From Tenuifilaceae bacterium CYCD (GTDB lineage: Bacteria > Bacteroidota > Bacteroidia > Bacteroidales > Tenuifilaceae): a stretch of DNA of 64,000 nt. Location: contig AP027304.1 of assembly GCA_036322835.1 (NCBI GenBank), positions 2,108,001 to 2,172,000 on the forward strand, in the 5' to 3' direction. Shown piece after piece: positions 1 to 64,000 of the stretch. Every line of letters starts with the position of its first letter. Within the stretch, counting starts at the first letter, position 1. The notes below the pieces were generated by a model, which was not told where the DNA came from, ran no database searches, and saw only the letters and a list, made by a program, of their open reading frames with translations. Made by a program: the position numbers and the translations under genes.

Positions 1-1
1 T

Positions 2-220
2 ATGCCAGTTCTGCTTAAGAAGTATGTCAAGTTGAATGGTAAGATTATTGGTTTCAATGTCGATCCTAAGTTTAATAATGCGCTGGATGGACTGTTAATT
101 CTCGACTTGTTCCAAGTGCCATTCGAGACAATAACATCTTTATCTAAAGAGATTAACGATAAATCAATTCTTGAACGATTCAATATTACCGATTACACAT
201 TTGAGGACGAGGAGGCTTAA
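2..220 (+). CDS. C-terminal fragment of a GNAT/hemolysin-like lipid acyltransferase (partial)
   Basis: Only the last 72 residues lie in the window; the reading frame is open at the left edge, so the first Met shown is probably internal. The visible part (LLKKYVKLNGKIIGF, then NVDPKFNNALDGLLILDL) resembles the C-terminal end of Bacteroidota proteins annotated as lysophospholipid acyltransferase or hemolysin-like GNAT enzymes, which take part in amino-acid-lipid synthesis. That assignment rests on remembered family similarity; no catalytic motif is in view. The tail is acidic (FEDEEA) and is followed by a hairpin terminator. Confidence 0.55.
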   Translation: MPVLLKKYVKLNGKIIGFNVDPKFNNALDGLLILDLFQVPFETITSLSKEINDKSILERFNITDYTFEDEEA

Positions 221-246
221 CTTGATAATTGCTGAACGGTATAGGA

Positions 247-276
247 AAAGTTCCGGGTTAACTCTCGGAATTTTTT
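247..276 (+). terminator. Rho-independent terminator after the acyltransferase
   Basis: A stem pairs 247-255 with 266-274 around a 10-nt loop (TTCCG against CGGAA at its core, extended by A-T pairs), and the 3' arm runs directly into a six-T tract. It lies 27 bp after the stop codon. Confidence 0.6.
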
Positions 277-395
277 ATTTCTGTTGATGAGAAATGATGT
301 TTTGACAATGGTTGTCGGAGCAACTTACTATATTTATGCTTTAAACTTTTTGGGTGCTTAAGCATCATAGTAGAAAATTTCTAATCCCATAACCT

Positions 396-1619
396 ATGAA
401 ATTGATTGTTCCTTTTTTGATGATCGCATTACTATTCTCTTGCGGCAATACTTCCAAACGCAATGCTGAACTGCTTGATCGTGCAATGAAGTTACATGCC
501 GAGATGGTCACTATTGATACCCATTGTGACACTCCCTTGAATTTTCTGAGAACAGGCTTCGATTTTAGCGGAGATAATAATAATGCAAGAGGAAGTCGGG
601 TTGATTTGAAAAAAATGGAGGATGGCAAGTTGGATGCTTCTTTCTTTGCTGTTTTTATAGGTCAGCACGAGTGTACTCCAGAATTGTATGCAGAGGTTAA
701 TAAAAAAGCCTACGAAATATTCGATGCAATTCATAAGGTTGTTGCACAGTATCCAACCAGGGCTGCCATTGCAACCGAACCCGATGATGTTTATGCGTTG
801 AAGAAAGAAGGGAAGAAGGCTATATATGTTGGGGTAGAGAATGGTTATCCTATTGGAGAGGATTTATCCCAGTTAAAATCTTTTTATGATTTAGGTGCTC
901 GCTATATGACTTTGTGCCATACGCGTAACAATCAAATATGTGATTCCTCAACCGATCCAGATAGTTTGAACGATAAGGGCGTGAGCGAATTCGGAAAGAA
1001 GGTTGTTGCCGAAATGAATAGGCTAGGCATGATGATCGATGTCTCGCATATTTCCGATAAATCTTTTTATGAAGTTCTTGAATTATCCAAAGTTCCGGTA
1101 TTTGCATCACATAGTTGCTCTAGGGCAATCTGCAATAATCGCAGAAACCTAGACGATGATATGCTACGTGCAATTGCAAAGAAAGGTGGTGTGGTGCAAA
1201 TGTGTATTCTTAGTGATTACGTGAAAAAATCGCCCAAAAACCCAGAACGCGATAGCACATACCGAGCATTAAGGGTGAAATACAACAATTTTAAGGATTT
1301 AACTCCCGAACAGGACAAGCAATTAACCTCGGATTGGTATGAATTGGAGGAAAAGTATTCGAAAGATATAGCCACCGTTTCCAATGTTGTTGATCATATC
1401 GACCACATGGTAAAGGTTATGGGAGTTGATTATGTTGGTATTGGAACCGATTTTGATGGCGGTGGTGGAGTGGATGGTTGTAAGGATGTTTCGCAGATGT
1501 ACAATATAACTGTTGAACTTTTACGCCGGGGATATTCCGATAGCGATATTAAAAAGATCTGGGGCGAAAATTTCCTTAGAGTTTTTAGAGCAGCAAAATC
1601 TTACGCGCAAAATAATTAA
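396..1619 (+). CDS. Membrane dipeptidase, peptidase family M19 (lipoprotein)
   Basis: A 407-residue zinc dipeptidase of the renal dipeptidase type, which splits dipeptides and possibly D-amino-acid-containing ones. The N-terminus is a lipoprotein signal (LLFSC, lipid-modified Cys16), so it should sit in the periplasm or outer membrane. Expected zinc ligands are all visible: His43 and Asp45 in IDTHCDTP, Glu148 in VGVENGYP, His218 in DVSHISD and His239 in ASHSCSRA, with spacing close to that of the mammalian enzyme. Length fits the family. It stands alone between a terminator and engB. A role in peptide scavenging or peptidoglycan turnover is inference. Confidence 0.93.
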   Translation: MKLIVPFLMIALLFSCGNTSKRNAELLDRAMKLHAEMVTIDTHCDTPLNFLRTGFDFSGDNNNARGSRVDLKKMEDGKLDASFFAVFIGQHECTPELYAEVNKKAYEIFDAIHKVVAQYPTRAAIATEPDDVYALKKEGKKAIYVGVENGYPIGEDLSQLKSFYDLGARYMTLCHTRNNQICDSSTDPDSLNDKGVSEFGKKVVAEMNRLGMMIDVSHISDKSFYEVLELSKVPVFASHSCSRAICNNRRNLDDDMLRAIAKKGGVVQMCILSDYVKKSPKNPERDSTYRALRVKYNNFKDLTPEQDKQLTSDWYELEEKYSKDIATVSNVVDHIDHMVKVMGVDYVGIGTDFDGGGGVDGCKDVSQMYNITVELLRRGYSDSDIKKIWGENFLRVFRAAKSYAQNN

Positions 1620-1714
1620 TGTAACCATTTCATCTATCGCCACGTATTACATCAGGCTTTGTTTGGTGTTTATATATATTGATATTGGCTGTCAATAACT
1701 TATTGATCAAAAGT

Positions 1715-1746
1715 TTGCTTTTTGAAGAATAAGAGTTGTATATTTG
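1715..1746 (+). promoter_or_regulatory. Predicted Bacteroidota-type promoter for engB
   Basis: TTG at 1715-1717, a 21-bp spacer and TATATTTG at 1739-1746 match the TTG / TAnnTTTG pattern of Bacteroidota vegetative promoters. The engB start lies 49 bp further on. Spacing is at the long end, so confidence is moderate. Confidence 0.4.
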
Positions 1747-1794
1747 AAACCTAATTCTGGGACAAACATATTTGTTTAATAAAAAATTAAAGCT

Positions 1795-2427
1795 ATGGTG
1801 ATTCGTACAGCGAAATTCGTGGCTAGTTATCCGCGTGTGGAGAAATCTCCGATTTCCAATAAGCCTGAATATGCCTTCATTGGACGGTCAAACGTGGGGA
1901 AATCGTCGTTAATTAATATGCTTACTTGCACTAAAGCCTTAGCCAAAGTTTCCCAAACGCCCGGTAAGACCCAACTCATAAACCATTTTCTAATTAACGA
2001 GGAGTGGAACTTGGTGGATTTGCCTGGATATGGCTATGCAAAAGTTTCGAAGAGCGATCGTAAAACATTCTCCGATATAATCACCAATTACATCCTAAAA
2101 CGAGAGAATCTTTACCTTTTGTTTGTGTTGATTGATTCACGCCTTGATCCACAGCCAATCGATATCGATTTTGTGAATTGGCTAGGCATGCATCAAATAC
2201 CATTTGCCTTGGTATTCACCAAAACCGATAAGGTATCGAGTGCTGCACTTCAGGCAAATATCGATGCATTTAAGTCTGAACTGTTGAATACATGGGAAGA
2301 ACTACCCCAAATGTTTACCAGTTCAGCGGTTACTCGTACTGGCCGTGAGGATATTCTGCAGTATATTGATGTGATAAATAAAAATACTAAAATAAACCAG
2401 CTCGAAAGTGCTGATAAGATTTGGTAA
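1795..2427 (+). CDS. engB: Ribosome biogenesis GTP-binding protein YihA/YsxC/EngB
   Basis: A 210-residue TRAFAC-class GTPase needed for assembly of the large ribosomal subunit in other bacteria. G motifs are clear: P-loop GRSNVGKS (30-37), G3 DLPGYGYAKV (from 75), G4 TKTD (142-145) and the G5 SSA near 176. The switch region SQTPGKTQLINHF is typical of the family. The start is the first ATG after the predicted promoter. The next gene, prs, begins 42 bp downstream on the same strand. Confidence 0.96.
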   Translation: MVIRTAKFVASYPRVEKSPISNKPEYAFIGRSNVGKSSLINMLTCTKALAKVSQTPGKTQLINHFLINEEWNLVDLPGYGYAKVSKSDRKTFSDIITNYILKRENLYLLFVLIDSRLDPQPIDIDFVNWLGMHQIPFALVFTKTDKVSSAALQANIDAFKSELLNTWEELPQMFTSSAVTRTGREDILQYIDVINKNTKINQLESADKIW

Positions 2428-2469
2428 TTTTTGTAAATTTGCGGGCATTAACTGGAAAAAACTCCTAAA

Positions 2470-3414
2470 ATGCACAGCAAACACCAAATAAAGTTCTTTA
2501 CAGGTCGGGGTTCCCGCTATCTCTCCGAGAAAATAGCACAAAGTTTCGGAATTCCACTTGGGAAATCGAATATCACAGTTTTTAGCGATGGCGAGTTTCA
2601 ACCATCCTATGATGAGTCGGTGCGTGGATGCACCGTTTTTATTATCCAATCAACATTTCCACCGGTCGATAATCTTTTTGAACTCCTTTTAATGGTTGAT
2701 GCTGCGCATAGAGCCTCGGCTTATAAGGTTGTGGCTGTAATGCCCTATTTCGGATGGGCTCGTCAGGATAGAAAAGATAAGCCCCGTGTGGCTATTGGTG
2801 CTAAAATGGTTGCAAATATGCTTCGTGCGGCTGGTGTCGATAGGGTTGTGACTATGGATTTACATGCCGACCAAATCCAAGGTTTCTTTGATGTACCTGT
2901 AGATCATCTTTATGCATCATCCATTTTTGTTCCCTACATAAAGAGCATGAATCTTGATCCAATTGCAATTGCTGCACCCGATATGGGTGGCGCAAAGCGT
3001 GCGAACGCTTACTCTCGATTTCTAAACTCGTCACTTGTAGTTTGCCACAAGAATAGGGAGAAGGCCAACCAAGTAGGCGAAATGACGGTTATTGGTGATG
3101 TTGAAGGGAAACATGTTGTTATTCTTGATGACATGGTAGATACGGCAGGTACTTTAACAATGGCAGCAGACTTAATGATGGCAAAAGGTGCCGCATCTGT
3201 TCGGGCGTTTGCAACTCATCCCGTATTATCGGGTGCTGCTTATGAGCGCATCCGCGATTCTAAGATTACTGAATTGGTTGTAACCGATACGATTCCTTTA
3301 CGCACCGACAAAGACACCTCTAAGATTAGAGTGCTATCAGTTGCCGATTTATTTGCAGATGTTATCAATAAGGTCTATAACTATCAATCAATCAGTAATA
3401 ATTTTATTGTGTAG
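2470..3414 (+). CDS. prs: Ribose-phosphate pyrophosphokinase (PRPP synthetase)
   Basis: A 314-residue cytoplasmic enzyme making PRPP from ribose 5-phosphate and ATP for purine, pyrimidine, His, Trp and NAD synthesis. Family signatures are present: FSDGEFQPSYDESVRG near the N-terminus, the ATP-contacting RQDRKDKPR segment, the MDLHADQIQGFF metal-binding stretch, and the PRPP loop VVILDDMVDTAGTL. Length matches class I enzymes. It shares the strand with rplY and pth, an arrangement common in Bacteroidota. A TAAATTTG element at 2434-2441 could be a -10-like box, but I see no matching TTG upstream. Confidence 0.96.
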   Translation: MHSKHQIKFFTGRGSRYLSEKIAQSFGIPLGKSNITVFSDGEFQPSYDESVRGCTVFIIQSTFPPVDNLFELLLMVDAAHRASAYKVVAVMPYFGWARQDRKDKPRVAIGAKMVANMLRAAGVDRVVTMDLHADQIQGFFDVPVDHLYASSIFVPYIKSMNLDPIAIAAPDMGGAKRANAYSRFLNSSLVVCHKNREKANQVGEMTVIGDVEGKHVVILDDMVDTAGTLTMAADLMMAKGAASVRAFATHPVLSGAAYERIRDSKITELVVTDTIPLRTDKDTSKIRVLSVADLFADVINKVYNYQSISNNFIV

Positions 3415-3420
3415 TGATTT

Positions 3421-3450
3421 TTGTTTCTTAAAATCACTTTACTATCTTTG
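3421..3450 (+). promoter_or_regulatory. Predicted promoter for the rplY-pth-S4 operon
   Basis: TTG (3421-3423), exactly 19 bp, then TATCTTTG (3443-3450), a full match to the Bacteroidota -33/-7 consensus. It leaves about 95 nt of leader before rplY. Confidence 0.65.
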
Positions 3451-3550
3451 CAACCCGAAATTTTCCCTCGAATATGGTACGATGGGGGACTACGGAAAAA
3501 TGAGGGGTAGTCCTGAGTAATGCCAATGTAATAACTTAAAAAACAAAACA

Positions 3551-4123
3551 ATGAAAACACTTGAATTAAGTGCTGCAGTTCGTAAAGAAACTGGAAAAAC
3601 TTTCGCAAAAAACATGCGTAAATCTGCTTTAATTCCTGCTAACATTTATGGTGGTGAGGAGAATTTAATGATTTCTCTTGATGAAAAGGAGTTAATGAAA
3701 GCTATTTACACTCCTAATGTTTACATCGTAAACCTCAATGTTGAAGGTAAGGTGTATAGCACAATTATCAAAGAAACCCAATTTCACCCAGTTTCCGATA
3801 AAATTCTTCACGTAGATTTTCTTCAAATCTCCGATAAGAAGAAAATAACCATTGGTCTTCCTATCGTTCTTGAAGGACAGGCCGAAGGTGCAAAACAAGG
3901 TGGAAAACTTATGCAAGTTGTTCGTAAGGTGCGCGTAAGTGGAATAGCAAAGGATCTTCCTGAAAGCATTAATATTGATGTTACCAACTTAGGTCTAGGA
4001 AAGAGCATTATGGTTGGTGATTTGGAATTTAAAAAATACTCTATTGCAGAACCAAAGAGTGTTGTAATTGCTACAGTAAAATCAACACGTGCTGCAAAAG
4101 AGGCTCAAGAAGGTGGAAAATAA
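3551..4123 (+). CDS. rplY: 50S ribosomal protein L25/general stress protein Ctc
   Basis: A 190-residue 5S-rRNA-binding protein of the long (CTC/TL5) type: an N-terminal L25 beta-barrel of about 90 residues (LSAAVRKETGKTFAKNMRKS, then LIPANIYGG, and HVDFLQI) followed by the C-terminal TL5 domain (LPIVLEGQAEGAKQGG, SINIDVTNLGLGKSI). The tail is rich in Ala, Glu and Lys. Its start is ATG, set by the match to family N-termini. pth begins 15 bp after the stop, so the two are probably co-transcribed. Confidence 0.95.
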   Translation: MKTLELSAAVRKETGKTFAKNMRKSALIPANIYGGEENLMISLDEKELMKAIYTPNVYIVNLNVEGKVYSTIIKETQFHPVSDKILHVDFLQISDKKKITIGLPIVLEGQAEGAKQGGKLMQVVRKVRVSGIAKDLPESINIDVTNLGLGKSIMVGDLEFKKYSIAEPKSVVIATVKSTRAAKEAQEGGK

Positions 4124-4138
4124 TTTAAACTTTAAAGT

Positions 4139-4702
4139 TTGAAATATTTAATTGTAGGACTGGGAAATATTGGTGCAGAATATTCCAATACCCGCCACAA
4201 TATAGGATTTAAGGTATTGGACGCACTTGCAAAGGCGTCCAATATTTCTTTTGTAGATTCGCGTTACGGTGCTGTTGTTGAGTTAAAACATAAAGGACGA
4301 ACCTATGTTTTGCTTAAACCATCAACCTATATGAACCTTAGCGGAAAAGCGGTTAATTACTGGATGCAGAAGGAGAGTATTCGTATAGAGAATGTTTTTG
4401 TTATTGTTGATGATTTAGCCTTGCCTATAGGGACAATTCGGATACGCCAAAGCGGTAGCGATGGTGGTCATAATGGGCTCAAGAGTATCAACGAAGTGCT
4501 TGGTACGAATGCCTACGCGAGGTTGAGGTTTGGGATTGGAAGTGATTTTTCTAAAGGTCGCCAGGTTGACTATGTGCTAGGTGAATGGACCGAAGAGGAG
4601 GAGAAAATCCTTCCAGAAAGAATTGTAAAAGCTGGCGAGGCTATAGTCAGTTTTGGTACAATAGGCGTTGAACGTACAATGAACTTTTTTAATAGTAAGT
4701 AG
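4139..4702 (+). CDS. pth: Peptidyl-tRNA hydrolase
   Basis: A 187-residue enzyme that recycles peptidyl-tRNAs dropped from ribosomes. The start is TTG, supported by the family N-terminus [23 protein letters not shown] that follows at once. The catalytic His is in TRHNIG, with Asn in [10 protein letters not shown] and the Asp in [10 protein letters not shown]; the [13 protein letters not shown] loop is also conserved. The rplY-pth adjacency is common. The S4-domain gene follows after a single base. Confidence 0.95.
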
Positions 4703-4703
4703 A

Positions 4704-5132
4704 ATGGCCGAGACTTCTACAAGGATTGATAAGTGGCTTTGGAGCGTGCGTATTTTTAAAACCCGCAGCATTGCCATTGAGTTTTGTAGAAAGGGTAGGG
4801 TAACAATCAACGGAAATATGGTTAAACCTGCCCGCGAGGTTCAGGTTGGCGATACAGTTGTGGTGCGTAAACCTCCTGTTAATTATACCTTTAAAGTAAA
4901 GGGTTTTCCAAAAAGTAGGGTAGGGGCAAAACTTGTTATGGATTACCTTGAGAATTTAACCCCAGCAGATGAGTTGCAGAAGCTCGACCCTGCATTTATG
5001 GCTTTTAACATCTACCGCGAACGCGGTACTGGTCGGCCCACTAAAAAAGACCGCCGTTCATTGGACGAACTTTTCGAGGATGGTTTCGAGGGGTTTGAAT
5101 GGGACGATGCGGACAATACAGAGGAAAGTTAA
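4704..5132 (+). CDS. S4-domain RNA-binding protein, HslR/Hsp15-like
   Basis: A 142-residue protein with an N-terminal S4 domain (RIDKWLWSVRIFKTRSIA, GRVTINGNMVKPAREVQVGD) and a basic middle, as in E. coli Hsp15, which binds stalled 50S subunits carrying peptidyl-tRNA. The C-terminal third (GTGRPTKKDRRSLDELFED) ends in a very acidic tail. It begins one base after pth, so translational coupling is likely, and the pairing with peptidyl-tRNA hydrolase fits a shared role in clearing stalled translation. The exact orthology to hslR is inferred. Confidence 0.88.
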   Translation: MAETSTRIDKWLWSVRIFKTRSIAIEFCRKGRVTINGNMVKPAREVQVGDTVVVRKPPVNYTFKVKGFPKSRVGAKLVMDYLENLTPADELQKLDPAFMAFNIYRERGTGRPTKKDRRSLDELFEDGFEGFEWDDADNTEES

Positions 5133-5213
5133 TAGTGCTTTAAATACATTATTACTTGTTATCCCTTTCGAGGACAATTTATTGAGTGTACATAAATGTG
5201 ATAAAGTTTGATT

Positions 5214-6062
5214 ATGAAGTTACGTTTAATGGTTATACTTACTTCTGTCTTTTTTGTTAATTATGTGCAATCTCAAGATATAGAAGGCGATAAACTGACG
5301 TTGAATAATCTTATTATTGGTAAATGGTGCTACCCTGATAGTTCACAAAATTATATTCAATACTACCCCAATGGAGTAGTTAAACGTTTCATTGGAAATG
5401 AGCAGAGTTCTCAGGGTTATTATCATTTGGAGCAACAATCAGATACTATTTTTGACCAAAACTCGTTAAATGAGAAAAGACGCCCAATAAGGATTCGTGG
5501 AGATTATATGGAGTCCTTTGGATTTAAAATGGGAAAAGGTATCCAGAATCATATCGATGAATATAGTTTGCTTGTCAGGGAAACGGAGGGCAGAGCGCCG
5601 TTGTATTTGGACAGCGAGATGCCTATTACAAAATATATTTTACCTAAAGGTTTCCGTGGACTAGTTGTAATTGCATACAACCAAACCCAAGGAGTTGAGC
5701 CCGAGTATGATTTGGAAGGGAATAGAATTATTCGCATTCCTCTCAGTGGGTTGTTGGAGACCAAATTCCCAGAGGATGCATTTGGCACGGCAGGCCGTCG
5801 TTACAGAGTGTATATGGAAGATTCATTAGCCCAAAATCATATTGAATTACCTGTTGCCGATAAGTTTGACTTCAAAAAAAGGTCGTTTTTTTTTGATGAG
5901 AAAACAGTTGTAATTATGCTTGGGTTTAATCAGAATGCTAGAGCGGATGTAAATATGGTATTTAAAAAGAATATAGAAGGAAATGTAATGATGTTTTTTG
6001 TTGGAAGTGCTAAAGAGTCAGCCCAATTAAATACAGTTAAATTAGAATTGAAAATTTTATAA
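5214..6062 (+). CDS. Secreted protein of unknown function, DUF6843-like C-terminal region (paralogue A)
   Basis: A 282-residue protein with a cleavable signal peptide (MVILTSVFFVNYVQSQ). Residues about 25-105 look lipocalin-like (LIIGKWCYPDSSQNYIQYYPNG), and the second half carries KYILPKGFRGLVVIAYN, GVEPEYDLEGNRIIRIP and a Gly-Leu-Leu turn, a pattern I associate tentatively with DUF6843. The next gene is a clear paralogue 12 bp away. I chose ATG 5214 over the TTG at 5208. Function is not known; secretion to the periplasm or surface is inferred from the signal. Confidence 0.75.
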   Translation: MKLRLMVILTSVFFVNYVQSQDIEGDKLTLNNLIIGKWCYPDSSQNYIQYYPNGVVKRFIGNEQSSQGYYHLEQQSDTIFDQNSLNEKRRPIRIRGDYMESFGFKMGKGIQNHIDEYSLLVRETEGRAPLYLDSEMPITKYILPKGFRGLVVIAYNQTQGVEPEYDLEGNRIIRIPLSGLLETKFPEDAFGTAGRRYRVYMEDSLAQNHIELPVADKFDFKKRSFFFDEKTVVIMLGFNQNARADVNMVFKKNIEGNVMMFFVGSAKESAQLNTVKLELKIL

Positions 6063-6074
6063 TAATTTGAGTCA

Positions 6075-6935
6075 ATGAATATAATTCGCAAGATATTATT
6101 GCTATTAATATTTCCAAGTGCTTTGTTTTCACAAACTCAAAATAATCCTCTAGAAGGGCAGTGGAAGGTTGTTTTTCCCAATTATCAAAAGGAAATGTAT
6201 GAATATTTTGATAATGGTAATTTTAAAGTAATTACTTTAAACGAATCAGGTCGTGAGTTTGGGTTAACAAGTATTGGCTCTACAGGAGAATATTCTGTTT
6301 CATTTAGTGGCGATACCTGTGTTGAGTTTCGCACACTTGATTATAGTACAACCCACTACTTCAGGTTCGATGGAGACTATGCTGTAAGTTTTAGCTATAA
6401 GCCAATTAAGCAAACTAGCACTCTTATCCATGACTACAGTTTGTGGGTGCGCAATATACCTAATCCTGAACGGAAGGGGACTATTATATGTCGAAAAATG
6501 AGATATATTGTACCCAAAGGTTTTTCAGGTATTGTGGCTATTGAATATGGTAAACCTGATGGAGTTGAACCAGAATACGATCAAGATGGTAATATTATGC
6601 TTTGTGTACCTCAAAGTGGAATTCTTAAAACAACAATTTCCCCCAATGTTTTTTGCATTGCTTTAGGGGAGTATCAAGTCGAATTGGATAATGGTGATGG
6701 TACATATAGTCAACTTGAAGATTTATCCTCATTTGCTGATAAGAATATCACTTTAGATTCTATGATTTATTCCGGGAATAAATTATTTTCACGTGTGTAT
6801 GGGTTTAATCCAATAGGTCGTAAGGAGTTAAGCAAGGCTTTCAACGACGATTTTTTTGGAAATGTGTTGTTGCTGGGTGTTGGAGAGTTTGAAGTTATGA
6901 GAAAGAACTTTTTTCAGGATTATTCAATGAAATGA
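6075..6935 (+). CDS. Secreted protein of unknown function, DUF6843-like C-terminal region (paralogue B)
   Basis: A 286-residue secreted protein (LLLLIFPSALFSQ signal) organised like its upstream neighbour: a lipocalin-like first half (NPLEGQWKVVFPNYQKEMYEYFDNG) and a second half with RYIVPKGFSGIVAIEYG, GVEPEYDQDGNIMLCVP and QSGILKT. The two genes align throughout but have diverged strongly, so the duplication is old. The 12-bp gap suggests one transcript. No catalytic residues stand out; ligand binding is possible for a lipocalin-like fold but is a guess. Confidence 0.75.
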   Translation: MNIIRKILLLLIFPSALFSQTQNNPLEGQWKVVFPNYQKEMYEYFDNGNFKVITLNESGREFGLTSIGSTGEYSVSFSGDTCVEFRTLDYSTTHYFRFDGDYAVSFSYKPIKQTSTLIHDYSLWVRNIPNPERKGTIICRKMRYIVPKGFSGIVAIEYGKPDGVEPEYDQDGNIMLCVPQSGILKTTISPNVFCIALGEYQVELDNGDGTYSQLEDLSSFADKNITLDSMIYSGNKLFSRVYGFNPIGRKELSKAFNDDFFGNVLLLGVGEFEVMRKNFFQDYSMK

Positions 6936-6991
6936 TGTAACTTATTTTCTTTTGTTAAAGGGGAACTCTCAACTGATTTGGTAGTTATTCT

Positions 6992-7510
6992 TTAATGCTT
7001 TTGGTGAACACTCTTTATCTCTCCAATATACATTCTGTGAAAATCGGACTTAGGATAGTTTTTTTGAATAATTCCCTTGTCAATGAAATTTTCTGCTTTA
7101 AGAAAATCTGCGTATAGTTTTTCGCATTCAACAATCAATCTCGACTCCTTAAAGGCAATACCATTATTGGTTTTTATTGGTGTAAGACCTGTCTCCTTTG
7201 CTTTATCGAAATCTCTGCCCGATTTTGCTCCGCAAAAATTTAAAGCATCACGGTGTTGCTCATCAAAGAAACTGAGTGTGAAATGGTTGTTGTGCTCTGT
7301 GAACTCAAATGTGTAGCGCTGAGGTCTTATAAATATAAAAGCCACGGGCTTATTCCATAATATCCCAAATCCACCCCACGATGCGGTCATAGTGTTGAAT
7401 TTCTTCTCTTCGCCAGCGGTAATAAGCATCCAATCGTTATCCAATGAGTTGAAAAGGTTCTCAGTTAACTCAAATGGCGAAATTGTGTTGAATTCCTCTA
7501 TCTTTTTCAT
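6992..7510 (-). CDS. Flavin reductase-like protein (flavoredoxin family)
   Basis: About 172 residues of the FMN-binding split-barrel type: ISPFELTENLFNSLDNDWMLITAG, FNTMTASWGGFGILWNKP, and RPQRYTFEFTEHNNHFTLSFF are family hallmarks for flavin binding. Members reduce flavins with NAD(P)H or carry electrons. I start it at ATG 7508-7510; a longer reading to 7528 would overlap the upstream gene. The start lies one base from the stop of the ferritin/VIT1 gene, so the two are probably coupled, which suggests a link to iron reduction (inference). Confidence 0.88.
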   Translation of the reverse strand: MKKIEEFNTISPFELTENLFNSLDNDWMLITAGEEKKFNTMTASWGGFGILWNKPVAFIFIRPQRYTFEFTEHNNHFTLSFFDEQHRDALNFCGAKSGRDFDKAKETGLTPIKTNNGIAFKESRLIVECEKLYADFLKAENFIDKGIIQKNYPKSDFHRMYIGEIKSVHQKH

Positions 7511-7511
7511 A

Positions 7512-8390
7512 CTAAATGTCAATTCCAAAATAGTTTCTAATTAAAAGCCCAATACCAAAAGTTAGCGCCGATACTCCTAAACTTATAATGGTCATTTCAA
7601 GGAATCGGTGCTTAAAGTTCAAGTCCTTGGCAACTGATATGTAGTAGTTGAAAAGGAATATTATCAATACTGCCGAGAATAATGCAACCCCAAGGGCTAC
7701 GAAATAGGACGTAAGCAATAGGAAAGGAGTGATAAGGACTGCAACAGTTAAAACATATGCAATCCCTGTGTATAAAGCCGATTTTCCTGCATTTTTTTCA
7801 CCATCTGTTTTTACGGAAAGGTACTGTGATGCTGCCATTGAAAGCGATGCAGCAATACCTGTAATAAGCCCTACAATTGCAATTAGTTTTGTGTTCTGCA
7901 ATGCAAGGCTAAAACCTGCAAGCGCCCCTGTTAGTTCTACTAGGGCATCGTTTAGGCCAAGAACAATGGAGCCGATATAGTCCAAACGCTCCTCCTTTAT
8001 CATATCTATAAGTTCTTTCTCGTGCGCCTCCTCCGATTCCATTATGTCTTTTATTTGAGGAAGGTGAGGTATCAGCTGTTCGTAGATGCTTTGGGCATTA
8101 ACTTCTTGCTTTTCCATCAGTTTAATGGCAAAAGTTAAACCTAAAACCCTCGCCATTAGTACAAAGAAGTTTACTTTTGAGGTTTTGGGTTTTACTTCTT
8201 TCCCAGAAATACCTTTGAAAAAATTATAGTGGTCGAGTTCTTCACCAGCAATTCTGGCCAAAACATTCTTGTTGGCTTCGTCCTTCTCAATGGAGGCTAA
8301 GCGTTTGTATATGTGGAATCCAGTAATCTCTTCTTGTTGTGCTTTAAGGACGATTCTGTCAAATTCTGCTTTATCAATCAAATTGCTCAT
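7512..8390 (-). CDS. Ferritin-like domain fused to VIT1/CCC1 iron transporter (MbfA-like)
   Basis: A 292-residue fusion. Residues 1-135 form a ferritin-like helical bundle with metal-ligand style motifs (QQEEITGFHIYKRLASIE, AGEELDHYNFF, ESEEAHEKELI). Residues about 140-290 are a VIT1/CCC1 transporter: GSIVLGLNDALVELTGALAGF, the SMAASQYLSVKTDGE segment and roughly five membrane helices. Known relatives such as MbfA export iron and protect against peroxide stress. Adjacent to a flavin reductase downstream and cutC upstream, so a metal-homeostasis group is plausible. Transported ion (Fe or Mn) cannot be told from sequence. Confidence 0.9.
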   Translation of the reverse strand: MSNLIDKAEFDRIVLKAQQEEITGFHIYKRLASIEKDEANKNVLARIAGEELDHYNFFKGISGKEVKPKTSKVNFFVLMARVLGLTFAIKLMEKQEVNAQSIYEQLIPHLPQIKDIMESEEAHEKELIDMIKEERLDYIGSIVLGLNDALVELTGALAGFSLALQNTKLIAIVGLITGIAASLSMAASQYLSVKTDGEKNAGKSALYTGIAYVLTVAVLITPFLLLTSYFVALGVALFSAVLIIFLFNYYISVAKDLNFKHRFLEMTIISLGVSALTFGIGLLIRNYFGIDI

Positions 8391-8400
8391 TTTGTTAAAA

Positions 8401-9147
8401 TTAAAAATGCAAATTTAAGTACTCAACAACCATTTTTATAGACTCAACATCCGAAATTTGGTTTACATAATCGGGTAGCGAATTTCCATTAAGTGTTAGG
8501 TTCTCTTTTCGGTAAATCATTTTGCTCTCAACATCCTTAACTCCACTCATATGGAATTCATTTGCCCCAGTATTTACAATACGTTTAATAGTATTAGCAT
8601 TTATTCCGCTACCAGGCATTATTGCAACTCTATTTGCCGCTTTTTTAACAAGTTCACGCAGTAAATCAACGGAGTCGGCAGCCTTATTCTTTTGACCAGA
8701 AGTTAATATATGCGTTGCTCCCGTTTTAATGATATCCTCCAGTGCTTTATAGGGGTCAGGAGTGAAGTCGAATGCTCTATGGAATGTAAATGTTAAGGGC
8801 TTACTCAGTTCAACCAATTCAGCGGTTCTTTCAGTATCCACTTCGCCGTTTGGTAGCAGAATGCCGCAAACTATTCCATTAACACCAAGTTGCTTTGCAA
8901 CGAGAATATCGTTTTTGATTTGCTCAAATTCAATGTCGGAGTAAAGGAAATCGCCAATTCTTGGGCGGATAAGTATATTTATAGCGATATCAACTCTCTC
9001 ACGGGTAGTTTTTATGCAACCATACGAAGGAGTTGTTCCGCCAATAAAAAGATTTTCGCAGAGTTCAATTCTTTTTGCTCCTGCTATTTGAGCGTTTATA
9101 GCACTTTGAACCGAATTGGCGCAAACCTCAAGGGTGAATCCTTTCAC
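8401..9147 (-). CDS. cutC: Copper homeostasis protein CutC
   Basis: A 248-residue TIM-barrel protein. Family motifs: LEVCANSVQSAINAQIAGAK, RIELCENLFIGGTTPS, FHRAFDF, LTSGQK and the MPGSGINANTIKRI loop. It starts with GTG (9145-9147), overlapping by one base the TAG stop of the transglutaminase-like gene, so they are translationally coupled. CutC has been linked to copper tolerance but its true activity is unsettled. Confidence 0.93.
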   Translation of the reverse strand: MKGFTLEVCANSVQSAINAQIAGAKRIELCENLFIGGTTPSYGCIKTTRERVDIAINILIRPRIGDFLYSDIEFEQIKNDILVAKQLGVNGIVCGILLPNGEVDTERTAELVELSKPLTFTFHRAFDFTPDPYKALEDIIKTGATHILTSGQKNKAADSVDLLRELVKKAANRVAIMPGSGINANTIKRIVNTGANEFHMSGVKDVESKMIYRKENLTLNGNSLPDYVNQISDVESIKMVVEYLNLHF

Positions 9148-11789
9148 TACTTCGCTTTTAAAACTTGCTCGCCTAAACCAATGCTATAACCCTCGGAGTA
9201 GAAAATAACTTCGCCTTTTGGGTTGATAACTGTTACTATAGGATAGTTTGTCGACAACGCTTTATTACATCCCTCGGCAATAGCCTTGGCAAGTGTTTGC
9301 TCCTTATCGTATCCAAATTTCGATAAGCTTGGAAGATTGCTAAAGATATTCGGGTTGAAATCTTCGGTCATTTTATCTTTTCCAACCACAAAAACAACAT
9401 TGCCTCCCCATTTGTCGAAATCGGATTTTACAGCGGCCATATCGACCATTAAATGCTTTGTAGGTTCCTTGTTGGGCTCAACTATTGCCACAACAACCGA
9501 TTTTTCTTTAACCAACTCGCCAATTGTTCCGCTGTTTTCTCCTTTTAGGTTAGGGATTGCAGTTTCGGCATTAATTATTCCAGAAATCTGGCTCTGGCTG
9601 TTATTCTCGTTGAACTCAAGGGTTACAGTTGTTGTTTGATTTTCCTTAATCTCAAAATACTTGAACTTGCAAAGTACAGTACCATTGCTTAACCGATTTC
9701 CGGTGATTAACCTGTAAAATCCCGCATCTAGGCTAATTTTTGCAGGTAGATTATTTACGTTGGGGTCTGTTTCAAAATCGAGCGAAACGAATTTACCTTT
9801 CTCCAATTTACCAATGGTGAAATGTGTGTAGTATTGTGGTTTCTGAATTGGAAGATTGTTGCCAAGGTTCAAATTCAACGTGCCCTTAGAAAACACCTGC
9901 TCAGCGGTTTCTTCAAAAACCACATCGTTCCACTTGTCGCGCATTAAGAATTGTGGACGCTTGGTTGATGGTTCAAGCCTAGCGGGGATTCCAAAACTAC
10001 GGCAAGCGGCCACAAAAAATACGTTACGTGAGTATTCATCGGCAACTCTCAACTTAAATACGCTTTCGGGGCTTATCGGAACTTTGTAGTAGTTGCTTTC
10101 CTTATCAATGGTGATATTTTCTTTAATCCACTTCGCAATGCTGTATGGATTGTTGCGGAAGAAGCCAATTTCGTCGAATGTGAATGAGTTTTGTAGGAAA
10201 CTTCTCCAAGGAGTAACGAACTCTCTGCCAATTCTAGGCGAAAGAACGTACTTGTCAAAATCCTTAAAGTCTCTGCTATCAATTATCGAAGGGAAAGAAT
10301 CAACGGTTGCAATGTGGTCCTGCAATGTTGATGCAGTAATATCGTGTAAATCCTTCTCAGATATGCTGTTAAGAATAGCCATTCCCACTGTCAAATCCTT
10401 GCCCTCAAGGCCTTTTATGAAATTGTAGATTTCCTGCCAGTTTCCGCGGCTAAGTTTTAGGTATTTCCATGTTTCATCAATGTTTACTCCTTTTTCCATT
10501 GCAAGGTTTGCCGAAGTTGCAGAGTCTATAAAGGTTGCAATGTACGTGTTACGAATAGCATCTTCTTCCTTTAACCTAGCGTTATTGGCTTCGGCTTTTG
10601 ATTGGTCTGCTTGGGTTACAGGTTGCTCTACTGGAGGCATTAAAGTTAAATCCAAATCTGCAAAGTTTGGATTTTCTGCAATGCTAATAGTTATATCAGT
10701 TGCATCTTTATCGGCTTTGGAAAAACCAATCCTATTATCTTTCGATGCCCATACAATTAAATCGCCAAATCCTGTGGTGAGTGAGCATGCGCCCTCCTCG
10801 TTGGTTTGTTTTGTTCCTATTGGATAAAACTCAGCATAATTGTAGAGTTGAAACTCAATTTTAGCTTCGCTTACAACATTTCCATTTTCGTCAACTACTT
10901 TAATGTTGAGGTTTTTGGTTGGAGCATAGTTGCCAAGCAGGTTGATTTCGGTGAACCATTCCGAATCGGTTAGTTTTTCTTCGTTACCGGTGTATTTGCC
11001 GAATACGAAAGTGCGCATCATCATTGCTCTTTTTGCAGGGCCAGCAAACCAACCCATATTTAGTTCTGGCTCAGGTTCACAAGCGCCAAGGAAGTACCAT
11101 TTGCCATCGACCCAAATTTCAACCCAGGCGTGGTTATCGTCTGTATGCGCCCAGCGTGGAGTGTAAACTTGGCGGGCAGGAATGCCCACAGAGCGTAGCG
11201 CAGCAACTGCAAATGTAGATTCCTCGCCACAGCGTCCAAATGCAGTACGAACGGTGGTTAGTGGTCCCGATGTCCTCTCATCGGTCGATTTGTAGATAAC
11301 CTTCTCGTGGCACCAGTGGTTAACCTCTAGGGCGGCATCGTACATATTCAATCCTTCAAGTCTACCCTTTAGTTCTGTAAGGAATACTTGACGAGCAGAA
11401 TCGGTGTATTCATTATTGATTCGGTAGGGGAGAACAAAATGAAGGAAAATATCCGAAGGAATTTTTTTGCCCCATTTGAAGAACGATTTAGCCTCAAGCG
11501 ATGATTTTATTTGCTTAAGCACATAGTTACTGTTATGCATAGTTAAATCGCTCAATGGCATATAGGCGTAAAGGAACTCAAATCCTTCGCGCTCCTTAAT
11601 GGATAATTTACTATTTATTATTTGGTTGATGTCGGAATCGTGTTCCTGAATCAACTTAATTCTTTCGTTGAATTTTGTCGTTACCTCTTTGCGTTGTGCT
11701 TTAGTGTCAATTAAATGACGGTTAAACCAATTTTGGCAAGAGGTTAGCATTGTGCCTATTAGGATACTGAAGATTACAATTTTCTTCAT
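9147..11789 (-). CDS. Large transglutaminase-like lipoprotein with C-terminal thioredoxin-like domain
   Basis: About 880 residues. I start at ATG 11787-11789 because it gives a lipoprotein signal (IFSILIGTMLTSCQ); the longer reading to 11930 adds 47 unlikely residues. A transglutaminase-like core lies near residues 180-260 with Cys in GRCGEESTFAVAALRSVGIPAR, His in DNHAWVEIW and Asp/Glu after it, so the catalytic triad looks intact. A second, degenerate copy lies near 580-620 (NVFFVAACRSFGIPAR). The last 130 residues (VVVAIVEPNKEPTKHLMVDM, VTVINPKGEVIFYSEG) look thioredoxin-like but without a CxxC. Probably an envelope peptidase or crosslinker; substrate unknown. Confidence 0.82.
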   Translation of the reverse strand: MKKIVIFSILIGTMLTSCQNWFNRHLIDTKAQRKEVTTKFNERIKLIQEHDSDINQIINSKLSIKEREGFEFLYAYMPLSDLTMHNSNYVLKQIKSSLEAKSFFKWGKKIPSDIFLHFVLPYRINNEYTDSARQVFLTELKGRLEGLNMYDAALEVNHWCHEKVIYKSTDERTSGPLTTVRTAFGRCGEESTFAVAALRSVGIPARQVYTPRWAHTDDNHAWVEIWVDGKWYFLGACEPEPELNMGWFAGPAKRAMMMRTFVFGKYTGNEEKLTDSEWFTEINLLGNYAPTKNLNIKVVDENGNVVSEAKIEFQLYNYAEFYPIGTKQTNEEGACSLTTGFGDLIVWASKDNRIGFSKADKDATDITISIAENPNFADLDLTLMPPVEQPVTQADQSKAEANNARLKEEDAIRNTYIATFIDSATSANLAMEKGVNIDETWKYLKLSRGNWQEIYNFIKGLEGKDLTVGMAILNSISEKDLHDITASTLQDHIATVDSFPSIIDSRDFKDFDKYVLSPRIGREFVTPWRSFLQNSFTFDEIGFFRNNPYSIAKWIKENITIDKESNYYKVPISPESVFKLRVADEYSRNVFFVAACRSFGIPARLEPSTKRPQFLMRDKWNDVVFEETAEQVFSKGTLNLNLGNNLPIQKPQYYTHFTIGKLEKGKFVSLDFETDPNVNNLPAKISLDAGFYRLITGNRLSNGTVLCKFKYFEIKENQTTTVTLEFNENNSQSQISGIINAETAIPNLKGENSGTIGELVKEKSVVVAIVEPNKEPTKHLMVDMAAVKSDFDKWGGNVVFVVGKDKMTEDFNPNIFSNLPSLSKFGYDKEQTLAKAIAEGCNKALSTNYPIVTVINPKGEVIFYSEGYSIGLGEQVLKAK

Positions 11790-11869
11790 CTCTGTGAGTT
11801 TTTTAAATAACAAATAAAAATACGCAAAATTTTGAATATTCGAACAATTACAATAGTTGTATGGTATTA

Positions 11870-11895
11870 AAAGAAAAACGTGCGATTTCGCACGT
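11870..11895 (-). terminator. Terminator downstream of recA
   Basis: Perfect 7-bp stem (11878-11884 with 11889-11895, ACGTGCG/CGCACGT) and a 4-nt loop; read on the minus strand it is followed by TTTTCTTTT. A second hairpin (GATGTCTA/TAGACATC) sits at 11912-11931, nearer recA. Confidence 0.65.
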
Positions 11896-11945
11896 CCTTT
11901 AAATCTTGTCTGATGTCTAGTGTTAGACATCTTATATCTGTATAA

Positions 11946-12965
11946 TTAAGCCTTTAGAATCTCTTTAATCTTGGTTTCAATTTCAGCAGAAAGTTCTGGG
12001 TTGTCAAGTATTAGTTGACGAACAGCGTCGCGACCTTGTCCCAAGCGGGTATCGCCGTAACTGAACCACGAACCACTTTTCTTCACAACATTCAACTCTG
12101 TAGCTAGGTCAATGATTTCTCCTGATTTTGAAATGCCCTCGCCAAACATAATGTCGAATTCAGCCTTCTTGAAAGGTGGTGCAAGTTTGTTCTTTACAAT
12201 CTTAACGCGTACACGGTTCCCAGTTGAATCATCGCCATCTTTTATCTGGTTAAGTCTGCGAATATCAACCCTAACAGATGCATAGAACTTCAGGGCATTA
12301 CCACCAGTAGTGGTTTCGGGGTTGCCGAACATCACACCAATCTTATCGCGAAGTTGGTTGATGAAAATGCAGCAGGTGTTGGTTTTGCTAATTGTTGCTG
12401 TAAGTTTACGCAATGCTTGCGACATTAAACGAGCTTGCAAGCCCATTTTGCTATCGCCCATTTCGCCTTCAATCTCAGCTTTTGGGGTAAGTGCTGCTAC
12501 CGAGTCAATTACAATAATGTCAATTGCTCCAGAACGAATCAGGTTGTCGGCAATCTCAAGTGCCTGCTCTCCGTTATCGGGTTGAGAAATTAGCAATGTT
12601 TCAACATCAACACCAAGTTTCTCTGCATAGGTTCTATCGAATGCGTGCTCCGCATCAATAATCGCTGCAATACCGCCTTGCTTTTGCGCTTCGGCAATTG
12701 CGTGGATTGCTAGCGTGGTTTTACCCGATGATTCAGGCCCGTAGATTTCCACAACGCGTCCACGTGGATAACCCCCAATGCCAAGCGCTATATCCAATGA
12801 AAGCGAGCCGGAAGATATTGCCGAAACCTCAGCAATAGCTTTGTCGCCCATTTTCATAATGGAGCCCTTGCCAAAATCCTTCTCAATTTTATCGAGAGTG
12901 GCCTGTAGCGCTTTTAGCTTTTCCTTGCTGACCTCTTTACGATCTTTACTTTCAGTTTTTTCCAT
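11946..12965 (-). CDS. recA: Recombinase RecA
   Basis: A 339-residue DNA strand-exchange ATPase and SOS co-protease. Walker A is GPESSGKTT (76-84), the beta-strand [13 protein letters not shown] carries Walker B, L1/L2 regions [16 protein letters not shown] and [16 protein letters not shown] are standard, and the C-terminal domain is complete. An N-terminal lysine-rich extension of about 15 residues is typical for Bacteroidota. bcp ends 14 bp upstream on the same strand, so they may share a transcript. Confidence 0.98.
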
Positions 12966-12979
12966 TTAGGGTGTATTTG

Positions 12980-13447
12980 TTATTTTTTTAACTCTGTCAA
13001 TATTTGGGAAACGTGTTCTTTTGTGTCGACTTTATCGAATATATGTGTGATTATTCCATTTTTATCGATAATAAAGGTTGTACGCAGAATTCCCATATAG
13101 GCCTTGCCATACATTTTTTTCTCTCCCCATACGCCAAAAGCCGTCGCAACCTCTTTTTCGGTATCAGCAATTAAGCGGAATGGAAGTGAATACTTTTGAA
13201 TGAATGATTGGTGCGACTTAACGCTATCGGGGCTAACGCCAACAATGTCCATCCCAAGTTTTTGTAAATCCGCATACCCATCTCTGAGACTACATGCCTC
13301 GGCAGTACAACCCGATGTGTTATCCTTGGGGTAAAAGTAAAGTACAAGATTTTTCCCAACATAATCTGCGAGTGTAATGCCCTTCCCATCCTGATCAATT
13401 CCTTTGAAATCAGGAGCCTTATCGCCGATGTTTAATTTTGTTTTCAT
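12980..13447 (-). CDS. bcp: Thioredoxin-dependent thiol peroxidase (BCP/PrxQ)
   Basis: A 155-residue peroxiredoxin. The peroxidatic Cys47 and likely resolving Cys52 lie in DNTSGCTAEACSLRD; the FYPKD stretch before them and GVWGEKKMYGKAYMGILRTTF near the C-terminus are family hallmarks. It detoxifies hydrogen peroxide and organic hydroperoxides using thioredoxin. It precedes recA by 14 bp, pairing an oxidant scavenger with DNA repair. Confidence 0.95.
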   Translation of the reverse strand: MKTKLNIGDKAPDFKGIDQDGKGITLADYVGKNLVLYFYPKDNTSGCTAEACSLRDGYADLQKLGMDIVGVSPDSVKSHQSFIQKYSLPFRLIADTEKEVATAFGVWGEKKMYGKAYMGILRTTFIIDKNGIITHIFDKVDTKEHVSQILTELKK

Positions 13448-13562
13448 ACCATTAAGTTTTGTAAAGTTATAAAGAATCGATTATGGAAATAGAATATTGA
13501 AACAAACATTTATCAACAATTCAACTTTTAAAACTTAACAAACTTTTTTGCAAAAAGTTTTA

Positions 13563-13599
13563 CAAAATAAATAAGCCCTGCTTAGGGTGGCAGGGCTTA
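13563..13599 (-). terminator. Terminator of the EF-hand barrel gene
   Basis: Inverted repeat TAAGCCCTG (13572-13580) / CAGGGCTTA (13591-13599) with a 10-nt loop; on the minus strand it is followed by TTTATTTTG. It lies about 40 bp past the stop at 13637. Confidence 0.65.
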
Positions 13600-13636
13600 C
13601 GGTTTAGGTCTTAGGTTATAGTTAGTTGTTTTGGGT

Positions 13637-15097
13637 TTATTGTGTAAAGAAGTAATCGTTCAGTTCGTAAATTTCCTCGGGTTTAAACGTTGATTTTTCG
13701 TCAAAGTAATCATCAATTGTTTTTAGCAATTCTTGGAACGATATGTAGCCATCGGCATCGCTGTCTATTTTTCTGAATTTATCAGGAATTACGCCTGGAG
13801 TAAATGTTCTGGTTGGAGTCCATATGTTTGCTAATGGGATAAGCCTAATTTCTTTGCGCGATGTTGCGTTGACGCTGCTGAACATTGTAGCCAAGTCATC
13901 GGATGAGAGTTGCACACCCTGATCATTAACCATTGCTCCATCTGGGGTGGAGGGTTCTACATCCATATAATCATATATGCCATCGTTATCTGTGTCGTAA
14001 GGGCAACCGGTAGAGTCCGCAACTGCAACTCCTTCAGGTGTGTCTGGACATAGATCGTTTTTATCAAAAACCCCATCATTATCTTGATCGGCAAAGAAAA
14101 CACCGTAATCGAATTCGCCGGCGTCTGCAAATAAACGTTCAACGAGTAACGCCTTTGGATCAGAGAATAGATCGAGATTTATGCTGAAGTATGTAAAGGC
14201 AAAGATGTCGTTATAATCATTTTTAACAGGATAGCCCTTCTTCTTAGCAATTTCAGCGCTGTAGTTGTCTATCATGTCAGAGAAGGAGTAGTTGACAGAG
14301 GTACCTACTCTGAATATTACTCTATCAGAGAGGTAAAAGTCGAATCCAAAATCAATGGGTATCGTGAAAGTTCGTTGTGAATATTTGCCGTTCTCATATA
14401 AATCAGCACTTGATAGGTCTGTCTCATAATCATTGTCGAAATGAACAATTTTTGCAATTCCAGCATCCGGGCCAGTTTCGCTGTAGTCTCGCATTGTGCC
14501 GTCGGACCAATAATAGTAGTAGTTGGACGGATTGCTGCTGTTTTTCAATTCTAAATTACCTTTTGGAGTGAAAAACATTGTAGAAATACCTACGGCTAAA
14601 AATGGCCTGAATTTTTTTGTTTTGATTAAATGACCAAAGTTGTATTCAAAACTTGCCCCAATCTGAAAAAGTTCAGTTTTGAATGAAGAGTTGGGGTAAA
14701 TTGGATTGCTATAGTCATCAACCGGAAGTGGTTGCAACTGCATTTGCCTTGAAATATCAAAGTTGTGTCCACTTAGTTTTCCATATGTGGCGAATGCATT
14801 AACCTTAAAATTATGTTTTTTCCCAACAAGAGCCGATCCATTGACTTTAAAACCATAATTTCCGTTAATCGGAGAATTTGCTGAATTTTGAACATCTCCC
14901 CAAAAACTCATTACTCCAGTTCCGATTGATATTACTGGCTTGTAAACAGGATTTACCACTTCTACAATGGTGTCAAGTAATCCTTGGTAGTACTCTTCGT
15001 CATCTTGGGCAAAACTAGTCTTACTCGATGATAAAAGGATAAGCGTTAGTACTGCTAGATATAAATATGACCCATATTTCCGAAGTGATTTTGCCAT
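13637..15097 (-). CDS. Outer-membrane beta-barrel protein with thrombospondin type 3 repeats and a C-terminal EF-hand
   Basis: About 486 residues. ATG 15095-15097 gives a signal peptide (YLAVLTLILLSSSKTSFAQ). Residues about 45-320 alternate like a beta-barrel (GFKVNGSALVGKKHNFKVNAF, FRPFLAVGISTMFF). Then come calcium-binding repeats (DQDNDGVFDKNDLCPDTP, DTDNDGIYDYMDVEP) and near the C-terminus a canonical EF-hand loop DSDADGYISFQE. The usual OmpA peptidoglycan-binding domain is absent. It starts 17 bp after the upstream gene stops, implying an operon. It may be an envelope partner of that protein; function unknown. Confidence 0.82.
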   Translation of the reverse strand: MAKSLRKYGSYLYLAVLTLILLSSSKTSFAQDDEEYYQGLLDTIVEVVNPVYKPVISIGTGVMSFWGDVQNSANSPINGNYGFKVNGSALVGKKHNFKVNAFATYGKLSGHNFDISRQMQLQPLPVDDYSNPIYPNSSFKTELFQIGASFEYNFGHLIKTKKFRPFLAVGISTMFFTPKGNLELKNSSNPSNYYYYWSDGTMRDYSETGPDAGIAKIVHFDNDYETDLSSADLYENGKYSQRTFTIPIDFGFDFYLSDRVIFRVGTSVNYSFSDMIDNYSAEIAKKKGYPVKNDYNDIFAFTYFSINLDLFSDPKALLVERLFADAGEFDYGVFFADQDNDGVFDKNDLCPDTPEGVAVADSTGCPYDTDNDGIYDYMDVEPSTPDGAMVNDQGVQLSSDDLATMFSSVNATSRKEIRLIPLANIWTPTRTFTPGVIPDKFRKIDSDADGYISFQELLKTIDDYFDEKSTFKPEEIYELNDYFFTQ

Positions 15098-15114
15098 TTT
15101 GTTGGATCTGTTAT

Positions 15115-16482
15115 TTATCTGTACCATTGCTGGTTCGTGATCATTAATGCTTCCTGAACAGTGATTCTAATCCCATTATTATACGCTGAAACAAAAGCGT
15201 CATTAACTTTTGTCGTATTCCAAATCATCATTCTAAAATCTCGTGCTTCTTTGTATTCAGAGAATGATCCAATGGAATATTTGTACCAGCCTTCGTGCTT
15301 TTCTGTTCTTACTTCATGGGAAATACTATATCTTAAGAAGTATTTTTTAATGTTGATTGGCTTATGTCCAGCCGCAACTTGAACCCTGTAGTAAACCCCT
15401 TTTTCGGGTTCTAGCATATAGGGCAACATGTTAGGTTCGCTTTTAACAATCTTTTTTGGTTTGTCTTTAATTTCCTGATAGCGAATTGGTATTTCAATTC
15501 CGCCCTCAAAGTCAGGTTGTGTAAAACTAGAACTAATATTTTGTCCATCAGAAACAGTCGTGCTAATTGTTGATGCCAGTATTCCGTCTAAATTTTTGGG
15601 ATCCAGATTGCTTAAATCCACATCCTTTTGGATGATATCTATTACCCTTGTGGCATCGTTTATTATGTAGGAGAATTTTCCTAGTATCTTAACGGTAACA
15701 TCACCTTTTCCATCTTCAGGTATTAATCTGTATGATACTATGAATCGAGGATCTGGAGGAAGATTCATCCAAAGGAATTTTGCTTTTTGATCCTTAAATG
15801 TGAAAATAGCATCTTTGGCATCAATAACTTCGGCGCTGAAGCCTGTAGGTATATCTTCCTCAATTTTTGCGAATTTTTCGGTGTTGGCTTTGTTTACAAG
15901 TAATCTTACCATTAGGTCGTTGGCCTCTCCAGTTGGTGATGGTGTTTGCCTAATACAACGAACATTACTTGCAAATAATGAAACGGGTGCTTGAACAGGT
16001 ATGATGTTTTGGAATTCTTTGATATCAACGATTAGGTTGGGATCGATTCTTGTGGATGGATTTATGGTGATGGTGTTCGATTGAACATCGGTAATTTTAC
16101 GCTCGTTATTTACGATGTACGCAAAACTACCATTCAAGTTGAATTCGCCTTTCAGACGTTCGTCAACCTTCACTCTATAGGTGAATTTAACTTCTTTGTC
16201 TGCCGGTATTTTTATCCAAATAAATTTAACTTTTTGTTCTTCAAAGGAGAAATCGCTTAGCGATGATTCAACAAGCTGTGCGGTTAAGCCAAGTGGTAAT
16301 TGTTGTTGGAATCGAGCAAAGCCATCTACATCACCTTTTTTGAGTACTACTTCAACATCGAATTCGGAACCCGCATTAATGGTTGAAGGTGTGTTTATGG
16401 TCATGGTAACATCTGTGCCCATGAAAATATTCATGAGTAGTACTCCAACCAGATTAAATAGCACAAATAATAACCTTAGCAT
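15115..16482 (-). CDS. Envelope protein with two tandem Ig-like repeats and a SPOR-like C-terminus
   Basis: A 455-residue protein of unknown function. After a signal peptide or anchor (LLFVLFNLVGVLLMNIF) there are two related domains of about 110 residues: GFARFQQQLPLGLTAQLVES with KVKFIWIKIPADKEVKFTYR, and KFAKIEEDIPTGFSAEVIDA with KAKFLWMNLPPDPRFIVSYR. Each ends in a FxYIxN turn. The C-terminal 90 residues (YYRVQVAAGHKPINIKKYF, GWYKYSIGSFSEYKEARDF) look like a SPOR-type peptidoglycan-binding module. A structural role at the cell envelope is inferred. The barrel/EF-hand gene follows. Confidence 0.75.
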   Translation of the reverse strand: MLRLLFVLFNLVGVLLMNIFMGTDVTMTINTPSTINAGSEFDVEVVLKKGDVDGFARFQQQLPLGLTAQLVESSLSDFSFEEQKVKFIWIKIPADKEVKFTYRVKVDERLKGEFNLNGSFAYIVNNERKITDVQSNTITINPSTRIDPNLIVDIKEFQNIIPVQAPVSLFASNVRCIRQTPSPTGEANDLMVRLLVNKANTEKFAKIEEDIPTGFSAEVIDAKDAIFTFKDQKAKFLWMNLPPDPRFIVSYRLIPEDGKGDVTVKILGKFSYIINDATRVIDIIQKDVDLSNLDPKNLDGILASTISTTVSDGQNISSSFTQPDFEGGIEIPIRYQEIKDKPKKIVKSEPNMLPYMLEPEKGVYYRVQVAAGHKPINIKKYFLRYSISHEVRTEKHEGWYKYSIGSFSEYKEARDFRMMIWNTTKVNDAFVSAYNNGIRITVQEALMITNQQWYR

Positions 16483-16617
16483 TTCGGCCTAAGTTGTTGG
16501 TTTAGGTTCGGTTTAGCTTTAATTAAGTACAATAATAGTAAATTATTGCAATAGTTAGTGCAGAAAACGCCTAAAATATTGGTCTTTATGATGATTGTTG
16601 ATGATTTTTATTTTAAC

Positions 16618-16651
16618 AAAAGTCTACTAATATACACATTAGTAGACTTTT
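16618..16651 (-). terminator. Strong terminator after the nucleoside kinase
   Basis: Perfect 14-bp arms (16618-16631 and 16638-16651) with a 6-nt loop; AAAA on one side and TTTT on the other make it potentially bidirectional. It lies 30 bp past the kinase stop, and about 140 bp upstream of the start of the SPOR-like gene. Confidence 0.75.
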
Positions 16652-16680
16652 AGATTGTTAATAAAATAATTTAAAAATTT

Positions 16681-18360
16681 CTATTTATAGGAGAATGTAC
16701 TGCCTCCTAGAAATTCCCTTATTATAGAGGTTGGTGGAACTTCTTTGTCTGAAATAGGGGAGAAGTAACTTAGAAATTTTAATAATCGCATGGCTTCATC
16801 GTATTCAGGTTTATTCGATGGCACTTCCTGCAAAATTGGCTCGGCATAACTTTTTAGGATTCCAAACTCTAACAGAAGGGCTGAGTTGAACATTTCGTCG
16901 GCTTCCTCCTGGTAGGGGAATATATTTTTGTCTTCGCCACGTCTTACACTTTCCCATCGGTTTATAGTGTCGCAGGCGCTGTAGCCTCTGTAACGAAAAT
17001 CCCTTACAATTCTTCGGATTAGTCGGTTGTCGGTAGTTGGAATTCTGTTCATCCCATCGAAGGATAGGGAGGTTAGTGCCGATACGTAAACCTTGAATTT
17101 TTTATCGTTTGGAATTAATGGCGTTAGGTTGGGATTCAGTGCATGTATTCCTTCTATAACAATGATCCCATTTTTGTCGATTTTTAGTTTGGTGTTGTCG
17201 AAATAGCGTTTTCCCTGCTCAAACGAGAACTTGGGTAGCTCAATTTCTTCACCATTTAGCAGTTTAACTAAATCGTTATTAAAGCATTTTACGTCCAGCG
17301 CATCCAACGCTTCAAAGTCAAAATCGCCATTTTCATCGCGAGGTGTATCTTCTCGGTTAACAAAATAATTATCAAGCGATATCGTGTAAGGCTTAAGTCC
17401 ATTAACCTTTAGATGGACTGCCAGTCGTTTTGCAAAGGTTGTTTTTCCTGAAGATGATGGACCCGAGATTAAAATTATTTTGACTTTACCCGCTGCTGAA
17501 TGAATCTTATCGGCAATATAGGCTACTTTTTTTTCGTGAAGTGCTTCCGATATCTTGATAAGTTCACTTCCATCACCCTTTTTTACTTCTTCGTTAATAG
17601 CAGCAACACTTTCTACTCCTAAAATTTCAACCCAGTCTTTGTACTCCTGAAAAATATCGAACATTTGGTTTTGGAGCACAAGGTCTTCGACTTCATCTGG
17701 CTTAAAACGTTTTGGAATGCGAAGCAACATCCCATTGTAGTATTTTACTAAATCAAAAACCTTTAGGTATCCAGTCGAAGGAACCAAACTTCCAAAGAAG
17801 TAGTCGGAGATATCGCTTAGGTAGTATACCGAGGTGTATAACTTTGGACGGGTTATGAATAGTTTTGCTTTATCGTGATAGCCGGAGTTTTGGAATATTG
17901 TTACAGCATCGGATGTTAGTACCTTGTCGCGACGGAACGGTAAGTCTGCCGCAATTATTTCCCGCATTCTGTCGCAAATCGTAAATATTAAAGGTAATTC
18001 AAGCGGTTGGTTGCATCCATCTATCTCGCAGTAAAACCCTTTTGAAACTGAATGCTCGATGCGAACCTTGGAGTTTGGGATTGTATCACGAACGGCCTTT
18101 TGAAGTACGAAGAATAGTGAACGTTGATACATTCGCATCCCTGCTTGATGGGTAATATCGATAAACCGTATTGTTTTCGGTGTAAATACCTCGTATTCAA
18201 GTTCCTTGAGTTGGTTGTTTACCATTGCCCCTAGTATCTGATGCTTTAGTCTGATATCGAATATCCTAGCTATATCAAGTAGCGATAAACCAGGGGTAAT
18301 GTGTACTTTTTGATTTGTATTCTCAATTACAACTTCAACTTCGTTTCTCATAGGTGTCAT
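16681..18360 (-). CDS. Nucleoside kinase with N-terminal TGS and ThrRS-like domains
   Basis: A 559-residue protein of a family common in Bacteroidota and Firmicutes. Order: a TGS domain (about 5-65, VHITPGLSLLDIARIF), a threonyl-tRNA-synthetase-like accessory domain (about 70-230), and a uridine kinase/phosphoribulokinase-type domain (about 285-520) with P-loop ISGPSSSGKTTFAKRL and DNYFVNREDTPRDENG. Likely phosphorylates a nucleoside; the substrate is not settled from sequence. A second ATG three codons in is an equally possible start. It lies just downstream of murI. Confidence 0.9.
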   Translation of the reverse strand: MTPMRNEVEVVIENTNQKVHITPGLSLLDIARIFDIRLKHQILGAMVNNQLKELEYEVFTPKTIRFIDITHQAGMRMYQRSLFFVLQKAVRDTIPNSKVRIEHSVSKGFYCEIDGCNQPLELPLIFTICDRMREIIAADLPFRRDKVLTSDAVTIFQNSGYHDKAKLFITRPKLYTSVYYLSDISDYFFGSLVPSTGYLKVFDLVKYYNGMLLRIPKRFKPDEVEDLVLQNQMFDIFQEYKDWVEILGVESVAAINEEVKKGDGSELIKISEALHEKKVAYIADKIHSAAGKVKIILISGPSSSGKTTFAKRLAVHLKVNGLKPYTISLDNYFVNREDTPRDENGDFDFEALDALDVKCFNNDLVKLLNGEEIELPKFSFEQGKRYFDNTKLKIDKNGIIVIEGIHALNPNLTPLIPNDKKFKVYVSALTSLSFDGMNRIPTTDNRLIRRIVRDFRYRGYSACDTINRWESVRRGEDKNIFPYQEEADEMFNSALLLEFGILKSYAEPILQEVPSNKPEYDEAMRLLKFLSYFSPISDKEVPPTSIIREFLGGSTFSYK

Positions 18361-18397
18361 TTTCTAATAAATTTAGTAAAAATATTGTTGTGTATAG

Positions 18398-19231
18398 CTA
18401 ATCAGTGTCTAAACAAACTTCAATATTGTTGTAATATGAAATTTTATGGGGGTAGTTTCTTAATGACTCTGAATTATCTCTCAATGTTCTTAAAATTTCC
18501 GTGTTACTGCTGGAGTAGAATGCTATATTCTGAGTTGTATTTTTTTTAATGATCAGATTATTTTCTTCTAAAATTTTCTTTGCTTGTTTGGCTACTGCTG
18601 GTGCGGGATCTATTATATTAATCTCTTTTGGAAGAATCTTTTCTAGAATAGGTTTTAGAAATGGGTAGTGGGTGCAGCCTAGAACTAAATGATCGATATT
18701 GCAATCAATCATCGGTTCAACGTATTTTCGGAGAAGGAATTCTGCTTCGGAGGATTGCGCTTTACCCGACTCGACTAGTTCCACTAATCCTTCTCCAACC
18801 TGATAGCAAACATTAACATCCGAGGCATACTTTTTACTTGTTTCTATATACAGTCTTCCCTTAAAAGTTCCAGCAGTAGCAAGAACTCCAATGCTTTTTG
18901 TTTTTGTGTTAAGTGATGCTGGTTTTATTGCGGGTTCCATTCCAATGAATGGAACATTAAATGTTTTACGCAGATGATCAATCGCTGCTGCTGTTGCTGT
19001 GTTACATGCAACCACAATAAGTTTACATTCTTTCTCGAGTAGGAATTGAGTAATGCAGTCTGAAAGTTTTATTATCTCTTTGGGTGTTTTTGATCCGTAT
19101 GGGCAGTTTGCTGAGTCTCCAAAGTAGATGTAGGATTCGTTAGGCAAAGTTTTAACGAGTTCTGATAGAACTGATAAGCCACCAGCACCAGAATCAAATA
19201 TTCCTATTGGACTGTTTTGTGCCATTTCCAT
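18398..19231 (-). CDS. murI: Glutamate racemase
   Basis: A 277-residue enzyme supplying D-glutamate for peptidoglycan. The two catalytic cysteines are Cys76 in VACNTATAAA and Cys186 in LGCTHYPFL; the substrate loop IFDSGAGGLSVLSEL and FGDSANCPYG are present. A second ATG two codons in is also possible. It ends the outer-membrane cluster, separated from ompH by a terminator. Confidence 0.95.
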   Translation of the reverse strand: MEMAQNSPIGIFDSGAGGLSVLSELVKTLPNESYIYFGDSANCPYGSKTPKEIIKLSDCITQFLLEKECKLIVVACNTATAAAIDHLRKTFNVPFIGMEPAIKPASLNTKTKSIGVLATAGTFKGRLYIETSKKYASDVNVCYQVGEGLVELVESGKAQSSEAEFLLRKYVEPMIDCNIDHLVLGCTHYPFLKPILEKILPKEINIIDPAPAVAKQAKKILEENNLIIKKNTTQNIAFYSSSNTEILRTLRDNSESLRNYPHKISYYNNIEVCLDTD

Positions 19232-19257
19232 AAAATTTAGGGAAGGTAAAGGTATAA

Positions 19258-19294
19258 ATAAAAAGGGGATAAACTGAATTAACAGTTATCCCCT
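19258..19294 (-). terminator. Terminator downstream of the ompH pair
   Basis: On the minus strand GGGGATAACTG pairs with CAGTTTATCCCC (one bulged base) around a short AT loop and is followed by TTTTTATTT. It lies about 20 bp after the stop of the downstream ompH gene and before murI. Confidence 0.65.
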
Positions 19295-19314
19295 GGAATG
19301 TTGTAACTGGAGAA

Positions 19315-19836
19315 TTATTTTGTAATTCCTAGTTCTTTCTTTACTAAAGGCATTAAATCAGTACTTTGCTCTGAGTAATACAATAAAACGCCTTCGCTAA
19401 CGTCAAAAACATAAATGAAATTGTTAGCCTTTGCAACTTTCTTAATGGCATCATCTGCTTTATCAACAACAGGTTTCATTGTTTCTGCCCGGTAGCGTTG
19501 GTAATCTTGTTCTGCCGTTTGTTGGAATTCCTGAGCGCGTTGTTGCATTTCCTGCAATTCTTTCTCTTTCATTTCACGAATAGCATCGGATAAAGTGGCG
19601 CGCTTTTGAACATAGTCTTGGTATTTTTTATTGAATTCCACTTGAAGTTCTTCTATTTGATTTTGAAGATCTTGTGTGTAGTTTTTTAATTTAGCTTCAG
19701 CGCTATCTCTCTCTGGCATTGCAGCTAATAACTCTTGACTGTTTATATGGCCAAATTTAAGATTTTGCGCGGTTGCATTTACCCCAGCAATCGAAACGAT
19801 TGCTCCAACAAGAAGAAATGTTAATAGTTGTCTCAT
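19315..19836 (-). CDS. OmpH/Skp family periplasmic chaperone (second copy)
   Basis: A 173-residue secreted protein: signal peptide (LTFLLVGAIVSIAGVNATAQ), then a long charged coiled coil (about 45-125, EELQVEFNKKYQDYVQKRAT) between short beta strands (KFGHINSQELLAAMPE; FIYVFDVSEGVLLYYSEQST), the Skp architecture. Skp trimers hold unfolded outer-membrane proteins for delivery to BamA, encoded just upstream. The gene follows another ompH by 37 bp. Confidence 0.92.
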   Translation of the reverse strand: MRQLLTFLLVGAIVSIAGVNATAQNLKFGHINSQELLAAMPERDSAEAKLKNYTQDLQNQIEELQVEFNKKYQDYVQKRATLSDAIREMKEKELQEMQQRAQEFQQTAEQDYQRYRAETMKPVVDKADDAIKKVAKANNFIYVFDVSEGVLLYYSEQSTDLMPLVKKELGITK

Positions 19837-19873
19837 GGTTTATTTATTTAGTTTTAGCAAATATAGCAATTAA

Positions 19874-20383
19874 TTACTTATAGCCAAGCTTCTGAAGCAC
19901 CTCTTCGCTTTTGTCGTGGCGTGGATTGGTGTATAGCATGTTTGGCGAAGCTGCAGAGTCGAAAATAACCGCGTATCCTCCTTCAACGGCAATTTCCTTT
20001 ACCGTGTTAAATACTTGATCCTGGATTGGTTTTACTAGTTCCTCCCTTTTTTTGAAAAGCATTCCATCTTTGCCAAAGTATTTCATCTGCAATTCTTTGG
20101 TATCCCTTTCTTTAGCGATAATTTCTTCTTCACGCTTCTTTTTCATCTCTTCGGTAAGTAGAACCTTTTCGGCTTGATAGTCTTTGTACATTTTGTCTAC
20201 TTCGGCGTAACGTTCTTCGATTTCTTTCTGGTATTGTTCCGAAAGTTTGTCCAGTTGCTCTTGAGCCGCTTTGTAGGATGGAATCTTTTTTAAGATGTAG
20301 TCAGTATCCACAAAAGCAAATTTTTGTGCCCAAAGATTCATTCCAAACAGCAGAACAACTATTGTTAAAATTGCTTTTTTCAT
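19874..20383 (-). CDS. OmpH/Skp family periplasmic chaperone (first copy)
   Basis: A 169-residue Skp-like protein with a signal peptide (AILTIVVLLFGMNLWAQ) and KFAFVDTDYILKKIPSYKAA followed by a coiled-coil arm rich in Glu and Lys (about 45-110). The C-terminal strand reads YAVIFDSAASPNMLYTNP. It lies about 85 bp after bamA on the same strand. The tandem ompH pair after bamA is a conserved Bacteroidota arrangement; the copies differ enough that they may have distinct clients or form hetero-oligomers (inference). Confidence 0.92.
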   Translation of the reverse strand: MKKAILTIVVLLFGMNLWAQKFAFVDTDYILKKIPSYKAAQEQLDKLSEQYQKEIEERYAEVDKMYKDYQAEKVLLTEEMKKKREEEIIAKERDTKELQMKYFGKDGMLFKKREELVKPIQDQVFNTVKEIAVEGGYAVIFDSAASPNMLYTNPRHDKSEEVLQKLGYK

Positions 20384-20467
20384 GGTTTATATTGTTGCGA
20401 TTTAGGTTTTGTTAGCAATTAATTTGCCAAATTTATCAATAGGTCTCTTTGCAATTGTTAAGCAAGG

Positions 20468-22936
20468 TTAAAACGGCATGCCTATTACAAAGTGAAACTG
20501 GCCTTTGTGTGCATTAGGATGGTCTTCAATTTTGTCGAAACCATAGCCCCAGTCAATACCTAGCATCCCGAGCATAGGCAAGAACATCCTTGCGCCTATC
20601 CCGGCAGAACGATGCACATTGAATGGACTGAAACTATCCGGTTCTATCCATGCATTACCAGCTTCTAAAAAGCCGAGAACATATATAGCCGCTTGGGGTT
20701 TTAGGGATATGGGGTATCTTAATTCGAATGTGTATTTATCATAAATATGGCCAGCCGAAATACCGTTATCATCTACGGGGGTTAGCGATCCATTATTATA
20801 ACCTCTAAGTCCAATTGTTTCTCTACCGTACAGGTTATATCCTGACATTCCGTCTCCACCTAAGTCAAAACCTTCAAAGGGAGAATATCCAACATCTTTG
20901 TTATAAAAACCTAAATATCCCATTTGAAAGTTGGTATATAATACCAAGTTGTCTACAAGCGCTAGGTACCATTGAAATCTTCCTGTCCATTTGTGGTATT
21001 CAATCCATTTTGCTTTTTCAGCTGAAGTCATGGTTTCGTAGTTTTTCCCATTCCACATGGAGTATGGAAGGGTTAGCTGTAACGATAACGAAAGGTTTGA
21101 GCCTCTTCGAGGATAAATTATTTGATCGGTGGAATTTCTTCCAAGAGTAATTTTATAGCTTAAATTGTTTGACCATCCATTGTCAAAACTAAAATACCCA
21201 GTCCAGTTTTTGAGATGATAGTTTTGTATGCTAACCTCGTTTTGTAAGGTGAAGTAATCATCGGGCCATTTCAGTCTGGTTCCGATACCCAGCGATGCTC
21301 CTGTTACTTTGAAAAATTTATTGCTTGTTTGGTAAAAATAATTACTTCCACTTTGGATTTGATGGTATATTGAGAAGGATAGGTTTGTGGGTTTTTTCCC
21401 GCCGAGCCAAGGTTCGGAGAATGATAAACTGAATGATTTGTAGTATGTTCCGTTGGTCGATGCGCGTAGAGCTAATGATTGGCTATCGCCAGAGGGAATT
21501 GGCCTCCATGCATTTTTATCGAAAACCCTCCTAATTGAAAAATTTGAAAATCGTATTCCAACAGTACCCACAAACATATTGTTGCCCCAGCCACCTGAGA
21601 GTTCTAGTTGATCGTTTGCCTTTTCCTCGAGCACGTACTTAAGGTCAACCTTTTTTTCTGCGGGATTTAAATTGATAGGTTTACAGTCGAGTTTTTCCGG
21701 GTCAAAATGTCCCATTTGTCCAAGTTCTCTGATAGTCCTTGTGATTTCAGTTTTGCTAAAAAGGTAACCTGGTTTTGACCAAATCTCTCGGCGAATTACG
21801 TGTTCATTGGTTTTTGTATTTCCTGCAATAACGACTCTATTAATAGTGGCTTGATCCCCTTCGTATATTCGCATTTCAATATCTACGGAATCATTTTGAA
21901 TGTTTTTTTCTACTGGCTCTAGTTGAAAGAATAGATATCCGTCATCCATGTATAGTGTACTGACGGAATTTTCATCGGTGAAGAGCCTTTTCTCTAAAAG
22001 GGATTTATCATAAACATCGCCTTTTTTCATTCCTAACATTGAGGATAGCGCGTCGGCGGGTAGTTTTGTGTTGCCGATCCAATCAATGCTTCGGATGTGA
22101 TATTGGGATCCTTCCTTTATGGAGAACTTAATTCCAATTCTATTGTTTCGAATGCGGTAAATGGAGTCTTTTAAAATTCTCGAGTCACGATAGCCATGTT
22201 CATTATAAAATGCTATTAGATTATCTTTACTTTCCTCGTAATCAGCCTCAATGAATTTGGCCGATTTGAATATGTTTATATCTCTACGGTGGATTTTCTT
22301 TAGGGCTCTTCTTAACCTTGCATCTTTGTATGCAACATTTCCGTCAAAGTCAATCTCTCCAATTTTTACTTTACCGTTTTTCTTTATGTTGAATGTTAAT
22401 TTTATTCCATTATGAACTACAGTGTCGTTTTTTTGGATTGGCTCCACTTCAACATTTAAAAATCCTTTGGCTCTATAATGTTTTTTTATTATTAGAATGC
22501 TATTCTCAAGAATACTTTCTGTGATTTGACCGCCTGGACGCAGGTTTATTTTTTCTTTAAGATCATCAATTTCGCCTTTTCTTACGCCTTCAAAGTTGAC
22601 AGAAGCAATTCGAGGCTGTTCTTGTAGGTAGATATCTATATAGATGTCGGATCCATCGATTCTGCTTGCGGATATTTTTACGTCGGAAAACAGGCCTTGA
22701 TTCCATAGTTTTTTGATGGCATTGGTTACGGCATCGCCTGGAACCATAATGGAATCGCCTACACTAATACCTGATACGGAAATTAATACTCCAGGGTCTA
22801 AAAAATTAAGACCAGAAACATTGATTTCTTTTATAAGGTATTTTTTGGGAGATTCATAGCTGAAAACGTCTTCTTGTGCAGTTGCAGCAAGACTTGCTGT
22901 AAATAATACAAATGCTAGTAATTTCAGTTTTAACAT
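20468..22936 (-). CDS. bamA: Outer-membrane protein assembly factor BamA
   Basis: About 822 residues. ATG 22934-22936 is chosen because it starts a good signal peptide (LKLKLLAFVLFTASLAATAQ); the longer reading to 22999 runs into a leader hairpin. Five POTRA-like repeats span about 25-400 (e.g. LIKEINVSGLNFLDPGVLIS, RIASVNFEGVRKGEID), followed by a 16-strand Omp85 barrel ending in GQFHFVIGMPF, a C-terminal aromatic typical of barrel proteins. Core of the BAM complex that folds outer-membrane proteins. Upstream is uppS; downstream are the Skp chaperones. Confidence 0.95.
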   Translation of the reverse strand: MLKLKLLAFVLFTASLAATAQEDVFSYESPKKYLIKEINVSGLNFLDPGVLISVSGISVGDSIMVPGDAVTNAIKKLWNQGLFSDVKISASRIDGSDIYIDIYLQEQPRIASVNFEGVRKGEIDDLKEKINLRPGGQITESILENSILIIKKHYRAKGFLNVEVEPIQKNDTVVHNGIKLTFNIKKNGKVKIGEIDFDGNVAYKDARLRRALKKIHRRDINIFKSAKFIEADYEESKDNLIAFYNEHGYRDSRILKDSIYRIRNNRIGIKFSIKEGSQYHIRSIDWIGNTKLPADALSSMLGMKKGDVYDKSLLEKRLFTDENSVSTLYMDDGYLFFQLEPVEKNIQNDSVDIEMRIYEGDQATINRVVIAGNTKTNEHVIRREIWSKPGYLFSKTEITRTIRELGQMGHFDPEKLDCKPINLNPAEKKVDLKYVLEEKANDQLELSGGWGNNMFVGTVGIRFSNFSIRRVFDKNAWRPIPSGDSQSLALRASTNGTYYKSFSLSFSEPWLGGKKPTNLSFSIYHQIQSGSNYFYQTSNKFFKVTGASLGIGTRLKWPDDYFTLQNEVSIQNYHLKNWTGYFSFDNGWSNNLSYKITLGRNSTDQIIYPRRGSNLSLSLQLTLPYSMWNGKNYETMTSAEKAKWIEYHKWTGRFQWYLALVDNLVLYTNFQMGYLGFYNKDVGYSPFEGFDLGGDGMSGYNLYGRETIGLRGYNNGSLTPVDDNGISAGHIYDKYTFELRYPISLKPQAAIYVLGFLEAGNAWIEPDSFSPFNVHRSAGIGARMFLPMLGMLGIDWGYGFDKIEDHPNAHKGQFHFVIGMPF

Positions 22937-22985
22937 ATATTCAAATAGTTGCTCATTAACAAGGTCGTAAAAATAGTATAAATTC

Positions 22986-23008
22986 CAAAGCATAGCCATT
23001 ATGCTTTG
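22986..23008 (-). promoter_or_regulatory. Hairpin in the bamA leader
   Basis: Perfect 9-bp inverted repeat CAAAGCATA (22986-22994) / TATGCTTTG (23000-23008) with a 5-nt loop, inside the predicted bamA leader and about 50 nt before the start codon. No T-tract follows, so it is unlikely to be a simple terminator. It could be an RNA structure or a protein-binding site. Confidence 0.45.
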
Positions 23009-23028
23009 ATTTTTATATCAAAAACGGT

Positions 23029-23059
23029 CAAATATAAATAAACATGATGGTTGTAACAA
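23029..23059 (-). promoter_or_regulatory. Predicted promoter for bamA
   Basis: On the minus strand TTG (23059-23057), 20 bp, then TATATTTG (23036-23029), a full consensus match. It lies just past the uppS stop, giving bamA its own promoter with a leader of about 85 nt. Confidence 0.6.
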
Positions 23060-23079
23060 GCTAAAATCTACAAAATCGA

Positions 23080-23817
23080 CTAGAGCTGTTCACTTGTTTT
23101 GCCAAATCGCCGCTCTCGCTTTTGATATTCTATGACAGCTTTGAAGAATTCATCTTTTGTAAAATCTGGCCAAAGCACAGGGGTGAAGTATAGTTCTGCG
23201 TAAGCCAGTTGCCATAGTAAGAAATTACTAAGTCTAATTTCACCACTCGTTCGTATCATTAGTGCTGGGTCAGGAATTCCTGCAGTGTCTAAGTATTGGG
23301 CAAATAGATCAGAGTTTATTTCGTTTGGATTTATTTTGCCGGTTTTTGTTTCTGCAATAATCTTCTTGGTTGCTTCAACAATTTCGTTTCTAGCTCCGTA
23401 GCTGAGCGCAAGGATTGCCGTGAGAGTTTTGCAATGTGCTGTACGGGATAATCCATCTTGGAGTTTTTCCTTGACATTTTTTGGGAGTGAGTCAATGTCA
23501 CCTATGGTTAATAACCGAATATCGTTTTTAAGTAACGTATCTATTTCGGAATTAATGGTGTCAACAAGCAGACCCATTAGTGCATCAACTTCAGATTTTG
23601 GTCTATTCCAATTCTCTGAAGAGAATGCATATAAGGTTAGATACTTAACTCCTATTTCGCCAGCAGCCTCGGTTGCCGCTCTTACGGCCTTAACCCCATT
23701 TTGATGTCCAAAAATTCTCTGATTCCCTCGTTGTTGAGCCCAGCGTCCATTGCCGTCCATTATAATGGCAACGTGTTGAGGAACTTTTTCTCGGTTTATC
23801 TGATCAATTAATGCCAT
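23080..23817 (-). CDS. uppS: Isoprenyl transferase (undecaprenyl diphosphate synthase)
   Basis: A 245-residue cis-prenyltransferase making the C55 lipid carrier for peptidoglycan and surface glycans. Signatures: VAIIMDGNGRWAQQRG with the catalytic Asp, LTLYAFSSENWNRP, and the C-terminal IRTSGEIRLSNFLLWQLAYAE followed by FTPVLWPDF. Its product is also the carrier needed by the glycosyltransferase operon at 38-44 kb. It ends 11 bp downstream of a barrel gene. Confidence 0.96.
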   Translation of the reverse strand: MALIDQINREKVPQHVAIIMDGNGRWAQQRGNQRIFGHQNGVKAVRAATEAAGEIGVKYLTLYAFSSENWNRPKSEVDALMGLLVDTINSEIDTLLKNDIRLLTIGDIDSLPKNVKEKLQDGLSRTAHCKTLTAILALSYGARNEIVEATKKIIAETKTGKINPNEINSDLFAQYLDTAGIPDPALMIRTSGEIRLSNFLLWQLAYAELYFTPVLWPDFTKDEFFKAVIEYQKRERRFGKTSEQL

Positions 23818-23828
23818 GTTGTTTTATG

Positions 23829-24491
23829 TTACTTGTATGCTGGGCACGTTTCCCCATTGTTGTATAAACGATAAGTATATATTAATCCAATAAAAGATGT
23901 CCAATCATTGTTGTGAATGAAAACACTTTTCCCGTCATTGGGCGCAGAGTAGTTGTCAATATCGTCGGAGAATGTCTTATGGAATTGCCATTCAAGTGCA
24001 AGCGTATGACGTTGTCCCGATGTGTATTTTAATCCAAGACCAAATGGTATGTTAGGAATTATGGTTCCTCCGATTTGTGAAACTCCAATTCCAAGATTTA
24101 CAAAGGGAGATAATTTGCCTTTCCGATCGGTGATTGGATTAAAACTTACAAAGTTAAATTCCCCCATAAATTCAGCATTAAGGAAGGTTTTGCTAAAGTC
24201 GCTTTTAGTGACGGATGGAAGATATGCGTTGCCGGTATAAGATCCTGATATGTTGCCGTATAGAGCAGATGCTCTGAGTGAATAGTAATTATTTAAGTTG
24301 TAACGGAATATAACACCTAAGCCAAATGATGGTTTGTGAAAAGGAGCATTTTCATTAAAATCACCATAGTAATAAGTTCCTCCGAGTTGTATTCCAACAT
24401 CACGTTTATCCTGAGAATATATCTTTTGAAAAGATACAATGAAAATTAAAAAGACGATTATACTGCTTAACCTCGAATAATTTAAAACCAT
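23829..24491 (-). CDS. DUF6089-like outer-membrane beta-barrel protein
   Basis: A 220-residue protein with a signal peptide (SIIVFLIFIVSFQKIYSQ) and barrel-like strands beginning DVGIQLGGTYYYGDFNE, a pattern I associate with DUF6089 proteins found between nadK and uppS in Bacteroidota. Further strands include NLNNYYSLRASALYGN and GKLSPFVNLGIGVSQIGG. Its start overlaps the stop of the upstream barrel gene by 10 bp, so the two are coupled. Role unknown; genetic linkage to bamA suggests outer-membrane biogenesis. Confidence 0.85.
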   Translation of the reverse strand: MVLNYSRLSSIIVFLIFIVSFQKIYSQDKRDVGIQLGGTYYYGDFNENAPFHKPSFGLGVIFRYNLNNYYSLRASALYGNISGSYTGNAYLPSVTKSDFSKTFLNAEFMGEFNFVSFNPITDRKGKLSPFVNLGIGVSQIGGTIIPNIPFGLGLKYTSGQRHTLALEWQFHKTFSDDIDNYSAPNDGKSVFIHNNDWTSFIGLIYTYRLYNNGETCPAYK

Positions 24492-25237
24492 TTAACTGAC
24501 TTTTTAATGAATTTCTCGTACGAAATCCTGTAGTATAGTTTAAAACTTAGGGTGTAGTACACATCGTTATGTTTTGACTGGCTTGGCGAAAATCCATCTA
24601 TATAATCTGACAGGACGTATCGTGCACCTAATTCAGCGCCCAACAATGTTCTAGGAAGCAGTTGATATTTTACTCCAACTCCAAACGGAATTACTGTAGC
24701 GAATTTCTGAGTATTGTCAAATCTATCTGAAGTGACAAGATTTAACCTAGGGGTAACTTTGTAAAATAATCCTCCTGTTCCCGCAAAAACATACAAACTG
24801 AACGGTTTGTTTATTTTTCTTAAGCCTCCACGGAGATCCATGACGCTGTAGAAGTAGTTTTGGCTACTTTCTGGAATAAGAAAAAACATTGCAGTGGCTG
24901 TTACTTCTGTGGTAAATGTGGAAAACCCGTAGTTTCTTGCCTCGTTGCGGGAGCCTTCGTCTGTGTTGCCTAAGTAACCAATATTCGTGGCTCCTTGAAC
25001 GTAAAGTGCTTCATTAAGCCTGAAGATTGCGCCAAACGAAATGCCGCTTCGCACAGCTCTGTAGCTTATATCCTTGATACCTAGTATACTACTAGAACTT
25101 GCAGATCCTCCAATGTCCCCAAAGTAATGGTTTATAGGAATTCCTGCAAAGACTTCAACTCTGTTCCGTTTCCATGTTTGGGAATATCCTGTTATTGCAA
25201 TCGTTAGTAAAAGAAATATGGAGATAGTTCTTTTCAT
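24482..25237 (-). CDS. Outer-membrane beta-barrel protein
   Basis: A 251-residue secreted protein (ISIFLLLTIAITGYSQ signal) with alternating barrel strands: NRVEVFAGIPINHYFGDIGG, LYVQGATNIGYLGNTDEG, FATVIPFGVGVKYQLLP, and a terminal aromatic (KWF). It appears related to the DUF6089-like gene it overlaps by 10 bp. A TATATTTG element at 25262-25255 on the minus strand could be its -7 box, but no good TTG is at the right distance. Function unknown. Confidence 0.83.
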   Translation of the reverse strand: MKRTISIFLLLTIAITGYSQTWKRNRVEVFAGIPINHYFGDIGGSASSSSILGIKDISYRAVRSGISFGAIFRLNEALYVQGATNIGYLGNTDEGSRNEARNYGFSTFTTEVTATAMFFLIPESSQNYFYSVMDLRGGLRKINKPFSLYVFAGTGGLFYKVTPRLNLVTSDRFDNTQKFATVIPFGVGVKYQLLPRTLLGAELGARYVLSDYIDGFSPSQSKHNDVYYTLSFKLYYRISYEKFIKKSVKWF

Positions 25238-25327
25238 CTAATTTTTTTTCAGTACAAATATAAAAACAAATTTAATTATTTATTGGTTTAATAAAACGTT
25301 GATTTTTTGATGGATATTGTTCCATGT

Positions 25328-26206
25328 TTAATTCCGTTTATCAACTCCCCATAGTAACTTGCCTCTTAGAGTCTTGTAAAATGTTGTTTTTTCTAGGCAA
25401 ATTATTTCGGCTTGAAATGGTGCTTTCTTTAGAGTGATTGTCAATGGAGATTTGCATACTATGTTTTTAGAATCAAGAGAAATTAGCACGTTGCCATCAC
25501 GCCCCGATGCTTCTAATTTAAGTGTGCATGTGTCGGGGATAACCAGAGGCCTAACCGTGAGATGATGCGGGGCTATTGCTGAAAGAATTAATGCGGAAAC
25601 TTTTGGACTAACAATTGGTCCTCCTACGCTTAGAGAGTAAGCGGTGGATCCTGTTGGGGTAGACACGATTAATCCATCGGCCCAGTAGGTGCTAAGGTAT
25701 TCATCATCAATATAGGCGTTGACTTTCAACATTGCTGTTCCTGATTTCTGAATTGTAAAGTCGTTTAGCGCATATGGAAATTCAGAGAATAATATCGATT
25801 CGGACGAAATTTCAATCATGCTACGTTTTTCAATCTTATACTTTTCGGAGATTAACATGTCTATTGCATCTTTCATTTCTAAGATAGATATATTTGCCAA
25901 GAAACCCAGCCGGCCAAAATTTATTCCCATAATCGGGATACCAGCGTTTTGAACAAATGCAACCGATTCAAGAAATGTGCCATCACCACCTAGGCTAATC
26001 ATAAAATGCACCTTTCCTTCGATGTCTTCTTGTTGATTGTATGTTTTTTTAACTTGAGGAGTGAATAACAATCTATCTTTAAGGTAGTTTAACAAAGGGC
26101 TATATATCCAAATATCAACCTTGTGCTCTTCCAGTTGATTAAACAAATCTTTTAATGTGCTTGTGTATTCAGGATCGATATGTTTTCCGTAAATGGCAAT
26201 AATCAT
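25328..26206 (-). CDS. nadK: NAD kinase
   Basis: A 292-residue enzyme converting NAD to NADP. Motifs: SLGGDGTFLESV (the GGDGT loop), GINFGRLGFLANI, and SYSLSVGGPIVSP. The C-terminal beta domain is complete. It lies between the CBS protein (10 bp upstream) and the barrel genes, an order conserved across Bacteroidota, next to pdxJ, another cofactor gene. Confidence 0.96.
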   Translation of the reverse strand: MIIAIYGKHIDPEYTSTLKDLFNQLEEHKVDIWIYSPLLNYLKDRLLFTPQVKKTYNQQEDIEGKVHFMISLGGDGTFLESVAFVQNAGIPIMGINFGRLGFLANISILEMKDAIDMLISEKYKIEKRSMIEISSESILFSEFPYALNDFTIQKSGTAMLKVNAYIDDEYLSTYWADGLIVSTPTGSTAYSLSVGGPIVSPKVSALILSAIAPHHLTVRPLVIPDTCTLKLEASGRDGNVLISLDSKNIVCKSPLTITLKKAPFQAEIICLEKTTFYKTLRGKLLWGVDKRN

Positions 26207-26216
26207 GATATAAAAA

Positions 26217-26882
26217 TTAAATGTCGAGGAACTTGAATAGAAAGTTAAGCCTGTCGTTCATCAAATCGGCTTCATCGTCCTGTTTCATGTAGGCTCCAAC
26301 AATGTTGTAATCGTAACGGGTAAAAGTTTGTTTTATTGATGTGAGATCAGTGACATTTAGTTTTAGGGTAAGTTCCATTTGGGTTGAGTTGGGGTGGGTT
26401 GTAATAAAAGCAGCCAAGATCTTGGCATCGTTACCTTCAACAATTTGGCTAATTTGCGACATGGAAAAGTCGTTGCTATTCATTTCCAGAACAACGATTC
26501 CTCCTTTGTGGCGCATTCCGGCAATTTCAGCAAAGTAATGGAGTAGTTCCATGAGCGTGATAACTCCTAAGTAATTTTTTGAATTATCGAGCACTGGAAT
26601 CAGCGAGAGTTTTAACCTCGATAAAACTTCCATCACCTCGAATACATGCTGATCTTCGGATACGTATGGTCGGAGTAGTGATAGTTGGTGATTTCCAAGG
26701 GGTTCTTCGGGCATGTTGAGGTCGTAAATATCATTTTCCGAAATCAACCCCAAGAATTCTTCATCGTTAACAATGGGCAAATGCGATACCTTGAAAATAT
26801 CCATCCAGTTTAACGCGGTTATTCCAGTGTCAGATGTTTTTAGCGCTGGAATTACATCCGAAATCATCTCCTTGGCTATCAT
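26217..26882 (-). CDS. CBS-domain protein with C-terminal ACT-like domain
   Basis: A 221-residue cytoplasmic protein. Two CBS motifs span about 1-125 ([40 protein letters not shown]); residues about 135-205 ([20 protein letters not shown], then [19 protein letters not shown]) look like an ACT-type ligand-binding fold. CBS pairs commonly sense adenine nucleotides; here it precedes nadK by 10 bp, so sensing of nucleotide state is plausible but inferred. It is divergent from pdxJ. Confidence 0.88.
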
Positions 26883-26942
26883 GGCTTCTTACGATATAAA
26901 AAATCGTTACTTTTGTACAAAGTTAATCTAATTAGTTGCTAT

Positions 26943-27659
26943 ATGACCCATCTAAGTGTAAATATAAATAAAATTGCGACATTAAGGAATGCTCGCGGCG
27001 GAAATATTCCTAATGTTTTGCAAACTGCTATCGATTGCCAGCGTTTTGGAGCTGAGGGGATAACTGTTCATCCACGACCCGATGAGCGACATATTCGTTA
27101 TCAGGATGTTCGCGATATCAAACCAATCATTACCACAGAGTTTAATATAGAGGGCTATCCCTCGGAATCGTTTGTTGAATTGGTGCTTAGCGTTACGCCT
27201 CATCAGGTTACCCTTGTGCCAGATCCACCAGAGGCTCTTACATCGAGCAATGGTTGGGATACTATTGCGAATAAGGATTACTTAAAAAAGGTGATCTCTG
27301 TTTTTCATTCAAATGGAATCCGTACCTCTGTATTTGTAAATTCTGATCCTGAAATGGTGAAGAATGCTGCAGATACTAAGACCGATAGGGTTGAATTGTA
27401 CACTGAACCGTATGCTACTAATTATGTTGTAAATAGGGAGCAAGCTGTTGAGCCTTTTGTTAAAGCGGCAATTGCGGCAAATAGTGTTGGCCTAGGCTTA
27501 AATGCGGGTCACGATTTGAGTTTGGTGAACCTTAACTTCTTTGCTAAGAATATTCCTAATTTGCTAGAGGTTTCTATTGGACATGCTCTTATCAGTGATG
27601 CCCTTTATTATGGGTTGGAAAACACAATCCAGCTGTATTTGAAACAAATTAAATTCTAA
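26943..27659 (+). CDS. pdxJ: Pyridoxine 5'-phosphate synthase
   Basis: About 238 residues; condenses 1-deoxyxylulose 5-phosphate with 3-amino-1-hydroxyacetone phosphate to give pyridoxine phosphate (DXP-dependent vitamin B6 route). The start ATG 26943 gives [20 protein letters not shown], the family N-terminus; an upstream TTG reading adds 10 unlikely residues. [22 protein letters not shown] and the [14 protein letters not shown] glycine-rich segment are characteristic. The stop overlaps the next ATG by one base (TAATG). Confidence 0.96.
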
Positions 27660-28462
27660 TGGATCTTTTTTACCGCGAGGTAGGAGATGGATTTCCCTTA
27701 ATTGTTTTGCATGGACTGTACGGTTCGTCTGACAACTGGGTAAGCATTGCCAAGCAGCTTGGCTTTAAATATCGGGTTATTCTTGTCGATCAGCGAAATC
27801 ACGGGAATAGTCCCCATAGTCAGTCGCATACATATTCCGATTTGGCCAATGACTTATATGACTTGGTTCGTAGATTGAACCTCAAAGAGTTTCATCTTAT
27901 GGGACATTCTATGGGAGGTAGGGTCGCCATGTTGTTTCAAACACTTTATCCCAATCTTGTTAAATCGTTAATAGTTGTTGATATTGCACCATGGAGTTAT
28001 TCTGGAATAGATGCTCATTTTGTTGATAGTTACAACGAGCACCGGGGTATTGTTAAAAGTATGCTAGAACTTCCCTTGGATAGTGTTTATTCGAGGTCAG
28101 ATGCAGATGAGTATTTGTCGAAATCAATTCCCTCCCAAAAACTCCGTCAGTTTTTATTTAAAAATTTACGGAGGGATTCGAATGGACAATTTTATTGGTC
28201 AATAAACCTTCCTGTTGTTTGGGAAAGTCTTGAGGATATGCTGCTTGGTGTTGATGTTGATATTCGGGTGGTTCAAAGCTTAAACGTGCTATTCATTAAG
28301 GGAGCAGACTCCGATTACATTCCGGATGATAGAACTGACGAGATTTTTAGTTTTTACCCCAAAGCAAGACTTGTTACCATTAACAATGCAGGACACTGGG
28401 TGCATGCCGAACAGCCTGAAATATTTATAAGTACAGTGCTTGAATTTTTGTCGACAGTTTAG
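27659..28462 (+). CDS. Alpha/beta hydrolase, YbfF-like esterase
   Basis: A 267-residue hydrolase: oxyanion region LHGLYGSSDNW, nucleophile Ser in LMGHSMGGRVAM, an Asp in the FIKGADSDYIPDDR region and the His in NNAGHWVHAEQPE complete a Ser-Asp-His triad. Such proteins cleave short-chain acyl or thioesters; the natural substrate is unknown. Translation is probably coupled to pdxJ by a 1-base overlap. Its 3' end overlaps the convergent exonuclease gene by 4 bp. Confidence 0.88.
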   Translation: MDLFYREVGDGFPLIVLHGLYGSSDNWVSIAKQLGFKYRVILVDQRNHGNSPHSQSHTYSDLANDLYDLVRRLNLKEFHLMGHSMGGRVAMLFQTLYPNLVKSLIVVDIAPWSYSGIDAHFVDSYNEHRGIVKSMLELPLDSVYSRSDADEYLSKSIPSQKLRQFLFKNLRRDSNGQFYWSINLPVVWESLEDMLLGVDVDIRVVQSLNVLFIKGADSDYIPDDRTDEIFSFYPKARLVTINNAGHWVHAEQPEIFISTVLEFLSTV

Positions 28463-29181
28463 GTATCGGCTTGTTCAATGTTGTTTGGGTCAATGAGTGG
28501 TAATCCTTTGTACCTTAAGAATAGTTGAACAACCGCAAGCACATCCTTTTCGCAATAGGTTGCAATTCTCTCTATATCACCTAAGGTATAATAGCAATCG
28601 GCAACCTGACTGCCATCAATATCATCCTTGGGTGAGGGAATGCCAAAAACGTAAGTCAAAAGATTTAACGATGTGTAATGCTTGTTATCGCCAAACTTCC
28701 ATAATTCCATGGTGTCTAGGAATTTTACTTCCCAAGGCTTTTTCCCGGCGACATTAATTATCTCTGGGATTTCAATTCCATTTATAAGCATTCGACGCGC
28801 GATGTAAGGGAAGTCGAATTCTTTTCCATTGTGGGCGCATAGGTTAGCCCCCATCCGTTTCTCAAATCGCGAAAGCATTTGCGCAAAATCAGTTAAAAGA
28901 GATTTTTCATCATCGCCGTAGAACGATTTCAATCGCAGAAAGCGAATCCCTTCTTTGTTGACAATAAAACCTACGGATATGCATATTATCCTCCCGAATT
29001 CGGCGTAGATGCCTGCTCTACTGTAGATGGATTCTGGTGTGTCAGATTCTTTAATAAGAGTCTGAGCCTTTTTATCCCACAATTTTTTGTGCTCCTCTGG
29101 TAGTTGTGCGTACTCAGGAAATTGAGGTACGGTTTCTATGTCGAGGAAAAGGATATCTTCAGGTCTGATGTCGTTGAGCAT
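28459..29181 (-). CDS. Predicted 3'-5' exonuclease, PolB-like DEDDy superfamily
   Basis: A 240-residue nuclease of the stand-alone family related to the proofreading domain of DNA polymerase B. Exo I is LFLDIETVPQ (Asp, Glu), Exo II is CAHNGKEFDFPYIARR, and Exo III lies in IATYCEKDVLAVVQLFLRY. It follows udk by 2 bp, so is co-transcribed. Probably acts on DNA or RNA ends in repair or turnover; which one is unknown. Confidence 0.88.
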   Translation of the reverse strand: MLNDIRPEDILFLDIETVPQFPEYAQLPEEHKKLWDKKAQTLIKESDTPESIYSRAGIYAEFGRIICISVGFIVNKEGIRFLRLKSFYGDDEKSLLTDFAQMLSRFEKRMGANLCAHNGKEFDFPYIARRMLINGIEIPEIINVAGKKPWEVKFLDTMELWKFGDNKHYTSLNLLTYVFGIPSPKDDIDGSQVADCYYTLGDIERIATYCEKDVLAVVQLFLRYKGLPLIDPNNIEQADT

Positions 29182-29183
29182 AT

Positions 29184-29807
29184 CTAAAGTAGATTATGTG
29201 AACGCAACGTTTTTTCAATAATTGAAGTAAGAATATTTATAGCAACGGAGTTGTTTCCTCCCTGAGGAACAATTATATCAGCATAACGTTTTGTCGGTTC
29301 AATAAACTGAAGGTGCATCGGTTTTACTGTTTTCTCATAGCGTTCAAGAACCCTGTTGATAGATCGACCACGTTCAACAATATCTCTGGCAATAACCCGA
29401 GATAGTCTATCATCGGCATCGGCATCAACAAAAACTTTTATATCCATTAGCTTTCTTAAGTCTTCGCATGAGAAAATAAGTATCCCTTCAACAATTATAA
29501 CATGCCGAGGCTGGATAGTTACGGTTTCTTTTGCCCTAGTACAGGTTAGGTATGAATATATAGGTTGCTCCACGGGTTTGCCATCTTTTAATTTTTGTAT
29601 ATGCTCTACCAGTAGCTCAAACTCAATAGAATCAGGATGGTCAAAATTGATCTCTTGTCTTTGCTCTAAAGGTAAGTGTGAACTATCGCGATAGTACGAA
29701 TCCTGTGGAATAACTACAACTTCACCTTGGGGAAGAGATTCTATAATTCGATTTACAACGGTTGTTTTTCCGGAACCTGTGCCTCCGGCAATACCAATAA
29801 TGAGCAT
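29184..29807 (-). CDS. udk: Uridine kinase
   Basis: A 207-residue pyrimidine-salvage kinase (uridine or cytidine to UMP or CMP). P-loop GIAGGTGSGKTTVVNRI, PQDSYYRDSSHLPLEQRQ, FDHPDSIEF, and DIVERGRSINRVLERYEKTV are family hallmarks. It is divergent from manA across a short AT-rich gap with a palindromic TAACTTTG element. A second, larger kinase of related fold lies at 16.7-18.4 kb. Confidence 0.95.
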   Translation of the reverse strand: MLIIGIAGGTGSGKTTVVNRIIESLPQGEVVVIPQDSYYRDSSHLPLEQRQEINFDHPDSIEFELLVEHIQKLKDGKPVEQPIYSYLTCTRAKETVTIQPRHVIIVEGILIFSCEDLRKLMDIKVFVDADADDRLSRVIARDIVERGRSINRVLERYEKTVKPMHLQFIEPTKRYADIIVPQGGNNSVAINILTSIIEKTLRSHNLL

Positions 29808-29836
29808 TTTAATATTTTTGTTGTTAGTAATAGTTT

Positions 29837-29852
29837 TAACTTTGCAAAGTTA
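29837..29852. promoter_or_regulatory. Palindromic double -7 element between udk and manA
   Basis: The 16-mer TAACTTTGCAAAGTTA is a perfect palindrome in which each strand carries a TAnnTTTG box, the Bacteroidota -7 consensus. TTG triplets lie on both sides but at about 16 bp rather than 19-20. It may be overlapping, face-to-face promoters for the divergent genes or an operator. Confidence 0.35.
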
Positions 29853-29929
29853 TACCAAAGTTTTAAAACAATCTAAGGTAATAATTTTCTATCAATGTAA
29901 AGATTGAATAATAAAATTTATAGAATATT

Positions 29930-30919
29930 ATGAATGAAGGCTTATACCCATTGAAGTTTAAACCTCAATTTAAGGAAAGAATTTGGGGTGGAAATAGGTT
30001 GAGGAAAGAACTGACAAAAGCGGTTCCGCGTGAGATTGATAAATGTGGCGAAAGTTGGGAGATTTCGGCTGTGCAGGATAGCGTATCTGTTGTTTCAAAT
30101 GGATACCTGGCTGGGAATGATTTGCAAGAACTTATTGAGGTATACATGGGCGAATTGGTGGGCGATTCAGTTTATGAGGAGTTTGGTGTTGAGTTTCCTT
30201 TGTTGATAAAACTTATTGATGCGCAGGATGTGCTGTCAATTCAGGTGCATCCCGATGATGAGACGGCTAAAAGAGTGCATCATGCCTATGGTAAAACTGA
30301 GATGTGGTATGTGATTTCGGCTGATGAGAATGCCGAAATAATTACAGGATTTAAGCGCGATATTACCCGGGAGGAATATCTCCAAAGTTTATCTGATGGA
30401 TTGCTCAAAGAACTTCTTAATGTTGAAAGGGTAAAGGTTGGCGATGTGTTTTTCATTCCGGCAGGAAGGGTGCATGCGATTGGTAAGGGAGTTATGCTTG
30501 CTGAAATTCAGCAAACCTCCGATATCACTTATCGAATTTACGATTGGGATAGGGTAGACTCAAATGGTAAATCCAGAGATCTACACAACGATTTGGCTAT
30601 TGATGTGATAGATTTTAAAGCGGTTAAAGATCCAAAATGGACTAGACCAAATGTAAATAACAAAACCGCAGAGTTGATTAACTGCGAGTATTTTACTGTT
30701 AACCGATTATCGTTTACTGAATCAATTAAAAGAGACTATAACGCGCTCGATTCGTTTGTTATTTTCATGTGTTTGCAGGGAGAGGCTTCTATTATTTATG
30801 GAAACGGAGCAGCAGAAAAGATTTCTATTGGAGAAACTGTACTTTTACCTGCCGACATAAAAGATGTCATATTACGACCTGCTGAAAAGTGCAGCATCTT
30901 AGAGATTTTTAAAAAATAA
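29930..30919 (+). CDS. manA: Class I mannose-6-phosphate isomerase
   Basis: A 329-residue zinc cupin enzyme interconverting mannose 6-phosphate and fructose 6-phosphate, feeding GDP-mannose. Signatures: KPQFKERIWGGNRLRKEL, VLSIQVHPDDETAKRVH with the zinc ligands, GKTEMWYVI, and PAGRVHAIGKGVMLAEIQQ. Length fits the short bacterial form. Mannose activation could serve the sugar-transfer operon at 38-44 kb (inference). Confidence 0.94.
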   Translation: MNEGLYPLKFKPQFKERIWGGNRLRKELTKAVPREIDKCGESWEISAVQDSVSVVSNGYLAGNDLQELIEVYMGELVGDSVYEEFGVEFPLLIKLIDAQDVLSIQVHPDDETAKRVHHAYGKTEMWYVISADENAEIITGFKRDITREEYLQSLSDGLLKELLNVERVKVGDVFFIPAGRVHAIGKGVMLAEIQQTSDITYRIYDWDRVDSNGKSRDLHNDLAIDVIDFKAVKDPKWTRPNVNNKTAELINCEYFTVNRLSFTESIKRDYNALDSFVIFMCLQGEASIIYGNGAAEKISIGETVLLPADIKDVILRPAEKCSILEIFKK

Positions 30920-31050
30920 TTTTTTATTTACAAACTAAATCCGTAATTTGATGGATTGAATTAAAACATTCATAAAATGTTTACTGATTTTTTTGGCTTA
31001 GAATAAATCTAATTTATTTTTTTTCTATCTTCAACATTCATTTTGAGTGA

Positions 31051-31635
31051 ATGGACAACATAATTTATTTCATAAAATCTACACTATCAAACGAAATTGC
31101 ATCGAGTGGTTTCCCCTTAATATATAAGGGCGAAATGAACCATCAGATAATGCGCGCTTTTGCCTTTATGGCCAATAGGAAGATTTCTGAAATGCCCATT
31201 CCTACTGCTACCCGCAAAAGAGTTTTTCATATAATGATTGAGTGTCTTCAGAACATCACCAAGCACTCTGATGATTATGATGAGAAGGAAAAGCAAATTG
31301 GTAACGGTTTGTTTGTTGTTGGGAAGGATCGAGAATCATTCTATGTAATCACAGGAAACCTTGTTCGCAACGATAAAATGGTTATTCTTGAGGATCGGCT
31401 TGATAAGCTCAATAATGCAGCGCCCCCTCAGTTGAAAAAAATGTTTCTACAGCAAATGATAGATGGAGAACTGAATGAAAAGGGAGGAGCTGGTCTTGGT
31501 TTAATTGATATTGCTAGAAAATCGAAAAAAAAATTGTACTTCCACTTTGTTCCCTACGACAGTACCCGACATTTTTTTATTTTAGCCATAACCATCCCCA
31601 TTACGGCTGATGAGGATGATAACTCTGATTTTTAG
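31051..31635 (+). CDS. SiaB-family protein kinase (histidine-kinase-like ATPase fold)
   Basis: A 194-residue cytoplasmic protein of the SiaB/DUF6272 type. A GHKL-like ATP site is visible: N-box ECLQNITKHS (Glu64, Asn68) and a glycine-rich lid GGAGLGLIDIARKSKKKL (from 145). In Pseudomonas, SiaB phosphorylates SiaC and the SpoIIE-type phosphatase SiaA reverses this. Here a SpoIIE phosphatase gene lies 1.3 kb downstream on the same strand, with a repeat-protein gene between. No SiaC-like gene is in the window. Confidence 0.85.
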   Translation: MDNIIYFIKSTLSNEIASSGFPLIYKGEMNHQIMRAFAFMANRKISEMPIPTATRKRVFHIMIECLQNITKHSDDYDEKEKQIGNGLFVVGKDRESFYVITGNLVRNDKMVILEDRLDKLNNAAPPQLKKMFLQQMIDGELNEKGGAGLGLIDIARKSKKKLYFHFVPYDSTRHFFILAITIPITADEDDNSDF

Positions 31636-31791
31636 ATTCTCTCTTTAAACTCTCTGGTATTATTTTTGCATTAGGTTGAATGGTGCAAATATAGTTTTAT
31701 GAAGGTGAATGCTTTTAATTCTATATTTATTACATTTGTGTGATATTGTAGCAGCCATATATCGTTTTAGGAAAATTTAAATTTTTTAGTG

Positions 31792-32772
31792 ATGAAGCGC
31801 ATTTTCCTTGTAATACTTTCAATAATTTTTGGACTGAATACTTATGCACAAACTCGATCGGATTTAATTAGCCGGGAGAAGATTGCAAAGAATAAAATCG
31901 CGTCTGTCTCCCAGTGGACACATAAATTTGTTAAGGATAAGATTGATCCGAAAGGAACAGTAACTGTTGTAACTAATTATGATAAAGGCGGAAATCCGAT
32001 TGAGGTGATTAATTACAAGCCTGACGGAAGGGTGTCTTCGAGGCATGTTTATAAGTACGACGATCAAAATAGAAAAATAGAATATTCGCAGTATCAATTC
32101 CTGAAATCAGGTAAGGATATGGATTTGAGTTTTAAGCAAACTTTTTCTTATGATAGCAAAGGCAATAAAAAGTCGGAGTTAGGATTCGATGGGAAAACCA
32201 CCTATAGAATAGTGTATAGCTATTTTGATGATGGAAAACAGAAAGAAATTGTTAAATATAACGCTAGCAACACGGTTGAGGAACGTTGGGTTTTTGAGAA
32301 TAAAGGAAATACCACCAATGTAACCATCTATAAGCCGGAAGGCAAGGTTGATAAGAAAATTGTTAGAAAATATGATAATCGCTCTAATCTGCTTGATGAA
32401 ACAAATTATAGTGGAGCCGATAAAGAATTAGGGCGAACTACATTTGAATTCGGGAGCGATGGTCTTATGAAAGCCAAGTGCGAATATTATGGAGGAAGTC
32501 TTCGCGCATCATACAGTTATGTTTACGATGATAATGGTCAATTAATTGAGGTTTATCAAACCAATCCAAATGGGGACAAAATGCTCTATAGCGCTTATAA
32601 GTACGATGGAAAAGGAAATATGCTTGAGGAAAAATGGTTTGATGGGCAACCCGGAGAGTACTCCAAGCGTAATTTTAAACTTGATAATCGGGGTAATGTA
32701 AATGAGGTTGAAGCCTATTATTCCGATTATAATTATAAGGTAGTATATAGGTATACTTATAAATACAATTAA
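31792..32772 (+). CDS. Secreted YD-like repeat protein
   Basis: A 326-residue protein with a signal peptide (RIFLVILSIIFGLNTYAQ) and a body made of repeats of about 20-25 residues with a K-Y/F-D-x-x-N/G core: KYDDQNRKIEYSQYQF, SYDSKGNKKSELGFDG, KYDNRSNLLDETNYSG, VYDDNGQLIEVYQT, KYDGKGNMLEEKWFDG. These resemble YD/RHS repeats that wind into a beta sheet spiral, but there is no RHS core motif or toxin domain. ATG 31792 is preferred to the GTG before it. Probably periplasmic or surface; function unknown. Confidence 0.78.
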   Translation: MKRIFLVILSIIFGLNTYAQTRSDLISREKIAKNKIASVSQWTHKFVKDKIDPKGTVTVVTNYDKGGNPIEVINYKPDGRVSSRHVYKYDDQNRKIEYSQYQFLKSGKDMDLSFKQTFSYDSKGNKKSELGFDGKTTYRIVYSYFDDGKQKEIVKYNASNTVEERWVFENKGNTTNVTIYKPEGKVDKKIVRKYDNRSNLLDETNYSGADKELGRTTFEFGSDGLMKAKCEYYGGSLRASYSYVYDDNGQLIEVYQTNPNGDKMLYSAYKYDGKGNMLEEKWFDGQPGEYSKRNFKLDNRGNVNEVEAYYSDYNYKVVYRYTYKYN

Positions 32773-32792
32773 TTTTAGACAGATAATATGGG

Positions 32793-32822
32793 AAAAAGAG
32801 GGATGCCGATCCCTCTTTTTTA
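32793..32822 (+). terminator. Terminator after the YD-like repeat gene
   Basis: Perfect 12-bp stem (32793-32804 with 32809-32820) around GCCG, running into a T-rich tract. It separates the repeat protein from the propeller-phosphatase gene. Confidence 0.8.
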
Positions 32823-32896
32823 TATTAAAAAAAGTAGTAAAAACTTGCTTAAATATTCAAATTATTAATAAATTGATGGGGTTTTAATTCGAAGGA

Positions 32897-35800
32897 TTGG
32901 TGAAAAGGTTTTTATTCAATTTCATATTTGTATCATTATTTTTATTCTTTTATCAAAGTTCTGTTCCTCAGGATGTTGGTCGTTATCCTGTCGTCAATTT
33001 TCATCATAGGGAATATAGTGGACATTCACAAAGTTGGGCAATAGCGCAGGATAAGCGGGGTCTTATCTACATTGCCAATAATGTTGGAGTTATAGAGTAC
33101 GATGGAAGTAGTTGGCGTCACATACCAATAAATGGAGCCTTGCCAAGGTGTTTAGATGTAGATGATAATGGCAGGGTTTGGGTTGGAGCGCAGGATGAAT
33201 TTGGATACCTTGCTGCCGATTCAACTAATAGTCTTAAATTTCATTCTCTTACTAAATACTTACCCGAAACGTATAAGCCTATTGGCCTTGTTCGTCAGGT
33301 CTTTTCCACAAAGTCGGGTGTTTATTTCAGTTCGAATAGTCTTCTTTTTCAGTTCAAGCCCGATAACATTGTAAAGGTTTGGACTCCAAAGTCAATATTT
33401 CACAGAACTTATCTGGTTGATAACGTGCTCTTTGTGAATCAAAAAGATATTGGATTGGCTTTTATGTCGAATGATTCGTTGAAAATGATTCCTGGAGGCG
33501 AAATCTTTGGCTCAAAACTTATTTACTCAATACTTTCGTACGATGAGAATTATTTTTTAGTAGGAACTCAATCCGATGGTTTTTACTTATTAAACAAGAG
33601 CATCATTAATGGTAGTGAAGTAAATAATGATTTGCCCATTTTGGTTAAATTTTCAACTGATGATGATGCCTTTTTTCAGGAAAATTGGATTTATTACGGT
33701 TTAAAGGTTGACGAAAATGTTTTTGCAATTGGAACCTACCGAGGTGGTGTTGTTTTTATTAACAAAAAGGGCAATGTAATTAGACGTGTAAATCGTAAGT
33801 TAGGATTACAGGATGATGCCATTTGGTATCTGTTTAAGGATAATCAGGACAATCTATGGATGGCATTAAACAACGGCATTTCATACACCTCAATTTATTC
33901 ACAGCTTACTGAATGGAATGAGGCTAGTGGAATTAGTGGCGTTTTGCAATCTGTGGTGCGTTATGATGGATTTGTTTATATTTCCTCGAATGTGGGCGTT
34001 TTCCGTAAGGATGATGGCCGTTTTGAGCAGATAAAGGGCATTAGCGATTTGTCGTGGAAATTTAAAGTAATTAAAAAAGACGATGGAAACGAATCCTTAC
34101 TGGTAGGGACTTCTAGTGGAATATATGTGATTAAGAACAATATTGCTCAATTGATTGAAAATGGGAGATTCCATGCTTATACTTTTTGTCAATCAAACAT
34201 TTTTCCAAATGTTACATACGTTGGAACGCGCGATGGAATTGGTGTAATTCTGAATATCAAGGGACATTTTAAGTTTATTGGTAAATTAGATTCGCCTGCA
34301 GGCGAAGTATATACTCTTGTTGAGGATGCCGCTGGTGATCTTTGGTATTCTGAGCGATATAAAGGCGTGAGATATATTGATATAATTAACCCATATCAGT
34401 TAATTCACGAAAAACCGGTTTTATACACTCTTCCCAACAGTCCAAAATACGATGATATGTCAGTGGTGGTAATTGATGGGAATGTCAAGGCATCGTCCGA
34501 AGGAGGATTTTCAAAATTTGATAATAATCAAAACCAGTTTGTTCCGGACTCATCACTGGGTGTTGAATTTGCTGATGGAACTTATGGATTAAGGGTCTTT
34601 AATCAGGATATGAATGGAAATATTTGGTTTGAGGCATACAAATTTAGACCCAATAGATGGCTGGAGAAAGCAGTACAGTATCCGGGTAAAACTTATCGGA
34701 GGGAGCCTGCCCAGTTTCGGACTATTCCTGAAACCATATTTTTTGACATTCATACAGAGCCCGACAAAGTAACTTGGATTGCAGCGACAGATGGTTTGTA
34801 CAGGTATGACGGAGGTGCTGGCTTAGATAATAATAAATTGATAAAGGTTTTAATTAGGCAGGTTACTGCCAATAGAACTAAAAAAATATATAATGGGATT
34901 GAGTATTCGCTTAATTCGGATAAAACTTTTGCTCAAGCACAAAGCACGTTAGATTCTAAACCTGTAGAATTACCATATAAACTTAATTCTCTTTCGTTTT
35001 CATACTCATCTCCTTTTTTTGGCCAGCAGCAAAAACTGATGTATAGTTTTTACTTAGAGGGTTACGATGAAGAATGGAGCGATTGGACATATAGTCAGAT
35101 TAAAGAGTATACCAATTTACCATTTGGAACGTATGCATTTAAGGTTAAGGCAAAAAACCTTTTTGAGGTTGAAAGCCCTATCGCATCGTATTCTTTTCAT
35201 ATTAATAAACCTTTTTACTTAAGGTGGTATGCATTGGTGTTTTATTCATTAATCATAACAGTTATAGTGTGGTTTGTCGTTTATCTGAATACGCGAATGC
35301 TTAGGGTTTCAAATATTAAACTTCAAGAACTAGTTGATGTTAGAACAAAAGAATTAGTGAAGTCCGAGCAAATTCTGCTGGAAAAGAACATTGAATTGCA
35401 GCACCAAAAGGAGGAGATATTATCTCAACGGGATGAGATGCATGATCAGAATAAGCACATCAATGCTAGTATTCAGTATGCCACTACAATTCAACAGGCT
35501 ATATTGCCCGATTTATCAGCATCGTTTGAGGGCTTATTTGAACATTTTTTGATCTATTTGCCAAAGGAACTTGTTTCTGGTGATTTTTATTGGGTTTCGC
35601 AGAGCGGGACAAAAGGAAAGAAATCGGAGAGGGTTTTTGTTGCTGTGGTCGATTGTACTGGGCATGGCGTTCCAGGTGCATTCATGTCGCTGATTGGGAG
35701 TAGATTGTTAAGCGAGATAGTTAATGAAAGAAAGGTTCATAATCCTGCCGCCATTCTTACTGAGTTGAGCAGTGCCATTAATACGGCATTGAGGCAGGAT

Positions 35801-36235
35801 GTAAGTGAGAGTTTTGATGGGATGGACATTGCCCTTTGCATGATAGAGCGGAAGTCGGACGATTTGTATATTGTTACTTTTGCTGGTGCTAATCGTCCTC
35901 TATTTTACTATAACAAAGGCGATGAGCGGATTCAAACGCTTAAAGGAAATCGTAAATCAATTGGAAGCGTTTTGCCTGATGTGGATACTGAGTTCACGAA
36001 TTGGAAAATTACTATGCATCCAGGCGATATGCTATTTATGTGTACCGATGGTTTTACCGATCAAAATAATGCTTTTAAGCGTAAGTTTACAACCTGTCGA
36101 TTCCACACCTATTTGTTGGCGAATATTGATAAGCCTATGGGTAACATTGCCTCTGAATTAGTTCGTGAATTTGACGAGTTTAGAGGCGATGAGCATCAAC
36201 GCGATGATATCACTGTACTTGGAATAAAACTGTAA
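32897..36235 (+). CDS. Beta-propeller sensor fused to SpoIIE/PP2C phosphatase
   Basis: A 1112-residue membrane protein. Signal region about 1-22; two-component-regulator-type propeller repeats to about 680 (GLIYIANNVGVIEYDGSSW, NLWMALNNGISYTS); a Y_Y_Y domain (about 690-765, YSFYLEGYDEEWSDWTY); one membrane helix (about 775-797); a coiled coil (about 805-855); and a SpoIIE phosphatase domain (about 870-1112) with metal residues in LVSGDFYW, VDCTGHGVPGAFMS, CTDGFTDQNN and QRDDITVLGI, all intact. The start is TTG 32897 or GTG 32900. Sensing outside the membrane should control dephosphorylation inside; a partner of the SiaB kinase is plausible. Confidence 0.88.
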   Translation: MVKRFLFNFIFVSLFLFFYQSSVPQDVGRYPVVNFHHREYSGHSQSWAIAQDKRGLIYIANNVGVIEYDGSSWRHIPINGALPRCLDVDDNGRVWVGAQDEFGYLAADSTNSLKFHSLTKYLPETYKPIGLVRQVFSTKSGVYFSSNSLLFQFKPDNIVKVWTPKSIFHRTYLVDNVLFVNQKDIGLAFMSNDSLKMIPGGEIFGSKLIYSILSYDENYFLVGTQSDGFYLLNKSIINGSEVNNDLPILVKFSTDDDAFFQENWIYYGLKVDENVFAIGTYRGGVVFINKKGNVIRRVNRKLGLQDDAIWYLFKDNQDNLWMALNNGISYTSIYSQLTEWNEASGISGVLQSVVRYDGFVYISSNVGVFRKDDGRFEQIKGISDLSWKFKVIKKDDGNESLLVGTSSGIYVIKNNIAQLIENGRFHAYTFCQSNIFPNVTYVGTRDGIGVILNIKGHFKFIGKLDSPAGEVYTLVEDAAGDLWYSERYKGVRYIDIINPYQLIHEKPVLYTLPNSPKYDDMSVVVIDGNVKASSEGGFSKFDNNQNQFVPDSSLGVEFADGTYGLRVFNQDMNGNIWFEAYKFRPNRWLEKAVQYPGKTYRREPAQFRTIPETIFFDIHTEPDKVTWIAATDGLYRYDGGAGLDNNKLIKVLIRQVTANRTKKIYNGIEYSLNSDKTFAQAQSTLDSKPVELPYKLNSLSFSYSSPFFGQQQKLMYSFYLEGYDEEWSDWTYSQIKEYTNLPFGTYAFKVKAKNLFEVESPIASYSFHINKPFYLRWYALVFYSLIITVIVWFVVYLNTRMLRVSNIKLQELVDVRTKELVKSEQILLEKNIELQHQKEEILSQRDEMHDQNKHINASIQYATTIQQAILPDLSASFEGLFEHFLIYLPKELVSGDFYWVSQSGTKGKKSERVFVAVVDCTGHGVPGAFMSLIGSRLLSEIVNERKVHNPAAILTELSSAINTALRQDVSESFDGMDIALCMIERKSDDLYIVTFAGANRPLFYYNKGDERIQTLKGNRKSIGSVLPDVDTEFTNWKITMHPGDMLFMCTDGFTDQNNAFKRKFTTCRFHTYLLANIDKPMGNIASELVREFDEFRGDEHQRDDITVLGIKL

Positions 36236-36268
36236 TTCATTACATAACCTTTAATAATCCAGATTGCT

Positions 36269-38356
36269 ATGCAAATTAAAAAAACACTTATTGTGCTTAT
36301 GGCACCCATTCTTCTTTTTGCATCGTGCAAAAATGATGCAACTCCTAAGGAGGAGGTGATTGGACCGAATAAGCCGAATATTATCAATGGTATTCTTACC
36401 CCAGAGGTTCTATGGTCGTTTGGCCGTTTAGGGGAATTTGCGGTTTCTCCAAATAATAAAACAATTGCTTATACCGTAACATGGTATTCAATTGAAAAGA
36501 ATAAGGGAAATAGCGAACTATTTGTGATGAATGTTGATGGTTCGGACAAAAAGCAGTTGACATTCACAAACGCTCAGGAGTATAATCCGCAGTGGGTTGA
36601 TGAGAGCACTCTTGCATTCCTTTCTACCGAAGGAGGTGTTTCGCAAGTATGGACAATGAGTAAAGATGGATCAAACCTAAAAAAAGTAGAAGGATATGCT
36701 GAAGATATTAATGGATTTGCGCTTTCGCCAGATTGCAAGAAACTGCTTTTTATTGCAGAGGTGAAGGTTGGGAAAGATGTGGCTGATCTTTATCCCGATT
36801 TACCCAAAACAAGCGGAATGATTTATGAGGATTTAATGTACAGGCATTGGGATACATGGGAGGATAGCATTTTTAGCCATGTTTTTGTTGCAGATTTCTC
36901 GTTGGGCAAACTGGAGAATGTTAAGGATATCATGCCTAATGAGCCTTACGACAGTCCTCTAAAACCTTTTGGTGGCATGGAGGAAATTTCTTGGAATTTT
37001 GATGGAAGTGCTGTTGCTTACACTTGCAAGAAATTGGTCGGGAAAGAGTATTCGTTTAGCACCAATTCTGATGTCTACCTTTATAATTTGGCTTCGGGAC
37101 AAACCAAAAATCTTACCGAGGGTATGCCGGGTTACGATATGCAGCCAACCTTCTCGCCTGATGGAAAAAAGATGACTTGGATATCGATGGAGCGTGGTGG
37201 ATTTGAGGCCGATAAGGAGCGCTTATTCGTTATGGATTTAGAAACAGGCGCAAAAACTTATCTTACCAAGAATTTTGATTATTCTGCTGCAAACATTCTT
37301 TGGACGTCGGATAGTAAATCAATTTACTTTGTTTCGGGTGTTGAGGCTACCTATCAGGTTTACAGAATGGCTTTAACCGATGAAATGCCAACCGCTGTAA
37401 CAAAAGGTTTACACGATTATCATTCTATTGCACTGGTTGGTGACAATTTGGTTGGTAGCAAATGTTCTATAGTAAAACCCGATGAAATTTATCGGATTGA
37501 TGCAAAATCAGGTGAGGAAACGGAAATTTCCTTTATCAATAAAGATTTGCTGGCACAGTTGACCATGCCAGCAGTTCAACGCCGTTGGGTTAAATCTACC
37601 GATGGAAAGATGGTGCATACATGGGTAATTCTACCTCCAAATTTCGATAGCACCAAAACATACCCCGCTTTGCTTTACTGCGAGGGTGGTCCGCAAAGTG
37701 CAGTAAGTCAGTTCTGGAGTTACCGTTGGAATTTTTCCATCATGGCATCGAACGGCTATGTGGTGGTGGCCCCAAGTAGGAGAGGAACAACCACATTTGG
37801 ACAGGCATGGACCGATCAGATTAGCAAGGATCATGGTGGACAGGAAATGAGAGATCTTTTGTGTGCGATTGATGAGGTGAAGAAAGAGCCTTGGGTTAAT
37901 GCGAATAAACTAGGGGCTATTGGTGCAAGTTATGGTGGTGAAACCGTGTTCTGGCTCGCCGGAAACCATCAGAAACGCTTCAAAGCATTCATTGCGCATT
38001 GTGGAGTGTTTAATGCTGAGACGGAGTATATGACAACCGAGGAGATGTTTTTTGATAATTGGGAGAGTGGTGGTGCTCCATGGGAAGCTGACAATAAAGT
38101 TGCAATGCATAGTTTTGCTCAAAGCCCACATAAGTTTGTAAAGAACTGGGATACCCCTATTTTAATTGTGCATGGTGGAAAAGATTTCCGTATTCCATAT
38201 ACTCAGGGAATGGCTGCATTTAATGCTGCAAGAATGCTGGGAATTCCTAGCCGATTCCTTTTCTTCCCCGATGAGAACCACTGGGTTTTAAAGCCACAGA
38301 ACGGTATTTTATGGCAAAGAGAGTTTAAGAGTTGGCTCGATAAATGGTTGAAATAA
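36269..38356 (+). CDS. S9 family peptidase, lipoprotein (copy 1)
   Basis: A 695-residue prolyl-oligopeptidase-type serine peptidase. Lipobox LLFASC; an N-terminal beta-propeller with dipeptidyl-peptidase-like repeats (LFVMNVDGSDKKQLT, TFSPDGKKMTW); and a C-terminal alpha/beta hydrolase domain with Ser554 in GASYGGETV, Asp639 in HGGKDFRIP and His671 in PDENHWVLKP. It should release dipeptides or acyl-amino acids in the periplasm. A close paralogue lies at 46.2-48.3 kb. The residue after the nucleophile motif is Glu (GGE) where the paralogue has Tyr. Confidence 0.93.
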   Translation: MQIKKTLIVLMAPILLFASCKNDATPKEEVIGPNKPNIINGILTPEVLWSFGRLGEFAVSPNNKTIAYTVTWYSIEKNKGNSELFVMNVDGSDKKQLTFTNAQEYNPQWVDESTLAFLSTEGGVSQVWTMSKDGSNLKKVEGYAEDINGFALSPDCKKLLFIAEVKVGKDVADLYPDLPKTSGMIYEDLMYRHWDTWEDSIFSHVFVADFSLGKLENVKDIMPNEPYDSPLKPFGGMEEISWNFDGSAVAYTCKKLVGKEYSFSTNSDVYLYNLASGQTKNLTEGMPGYDMQPTFSPDGKKMTWISMERGGFEADKERLFVMDLETGAKTYLTKNFDYSAANILWTSDSKSIYFVSGVEATYQVYRMALTDEMPTAVTKGLHDYHSIALVGDNLVGSKCSIVKPDEIYRIDAKSGEETEISFINKDLLAQLTMPAVQRRWVKSTDGKMVHTWVILPPNFDSTKTYPALLYCEGGPQSAVSQFWSYRWNFSIMASNGYVVVAPSRRGTTTFGQAWTDQISKDHGGQEMRDLLCAIDEVKKEPWVNANKLGAIGASYGGETVFWLAGNHQKRFKAFIAHCGVFNAETEYMTTEEMFFDNWESGGAPWEADNKVAMHSFAQSPHKFVKNWDTPILIVHGGKDFRIPYTQGMAAFNAARMLGIPSRFLFFPDENHWVLKPQNGILWQREFKSWLDKWLK

Positions 38357-38368
38357 ATAGTAGAGTTT

Positions 38369-38394
38369 AACAAGTCAGGATTTCCTGACTTGTT
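38369..38394. terminator. Bidirectional terminator between S9 peptidase and glycosyltransferase operon
   Basis: Perfect 12-bp arms AACAAGTCAGGA / TCCTGACTTGTT with a 2-nt loop, and T/A-rich flanks. Both flanking genes end within 15 bp of it, converging. Confidence 0.7.
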
Positions 38395-38399
38395 TGCTT

Positions 38400-40172
38400 T
38401 CAGATATTGGTTATGTAGATTTTTACATTAGCATTGGAAACTTTTATTCCGTTCTTGTTTTTTAGAAGCCATAAATAAACTACGACCTTTTCGGTTTCCT
38501 CTTTCATCATGTCATAAAATAGTTTGCAATGGAAGGTGCTTTCGTCCCTGATGTCTGCTTTAACTATTTGCAGGTTGTAGTTAGTATAATGAATTTGCTC
38601 GTCATTAGCATTATTTGCAGAGCATACTATAAAACTATTGAAAGGAAAATCGTTGGATTGAGCATTAAATTCAACATCAATGCAAACAGATTTGTTTTTT
38701 AATTCTTTTGTATAAAGTTCAACAAGATTATAAAATTCACCAAATACTATTGTATCATTTTCTGTTTTCCGATAAATTAATTCCCAATCAATTAGTTTTT
38801 TGCGTTGCATTAATGCTACTGAAGTTTCTTTTTCATATAAAACTGTGTCGTATCCAGTAATATTACTATCCCAATTGTTTGTAATGATGAAATCTGCAAT
38901 TTTGCTAGGAGGGATATCATCTCTCGTGCAGTTTAATTTTCCTTCATTAGTGTAGTTGTAGTAATCTAAAACTTTGCCAAGCAATCCATGTCCAGAAATA
39001 GTGGGTTTAATGTTATTGTTTTGTTGCCAATCATATAAGTATTCGTAAAACGAGTATGGTACGGTTTGATTTTTCCAATGCTGGATGTGCTTGAAGTTAA
39101 AAAGATAGTAAAATTGAATAGTAATTATAATAGTTGGTAAGGCAAAGAAATATTTTAGCAGTTTTAATTTTATGTTATCTATTGCAAAAAATAGGGCAAT
39201 CATAAATAATAAATAAATTTGAAGAGCAGCTCTTTCCTGAGGATATTTAACACCAAGAATATTGTGCATTAACATATATCCAATTATTGTTAGCCAAAAG
39301 AGACTCTGAACAATTAGGTTAGAGTTTTTTAGTTGCCTGTAAACAATGTTCAATATTAGGGAGAACAGATAAATAATTGTAAAAATTGATAGCACTATTT
39401 TGCCATAGAAGTAAGACCCAGCAATTTCTGCAGAAAGTTTTATGAATACGGCATCAATCAAACCTCCATTTGAACCAAAATACAAACTACCTGCGTTTTT
39501 AAGTTTAAATGAATATAGAATACCGAATAATAAAAATGGAGAAAAAACTAAAAATGGTTTGCGGAAGTAAAGAATTGATTGTTTCAATGGGTTTTCTCTA
39601 TTTTTATTGATATAAATAATAAAAACTAATCCCCAAATAGTAATAATCGGAACTATAAATGATAGGTTAGACCATAGCGCTAGCATTGAAAAAAACAGAG
39701 TGTAGTAAATATCCTTTCTATTATTTGAATAGTTGTAGTTAATCAAATGGTATAGAGTGGCTGTGAGGAATGCTATTGATAGACCGTAACCTCTGGATAA
39801 AATAAAGAAATCTGTTAAATAGGTTGTGGTTATTAAGACAATATAGAGTATGAAGTTAATAGGTTTCGATTCAAAGAACTTTTTGAGTTTGCATAGGTAT
39901 ACCATTAGTACAATAATGCTAAGAGCACTGGCAAGTCGGATGACGAAAAAGTGTTCTCCAAATATTTTTGTAAAAACATAGGAAAGAAACGAATTGACAA
40001 GATGATTATTTGCATCAGTCCTAGCAATAAAGGGGATGAAATCCCCTTTCTGAATATAGATAAAGAAAGTATTTATTTCATCAAAATATGGGGGAACTAC
40101 AAGTGCTCTAATTAAAATGTAGAAAAAAACAAAAAAACTCAGTAATAAATAAGGAACTTCTGTCTTTTTCAT
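38400..40172 (-). CDS. Polytopic GT-C-like membrane glycosyltransferase, gene 4 of operon
   Basis: A 590-residue protein with about 11 membrane helices over residues 8-395 and a soluble tail. The first external loop has PPYFDEINTFFIYIQKGDF, where an Asp-Glu is the usual catalytic spot of GT-C lipid-sugar-dependent enzymes. The C-terminal 95 residues (SVCIDVEFNAQSNDFPFN to VKIYITNI) look beta-rich. It is the last of four co-directional genes starting with a GT2 polyprenol-sugar synthase. Sugar and acceptor are unknown. The A+T-rich coding with many Asn and Ile differs from neighbouring genes and hints at a different history. Confidence 0.78.
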   Translation of the reverse strand: MKKTEVPYLLLSFFVFFYILIRALVVPPYFDEINTFFIYIQKGDFIPFIARTDANNHLVNSFLSYVFTKIFGEHFFVIRLASALSIIVLMVYLCKLKKFFESKPINFILYIVLITTTYLTDFFILSRGYGLSIAFLTATLYHLINYNYSNNRKDIYYTLFFSMLALWSNLSFIVPIITIWGLVFIIYINKNRENPLKQSILYFRKPFLVFSPFLLFGILYSFKLKNAGSLYFGSNGGLIDAVFIKLSAEIAGSYFYGKIVLSIFTIIYLFSLILNIVYRQLKNSNLIVQSLFWLTIIGYMLMHNILGVKYPQERAALQIYLLFMIALFFAIDNIKLKLLKYFFALPTIIITIQFYYLFNFKHIQHWKNQTVPYSFYEYLYDWQQNNNIKPTISGHGLLGKVLDYYNYTNEGKLNCTRDDIPPSKIADFIITNNWDSNITGYDTVLYEKETSVALMQRKKLIDWELIYRKTENDTIVFGEFYNLVELYTKELKNKSVCIDVEFNAQSNDFPFNSFIVCSANNANDEQIHYTNYNLQIVKADIRDESTFHCKLFYDMMKEETEKVVVYLWLLKNKNGIKVSNANVKIYITNI

Positions 40173-40191
40173 TTTGAGATATATTATATAA

Positions 40192-42144
40192 CTATTGAAC
40201 TCTGTAACTTATCTTGTAGTCATCAACTAAATAGTTTCCTCTTTTTTTATTCCAAAGGCTTGTTTTTATTGATAATCCTTTGGTATTATCGATTTCAGGG
40301 ATTATAACTTTGAATTTAATGTTATTCCATTCTTCAGGGTTACTGTTCAACGCGGTTTCAATATCAAATGATTTGGTAATGATTTTTTTATTATTTCTGA
40401 AGACTTCAAATTTATATTTTATTTTTTCATCGGGCGTTTTAACGAATAGTTTCATTTCTACTTGCATTTCGAAAGGTGAGAAAAAGTTTATGTTGTCTAA
40501 CCTGAAATCGTTGGTTAGGTAGTATTCCCGTGTGCGTTTTACTCGTAAATATTTGTTGGGGTGAATTTTTGATGAGCCAATATATTCTGATTCTGGTTCA
40601 TAAATAGTATTATCGAAATCATAAAATGCAAGTGTTGTAAATGTTTGTCCTTCTCCGTTGAGTATTTTTATATTCCCGGAGATAATGCTAGTATCGGCAT
40701 CAACCTTTTGGAATACTGCAACCTTATATGGCCTTTGAAAAACAGCAAATGGAATTGCAGGATCAAAAACTCGCAGAAGTTTAAGCTCGTTGTTCGCTAT
40801 TATCTTATCGAAATTAACTCCTGCAATGGGTGAGAAGTGCTCATCGTAAATCAGAATATCTCCATTGTTTAAACCTTCGGCTGGGTTGGTGGAATTGTTG
40901 AACGATGCTTGGCTTTTAGCCATGTCGAAAGGGTTGATATTGTGGAAGTAGAAAAAGATTGGATCGGTATAGTATATTTTAGCGGAATCGAGTTTTTCGT
41001 TTTTAACCCATTCCGATGCAGATTTTATAGTTTTGGATGCCGAATCCAGAGCAATTGGATAGTTCTGCAACACAAAGGGGATATGGATGATAGATGCAAA
41101 ACCAATTATTAGCGCTGCAACCCGAACCCATTCTAACTTGAAAATAATAAAAAACATTTTTGCAAAGATGTAAAGTCCCCTGGTAGCCATAACTGCCATG
41201 AATGGGACTATTGCTGCCATATATCTATTCAACCCCAAAGAACTGCCTATTCCAGACCACCACGAAATTGAGTGCGCGATAAAGTAGGTTAAAAAAGGCA
41301 TTACTACTAGTAAGAATTCCTTGGAGTATTCTTTCTTTTCCCTTATGTATAGCGATAATCCAGCAACTAGTCCTGTAACAAAGAAGATTTCATTTGGAAT
41401 ACCAAAGTAGCCGGGGCTTCGTTTTACAAATTGGAATAAACTACCTGTGCCATATATATCAACAGCGCCTTTGTAGGGCATTTCGGTTATCAGCCAAAAA
41501 ATACTTTTTCCGCTAAAGAATCCAACAACGCTGTATAGCACAAAGCCTGTTGCCATGAATGCAATCTCGCGGTAATGTTTTTTGTGTACTAAAAAGTATG
41601 CATATATGGGCAGTAAAACAATTCCTTCGGTTCTAATTAGAGGTAGGAACGAAACTACAATTGCACCCCATGAGTACTTCCCTTTGATAAGCAGATAAGA
41701 TGTCAGAATTGCTGTGAACGCAAAAAGTATTTCGGTTAATCCGGAAAATAGGTTGATTGTAAATACAGGAGTGAAACTGCAAATAACAATTGCAAGGATT
41801 GGACTCCGCATTTTAAGTTCTTTGGCCACTAAGTAAGCAATGTATCCTGTTGCAATTCCTATAAGGATGTTGAACAGTTGGAAACTCTTAAATCCTAATC
41901 GAGCAAATGGTGAACTTAAAAGGGTAAATACTGGTTTTGCCCAATGATCGAGGTAAAATTCGGGGTGACTGAATGCCCAACGGGCAAAGCGGTAATGAGT
42001 TAAACTGTCTGCTCCCCCAGAGTAGCCCTCGGAGAATACTAAAATGGCTATAAACACAATTAGAATTAAGCTTAGTAATATGTAAAGAAGCCTTCGCTCT
42101 GTGAAAAAATCCTCAATACTCTTAATTAAGTTCGAAAAGTTCAT
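40192..42144 (-). CDS. Polytopic GT-C-like membrane glycosyltransferase, gene 3 of operon
   Basis: A 650-residue protein: about 11-12 membrane helices (residues 18-365), a first loop with GGADSLTHYRFARWAF and YLDHWAKPVFTLL typical of GT39/PMT-like enzymes, and a soluble C-terminal region of about 285 residues ending in a beta-sandwich-like segment (FSPFEMQVEMKLFVKTPDE). Such enzymes move a sugar from a polyprenyl-phosphate donor to a protein, lipid or glycan outside the inner membrane. It lies 20 bp after gene 2 and 19 bp before gene 4. Confidence 0.8.
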   Translation of the reverse strand: MNFSNLIKSIEDFFTERRLLYILLSLILIVFIAILVFSEGYSGGADSLTHYRFARWAFSHPEFYLDHWAKPVFTLLSSPFARLGFKSFQLFNILIGIATGYIAYLVAKELKMRSPILAIVICSFTPVFTINLFSGLTEILFAFTAILTSYLLIKGKYSWGAIVVSFLPLIRTEGIVLLPIYAYFLVHKKHYREIAFMATGFVLYSVVGFFSGKSIFWLITEMPYKGAVDIYGTGSLFQFVKRSPGYFGIPNEIFFVTGLVAGLSLYIREKKEYSKEFLLVVMPFLTYFIAHSISWWSGIGSSLGLNRYMAAIVPFMAVMATRGLYIFAKMFFIIFKLEWVRVAALIIGFASIIHIPFVLQNYPIALDSASKTIKSASEWVKNEKLDSAKIYYTDPIFFYFHNINPFDMAKSQASFNNSTNPAEGLNNGDILIYDEHFSPIAGVNFDKIIANNELKLLRVFDPAIPFAVFQRPYKVAVFQKVDADTSIISGNIKILNGEGQTFTTLAFYDFDNTIYEPESEYIGSSKIHPNKYLRVKRTREYYLTNDFRLDNINFFSPFEMQVEMKLFVKTPDEKIKYKFEVFRNNKKIITKSFDIETALNSNPEEWNNIKFKVIIPEIDNTKGLSIKTSLWNKKRGNYLVDDYKISYRVQ

Positions 42145-42164
42145 AGTGATTTCAGCGTTTTCGG

Positions 42165-43493
42165 TTAGTCTATCTTCAAATATTTGCTTTTTACAAATTT
42201 AAAGTTCCAATCGCTTGATCCAAAATAGCATTTGTCGAAATTATGAACAAACACTAGATTGATAATGCAAAAGAAGATTGAAATGGCAATTATAGTAATT
42301 ATTTTCCACCTAGTGCGAAGTTCCATTAAAATATAGGCAAAGGGGAAAGAGAACAGAGCAGCATACTCAACGAAATTTCTGGATCCATAGCCACACCCAA
42401 AATTCCAAATATGCCATGATGCACACAGGTAAGAGTTTACTATAAAAAGCAATAATGCAATAATCGAAAAACGCCTGTGTTTAGTGAAAAGTAATCCTAC
42501 TGTCGATGCAATTAAGATTAGCCAGAACGAATTGTAAAAGAACAAGCCGTTATTTGTTGAAAAATAAAATTTAATCAAACTTGGATTTAGTAAATTGGTA
42601 AAAGTCTCGTTGCCGTAAGAGTAATATAACCAACTGCCCGATATATATTTATAGTAAAACAATTGCGGGAAAACTATTAATCCTAATGTAGTGGCTCCTA
42701 TAAGTAAATTTTTGGGAGATATCAGCCTTAGTAATTTTTTAAAATCATTATCAATAAAGAATGTCACGGCGAAAATCAGATCAATTGGTCTCACAACGGC
42801 AATGAGTCCAATAATTATATATATAAATAACGAATTCTTTGATGATTGCTTTTTTGAAAATTGGTATGAAGAGTAAAGAAATGCTGTAAATAGGAAGAAT
42901 AGGTATGCATGTGTATATCCAGGGTTTGCTGCGAAATAGTAAATTACGTTGGTTGCAAAAACCGTAAAGAGAATGCTGGTGAGTGCTACCAATTCATTGG
43001 TTTTGGCCTTTAATAGTTTGAATAGCAGGAATAGAGAGAGAATGTAATAAATGATGGATGAAATGATGGTGGCATGTTCATACAAACCATTGAAACCATC
43101 GCCATTTGTGCCTGTGATTATGTATCCTAAATGTATTAAGGCATATACTGGTGCTTGCAGAAGTGCGATGCCATAAAAATATTTGGTGATAATTTTGTTA
43201 TTCTCAATTCTGAAGCCACATCCAACTTCCTCCATTTCTCCTTTGCTGTTAATTCTATCTCCGAATTTCGAGGAGAATTCTTTAGCATCGAAATGGTATA
43301 GAAACGTGGCTGGTAGGTAAACAAAGTAACCGCTAGCATCACCAAAAATGTTTATCTTCCAGGCTATTTCTTGGTTTCGTGTTTGTAAATATTTGAACCA
43401 GTACAGGGAGTTTGCCAGAATGAGCCCTAGGGCTATAATCTTTAAAAGGTTTGTTTTTCCGATGTTGAACTTGATTTTTGGAGTAATTTTCAT
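42165..43493 (-). CDS. Polytopic membrane protein, probable GT-C glycosyltransferase, gene 2 of operon
   Basis: About 442 residues and 10-11 membrane helices. The early loop FGDASGYFVYLPATFLYHFD has an acidic residue where GT-C enzymes carry the catalytic Asp. I use ATG 43491-43493; a GTG three codons earlier touches the preceding gene. It starts about 10 bp after the GT2 gene and ends 20 bp before gene 3. Family is not certain; flippase or polymerase roles are possible alternatives. Confidence 0.75.
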   Translation of the reverse strand: MKITPKIKFNIGKTNLLKIIALGLILANSLYWFKYLQTRNQEIAWKINIFGDASGYFVYLPATFLYHFDAKEFSSKFGDRINSKGEMEEVGCGFRIENNKIITKYFYGIALLQAPVYALIHLGYIITGTNGDGFNGLYEHATIISSIIYYILSLFLLFKLLKAKTNELVALTSILFTVFATNVIYYFAANPGYTHAYLFFLFTAFLYSSYQFSKKQSSKNSLFIYIIIGLIAVVRPIDLIFAVTFFIDNDFKKLLRLISPKNLLIGATTLGLIVFPQLFYYKYISGSWLYYSYGNETFTNLLNPSLIKFYFSTNNGLFFYNSFWLILIASTVGLLFTKHRRFSIIALLLFIVNSYLCASWHIWNFGCGYGSRNFVEYAALFSFPFAYILMELRTRWKIITIIAISIFFCIINLVFVHNFDKCYFGSSDWNFKFVKSKYLKID

Positions 43494-43502
43494 TGTCAAC
43501 AC

Positions 43503-44216
43503 TTACTTGAATAAGTTGTACTTTAGAATACACCAAAGTGCCCGGAATCCATCTTTTGCACTAATTTTTTTACCCTCGGCGTATGTTCGGCCATAGTACG
43601 ATATGCCAACCTCGTATATTCTCACATTGGGAACTCTTGATACTTTTGCGGTAACCTCTGGCTCAAAACCAAACCGTTTCTCCTTCAACTTTAAACCTTT
43701 AATAATATCGGCCCGGAAAAGTTTGTAGCAGGTTTCCATATCGGTTAGGTTGAGGTTGGTGAACATGTTTGAAACAAAGGTGAGGAATTTGTTGCCGATT
43801 GAATGCCAGAAAAAAAGTATTCGGTGAGGATTTCCACCCATAAAGCGAGATCCATAAACCACATCGGCATTGCCTTCTAGGATAGGACGTAGTAAATCCT
43901 TGTATTCGCGGGGGTCATACTCTAGGTCTGCATCCTGGATAATTATATATTCTCCTGTGGCTTCCTTAATTCCTGTATGCAAAGCGGCTCCTTTGCCTTG
44001 GTTTACAGGATGGTTGAATAGTTTAATATTGTGATTTTTGTTTTCGTTGATAAAGTTTTCGAGCACATCCTTGGTTTTATCCTTCGAGCAGTCGTTAACA
44101 ATAACGAGTTCTTTATCTATTCCGTCAATACTAACGGCTAAAACTCTTTCGAGAATTTTGGTGATAGTTTTTCCCTCGTTGTAAGCGGGAATAATAATTG
44201 ATAATGTTTGGTTCAT
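43503..44216 (-). CDS. Family 2 glycosyltransferase, dolichol-phosphate mannosyltransferase (DPM1) type
   Basis: A 237-residue GT-A enzyme without membrane helices. Motifs: [20 protein letters not shown], the metal site [18 protein letters not shown], and [20 protein letters not shown]. It likely transfers mannose or glucose from a nucleotide sugar to undecaprenyl phosphate, giving the donor used by the three GT-C-like proteins encoded after it. First gene of the operon. A REP-like repeat lies just upstream. Confidence 0.9.
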
Positions 44217-44239
44217 TGGTTATGAATGATTTTTGTGCT

Positions 44240-44304
44240 TTGTCATGTTGAACGAAGTGAAACATCTACTTAAAGAAGATCCTTCGCTATGCTCAGGATG
44301 ACAA
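44240..44304. repeat. REP-like imperfect palindrome
   Basis: The left arm TTGTCATGTTGAACGAAGTG (from 44240) and the right arm TTCGCTATGCTCAGGATGAC (from 44283) are imperfect inverted copies of a motif common in intergenic regions of many genomes. It lies between the GT operon and the M28 peptidase gene; a related element is at 49.77-49.86 kb. Confidence 0.65.
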
Positions 44305-44353
44305 AGAATTTCATTGGCTATTGTTTAAAAAGATCAAGTCGTTTACTTCTATA

Positions 44354-45970
44354 TCACCTTTCCTTGTAAAACTCAGAATTCTTTTTCCAAGTTGGGTAAA
44401 TATTCTCGTTGGCCAACCTGTTTCCAAAACAGAAAAATAGTTTTACATCTTCGGCCAATCCGTTCAAATTGTCGCGCTCTGGAATGAATTCATCCTGGGG
44501 TTTGTGGTAAATATTCTTCCAGTAGGAGTTGATTAATTCTTGAGTTTTTTCCTTACCTAGTTGTTCTTGATCTGAATACCCTTTGGCAAACATGGCAGGA
44601 ACGCCTGCCTTTAGGAAAGGAAGTTGGTCGGAGCGGAAAAACATTCCATTCTCAGGGTTTGGATCTGGGGCAATGTATCGGCCAAACTTCGCAGCCTCCT
44701 CGGCCAACAGTTCATCTAACGAGGAGTGTCCAAGTCCGGTAACTGTAACATCTTTGAATTTGCCTAGGAAAAGTATCACATCGTTGTTGATACAGGCAAT
44801 TGTTTTATTTATGTTGATAGGTGGATTCGCCACAAAGTATGTTGAGCCGTAAAGCCCCGATTCTTCTGCCGTAGGTGAGAAGAACAGAACACTACGTTTT
44901 GGTGCAACTCCAGTGCTTTTAAACGCTTTTGCAACGGAGAACATCCATGCAATTGCGGCGGCATTGTCCGATGCTCCGTTATAAATTGAGTCGCCATTAA
45001 CCACACGGCCAACCCCCAGATGGTCCCAATGCGCCGAGTAAACAATAACCTCATCGGGCTTTTCGCTACCCTTAATCATTCCAGCAACATTATTTGATGC
45101 TGATTTGGTATGACTGTTTTCAATATTCATACTCAGTTTAGCGTTCATACTGAATGATTTGAAGCCTTTCTGAGTTGCTTGAGTTTTTAATGCTTCATAA
45201 TCCAATCCGCACGATTTAAATAGGTTGATTGCTGCATTGTGGGTTATCCAGCCATTAACAAGACATTGTTTGTTTTCAAGGTCGGGTGTGTCTAGGTATA
45301 GTTGAGGTGTGTTGTTTTTGCTTCCTGCAACATCCCAGGGGTAGCCAGCCGGGGCATCCTCGTGAACAATTAAACATCCAATGGCTCCTTGACGTTCCGC
45401 CTCTTCGAATTTATAGCGCCAGCGGCCATAGTAGGTCATCGTATTTCCTTTGAATAGGGCTGTATCGCCAGTGTAGAAACCGGGGTCGTTCACCAGAACA
45501 ACAATTACTTTGCCTTTTACATCAATACTGTCGAAATCGTTCCAGTTGTACTCTGGGGCATTTATTCCAAAACCTGCAAAAATTAAATCGGCTTTATCAA
45601 TTTTGATAGATGGAGAAGTTGTTGGGCTCCAAGCACAGTAGTCGTCATCGGCCTTTAGCTCAAATGTTTTATTTGAAATCGATAATTTTACAACTTCAGG
45701 AACTCTTGAGATGATTGAAACCATCGGAACATTCTGGGTGTAAGAGTTTTCGAACACGGGTTCTAAACCCAGTTCAGCCATTCTTTTTTCTAAGTAGGCA
45801 ACAGACCGTTCCTCTCCAATGGTAAATGGGGCTCGGCCCAGCATGCTGTCGGCCGATATGGTGGATATATCCTTTGCTAAATCATCGTTGCTCACCGATC
45901 TTAATGCTTTATCGATATTGCTTTGACAGGCTGTAAGGCTTATAAGAATAACTGGAATAAATCTTTTCAT
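44354..45970 (-). CDS. M28 family zinc aminopeptidase, lipoprotein
   Basis: A 538-residue peptidase with a lipobox (LISLTAC). It has a protease-associated insert (about 135-260, VLVNDPGFYTGDTALFKG, GCLIVHEDAPAGYPWDV) and an M28 catalytic domain with metal ligands in VYSAHWDHLGVG (His, Asp), NGASDNAAAIAW (Asp), SPTAEESGLYGS (Glu-Glu) and a late His in YHKPQDEF. It should trim N-terminal residues from peptides outside the inner membrane. It is divergent from S9 copy 2, suggesting joint use in peptide degradation. Confidence 0.93.
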   Translation of the reverse strand: MKRFIPVILISLTACQSNIDKALRSVSNDDLAKDISTISADSMLGRAPFTIGEERSVAYLEKRMAELGLEPVFENSYTQNVPMVSIISRVPEVVKLSISNKTFELKADDDYCAWSPTTSPSIKIDKADLIFAGFGINAPEYNWNDFDSIDVKGKVIVVLVNDPGFYTGDTALFKGNTMTYYGRWRYKFEEAERQGAIGCLIVHEDAPAGYPWDVAGSKNNTPQLYLDTPDLENKQCLVNGWITHNAAINLFKSCGLDYEALKTQATQKGFKSFSMNAKLSMNIENSHTKSASNNVAGMIKGSEKPDEVIVYSAHWDHLGVGRVVNGDSIYNGASDNAAAIAWMFSVAKAFKSTGVAPKRSVLFFSPTAEESGLYGSTYFVANPPININKTIACINNDVILFLGKFKDVTVTGLGHSSLDELLAEEAAKFGRYIAPDPNPENGMFFRSDQLPFLKAGVPAMFAKGYSDQEQLGKEKTQELINSYWKNIYHKPQDEFIPERDNLNGLAEDVKLFFCFGNRLANENIYPTWKKNSEFYKER

Positions 45971-46069
45971 CGTTCAAGTTTTAATAAACAAAAGTATTAT
46001 TTCCTTTTGAAGATTTTTATTTGATGTGTAGGTTTTTCATTTTTCTTCAAAAACGTATATATAAATGGA

Positions 46070-46102
46070 ATCCCTGACAGGGTTCAAAACCCTGTCAGGG
46101 AT
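46070..46102. repeat. Perfect 15-bp palindromic intergenic repeat
   Basis: Arms 46070-46084 and 46088-46102 (ATCCCTGACAGGGTT and its exact complement) with a CAA loop; inside each arm CCCTGACAGGG is itself nearly palindromic. It sits between two divergent genes, about 90 bp before S9 copy 2. The form suggests a dispersed intergenic element, not a terminator, because neither gene ends here. Confidence 0.7.
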
Positions 46103-46192
46103 ATTGTAACTTTATATTGCTCCATCAAATCGTCGTCAAACTTTTTCTTATTTTTAGCGTCTAAATCCGTTGTGTAATCTAAACCCAATAAA

Positions 46193-48304
46193 ATGAGAAA
46201 AATATTTAAACCAATTAATGTTGCAATTATGGCAATAGTACTAGCCAGCGTTGGCTGTAACGAGGCCGATAAGACACCAGCCAAAGAGCCGTTAAAGATC
46301 GACGTTACTCTTACCGATGCCGAAAAAACAGCAGGGGTGCTTACTCCCGAAATTCTCTGGAAATTTGGCCGTGTGGGTGAGCCGGTTTTATCACCTTGCG
46401 GTAAAATGGTTGTTTATACAATCACATATTACAATTTGCAGGAGAATAAAGGTGTTACAAATTTGTACCTAGTAAATACCGATGGTGGCGAGCCAGTTAA
46501 GTTGACTGACGAGATGGGCTCTGAGTCTGCTCCTGCTTGGAGTGCCGATGGTAAGGTTATTCGTTTCCTATCAACCCGTAGTGGTTCATCACAAATTTGG
46601 GAGGTGCAGACCAATGGACAAGGTCTAAAGCAAATTTCAAGTATCGATGGCGATGTTAATGGCTTTGCATTCTCTCCCGATGAGTCGAAGTTGGTTTACT
46701 CAATGGATGTGAAGGTTGTTGATCAGGCGACCGATATTTACCCAGATATGCCAAAGGCCAAAGTTCGTATCATTAGTGATTTGATGTATCGTCACTGGAA
46801 TCAATGGGAGGATGGAAAGTACAGCCATCTTTTTGTGGCCGATTTTGCAAACGGTGCAATTGCTAATGCTAAGGATATCAATGCAGATGAGAAGTGGGAT
46901 ACACCTATGGCAACCGATTTTGATATGGCCGAGGTTCAATGGAGCCCCGATAGCAAGAAGTTGGTTTACAACTCAAAGAAACTTTACGGTAAGGAGTATG
47001 CCATGAGCACAAACTCCGATATTTACCTATATGAGTTGGAGAGTAGCGCAACAACCAATTTAACTCCAGAGAATAAAGGCTATGATCGTTATCCAAAATT
47101 TTCTCCTGACGGAAAATATATTAGCTGGTGGAGTATGGAAACACCTCTTTACGAGGCTGATTTAAAGCGTCTATTTGTACTCGATACCGAAAAAGGTAAG
47201 GCCGTTTATGCAACTCAAGGATTCGACCAAAATATTGAAGCCTATAACTGGGATGAGGATGGAAAAACTATCTATTTTGTAAGCGGGACTAAAGGTACTG
47301 AACAGCTTTTCAAGATTGATGTTACCACAAATCAGATTGCTCAGTTGACTAAAGGTATGCACGATTATGTGACAGTTCAAAAGAATAAAGGTGTTATTGT
47401 TGCCGAGCGTATGAGTATGAGCATGGCTCCCGAATTGTTCAAGGTTGATGAGGCTACAGGTGAGGCTACTCAATTAACTTTCACAAACAAGGCTATCTAC
47501 GAAAATATTAAGATGGGTGAGGTTCGCGAGCGTTGGGTTAAAACCACCGATTGTAAGGAGATGTTGGCTTGGGTAATTCTTCCTCCAAACTTCGATGAAA
47601 CCAAAAAATATCCTACACTACTATACTGTCAGGGTGGTCCACAAAGCACTGTTAGCCAGTTCTGGAGTTTCCGTTGGAATTTCCAAATTATGGCTGCAAA
47701 TGGTTATGTAATTGTAGCACCAAACCGTCGTGGAGTTCCTTCGTTTGGCCAGGAATGGAACCTCCAAATCTCGAAGGATTACAGCGGACAGAATATTAAG
47801 GATTACCTAAGCGCTATTGACGATGTTGCTAAGGAACCTTGGGTTAATAAGGATAAACTTGGCTGCGTTGGTGCAAGTTACGGTGGATACTCGGTTTACT
47901 ACTTGGCCGGACATCACCAAAAACGTTTCAAAGCGTTTATTTCGCATTGCGGAATGTACAACTTGGAGTCGTTCTACGCTCAAACCGAGGAGACATTCTT
48001 CCCAACATTCGATTTGGGTGGCGCACCTTGGGAAGCCAACAATAAGATTGCACAGAAGAGTTATGCAAACTCACCTCATAAGTTTGTTCAGAACTGGGAT
48101 ACCCCAATTATGATTATTGTAGGCGAGCACGATTACCGTATTCCTTACACACAAAGTTTGGAGGCATTCAACGCTGCACAACTAAGAGGTATTCCAAGCA
48201 AGTTGTTATTCTTTTCAGAGGGAACACACTTTGTAACTAAACCTCAAGATGCGGTAATTTGGCAGCGCGAGTTCTTTGGTTGGTTAGACCAATGGTTGAA
48301 GTAG
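46193..48304 (+). CDS. S9 family peptidase, lipoprotein (copy 2)
   Basis: A 703-residue paralogue of the S9 peptidase at 36.3 kb. Lipobox region VLASVGC; N-terminal propeller (LYLVNTDGGEPVKLTDE, KFSPDGKYISWWSM); catalytic Ser562 in GASYGGYSVY, Asp647 in GEHDYRIPYTQ and His679 in EGTHFVTKP. The two copies share long stretches such as LMYRHW, GGPQS and HKFVQNWDTPI, so duplication is clear. Its own M28 neighbour is divergently transcribed. Confidence 0.93.
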   Translation: MRKIFKPINVAIMAIVLASVGCNEADKTPAKEPLKIDVTLTDAEKTAGVLTPEILWKFGRVGEPVLSPCGKMVVYTITYYNLQENKGVTNLYLVNTDGGEPVKLTDEMGSESAPAWSADGKVIRFLSTRSGSSQIWEVQTNGQGLKQISSIDGDVNGFAFSPDESKLVYSMDVKVVDQATDIYPDMPKAKVRIISDLMYRHWNQWEDGKYSHLFVADFANGAIANAKDINADEKWDTPMATDFDMAEVQWSPDSKKLVYNSKKLYGKEYAMSTNSDIYLYELESSATTNLTPENKGYDRYPKFSPDGKYISWWSMETPLYEADLKRLFVLDTEKGKAVYATQGFDQNIEAYNWDEDGKTIYFVSGTKGTEQLFKIDVTTNQIAQLTKGMHDYVTVQKNKGVIVAERMSMSMAPELFKVDEATGEATQLTFTNKAIYENIKMGEVRERWVKTTDCKEMLAWVILPPNFDETKKYPTLLYCQGGPQSTVSQFWSFRWNFQIMAANGYVIVAPNRRGVPSFGQEWNLQISKDYSGQNIKDYLSAIDDVAKEPWVNKDKLGCVGASYGGYSVYYLAGHHQKRFKAFISHCGMYNLESFYAQTEETFFPTFDLGGAPWEANNKIAQKSYANSPHKFVQNWDTPIMIIVGEHDYRIPYTQSLEAFNAAQLRGIPSKLLFFSEGTHFVTKPQDAVIWQREFFGWLDQWLK

Positions 48305-48324
48305 AAATATTTGAGTGATATGTG

Positions 48325-48362
48325 ACTGGTGATTTGTGATTTATCAAATCACCAGTTTTTCT
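48325..48362 (+). terminator. Terminator after S9 copy 2
   Basis: Perfect 12-bp arms (48325-48336 and 48345-48356) around an 8-nt AT-rich loop, followed by TTTTCTTTT. The convergent miaA gene ends about 25 bp further on. Confidence 0.75.
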
Positions 48363-48380
48363 TTTGTAACTTGTCAAGAA

Positions 48381-49313
48381 TCACTTGTCACCAGGTAAAA
48401 TTTTATGAAGAATCATCTCCATTTTATCCTCCAGCGGCATATCTCCACTTATCCAGTTAATTGTAAAACCACGGCGCTCCATTCCTCGGAACCAGGTCAT
48501 TTGGCGCTTTGCAAATTGCCGTATGGCAATGTATAGATGCTCAAACATCTCATCGTAGCTGATTTTGCCAATGATATACTCGGTTAGGTACTTGTACTCC
48601 AATCCGTAGTAAATTAAATCGTCGGGGTTTATGCCTGAGTTAAGAAGGGTTTTGATTTCGTCAATCATTCCCGATTCTAGGCGTTGTGACAATCGAGATT
48701 TAATGCGTTGCATTTCGGTTGTGCGGTCGTACTTTACCCCAAATATAATGCTGGTTAACTGTGGAAATGGATTTGCATCGACAGGTGTTTTGCTGTAGTA
48801 CTCCTCAATCTCAATTGCCCTGATGGTTCGCTTGCGGGTATCAAGGTCGGTTGTGTTATGCAGGCTTTTGTAAGATGCCAGTATAGTGGCTAACTCATCA
48901 TCGTTTTTTTGTTCCAAATGTTGGCGTAACTCCTTATTCTCGGGAACAGGTATCAACTTATATCCTTTTAAAACAGCCTCAATGTAAAGTCCGCTACCAC
49001 CGCAGAGTATTGGCTGAACGTTACGATTTTTTATATCGTTGTATGCTTTTAAAAAATCGGTCTGGTACTCGTAAACATTGTACTTGGTTCCAGCATCGGC
49101 AATATCAATTAAATGGTAAGGAATGGTTTTGCCGTTAATGGTATAATCCTCCAAATCCTTTCCAGTACCCAAATTCATTCCACGGTAAATCTGGCGTGAA
49201 TCGGCACTGATGATTTCCCCTTCCAGTTTTGCAGCCAAATTGGTTGCCAGTTGGGTTTTTCCGCTGGCAGTTGGCCCAACAATGGCAATTATATCGTAAG
49301 TTTTATTCGGCAT
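48381..49313 (-). CDS. miaA: tRNA dimethylallyltransferase
   Basis: A 310-residue enzyme adding dimethylallyl to A37 of tRNAs that read U-starting codons. P-loop IVGPTASGKTQLATNL, SADSRQIYRGMNLGTGK, YHLIDIADAGTKYNVYEYQ, and the C-terminal RQFAKRQMTWFRGM motif are all present. Length fits. One of the tRNA genes downstream, tRNA-Ser(GCT), is not a typical substrate. Confidence 0.96.
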   Translation of the reverse strand: MPNKTYDIIAIVGPTASGKTQLATNLAAKLEGEIISADSRQIYRGMNLGTGKDLEDYTINGKTIPYHLIDIADAGTKYNVYEYQTDFLKAYNDIKNRNVQPILCGGSGLYIEAVLKGYKLIPVPENKELRQHLEQKNDDELATILASYKSLHNTTDLDTRKRTIRAIEIEEYYSKTPVDANPFPQLTSIIFGVKYDRTTEMQRIKSRLSQRLESGMIDEIKTLLNSGINPDDLIYYGLEYKYLTEYIIGKISYDEMFEHLYIAIRQFAKRQMTWFRGMERRGFTINWISGDMPLEDKMEMILHKILPGDK

Positions 49314-49484
49314 CGAATTAAAATATCGGTTTGCGTGGTAAAATTAGTTAATTTTGGCATTTGTAAGGGAATGAAAGTTTTTAGGGATAAAAGTATTGGG
49401 AGTTTGTTGATGGTTGTTAGTTGTTCGTTGACTCATTACTTGTCACAAACCAACCACTAATCACTAAACGCTATACACCAAGAA

Positions 49485-49715
49485 ATGGTACAGTTACGAA
49501 GAAATAATCAGCCCAATAAGCTAAACCAGCTAAATCGATTGGTTTGGATGGGACTTGTGTTTTTAATATCGGTGTTGATGGTGCTAGCGGCAATGACCAA
49601 TATGTTTACCGAGAGTCCACTGAAAAAATCGAACATAGGGTTAATTTTTGTAGTTTTGCTCGGACTGACATTCTATATTTACAGCTGGGTAAAGTTTTTT
49701 AAAAGAAAGGATTAG
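49485..49715 (+). CDS. Small two-helix membrane protein
   Basis: A 76-residue protein with a basic, Asn/Gln-rich N-terminus (VQLRRNNQPNKLNQLNR), two membrane helices (about 22-44 and 52-70) and a lysine-rich end (FFKRKD). I do not recognise a family. The ATG is followed by a convincing topology, and it lies in an otherwise empty stretch upstream of smpB, so I regard it as probably real. Confidence 0.6.
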   Translation: MVQLRRNNQPNKLNQLNRLVWMGLVFLISVLMVLAAMTNMFTESPLKKSNIGLIFVVLLGLTFYIYSWVKFFKRKD

Positions 49716-49768
49716 TGTTTGAATTATTGTCATGTTTTGATTTTGTTTTGATGCAAAATACTTTAAAT

Positions 49769-49860
49769 AGATGCTTCGACAAGCTCAGCATGACAAGTAA
49801 CAATGTTTTTTGTCATACTGAACGCAGTGAAGTATCTTTTTCATTGCTTTGGATGACAAA
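49769..49860. repeat. REP-like compound repeat upstream of smpB
   Basis: Three imperfect copies of the arm found at 44.24-44.30 kb: GATGCTTCGACAAGCTCAGC with ATGACA (49770-49795), TGTCATACTGAACGCAGTGA (from 49811) and TTGCTTTGGATGACA (about 49844-49858). The first two face outwards, the last two form a stem. Confidence 0.6.
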
Positions 49861-49891
49861 ACCAGAATAAAATATTTTAGGAGTAACAAAA

Positions 49892-50341
49892 ATGGCAAAC
49901 GATATAGTTGTTAAAAATAAGAAAGCTAGCTTTAACTTTGAGATTGTTGAGAAGTACATGGCGGGTATTGTGCTTAAGGGTACTGAAATTAAAGCAATCC
50001 GAATGGGTAAGGCTAATTTTGTAGATTCGTACTGCCAGTTTATTGACGATGAACTTTGGGTTAAAGGATTGCATATTGCCGAATATGAATGGGGCACATA
50101 CAATAATCACGACCCGAAGCAGGATAGAAAATTGCTTTTAACACATAAGGAACTTGGCAAGCTGAAGCGTCGTTCTCAGGAGAAAGGGCTTACTATTATT
50201 GCTTTAAAACTTTTCCTTAACGAACGCGGTTTAGCCAAGGTTGATATTGCACTTGCCAGAGGCAAACAAGTGCACGATAAGCGTGAGGATTTAAAGCACA
50301 AGGATGCCCGTCGTGAGATGGACAGGGCTATGAAGAAGTAG
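49892..50341 (+). CDS. smpB: SsrA-binding protein SmpB
   Basis: A 149-residue partner of tmRNA in rescue of stalled ribosomes. Family motifs: FNFEIVEKYMAGIVLKGTEI, KANFVDSYCQF, EWGTYNNHDPKQDRKLLLTH, and the basic tail HDKREDLKHKDARREMDRAM. The tmRNA gene itself is not in this window. Confidence 0.96.
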   Translation: MANDIVVKNKKASFNFEIVEKYMAGIVLKGTEIKAIRMGKANFVDSYCQFIDDELWVKGLHIAEYEWGTYNNHDPKQDRKLLLTHKELGKLKRRSQEKGLTIIALKLFLNERGLAKVDIALARGKQVHDKREDLKHKDARREMDRAMKK

Positions 50342-50394
50342 TGTTTTGTGATTTTCCATTGACTTTTAACGTTTCACTTCTAGCGTTTCACGTT

Positions 50395-50425
50395 TTGTAT
50401 TCTCCATTATTTCTATCTATTTTTG
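50395..50425 (+). promoter_or_regulatory. Predicted promoter for the TPR/PD40 gene
   Basis: TTG (50395-50397), 20 bp, TATTTTTG (50418-50425), a full Bacteroidota consensus match, about 32 bp before ATG 50457. Confidence 0.6.
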
Positions 50426-50456
50426 AATGATTTTGCATAATAAGCACTTCTTTGCT

Positions 50457-53267
50457 ATGAATCATAAAAAAGTATTTCTCTTAGCGGTATGCCTTTGTTT
50501 GCTTGTTCCGGCCTTTTCGCAAGAGGTTGATGCAACTACTTCGCAATTGAATCCGCAACGAGCAAAAGCCGATTCTTTATTGAATAAATTAAATTTTTCG
50601 GAGGCATTGCCAATATATAGCGAATTAATACAAGAGTTTCCTCGCGATCCGAATATTCAGTATCCTTTAGGTATTTGCTATTTGATGGGAACTCGAAAAC
50701 TTGACAAAGCAATTGAATACTTAACAATGGCTTCTACTGCCAATGTCCCCAATATGGTTTACTACTTTTTGGCTGAAGCTTTACGGCAGAACTATCAGTT
50801 CAATGAGGCTATTGATTACTACCGCAGATTTTCCATTAATGGAGGTTCTCGTGATATTAAACCAAAGGATATTGAGCCTTTGGTGACGATTTGCGAGAAT
50901 GGAAGTTTCCTTACTCGCTATATTTTTACTCCACAAGTTCTAGACACTAAAAGTTTATCCGTTAAGGATTTTTACAATTACTATTCAGTTGCTCCAGGCA
51001 GCGGTAGTTTTACGAGTATTCCTGAAAATCTTTTAACTCCAACCGATAAAAAGTTGAATCACCAATCAGTGATGTTCTATCCAAAGAACCCGCAGGTTGG
51101 CGATTATGTTTACTATTCCAGTTACGGCAACTCCACTTCGTTCGGAAAGGATATATTCAGAATTAAGTTTCAGGACGATGGATACTGGAGCAAGCCCGAG
51201 GTTATTGGCGATGTGGTGAATACTTTTTTTGATGATGATTATCCGTACTTGGCTCCCGATGGTGTGACGCTGTACTTTTCGTCAAAAGGTCATTACGGAA
51301 TGGGCGGGTACGATATTTACAAGTCGGTTTACAATCCTCAAAGTAAAACATGGAGTACTGCGGAGAATCTAGGATTTCCATTTAACTCACCATTCGATGA
51401 TTATTTATATGTGGTAGGCGATGCCGATAGCTTGGTGTGTTTTGCCACCAACCGCAACTTTATGCCTGACACTATTCAGTTGGTGTTGATGAAGAACGTG
51501 GAAAATCCAATTCGTCGTTCAGCCAAATCGTCTAAGGAACTGGATTCGTTGGCTAGGTTAAATCTTGAAGGTGCTAATTTTACTGTTGAACAGAAAAAAG
51601 TTGAGCCTAAAAAGGAGGTTGAAGAAAAGAAACTTGACGATTTGAAGAAACAAAAACCTGCATCGTTTAGTTCTGTGGAGAACGATCCCGAATATGCTCG
51701 GGTTATGGCTAAAGGTTTTGCGGCTCAAATGAAAACGGATTCCTTAATTACTCGGCTTGAGAAACTGCGCGAGGGATTTGATCACATTGAAACAGCTGAG
51801 GAACGAATCAAGCTCGAGAAGAGGGTTGCCAAAGTTGAGGACGAAATGCTTGCCTCGCAAAAGGAGGCCGACATGATGTTTGTACGAGCCAGCCAAATTG
51901 AGCAGGAGTATCTTACTGGGAAACGCAAACCACAGGGGAAGTCTGATGCAACTTTTGCTGTGGACAATCCTGAATACATTTATCAAGCTCAGTTTGCCAC
52001 TACGGTTTTTCAGGACGACGAGATTAATAAACTGGCTCAGGCAGAGCAATTGTATTCTCAATTGCTGAAGGCAAGAGAGAGCGCTTTGGCTGCAAAGAAA
52101 AACTATCGGGCGTGTACCGAAAGTTCTTCTGATACAATTTCCACTAATTGTGATGCTGCTTACAAGTCAATGCTTTCTGAAATGGGAGATTATAGCGTTT
52201 TAGTGGATAAGTATTTCGAAAAGAAATATCCGATTTATAACGATTGCATTCATGTGGCTTTGGTGAAAAGTGGAAGCACTGATGAATCAATAAGGGATGA
52301 TATTAATACTTCAAAGGCTAATCTCCGCACTTCAAGTACTATTATGAATAATCTGGGGGATGAGGGGAGGATAGAGAGTACATTTGAGGCATCGTTGCTC
52401 CGTGAGTTGGTATTGCTGCGGTTGGACTTGGCTTTCTCTAAGATCTGGGGATTAAAACTTTTTGAGCAACAAATTACAAGTAGAATAATCAAGCTAGAGA
52501 TAGATATCTTTGGATCGACCCAACAAGCCGATAAGCAAGATGAATCAGTGAAGGTTAAAGTTCAGGTTGCTGAGCAACCGCAAATAAATCTCCCTAAAAT
52601 TGAAAAAACTGAAGGACGCGAAGATGTAAAAGAAATTGCCATTAAGAATGAGATTCCTTTGGGCTTTGGTGTGGTGGATAAACCGGCATATAGTGCGGAG
52701 AATCCGATTCCAATTGATTCTCCTTTGCCCGATGGTGTTCTTTATAGAATTCAGATTGGCGCATTCAGTACTGCTCGCGATCCTCAATTCTTCAAGGGTA
52801 TGGTTCCAATTTTTGGTGAGACAGTTGGAAAGGTTATCAAGTATTGTATTGGAAATCTAACAACATATTCAAGTGCAGAGAATGCCTTGAGTGTTGTCAA
52901 GTCAAAGGGATTTAAGGATGCGTTTATTGTTGCATGGTACAATGGCAAAAAAGTAACTCCGCAAAGGGCCCAGTCTTTAGAGGGTGCTGCCCAACAATCA
53001 ACAAAAACTGTGGAGGCGGATGCTGGTAAAATTTACAAAATTCAGATTGGTACTTATGACAATGAATTACCCGCGGACATTGCCAAAACCATAAAGGCTA
53101 TTGCGCTGGGAAAAGAAGTTTCTCGTACCGATAATGGGCAGGGGCAAAATGTCTTTTTTTTAGGAAACTATTCTAGTTTAGACGAGGCGCAGCGTGTAAA
53201 GGATAACCTTGTGGCTAGCGGAGTTGTAAACGCAGTGGTTATTACAATCGAACTTGATAAAAAATAG
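50457..53267 (+). CDS. Large envelope protein with TPR, PD40 and two SPOR-like regions
   Basis: About 936 residues; ATG 50457 gives a signal peptide (VFLLAVCLCLLVPAFSQ). TPR-like helices lie at about 30-140 (ALPIYSELIQEFPRDPNIQ, AIDYYRRFSINGG); PD40/WD40-like blades at about 200-330 (DYPYLAPDGVTLYFSSKGHY, GGYDIYKSVYN); long coiled-coil segments at about 380-560; and two related C-terminal modules (LYRIQIGAFSTARDPQF; IYKIQIGTYDNELPADI) that look like SPOR domains. The layout recalls Bacteroidota gliding/T9SS-associated PorE/TPR-PD40 proteins but lacks an OmpA domain. Role unknown; peptidoglycan binding is inferred. Confidence 0.8.
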   Translation: MNHKKVFLLAVCLCLLVPAFSQEVDATTSQLNPQRAKADSLLNKLNFSEALPIYSELIQEFPRDPNIQYPLGICYLMGTRKLDKAIEYLTMASTANVPNMVYYFLAEALRQNYQFNEAIDYYRRFSINGGSRDIKPKDIEPLVTICENGSFLTRYIFTPQVLDTKSLSVKDFYNYYSVAPGSGSFTSIPENLLTPTDKKLNHQSVMFYPKNPQVGDYVYYSSYGNSTSFGKDIFRIKFQDDGYWSKPEVIGDVVNTFFDDDYPYLAPDGVTLYFSSKGHYGMGGYDIYKSVYNPQSKTWSTAENLGFPFNSPFDDYLYVVGDADSLVCFATNRNFMPDTIQLVLMKNVENPIRRSAKSSKELDSLARLNLEGANFTVEQKKVEPKKEVEEKKLDDLKKQKPASFSSVENDPEYARVMAKGFAAQMKTDSLITRLEKLREGFDHIETAEERIKLEKRVAKVEDEMLASQKEADMMFVRASQIEQEYLTGKRKPQGKSDATFAVDNPEYIYQAQFATTVFQDDEINKLAQAEQLYSQLLKARESALAAKKNYRACTESSSDTISTNCDAAYKSMLSEMGDYSVLVDKYFEKKYPIYNDCIHVALVKSGSTDESIRDDINTSKANLRTSSTIMNNLGDEGRIESTFEASLLRELVLLRLDLAFSKIWGLKLFEQQITSRIIKLEIDIFGSTQQADKQDESVKVKVQVAEQPQINLPKIEKTEGREDVKEIAIKNEIPLGFGVVDKPAYSAENPIPIDSPLPDGVLYRIQIGAFSTARDPQFFKGMVPIFGETVGKVIKYCIGNLTTYSSAENALSVVKSKGFKDAFIVAWYNGKKVTPQRAQSLEGAAQQSTKTVEADAGKIYKIQIGTYDNELPADIAKTIKAIALGKEVSRTDNGQGQNVFFLGNYSSLDEAQRVKDNLVASGVVNAVVITIELDKK

Positions 53268-53297
53268 CTATATTAGCATCAAAATAAATTGTTACCT

Positions 53298-53579
53298 ATG
53301 AGTCATCGTGAACAAACTTTCAGTTTAGAGGAGGTGCAAATGGAAGCAAACGAAAACTACACGTTGTTTCTGCATAATGACGAGGTGAACACTTTTGAAT
53401 TTGTTATTGAAACCCTTGTTGATGTGTGCAGACACGAGCCCAATCAGGCAGAGCAATGTGCGCTTATCACCCATTTTAAAGGCAGATGCGACGTTAAACA
53501 TGGCGAGCGCGATGAGTTGGAAAGTATGATGGTTGAGTTAAATCGTAGAGGGTTAAGTGCTACAATCAATTTAAATTAA
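53298..53579 (+). CDS. clpS: ATP-dependent Clp protease adaptor ClpS
   Basis: About 93 residues; ATG 53298 is preferred to an upstream TTG at 53289. The ClpS fold signature is present: YTLFLHNDEVNTFEFVIETL with the Asn-Asp recognition site, and HFKGRCDVKHGERDELESM. ClpS delivers N-degron proteins to ClpAP/ClpCP. nfeD follows 9 bp after its stop. Confidence 0.92.
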   Translation: MSHREQTFSLEEVQMEANENYTLFLHNDEVNTFEFVIETLVDVCRHEPNQAEQCALITHFKGRCDVKHGERDELESMMVELNRRGLSATINLN

Positions 53580-53588
53580 TCCTCGGAA

Positions 53589-54050
53589 ATGACCTTAATC
53601 ATTGTTCTTGTTGTAATTGGGCTTATTCTCCTTGTTGCCGAATTTCTGATTATTCCTGGTGTTACCGTTGCTGGTGTCGCTGGATTTGCTCTTATTATTT
53701 TTGGCATCTATTTGGGATATAGTCAGTTTGGCGCTACTATTGGCCATATTGTGCTACTTTCCACAGCCGTTGCCTCTGTGGTAACAATTGCCCTATCGCT
53801 TAGAGCTAAGACTTGGCGATGGGCTGCCTTGAGCACTAACATTGACTCAAAGGCTACCGAGGAGTATGATCAAATAGTAAAGCCCGGTGATGTTGGAGTA
53901 ACAATTAGCCGCTTAGCGCCTATGGGCAAAGCTGTAATCAACGATAACATTGTTGAGGTAACTGCTCTGGGCGAATTAATTGACCAGCAATCCACCATTG
54001 AGGTGATTAAGGTTGAAGGAAATAAAATAACTGTAAAACTTAAAAAATAA
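53589..54050 (+). CDS. NfeD-family membrane protein
   Basis: A 153-residue short NfeD: two or three N-terminal membrane helices ([55 protein letters not shown]) then an OB-fold domain ([40 protein letters not shown]). It precedes floA by 4 bp. NfeD-flotillin pairs organise ordered membrane regions in bacteria. Confidence 0.9.
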
Positions 54051-54054
54051 TTCT

Positions 54055-55035
54055 ATGAGTGAAATTGGTGTTTTAATGGTGATAATTGCTGTAAGTATTG
54101 TTGGCTTATGGATTATCTTCTATTTCGTACCAGTGGGACTATGGTTTCAAGCTTTAGTTTCGGGTGTACGCATTTCTCTACTTCAATTAATCTTTATGCG
54201 TTGGAGAAAAGTTCCACCACGAATTATTGTTCAGGCAATGATTGAGGGAACAAAGGCTGGCTTAACTTTAAACCGGAACGAGATGGAAGCTCACTTCCTT
54301 GCAGGAGGTAGAGTGTCTAAAGTGGTTCACGCGTTAGTTTCGGCTCAAAAAGCAAATATTCCGCTCGATTTTAAAATGGCTACTGCTATCGACCTTGCTG
54401 GCCGCGATGTGTTTGAGGCTGTTCAAATGTCGGTTAACCCAAAGGTAATTAACACTCCTCCGGTTACTGCTGTTGCTAAGGATGGTATTCAGCTAATCAC
54501 TAAGGCGAGGGTGACTGTTCGTGCAAATATTAAGCAGTTGGTTGGAGGTGCCGGCGAGGAAACCGTTCTTGCACGTGTTGGCGAAGGTATTGTAACTGCA
54601 ATTGGCTCTTCGCATAGCCACAAGGAGGTGCTCGAAAACCCCGATAAAATTTCAAAGACTGTTCTTGGTAAAGGTTTGGATGCTGGTACAGCATTCGAAA
54701 TTCTTTCAATTGATATTGCCGATATTGACATTGGACGTAATATCGGAGCTGTTCTTCAAATGGATCAGGCAAATGCCGATAAGAATATTGCACAGGCAAA
54801 AGCAGAGGAGCGTAGGGCAATGGCCGTTGCTTACGAGCAGGAAATGAAGGCAAAGGCTCAGGAAGCCCGTGCAAAAGTAATTGAAGCCGAAGCGCAAATT
54901 CCAATGGCTATGGCTGAGGCTTTCCGTACTGGGAATATGGGAATTATGGATTATCAACGGTTAAAAAACATAGAGGCAGATACCAATATGCGAGAGAATA
55001 TTGCAAAACCGGGTAGCGATTCTAAAAAGAAATAA
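54055..55035 (+). CDS. floA: Flotillin-like protein FloA
   Basis: A 326-residue membrane-anchored SPFH-type protein. An N-terminal hairpin ([20 protein letters not shown]), FloA-specific [20 protein letters not shown], a PHB/SPFH core ([19 protein letters not shown]), and an Ala/Glu-rich coiled coil ([20 protein letters not shown]) are present. Flotillins scaffold membrane microdomains. It ends an apparent clpS-nfeD-floA transcript, closed by a terminator. Confidence 0.95.
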
Positions 55036-55054
55036 AAAATAATGGCCTAGAAAT

Positions 55055-55085
55055 GAGAGGGGAATGATTTTCTCCTCTTTTTTTT
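55055..55085 (+). terminator. Terminator after floA
   Basis: A short stem (GAGAGG with CCTCTT, about 55055-55060 and 55074-55079) followed by an eight-T run about 45 bp past the stop. Confidence 0.55.
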
Positions 55086-55096
55086 GTCAATATGTT

Positions 55097-55126
55097 TTGC
55101 ACATTTCAGATGTTTTTATACTTTTG
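55097..55126 (+). promoter_or_regulatory. Predicted promoter of the tRNA pair
   Basis: TTG (55097-55099, within TTTTG), exactly 19 bp, then TACTTTTG (55119-55126), matching the consensus; the first tRNA begins about 54 bp on. Confidence 0.65.
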
Positions 55127-55179
55127 TCCTGCTTTTCGAAAACCTAGTGCGGTTGAGAGAAGAATTTCAGTTGACCCAC

Positions 55180-55269
<90 letters not shown>

Positions 55270-55285
55270 AAAAAGGGCTATAGTT

Positions 55286-55400
<115 letters not shown>

Positions 55401-55710
55401 CAATTAGAAGAGGTGTCTCAGGTTCGAACCGAGGAGCAAGGCGACGAGTTCACGAGCCCTGTCGAGTGATATATTCCAAAATGCTTAGATTGTAGGCTTT
55501 AGGGGTGAGTAATCCTGCTACCCCGACAGAAAAAGGGAACGGAAACGTTCCCTTTTTTCATTTCTAAATATTTTGGGTCAAAAATTTTAAGTCAACTGCT
55601 TTTTGTGATCTGGTTTTATAAATGATTTTAAATCATTTGTCTTTTATTCGTTAGAATTTGCTTCCTTTTTTATACTTATTTAACACATGTTTATTCGATA
55701 TAAATTTTTA
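55401..55710. other. Gene-free stretch holding repeat copy 2
   Basis: No convincing coding frame. It contains a T-arm-like hairpin around GGTTCGAACC (55421-55430, bulged stem CTC/GAG), a structured-looking GC-richer segment (about 55431-55470, AGCAAGGCGACGAGTTCACG), repeat copy 2, and then an AT-rich run (55570-55710) leading to the marR operator. Confidence 0.6.
55511..55566 (+). repeat. Direct repeat, copy 2: orphan tRNA-Pro 3' tail plus terminator
   Basis: Identical over 48 bp to 55345-55392 with an offset of 166 bp, then continuing with one mismatch. Only the T-stem/acceptor 3' half is present, so it is not a second tRNA. Upstream flank differs completely from the first base before the repeat. 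Confidence 0.88.
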
Positions 55711-55733
55711 ATTAGTTGCACATATCAACTAAT
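55711..55733. promoter_or_regulatory. Palindromic MarR-type operator
   Basis: Perfect 8-bp arms ATTAGTTG (55711-55718) and CAACTAAT (55726-55733) with a 7-bp spacer, 32 bp before the marR ATG. A weak promoter overlaps it: TTG 55716-55718, 20 bp, TTGCTTTG 55739-55746. Dimer-binding palindromes of this size are usual for MarR proteins, so autoregulation of the efflux operon is likely. Confidence 0.65.
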
Positions 55734-55765
55734 GTTCGTTGCTTTGCATTCTAAATTTTGAAATA

Positions 55766-56217
55766 ATGGAGAGTGTGGATAAACCATTTGGAATGATCGT
55801 TGGTCGAATGATGCATGCAATGTTCAGGGTGCTAAGAAATCGCACAAATGAACAGACCGAGGCTAAATTAACCATTGAACAATTTGGATTACTCTTCGCA
55901 ATTAGCAAGCAGAAAAACGATATCATTCAAAAGGATGTGGCCGGAATGATGGGGAAGGACAAATCTGCTATTCTAAGAATGATTTATTCCTTGGAAAAAA
56001 AGGATTGGTTCAACGAGTGGTGGACAGTAATGACCGCAGGAAAAGCAATGTTTTGGTGTCAGAAAAAGGGCAGATAGCAATTGCTCAACACTTGAAAATT
56101 GAGTCTGAATTAAGTAAGGAGTTGATAGGAGGTCTTAGTCAGTCGGATTTGGATACATTCTATAAGGTAATTGGTCATATTAGGTGCAAGGCCGAAATGA
56201 TGGTTGCAAACAGTTGA
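55766..56217 (+). pseudogene. MarR-family transcriptional regulator, apparent -1 frameshift
   Basis: Read across two frames this is a normal MarR protein of about 150 residues. Frame 1 from ATG 55766 gives FGMIVGRMMHAMFRVLRNR, TIEQFGLLFAISKQKND and KDKSAILRMIYSLEKK, then turns to nonsense and stops at 56077. The other frame continues from 56002 with GLVQRVVDSNDRRKSNVLVS, the expected recognition-wing sequence, to 56217. The switch falls in a seven-A run (55995-56001); one more A would restore SLEKKGLVQRVVD. It could be a real mutation, a slippage site, or a sequencing error. It heads an RND efflux operon and should repress it. Confidence 0.85.
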
Positions 56218-56290
56218 AGTGTTCTTTTGTTTATAGGTTTGTGCGTAATGTTAATACAAGAATAGATTGGATAAACTAAAAATTGTAAAT

Positions 56291-57352
56291 ATGAATAAAC
56301 TTTTTATTGGAGGATTTATCCTCGTATTGATCTTAACGGGTTGTGGTAAGAAGCAATCGGCAACAAAAGCTCCGGAATCAGTGCAGGCTTATCCGGTTAG
56401 TGCTTTAGCACCGCAGGATATAGAGTTGCGATCTGTTTTTCCGGCTGTTATAAAGGGACAGGAGGATATTGATATTAAACCTCGCATCGATGGTTTTGTT
56501 GAGGCTGTTTATGTTGATGAGGGCGCAATTGTAAAAAAGGGTCAACCGCTTTTCAAAATTAATTCGCCTTCGGCGATTCAGAGCCTCGAAAATACTCAAG
56601 CAGCGTATAATACAGCGAAATTAGATGTTGAAAGGATGCGTCCTTTGGCCGAGAAGGGAATAATTAGCAACGTTCGATTATCAACCTATGAGAATAATTT
56701 TGCATCGGCTCAGGCTGCCCTAAATCAGGCAAAAGCAGTTTTGAGTTGGACTTCGGTGACTAGTCCTGTTGATGGTGTGGTTGGTCCAATTTCATATAGG
56801 GTTGGAAGCTTGGTTAATAATACAAATGTACTAACCACTGTGGCGAATACCACTAATGTAATTGCATACTTCTCAATGAACGAGAAAGATTTGTATGAGT
56901 ATTTGAGAAATTGCGAGGGGACAACTCAAGCCGAGAAGATTAAGAATATGCCATCGGTAAGGCTTCTTCTCTCTGATGGTAGCGAGTATGAAGAGAATGG
57001 CCGTATTCAAACAATTTCGGGAGTGGTTGATGCAACTTCGGGTGCAGTGAATTTTCGAGCATTATTTCCCAATAAGCAGGGTTTGCTCCGTAGTGGTTCT
57101 AGCGGAAAGGTTGTTATTCCTAGATATCTAAAGAATGTTTTGGTAATACCACAGAAGGCTACCTTCAGTCAGCAGGATAAAGTCCTTGTGTACAAAGTTC
57201 AAGGCGACTCCGTGGTTCAGAAAGCAATTGTTGTAAAACCAACTTTCGATGGTAAAAACTATGCAGTTTTGGATGGTTTGGTTAATGGCGATAAAATTGT
57301 TATCGACGGGATTGTTACTCTCCGCAATGGTAAGAAAATTAAAGAGCAATAA
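56291..57352 (+). CDS. RND efflux periplasmic adaptor (membrane fusion protein)
   Basis: About 353 residues; ATG 56291 gives a lipoprotein signal (FILVLILTGCGKK, Cys18), preferred to a TTG 8 codons earlier. The lipoyl/barrel-sandwich domain (DIDIKPRIDGFVEAVYVDEG, VKKGQPLFKI), an alpha-hairpin (about 95-150), and the SWTSVTSPVDGVVGPISYRV return strand are standard for AcrA-like adaptors. It bridges the inner-membrane pump and the outer-membrane channel encoded next, at 17 bp and then overlapping distances. Confidence 0.95.
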   Translation: MNKLFIGGFILVLILTGCGKKQSATKAPESVQAYPVSALAPQDIELRSVFPAVIKGQEDIDIKPRIDGFVEAVYVDEGAIVKKGQPLFKINSPSAIQSLENTQAAYNTAKLDVERMRPLAEKGIISNVRLSTYENNFASAQAALNQAKAVLSWTSVTSPVDGVVGPISYRVGSLVNNTNVLTTVANTTNVIAYFSMNEKDLYEYLRNCEGTTQAEKIKNMPSVRLLLSDGSEYEENGRIQTISGVVDATSGAVNFRALFPNKQGLLRSGSSGKVVIPRYLKNVLVIPQKATFSQQDKVLVYKVQGDSVVQKAIVVKPTFDGKNYAVLDGLVNGDKIVIDGIVTLRNGKKIKEQ

Positions 57353-57369
57353 CTTAAACAGGAATTACA

Positions 57370-60300
57370 ATGCTTAAAACATTTATAGAAAGACCGGTTT
57401 TATCGACCGTTATTTCAATCCTTTTTGTGGTTTTGGGCTTAATTGGGATTTATTCCTTGCCAATTGAGCAGTACCCCAATATTGCTCCCCCAACCGTAAG
57501 GGTTAATACAACGTATAGCGGAGCTAGTGCCAGTGCTGTGCAGAACAGTGTTATTGTCCCTTTGGAGGAACAGATTAATGGTGTTCAGGGGATGACCTAT
57601 ATGACATCAACTGCTACTAATGGCGGTTCAGCCACGGTTTATGTCTATTTTAAACAGGGAACCGATCCCGATATTGCTGCGGTAAACGTGCAGAATAGGG
57701 TTTCGCAAGCATCTGCATTGTTACCAGCAGAGGTAACTAAGAATGGAGTTACCGTTCAGAAACAGCAGAGCAGCACCGTTTTGATGATCATGATTAGGTC
57801 GAAGAATCCTGATTATGATGATAAGTTCATTCAGAACTATGCAAACATCAATATTATACCTCAAATAAAACGTGTAAACGGTGTGGGCGATGCGAATGTT
57901 TACGGTCCTAAGGAATACTCTATGCGTATCTGGCTTAAACCCGATGTGATGAAAACTTACGGTTTAACGCCAACTGAGGTTATTGCTGCGTTGCAGGATC
58001 AAAATATTGAAGCAGCACCTGGTGAACTGGGTGTTAATGGCGATCAATCTTTTCAGTATGCCTTAAAATATACGGGGAGATTAAAAACTGCCGAGGAGTT
58101 CGAGAATATTATAGTTCGCTCTCAAAGTGCCAAAATTTTACGAATTAAGGATGTTGCTAAAATTGAATTGGGAGCTCAAAGCTACTCATTCTACTCTCGG
58201 AACGATAATTGCCCTGCTGTTCTGATTGGTATAAATCAAACTGCTGGTTCGAATGCTCAAGAAATTATTAAGCAGATTAAGACCGAGATGGTTAAGGCTG
58301 CTGAAAATTTTCCTCCAGGCCTAGAGTACGATTATCAAATGGATGCCAGTGCGTTCCTAAATGCATCTATTAATAAAGTGCTCAGAACACTGTTTGAGGC
58401 ATTTGTGTTAGTGTTCTTGGTAGTATTGCTATTCTTGCAAGGTTTTAGGGCAACATTGATTCCTGCAATTGCGGTGCCTGTTGCTATTATTGGAACTTTC
58501 TTCTTTCTTCTTCTGTTCGGATTTTCTATAAACCTTCTCACCCTTTTCGCTTTGGTGCTGGCTATTGGTATTGTGGTTGACGATGCCATTGTGGTGGTTG
58601 AGGCGGTACATGCAAAAATGGATGCGGGCGAAAAAGATGCCAAGGAGGCTGCAATTAAAGCGATGAGCGAAATCGCGCCTGCAATTATTTCTATCACACT
58701 TGTCATGTCGGCGGTATTTATCCCGGTAAGTTTTATTGGAGGTACAAGCGGGGTGTTTTTTAAGCAATTTGGATTAACTCTTGCCATCGCAATCTTAATC
58801 TCGGCGGTCAATGCGCTTACATTAAGTCCTGCACTTTGTGCGCTATTCCTTAAAACATACCACAACCCCGATGCAAAGGATAAAAATGTAATACGTAAGT
58901 TTTACTACTATTTTAATCTAGGTTTTAGCGCAACTACTAACAAGTACAAAAGTTCGCTTAAATATCTTACCAAAAAGAGTCATAGATGGATCACTGTTGC
59001 TATTTTATTGCTATTCTCTGCAATACTCTGGGGTGTGATGAAAATTATGCCTGTGGGATTTGTTCCTCAGGAGGATAGCGGTTCTATCATGGGAATGATC
59101 ACTCTTTCCCCGGGATCTTCGCTTGAAAGAACTGATAGTGTTGTAAAACAGGTTACTCGTATTGCAGAATCAATTCCTTATGTGCATAGCGTAACCAGTT
59201 TAACTGGTATGAACTTCATGAGTGGATCGGGAAGTTCGTATGGTTCTATTGTTGTAAAAATGGATCCATGGGAGGCTCGAGATATAACTACCAGTCAGGC
59301 GGCTGCTATCATGAAACAGAAGACCGACTCCATAAAAAATGCAACATTTATGTTCTTCGGAGTTCCAACGCTACAAGGATTTGGCTTGAGCAACGGTGTG
59401 GAGATGAAGATGCAGGACCGTACTGGTGGCGATATTGAAAAGTTCTATTCCGTTACCAGTGAATTTTTGGATAAGGTTCAGAAACGGCCTGAGGTTATGA
59501 TGGCCATGACCACCTTTAACCCAAGATTCCCTCAAAAGTTGATAGAGGCTAATGTCGCAAAAATAAAGGATGCAGGATTAACCCTTAGCGAGGTCATGAC
59601 TACCATGCAGGCCTATGTGGGCAGTATGTATGTGTCGAATTTTAACTCCTTTGGAAAACAGTATAGGGTTATTGTGCAGGCTGCTCCTGAGTATCGCTCT
59701 AGGTTGGATGATTTGAATGGGCTTAATGTTCGGACATCGAACGGAACAATGGCTCCAATAACTGAGTTTATAACAATCCACGACATTACAGGGCCTCAAT
59801 CGTTAACACGGTTTAACCTTTACTCATCAATGGATATAACCATTATTCCAAACTATCCTAAGGGATTTACTTCGGGAGATGTGTTAAATGCAATAAAGGA
59901 AATTGATTTACCCGATGGGTATGGTTATGATTTCTCGGGGATGACTCGCGAGGAGGTTAACAGCACCAATCAAACTGTTATCATATTTATTTTGTGTATA
60001 ATTTTTGTTTACCTGCTGTTGGCCGCATTATACGAGAGTTATATTCTTCCTTTGGCTGTAATATTCTCTTTACCCATTGGTTTGGCGGGGGTATTTGTGT
60101 TCATCTTTGTTGCCATGATGAACGGAAGCGGCATTGTAAATAACATCTATGTACAGATATCGCTCATCATGCTTATTGGACTTTTGGCTAAGAATGCAAT
60201 TCTGATTGTGGAATACGCTATCCAGCGACGCAGGCAAGGTATGAGTATAGTTAAATCCGCAATAAGTGGAGCCATTGCTCGTTTCCGCCCAATTCTAATG

Positions 60301-60519
60301 ACTTCGTTTGCTTTTATCTTTGGACTATTGCCACTTGCCGTTGCCCATGGCGCTGGTGCTGTTGGAAATAAGTCAATTGGAATTAGTGCCGTTGGGGGCA
60401 TGTTGATAGGTACTGTAATAGGTGTTTTGGTTATACCTGTTCTTTTTGTGCTATTCCAGAGTTTGCAAGAAAAACTTAGTGGACACAAAATTGAAACTAT
60501 AGATGACAGTGAAATTTAA
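57370..60519 (+). CDS. RND efflux pump, HAE1 family (AcrB-like)
   Basis: A 1049-residue proton-driven exporter with 12 membrane helices and two large periplasmic loops. The start LKTFIERPVLSTVISILFVV is typical; the proton-relay pair Asp404-Asp405 lies in AIGIVVDDAIVVVEAVH; the helix-11/12 region GLLAKNAILIVEYAIQRRRQ is conserved. It probably exports hydrophobic drugs, bile-type detergents or dyes; substrates cannot be told from sequence. Middle gene of the tripartite operon. Confidence 0.96.
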   Translation: MLKTFIERPVLSTVISILFVVLGLIGIYSLPIEQYPNIAPPTVRVNTTYSGASASAVQNSVIVPLEEQINGVQGMTYMTSTATNGGSATVYVYFKQGTDPDIAAVNVQNRVSQASALLPAEVTKNGVTVQKQQSSTVLMIMIRSKNPDYDDKFIQNYANINIIPQIKRVNGVGDANVYGPKEYSMRIWLKPDVMKTYGLTPTEVIAALQDQNIEAAPGELGVNGDQSFQYALKYTGRLKTAEEFENIIVRSQSAKILRIKDVAKIELGAQSYSFYSRNDNCPAVLIGINQTAGSNAQEIIKQIKTEMVKAAENFPPGLEYDYQMDASAFLNASINKVLRTLFEAFVLVFLVVLLFLQGFRATLIPAIAVPVAIIGTFFFLLLFGFSINLLTLFALVLAIGIVVDDAIVVVEAVHAKMDAGEKDAKEAAIKAMSEIAPAIISITLVMSAVFIPVSFIGGTSGVFFKQFGLTLAIAILISAVNALTLSPALCALFLKTYHNPDAKDKNVIRKFYYYFNLGFSATTNKYKSSLKYLTKKSHRWITVAILLLFSAILWGVMKIMPVGFVPQEDSGSIMGMITLSPGSSLERTDSVVKQVTRIAESIPYVHSVTSLTGMNFMSGSGSSYGSIVVKMDPWEARDITTSQAAAIMKQKTDSIKNATFMFFGVPTLQGFGLSNGVEMKMQDRTGGDIEKFYSVTSEFLDKVQKRPEVMMAMTTFNPRFPQKLIEANVAKIKDAGLTLSEVMTTMQAYVGSMYVSNFNSFGKQYRVIVQAAPEYRSRLDDLNGLNVRTSNGTMAPITEFITIHDITGPQSLTRFNLYSSMDITIIPNYPKGFTSGDVLNAIKEIDLPDGYGYDFSGMTREEVNSTNQTVIIFILCIIFVYLLLAALYESYILPLAVIFSLPIGLAGVFVFIFVAMMNGSGIVNNIYVQISLIMLIGLLAKNAILIVEYAIQRRRQGMSIVKSAISGAIARFRPILMTSFAFIFGLLPLAVAHGAGAVGNKSIGISAVGGMLIGTVIGVLVIPVLFVLFQSLQEKLSGHKIETIDDSEI

Positions 60520-60535
60520 CCTTAAAATAGATTTT

Positions 60536-61954
60536 ATGTACTATAAATATAAGATGATTGGCTTACGGATTGCTTTTTTAGTCATCATCGTTGCAGGATT
60601 TTCATCTTGTCGCACTTATAAGAATTTGGTTGATGCTCCTGCTGTAGATACGCAAGGAATCATAAGGGATACTTTGGACAATAAGACAGACACAGCAACC
60701 ATTGCCGATACTCCTTGGAAGGAATACTTTACCGATCCCAAACTTCAGGCTCTTATTGGCGAAGGACTTGAGAAGAACGTTGATTTGCAGGTTGCCTTAT
60801 CTCGAATAAAGCAAACCGAAGCCGCTCTTAGCATAGCACGCGGTGCATTCTTGCCCTCTGTTTCTCTTGCAGGAAAGGTTGATCATACAAGGAAGAGCTC
60901 AGGAAACAGTGGAACTGATGTTCTAGGTTATACATCAAACGTGAATTATTTAGGGTTTTCGGCATCGTGGGAAATTGATTTGTGGGGAAAGTTAAGTAAT
61001 CAATCCAAGGCTAAGTATGCCAGTTTGCTAAGTAGTTATGAGTATAGAAACTTGGTGCAAACCACTTTAATTGCCAACATAGCAAAGGCTTACTATAGTT
61101 TAATAGCATTGGATGAACAACTGAGAATTACTAAGGAAACTATCGGGCTGTTACAGAAAAGTGCTGAAACCATGCAGGCACTAAAGGATGCTGGGCTGCA
61201 AAATGCAGCGGCCGTAGAGCAGAGTAATGCCCTTTTGTACAGCACACAGTTATCGTTATTGCAGCTGGATTACCAGGTTCGTAAGCAGGAAAATGCTTTA
61301 TGCATACTGCTGGGGCGTAAACCAAACTCTATTGATAGGGTTTCTATTGATAGTCAGTCGGTTGCTGGTAAACTAAACTACGGTGTACCTGCTCAACTGT
61401 TAGCTAGGCGTCCCGATGTTAAGCAGGCCGAACTTTCATTTTGTTCTGCCTATGCATTAACCAACGTGGCGAAGGCAAATTTTTATCCGTCATTAACCAT
61501 AAGTTCTGCAAGCATTGGTTATGCGGCTGGTGAGTTTTCTGACTTTTTTAAACCAGAGCATATTGCCGCTGAAATTATTGCTGGTCTTACTCAGCCACTA
61601 TTCTTAAAAAAACAGCTTAGAGGAAATCTAAAAATCGCTCAAGCACAACAAGAAGAGGCGTTGCTAAACTTCCAAAATACTGTATTGCTGGCAGGTCAGG
61701 AAGTTTCAGATATCCTATATGGGTACAAAACATCGCTCAGCAAAAATGATTTTAGGGATAAGCAGATTGCATCGTTAACTAACGCAGTGGACTACACCCA
61801 GGAATTACTTAAGGCTGGCGAGGCAAATTATACCGAGGTCCTTTCTGCCCAGCAGAACTTACTCTCGGCTCAGTTAAGCAGAGTATCCGATAAACTTGAA
61901 CAGCTTACCTATAGCGTGAACTTGTATAAGGCGCTTGGAGGGGGAATAAAGTAG
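60536..61954 (+). CDS. TolC-like outer-membrane efflux lipoprotein (NodT family)
   Basis: About 472 residues. ATG 60536 is chosen because it avoids overlap with the pump gene and gives a lipobox (VIIVAGFSSC, Cys25). Two OEP repeats are seen: PWKEYFTDPKLQALIGEGLE, VDLQVALSRIKQTEAALSIA and later AQLLARRPDVKQAELSF, with barrel strands VNYLGFSASWEIDLWGKL. It forms the exit duct for the pump. A terminator follows. Confidence 0.94.
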   Translation: MYYKYKMIGLRIAFLVIIVAGFSSCRTYKNLVDAPAVDTQGIIRDTLDNKTDTATIADTPWKEYFTDPKLQALIGEGLEKNVDLQVALSRIKQTEAALSIARGAFLPSVSLAGKVDHTRKSSGNSGTDVLGYTSNVNYLGFSASWEIDLWGKLSNQSKAKYASLLSSYEYRNLVQTTLIANIAKAYYSLIALDEQLRITKETIGLLQKSAETMQALKDAGLQNAAAVEQSNALLYSTQLSLLQLDYQVRKQENALCILLGRKPNSIDRVSIDSQSVAGKLNYGVPAQLLARRPDVKQAELSFCSAYALTNVAKANFYPSLTISSASIGYAAGEFSDFFKPEHIAAEIIAGLTQPLFLKKQLRGNLKIAQAQQEEALLNFQNTVLLAGQEVSDILYGYKTSLSKNDFRDKQIASLTNAVDYTQELLKAGEANYTEVLSAQQNLLSAQLSRVSDKLEQLTYSVNLYKALGGGIK

Positions 61955-61967
61955 CGTTATCTCTGTT

Positions 61968-62018
61968 ATCTCGTTCTGAAATGAGTTGAATGCTTTTTTC
62001 AGAACGAGATTTTGTTTT
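61968..62018 (+). terminator. Terminator of the efflux operon
   Basis: Perfect 13-bp arms (61968-61980 and 61998-62010) with a 17-nt loop followed by TTTGTTTTTC. It lies 14 bp past the outer-membrane factor. Confidence 0.7.
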
Positions 62019-62042
62019 TCTTTTAAAAAATAAATTGTAGTA

Positions 62043-63389
62043 ATGGCTAAAAAAGCAAACACCAATGAGTTGGGAACAGTAGGGGTAGGACGGTTGCTTA
62101 TACAGTACTCAATACCTGCAATTATTGCAACTGCAGCAGCATCGCTTTATAATATTATTGATAGAATTTTTATTGGACATGGTGTTGGGCCTTATGCCAT
62201 TTCGGGACTGGCTCTTACCTTCCCGTTGATGAACATAATGGCGGCTTTTGGATCAATGGTAGGCGTTGGTGCTGCAACCATGGTGTCTATTCGTCTCGGA
62301 CAGCATAATCGTAAAGGTGCAACCCAAATTCTGGGCAATGCCCTTATGCTGAATATTATTATCGGAATAGCGGTAGGGTTGATAACGCTTTTGTTTCTTG
62401 AACCTATTCTGTATGCTTTGGGCGCCAGTGCTGAAACCTTGCCCTATGCTGAGGAATTTATGCAGGTTATTTTGCTGGGTAATGTTTTTACCCACATATA
62501 CTTGGGATTGAATAATATTATGCGGGCTACAGGCTATCCTCGCAAAGCGATGCAAACTACTCTTACCGCTGTAGCAACAAATTTAGCGCTTGCACCGCTT
62601 TTTATTTTTGTGTTTAACTGGGGAATTCGTGGGGCTGCACTTGCTACGGTTATTGCGCAAATAATTGGAACGGCAACGGTTATTCGCCATTTTTCGAAAA
62701 TCAATAGTTTTCTTCATTTCCTTCCAGGCTATATGAAATTGAGGTGGACAAGCATTCGCGACATTATTTCAGTGGGAATGTCGAATTTCCTGATGCTTAT
62801 CGCTTCTAGTATCGTTATTTCAATTATCAATATTAGTTTGAGTAAGCATGGTGGCGATTTTGCGATAGGTGCTTACGGAATTGTTAATAGTTTGGGAAAT
62901 CTGGTTTTGATGATTATTATTGGGTTTAACCAGGGTATGCAGCCGATAATTGGCTATAATTTTGGCGCACGGAAAATACCTCGGGTTATACGAACCTATA
63001 AGTTAACAATTCTAGCAGGAACTTGCGTGGCTTGCGGTGGCTTTATTCTGGCAGAACTATTTCCTAGAGCAATTGCCACGGTGTTTACTACCAATTCCGA
63101 TCTTATTGGATTAGCCACAGTTGGATTGCGCTTAAATTTAATGATGTTACCGGTGGTGGGTTTTCAGGCGGTAACCGCCAATTTTTTCCAGTCAATTGGC
63201 AAGGCAAGGGTGTCAATATTTCTATCACTTACACGCCAAGTAATTTTTTTGATACCAGCACTGCTTATTCTTCCTTATTTTTTGGGTTTAAAAGGGGTGT
63301 GGTTGAGCACTCCATTGGCCGATTTTGTATCGGCTCTTTTAACCCTATTGGTGTTGCAGTGGCAGGTTAGAAGACTTAAAAAACAGTAG
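62043..63389 (+). CDS. MATE family efflux transporter
   Basis: A 448-residue protein of 12 membrane helices in two related halves. The N-terminus LGTVGVGRLLIQYSIPAIIA, FIGHGVGPYAISGLALTFPL and the second-half FAIGAYGIVNSLGNLVLMII with GFNQGMQPIIGYNFGARK match NorM/DinF-like exporters driven by Na+ or H+. It follows the RND operon but past its terminator; the next gene is convergent and 2 bp away. Confidence 0.95.
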   Translation: MAKKANTNELGTVGVGRLLIQYSIPAIIATAAASLYNIIDRIFIGHGVGPYAISGLALTFPLMNIMAAFGSMVGVGAATMVSIRLGQHNRKGATQILGNALMLNIIIGIAVGLITLLFLEPILYALGASAETLPYAEEFMQVILLGNVFTHIYLGLNNIMRATGYPRKAMQTTLTAVATNLALAPLFIFVFNWGIRGAALATVIAQIIGTATVIRHFSKINSFLHFLPGYMKLRWTSIRDIISVGMSNFLMLIASSIVISIINISLSKHGGDFAIGAYGIVNSLGNLVLMIIIGFNQGMQPIIGYNFGARKIPRVIRTYKLTILAGTCVACGGFILAELFPRAIATVFTTNSDLIGLATVGLRLNLMMLPVVGFQAVTANFFQSIGKARVSIFLSLTRQVIFLIPALLILPYFLGLKGVWLSTPLADFVSALLTLLVLQWQVRRLKKQ

Positions 63390-63391
63390 CT

Positions 63392-64000
63392 TTACTTGAC
63401 TTTTAAAATATAGCCTACACCTCTAACGGTTTCGATGCTGATTCTGCTATCGTGTTGAAGGAATTTACGTAGTCGGCTAATAAACACATCCATGCTTCTA
63501 CCTAGAAAGTAGTCATTTTCGCCCCATAATTCCACCAGAATTTCCTCGCGTTTAATGAGTTTATTCTGATTGCATATGAAGTATTTTAAGAGCTTAGCCT
63601 CTTTGGTGGTAAGCGTTAGTTCGGAACCTATTCCTTTTAGTTTAAGTTCATTATAGTTCAGGATAAATTCACCCAACTCGAATTTGTCGGATTCGTCAAT
63701 TCCGTTACGTTTAAGGATATTTTGAATTCTCAAGACTAGTTCGTCAACATCAAATGGTTTGCAGATATAATCGTCGGCACCAAGTTTTAAGCCGTTTAAC
63801 CTATCTTCCTTTAACCCTTTGGCAGTAAGAAAAATGAAAGGTGTTTTGGATGACTTCTTGCTGATTAGGGAGGCCAGCTCTAAACCATCCATTCGGGGCA
63901 TCATTACATCAAGGATGCAGAGGTCGAAAGGCGATGCTTCAAACATGTTCCATCCTTCCATTCCATCGCGAGCAAGCGATATTTCGTATCCTTGTAGTTG
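63392..64000 (-). CDS. OmpR-family response regulator (partial, N-terminus beyond window)
   Basis: The frame stays open to the right edge, where it reads QLQGYEISLARDGMEGWNMF, so the Met at 63961 is internal. The receiver keeps the phospho-acceptor Asp in CILDVMMPRMDGLEL, Thr in FLTAKG and Lys in DDYICKPFDVDEL; a winged-helix DNA-binding domain follows (LTTKEAKLLKYFICNQ, SMDVFISRLRKFLQ, VRGVGYILKV). It resembles RprY-type Bacteroidota regulators. Its kinase partner is not in view. Confidence 0.93.
   Translation of the reverse strand, partial: QLQGYEISLARDGMEGWNMFEASPFDLCILDVMMPRMDGLELASLISKKSSKTPFIFLTAKGLKEDRLNGLKLGADDYICKPFDVDELVLRIQNILKRNGIDESDKFELGEFILNYNELKLKGIGSELTLTTKEAKLLKYFICNQNKLIKREEILVELWGENDYFLGRSMDVFISRLRKFLQHDSRISIETVRGVGYILKVK

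Follow-up and report, generated by a model that had tools for sequence, protein, structure and literature searches.

A SiaB-type kinase gene and a propeller-SpoIIE phosphatase gene of a Tenuifilaceae bacterium and their possible place in a larger SiaABC network

Genes and signals at the locus

The window analysed here is a stretch of 64,000 nt from the genome of Tenuifilaceae bacterium CYCD (contig AP027304.1, positions 2,108,001 to 2,172,000). A preliminary description had placed genes for a SiaB kinase, a YD-repeat protein and a propeller-SpoIIE phosphatase in a row, and coordinates, strand and profile scores bear this out, with all three recovered in place on the forward strand. The SiaB-type kinase gene (31051..31635, +) encodes 194 aa, is of type A and has no siaC neighbour. 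It is followed by the gene of a predicted secreted YD/RHS-repeat protein of 327 aa (31789..32772, +; ATG at 31792) and by the phosphatase gene (32897..36235, +), which is listed from a TTG at 32897 and probably starts at a GTG at 32900. On the 5′ side lies manA (29930..30919, +), encoding mannose-6-phosphate isomerase and forming the last gene of a conserved block; on the 3′ side lies the gene for the dipeptidyl-peptidase Dpp5 (36269..38356, +). The three reading frames are conserved in relatives and are thus not chance ORFs.

Alignment of the window with a sister species (L072) revealed two conserved islands in the gap between siaB and the YD gene, at 31653..31668 (+), containing TATTTTTG, and at 31722..31738 (+), containing TACATTTG. 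Both sequences fit TAnnTTTG, the Bacteroidota -7 motif. The YD gene seems to have promoter islands of its own, and the second island is a possible candidate for its promoter. Between the YD and phosphatase genes we observe a terminator-like hairpin with a T run (32784..32827, +), which keeps the same shape in the sister species with its bases changed. This hairpin is absent from the output of a simple terminator scan, which found 6 sites against 4.8 expected and so no excess; likewise, a sigma-70 style promoter scan found 31 sites against 30.8 expected.

The kinase scores 133 bits against Pfam DUF6272 (cut-off 26.6) and 150.5 bits against the NCBIfam subfamily model SiaB_fam_kinase, NF038262 (cut-off 85), and 64.1 bits against the SiaB equivalog NF038264, below its cut-off of 225. 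A PDB sequence search aligned it with the solved SiaB 6kko (E 6e-8), and the GHKL-type boxes E-x-x-x-N and GGxGLG are intact, also in that alignment, and are kept in all five SiaB proteins of the genome. In the siaB tree, window-type genes, type B genes and one siaB of genome G044 cluster together (SH-aLRT 88), and this cluster sits beside the operonic siaB of G051 (SH-aLRT 99). The best reading of this tree is that the window siaB encodes an operon-less kinase derived from an operonic one. G044 holds its closest relative outside the family (47% identity), and there siaB is followed by a gene for a PAS-class III cyclase (PF00211, E 5.5e-52). Orphan SiaB proteins of the window clade might accordingly control a class III nucleotide cyclase, in parallel to the action of SiaABC on SiaD in Pseudomonas; however, G044 is a single case and the domain was not found in the loci examined around the sia genes of the window's own genome, making this reading very improbable.

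The phosphatase has a signal peptide, a Reg_prop/Y_Y_Y region, one transmembrane segment, a helical linker and a SpoIIE/PP2C domain like that of SiaA, with Pfam scores of 84.9 bits for SpoIIE, 43.2 for Y_Y_Y and 35.1 for Reg_prop. It has a single strong hydrophobic peak at about residues 775-799 and, as had been proposed, a large predicted extracytoplasmic part. Residues 830-1110 match the solved PP2C domain of SiaA (6k4e) with 125 bits. Kinase and phosphatase do fall, as had been suggested, into the opposing enzyme classes of SiaABC. The match to the SiaA equivalog NF038263 (174 bits, below the cut-off of 700) covers the C-terminal part only. The acidic metal-site residues of PP2C are present by comparison with those named for SiaA in PMC7647112, in the motifs SGDF (D896), DCTGHG (D919), TDG (D1051) and QRDD (D1103/D1104), and these motifs are unchanged across 8 aligned orthologues. 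The structure model is poor (mean pLDDT 57.9, pTM 0.34) and the PDB sequence match 4a2l spans only the Y_Y_Y part, so the basis for the label "propeller" is the Reg_prop score from Pfam. Propeller hybrid two-component sensors such as 4a2l likewise carry Reg_prop and Y_Y_Y domains ahead of one transmembrane segment; unlike them, the window phosphatase has no histidine kinase domain among its domain matches, and its output is a SiaA-like PP2C domain.

The YD protein has an N-terminus that by eye resembles a signal peptide and one RHS/YD repeat stretch that scores 26.7 bits in Pfam, where the cut-off is 22. It is best read as an open YD-repeat sheet that is predicted to be secreted; its structure model is an open single sheet (mean pLDDT 87.9). 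Foldseek matches of the model share the YD-repeat strand pattern and include RHS/YD-repeat shells, teneurins and the porin-like 4ghb (E 4e-12 to 7e-8), at low TM-scores of 0.12-0.39 of the query. In contrast to the shells and teneurins, the protein measures 327 aa, lacks a toxin domain and forms no closed shell in the model. An RHS toxin was rejected, since at this length the repeats run to the C-terminus, leave no C-terminal toxin and form an open sheet.

Gene order in relatives

The YD gene lies directly after siaB in 25 of 25 genomes with a window-type siaB, spanning 9 genera of the Tenuifilaceae-like family. Among the 22 genomes with both siaB and the phosphatase, 10 have the phosphatase next after the siaB-YD pair, and these 10 are limited to 3 of the 9 genera (g1, g3 and g6); the two lie apart in the other 12, and siaB-YD occurs without any such phosphatase orthologue in three more (G010, G015 and G023). 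The survey of relatives proposed in the preliminary description returned a recurring neighbourhood for siaB-YD and not for the three genes together. Given the adjacency in 3 genera and the hairpin between the YD and phosphatase genes, we rejected a conserved module made up of all three; the phosphatase is moreover one of 28 SpoIIE proteins in the genome, and the earlier proposal of a single signalling set was not supported. Beyond the family, the survey covered loci picked for having SiaB and SiaC together.

These arrangements bear on whether SiaB and the propeller phosphatase could be a dedicated pair acting on one remote SiaC, with the YD protein as ligand or partner. Both enzymes are intact, the phosphatase has a SiaA-like C-terminus and the two genes are co-directional neighbours in g1, g3 and g6. 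Against this stand the 12 genomes in which they are separate, the three that keep siaB-YD alone, the hairpin, and the linkage of the phosphatase to dpp5 as well, which lies 33-67 nt 3′ of it in g1 and g3 and is also nearby in g2 and g4. We consider such a pair unlikely.

SiaB and the YD protein could instead form a functional unit, in which YD, in the periplasm or at the surface, would inform the SiaB pathway of the state of the envelope or be a product that this pathway regulates. The pair is constant while the gene 3′ of YD differs between genomes, and YD orthologues occur only in the Tenuifilaceae-like family (26 of its 27 genomes). However, the block 5′ of siaB (manA and beyond) is also conserved, so that the linkage is in part general synteny, which alone may explain the pairing; the putative promoter islands of YD and the lack of a membrane part in SiaB also argue against a unit, and we find this reading improbable too.

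SiaABC components and exporter genes

The genome encodes 16 SiaC, 5 SiaB and 28 SpoIIE proteins and no GGDEF domain. No SiaC gene was found within the window (2108001-2172000), the nearest lying at 2362483; the anticipated DUF1987 SiaC gene elsewhere in the genome is thus present many times over, and in 15 of the 16 copies a Ser or Thr aligns with T68 in the solved SiaC. A SiaC tree singled out no partner for the window SiaB. SiaA was the best NCBIfam match for all 8 other SpoIIE proteins tested as well, and 3 of the 28 SpoIIE loci had no match to the window phosphatase catalytic domain, indicating that these phosphatases are not all of one kind.

SiaB, SiaC and a TerB-ABC-ABC2 exporter share one distribution, each occurring in the same 39 genomes among 60 relatives. 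These 39 have 4-45 SpoIIE copies, against 0-2 in the other 21. Among the 36 best exporter genes, 34 have a siaC 21-371 nt (median 52) to their 5′ side; two of the four exporter copies in the window's own genome lack a nearby sia gene. On the rpoB tree the genomes with the shared components fall in clusters, with at least 5 changes of which only 2 are forced by well-supported branches, and the co-occurrence is therefore weak as independent evidence; a test on independent pairs comprised only 2 supported pairs, too few to reach significance. No GGDEF domain was found in any of the 60 relatives by a search that was positive in 8 of 14 control genomes, and a diguanylate cyclase as output in this genome or its relatives was rejected.

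The closest known system is SiaABCD of Pseudomonas aeruginosa, whose solved structures 6kko, 6k4e and 7e6g are the PDB matches obtained here and with which we find shared SiaB, SiaC and SiaA-like components, the SiaC phosphosite motif N-T/S-x-S and operons of the order SpoIIE-siaB-siaC. Pseudomonas has one SiaC and one SpoIIE, as opposed to 16 and 28 here, and the cyclase gene siaD after siaC, a place taken here by the exporter gene; the window siaB also differs in lacking a siaC neighbour. PMC7647112 and PMC8457831 describe SiaC as activating a single diguanylate cyclase in a single organism, and PMC8457831 suggests modulation of neighbouring proteins as a general role for the DUF1987 family.

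A putative partner-switching network

In RsbU/RsbW/RsbV partner switching, a kinase and a PP2C phosphatase act on a STAS-like switch protein, and many sensor phosphatases converge on few kinases. The same logic may apply here, with a DUF6272 kinase and a DUF1987 switch protein in place of the Rsb components; no sigma factor was noticed at the loci inspected. We favour, at a probability of roughly 0.6, an orphan SiaB within a genome-wide partner-switch network in which the propeller phosphatase is one of many sensors and the exporter the likeliest target. The window SiaB, operon-less and kept across the family, would phosphorylate in trans at least one of the 15 SiaC paralogues with a Ser/Thr site and so switch it off its targets, and the phosphate would be removed by SiaA-like SpoIIE phosphatases that carry individual sensors. 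The propeller phosphatase would be one of about 28 such sensors that became a neighbour of siaB-YD in one lineage, and it need not share its SiaC with the window SiaB. The YD protein would be secreted and separately transcribed, its tie to siaB being positional. The TerB-ABC-ABC2 (ABCG-like) exporter, the commonest physical partner, would be the likeliest direct target of operonic SiaC, and in Bacteroidales the network would run without c-di-GMP. Family memberships, intact motifs, gene counts, neighbourhoods and co-occurrence are read directly from the sequences; from these we infer the kinase and phosphatase activities, SiaC pairing and exporter control.

More tentatively, and at somewhat less than even odds, a c-di-GMP-free, many-to-many SiaABC network may operate in roughly one third or more of the sampled Bacteroidales families. 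It would link a few kinases, some of which lack an operon as the window siaB does, with as many as about 20 SiaC and with sensor phosphatases numbering in the dozens, and unphosphorylated SiaC would act directly on a TerB-ABCG-type exporter. Literature searches of one collection (SiaB/SiaC, DUF1987/DUF6272, TerB/ABC-2/SpoIIE and propeller/SpoIIE) gave no account of a Bacteroidota SiaABC system among the matches listed. If such networks exist, DUF1987 would gain a second kind of target, an exporter rather than a diguanylate cyclase, and the dozens of orphan SpoIIE phosphatases in Bacteroidota would gain a shared pathway for their sensors. The window siaB poses a clean wiring question, as an operon-less kinase facing 16 possible substrates. 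A natural SiaB-SiaC fusion was also observed, in genome G030.

The kinase, the repeat protein and the phosphatase

The three genes that the preliminary description placed in a row, for a SiaB-type kinase (31051-31635, +), a YD-repeat protein (31789-32772, +) and a SpoIIE phosphatase (32897-36235, +), were all recovered as it described them by gene calls and domain and family profile searches. Rather than a closed trio, they represent an orphan SiaB kinase together with one of the sensor phosphatases in a large network. The kinase belongs to the SiaB family (150.5 bits against an NCBIfam subfamily cut-off of 85), scores far below the Pseudomonas SiaB equivalog cut-off (64 vs 225 bits), and has as its sole PDB sequence match SiaB in the SiaB-SiaC complex 6kko. 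The only PDB PP2C match of the phosphatase SpoIIE domain at E ≤1e-4 is the SiaA PP2C domain 6k4e (125 bits), and its acidic metal-site motifs are retained across 8 aligned orthologues. Its outer part matches the Reg_prop and Y_Y_Y profiles; the predicted structure is too poor for a blade count. The YD protein is modeled with a mean pLDDT of 87.9 and consists entirely of strands past residue 36; it most resembles, at low TM-scores, the structures of RHS shells, teneurins and porin-like proteins of Bacteroides, and it lacks a toxin part.

We surveyed the gene neighborhoods in 27 genomes from 9 genera of the same family, including Perlabentimonas gracilis (Tenuifilaceae). Of these, 25 carry a window siaB orthologue (≥285 bits), the two others being 85% and 67% complete, and in 25/25 the YD gene follows it directly. 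YD orthologues (≥241 bits) occur in 26/27 family genomes and none was found outside the family, the next best scores being 56 bits within it and 53 outside. Orthologues of the phosphatase were found in 24/27 genomes (23 at >1000 bits, one split across two contigs in G019); three genomes with siaB-YD (G010, G015, G023) yielded none. Where both siaB and the phosphatase are present, the phosphatase directly follows YD in 10 of 22 genomes, all in genera g1, g3 and g6, and lies elsewhere in 12, in two of them (G005, G016) on the same contig ~68 kb off. Thus, of the proposed three-gene set, the siaB-YD linkage is family-wide, whereas the phosphatase adjacency is limited to a single part of the family. 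The former has to be discounted somewhat, because the upstream block (manA, 29930-30919, and beyond) is also conserved. The phosphatase has a further linkage, to dpp5 (36269-38356 in the window): it lies 33-67 nt 5′ of this gene in g1 and g3, the distance is ~100 nt in two g4 genomes, another has one gene separating the two, and in g2 the order is reversed.

A hairpin with a T run lies between YD and the phosphatase (-19.7 kcal/mol, z -4.34, 0/200 shuffles as stable), and by eye a hairpin of matching shape, though built from altered bases, is present in the sister species G002. The window hairpin was not listed by a simple promoter/terminator scan, which showed no enrichment of either element relative to shuffles. 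The gap between siaB and YD spans 154 nt; two islands in it are identical in G002 while the remainder has drifted, and both contain TAnnTTTG, which we take to be the Bacteroidota -7 element. The hairpin and islands therefore argue that siaB, YD and the phosphatase are likely three transcription units rather than one operon.

SiaC, SiaB and SpoIIE proteins across the genome

The SiaC-like (DUF1987) target that had been expected elsewhere in this genome exists in 16 copies, alongside 5 SiaB and 28 SpoIIE domains (3.92 Mb, one contig). Aligned with solved SiaC, 15/16 carry Thr/Ser at the T68 position; the paralogue at 1641612-1642016 has Gly there and may be a non-phosphorylatable switch. siaC adjoins three of the five siaB genes, and none lies beside the window siaB or the siaB at 75396. 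Among 23 of the 28 SpoIIE proteins scanned for architecture, 7 are of the propeller/Y_Y_Y type (one solely via a sub-cut-off Y_Y_Y score), 13 carry TPR, one PAS/GAF, one HAMP and one no further domain. SiaA is the top NCBIfam match of the window phosphatase and of 8/8 others tested, at 172-214 bits, all below the equivalog cut-off. The pool is not uniform, since 3/28 loci gave no match to the window catalytic domain at E 1e-3. We also observed siaC tandems of three (3334905-3336127) and two (820803-821740) genes, the latter convergent with a gene for a 7TMR-DISM-GAF protein lacking a phosphatase domain.

Exporter genes at siaC loci

GGDEF, the domain of the Pseudomonas cyclase SiaD, was detected in 8/14 control genomes, and was found neither in this genome nor in any of 60 relatives. 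At one locus of this genome, genes for PAS-SpoIIE, SiaB and SiaC are followed directly by an exporter gene, whose 1028-aa product combines TerB, ABC ATPase and ABC-2 membrane domains and is related to ABCG1/ABCG2; genes for a lipoprotein-like protein and a small secreted one come next. Another siaB-siaC pair faces a gene for a homologous exporter; two of the four exporter copies have no sia gene nearby. Among the relatives, the exporter (E ≤1e-100) occurs in exactly the 39/60 genomes with SiaB and SiaC and in 0/21 without. On an rpoB tree this trait requires at least 5 changes, just 2 of them forced by well-supported branches, so the shared distribution is mostly shared ancestry. We take the physical siaC-exporter linkage as the better evidence: siaC is directly 5′ of the exporter at no fewer than 34 of the 36 best-scoring places (gap 21-371 nt, median 52). 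Outside the family, where 15 of the 17 loci read were chosen for the presence of SiaB and SiaC (G030 for SiaC alone), the exporter is at the siaC gene in 14/17 and the full order SpoIIE-siaB-siaC-exporter in 7/17. In contrast to Pseudomonas SiaABCD, an exporter stands here where SiaD stands there, and the network would operate without c-di-GMP. Such a network appears to be new; the literature collection searched, with related work in PMC7647112, PMC8457831 and PMC9239204, showed nothing on a c-di-GMP-free SiaABC system with an exporter.

Relatives of the window kinase

A quick tree of 39 SiaB unites the window type (10 rows, SH-aLRT 100), type B, the other siaB without a siaC neighbor (4 rows, 99), and one G044 gene in a group (88) that has the operonic siaB of G051 as its neighbor (99). 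The simplest story is that a kinase encoded in an operon gave rise to the operon-less ones, with loss of the siaC neighbor. The G044 relative, nearest to the window SiaB outside the family, lies 5′ of a PAS-class III nucleotide cyclase gene (L107:7783-10113, +), a single case that offers a lead to a different output type. G030 encodes a natural SiaB-SiaC fusion of 291 aa (L156:8927-9799, -), with another siaC after it. The fusion supports joint action of kinase and switch protein in the Bacteroidales. Open frames of ~375-390 aa with two SiaB matches in several relatives (e.g., G058:C27:116815-117867) suggest double-SiaB proteins. Within 73446-77711 of this genome, the type B siaB lies between genes for an M49-type peptidase and a 640-aa secreted protein without a Pfam match, an order also seen in G017 (L161). 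Finally, four sia loci (3561514, 827676, 2576008 and 26588; L114, L115, L118 and L119) have a transposase-like ORF of 313 aa, beginning with the same sequence, beside them or at most a few kb away, which may be chance.
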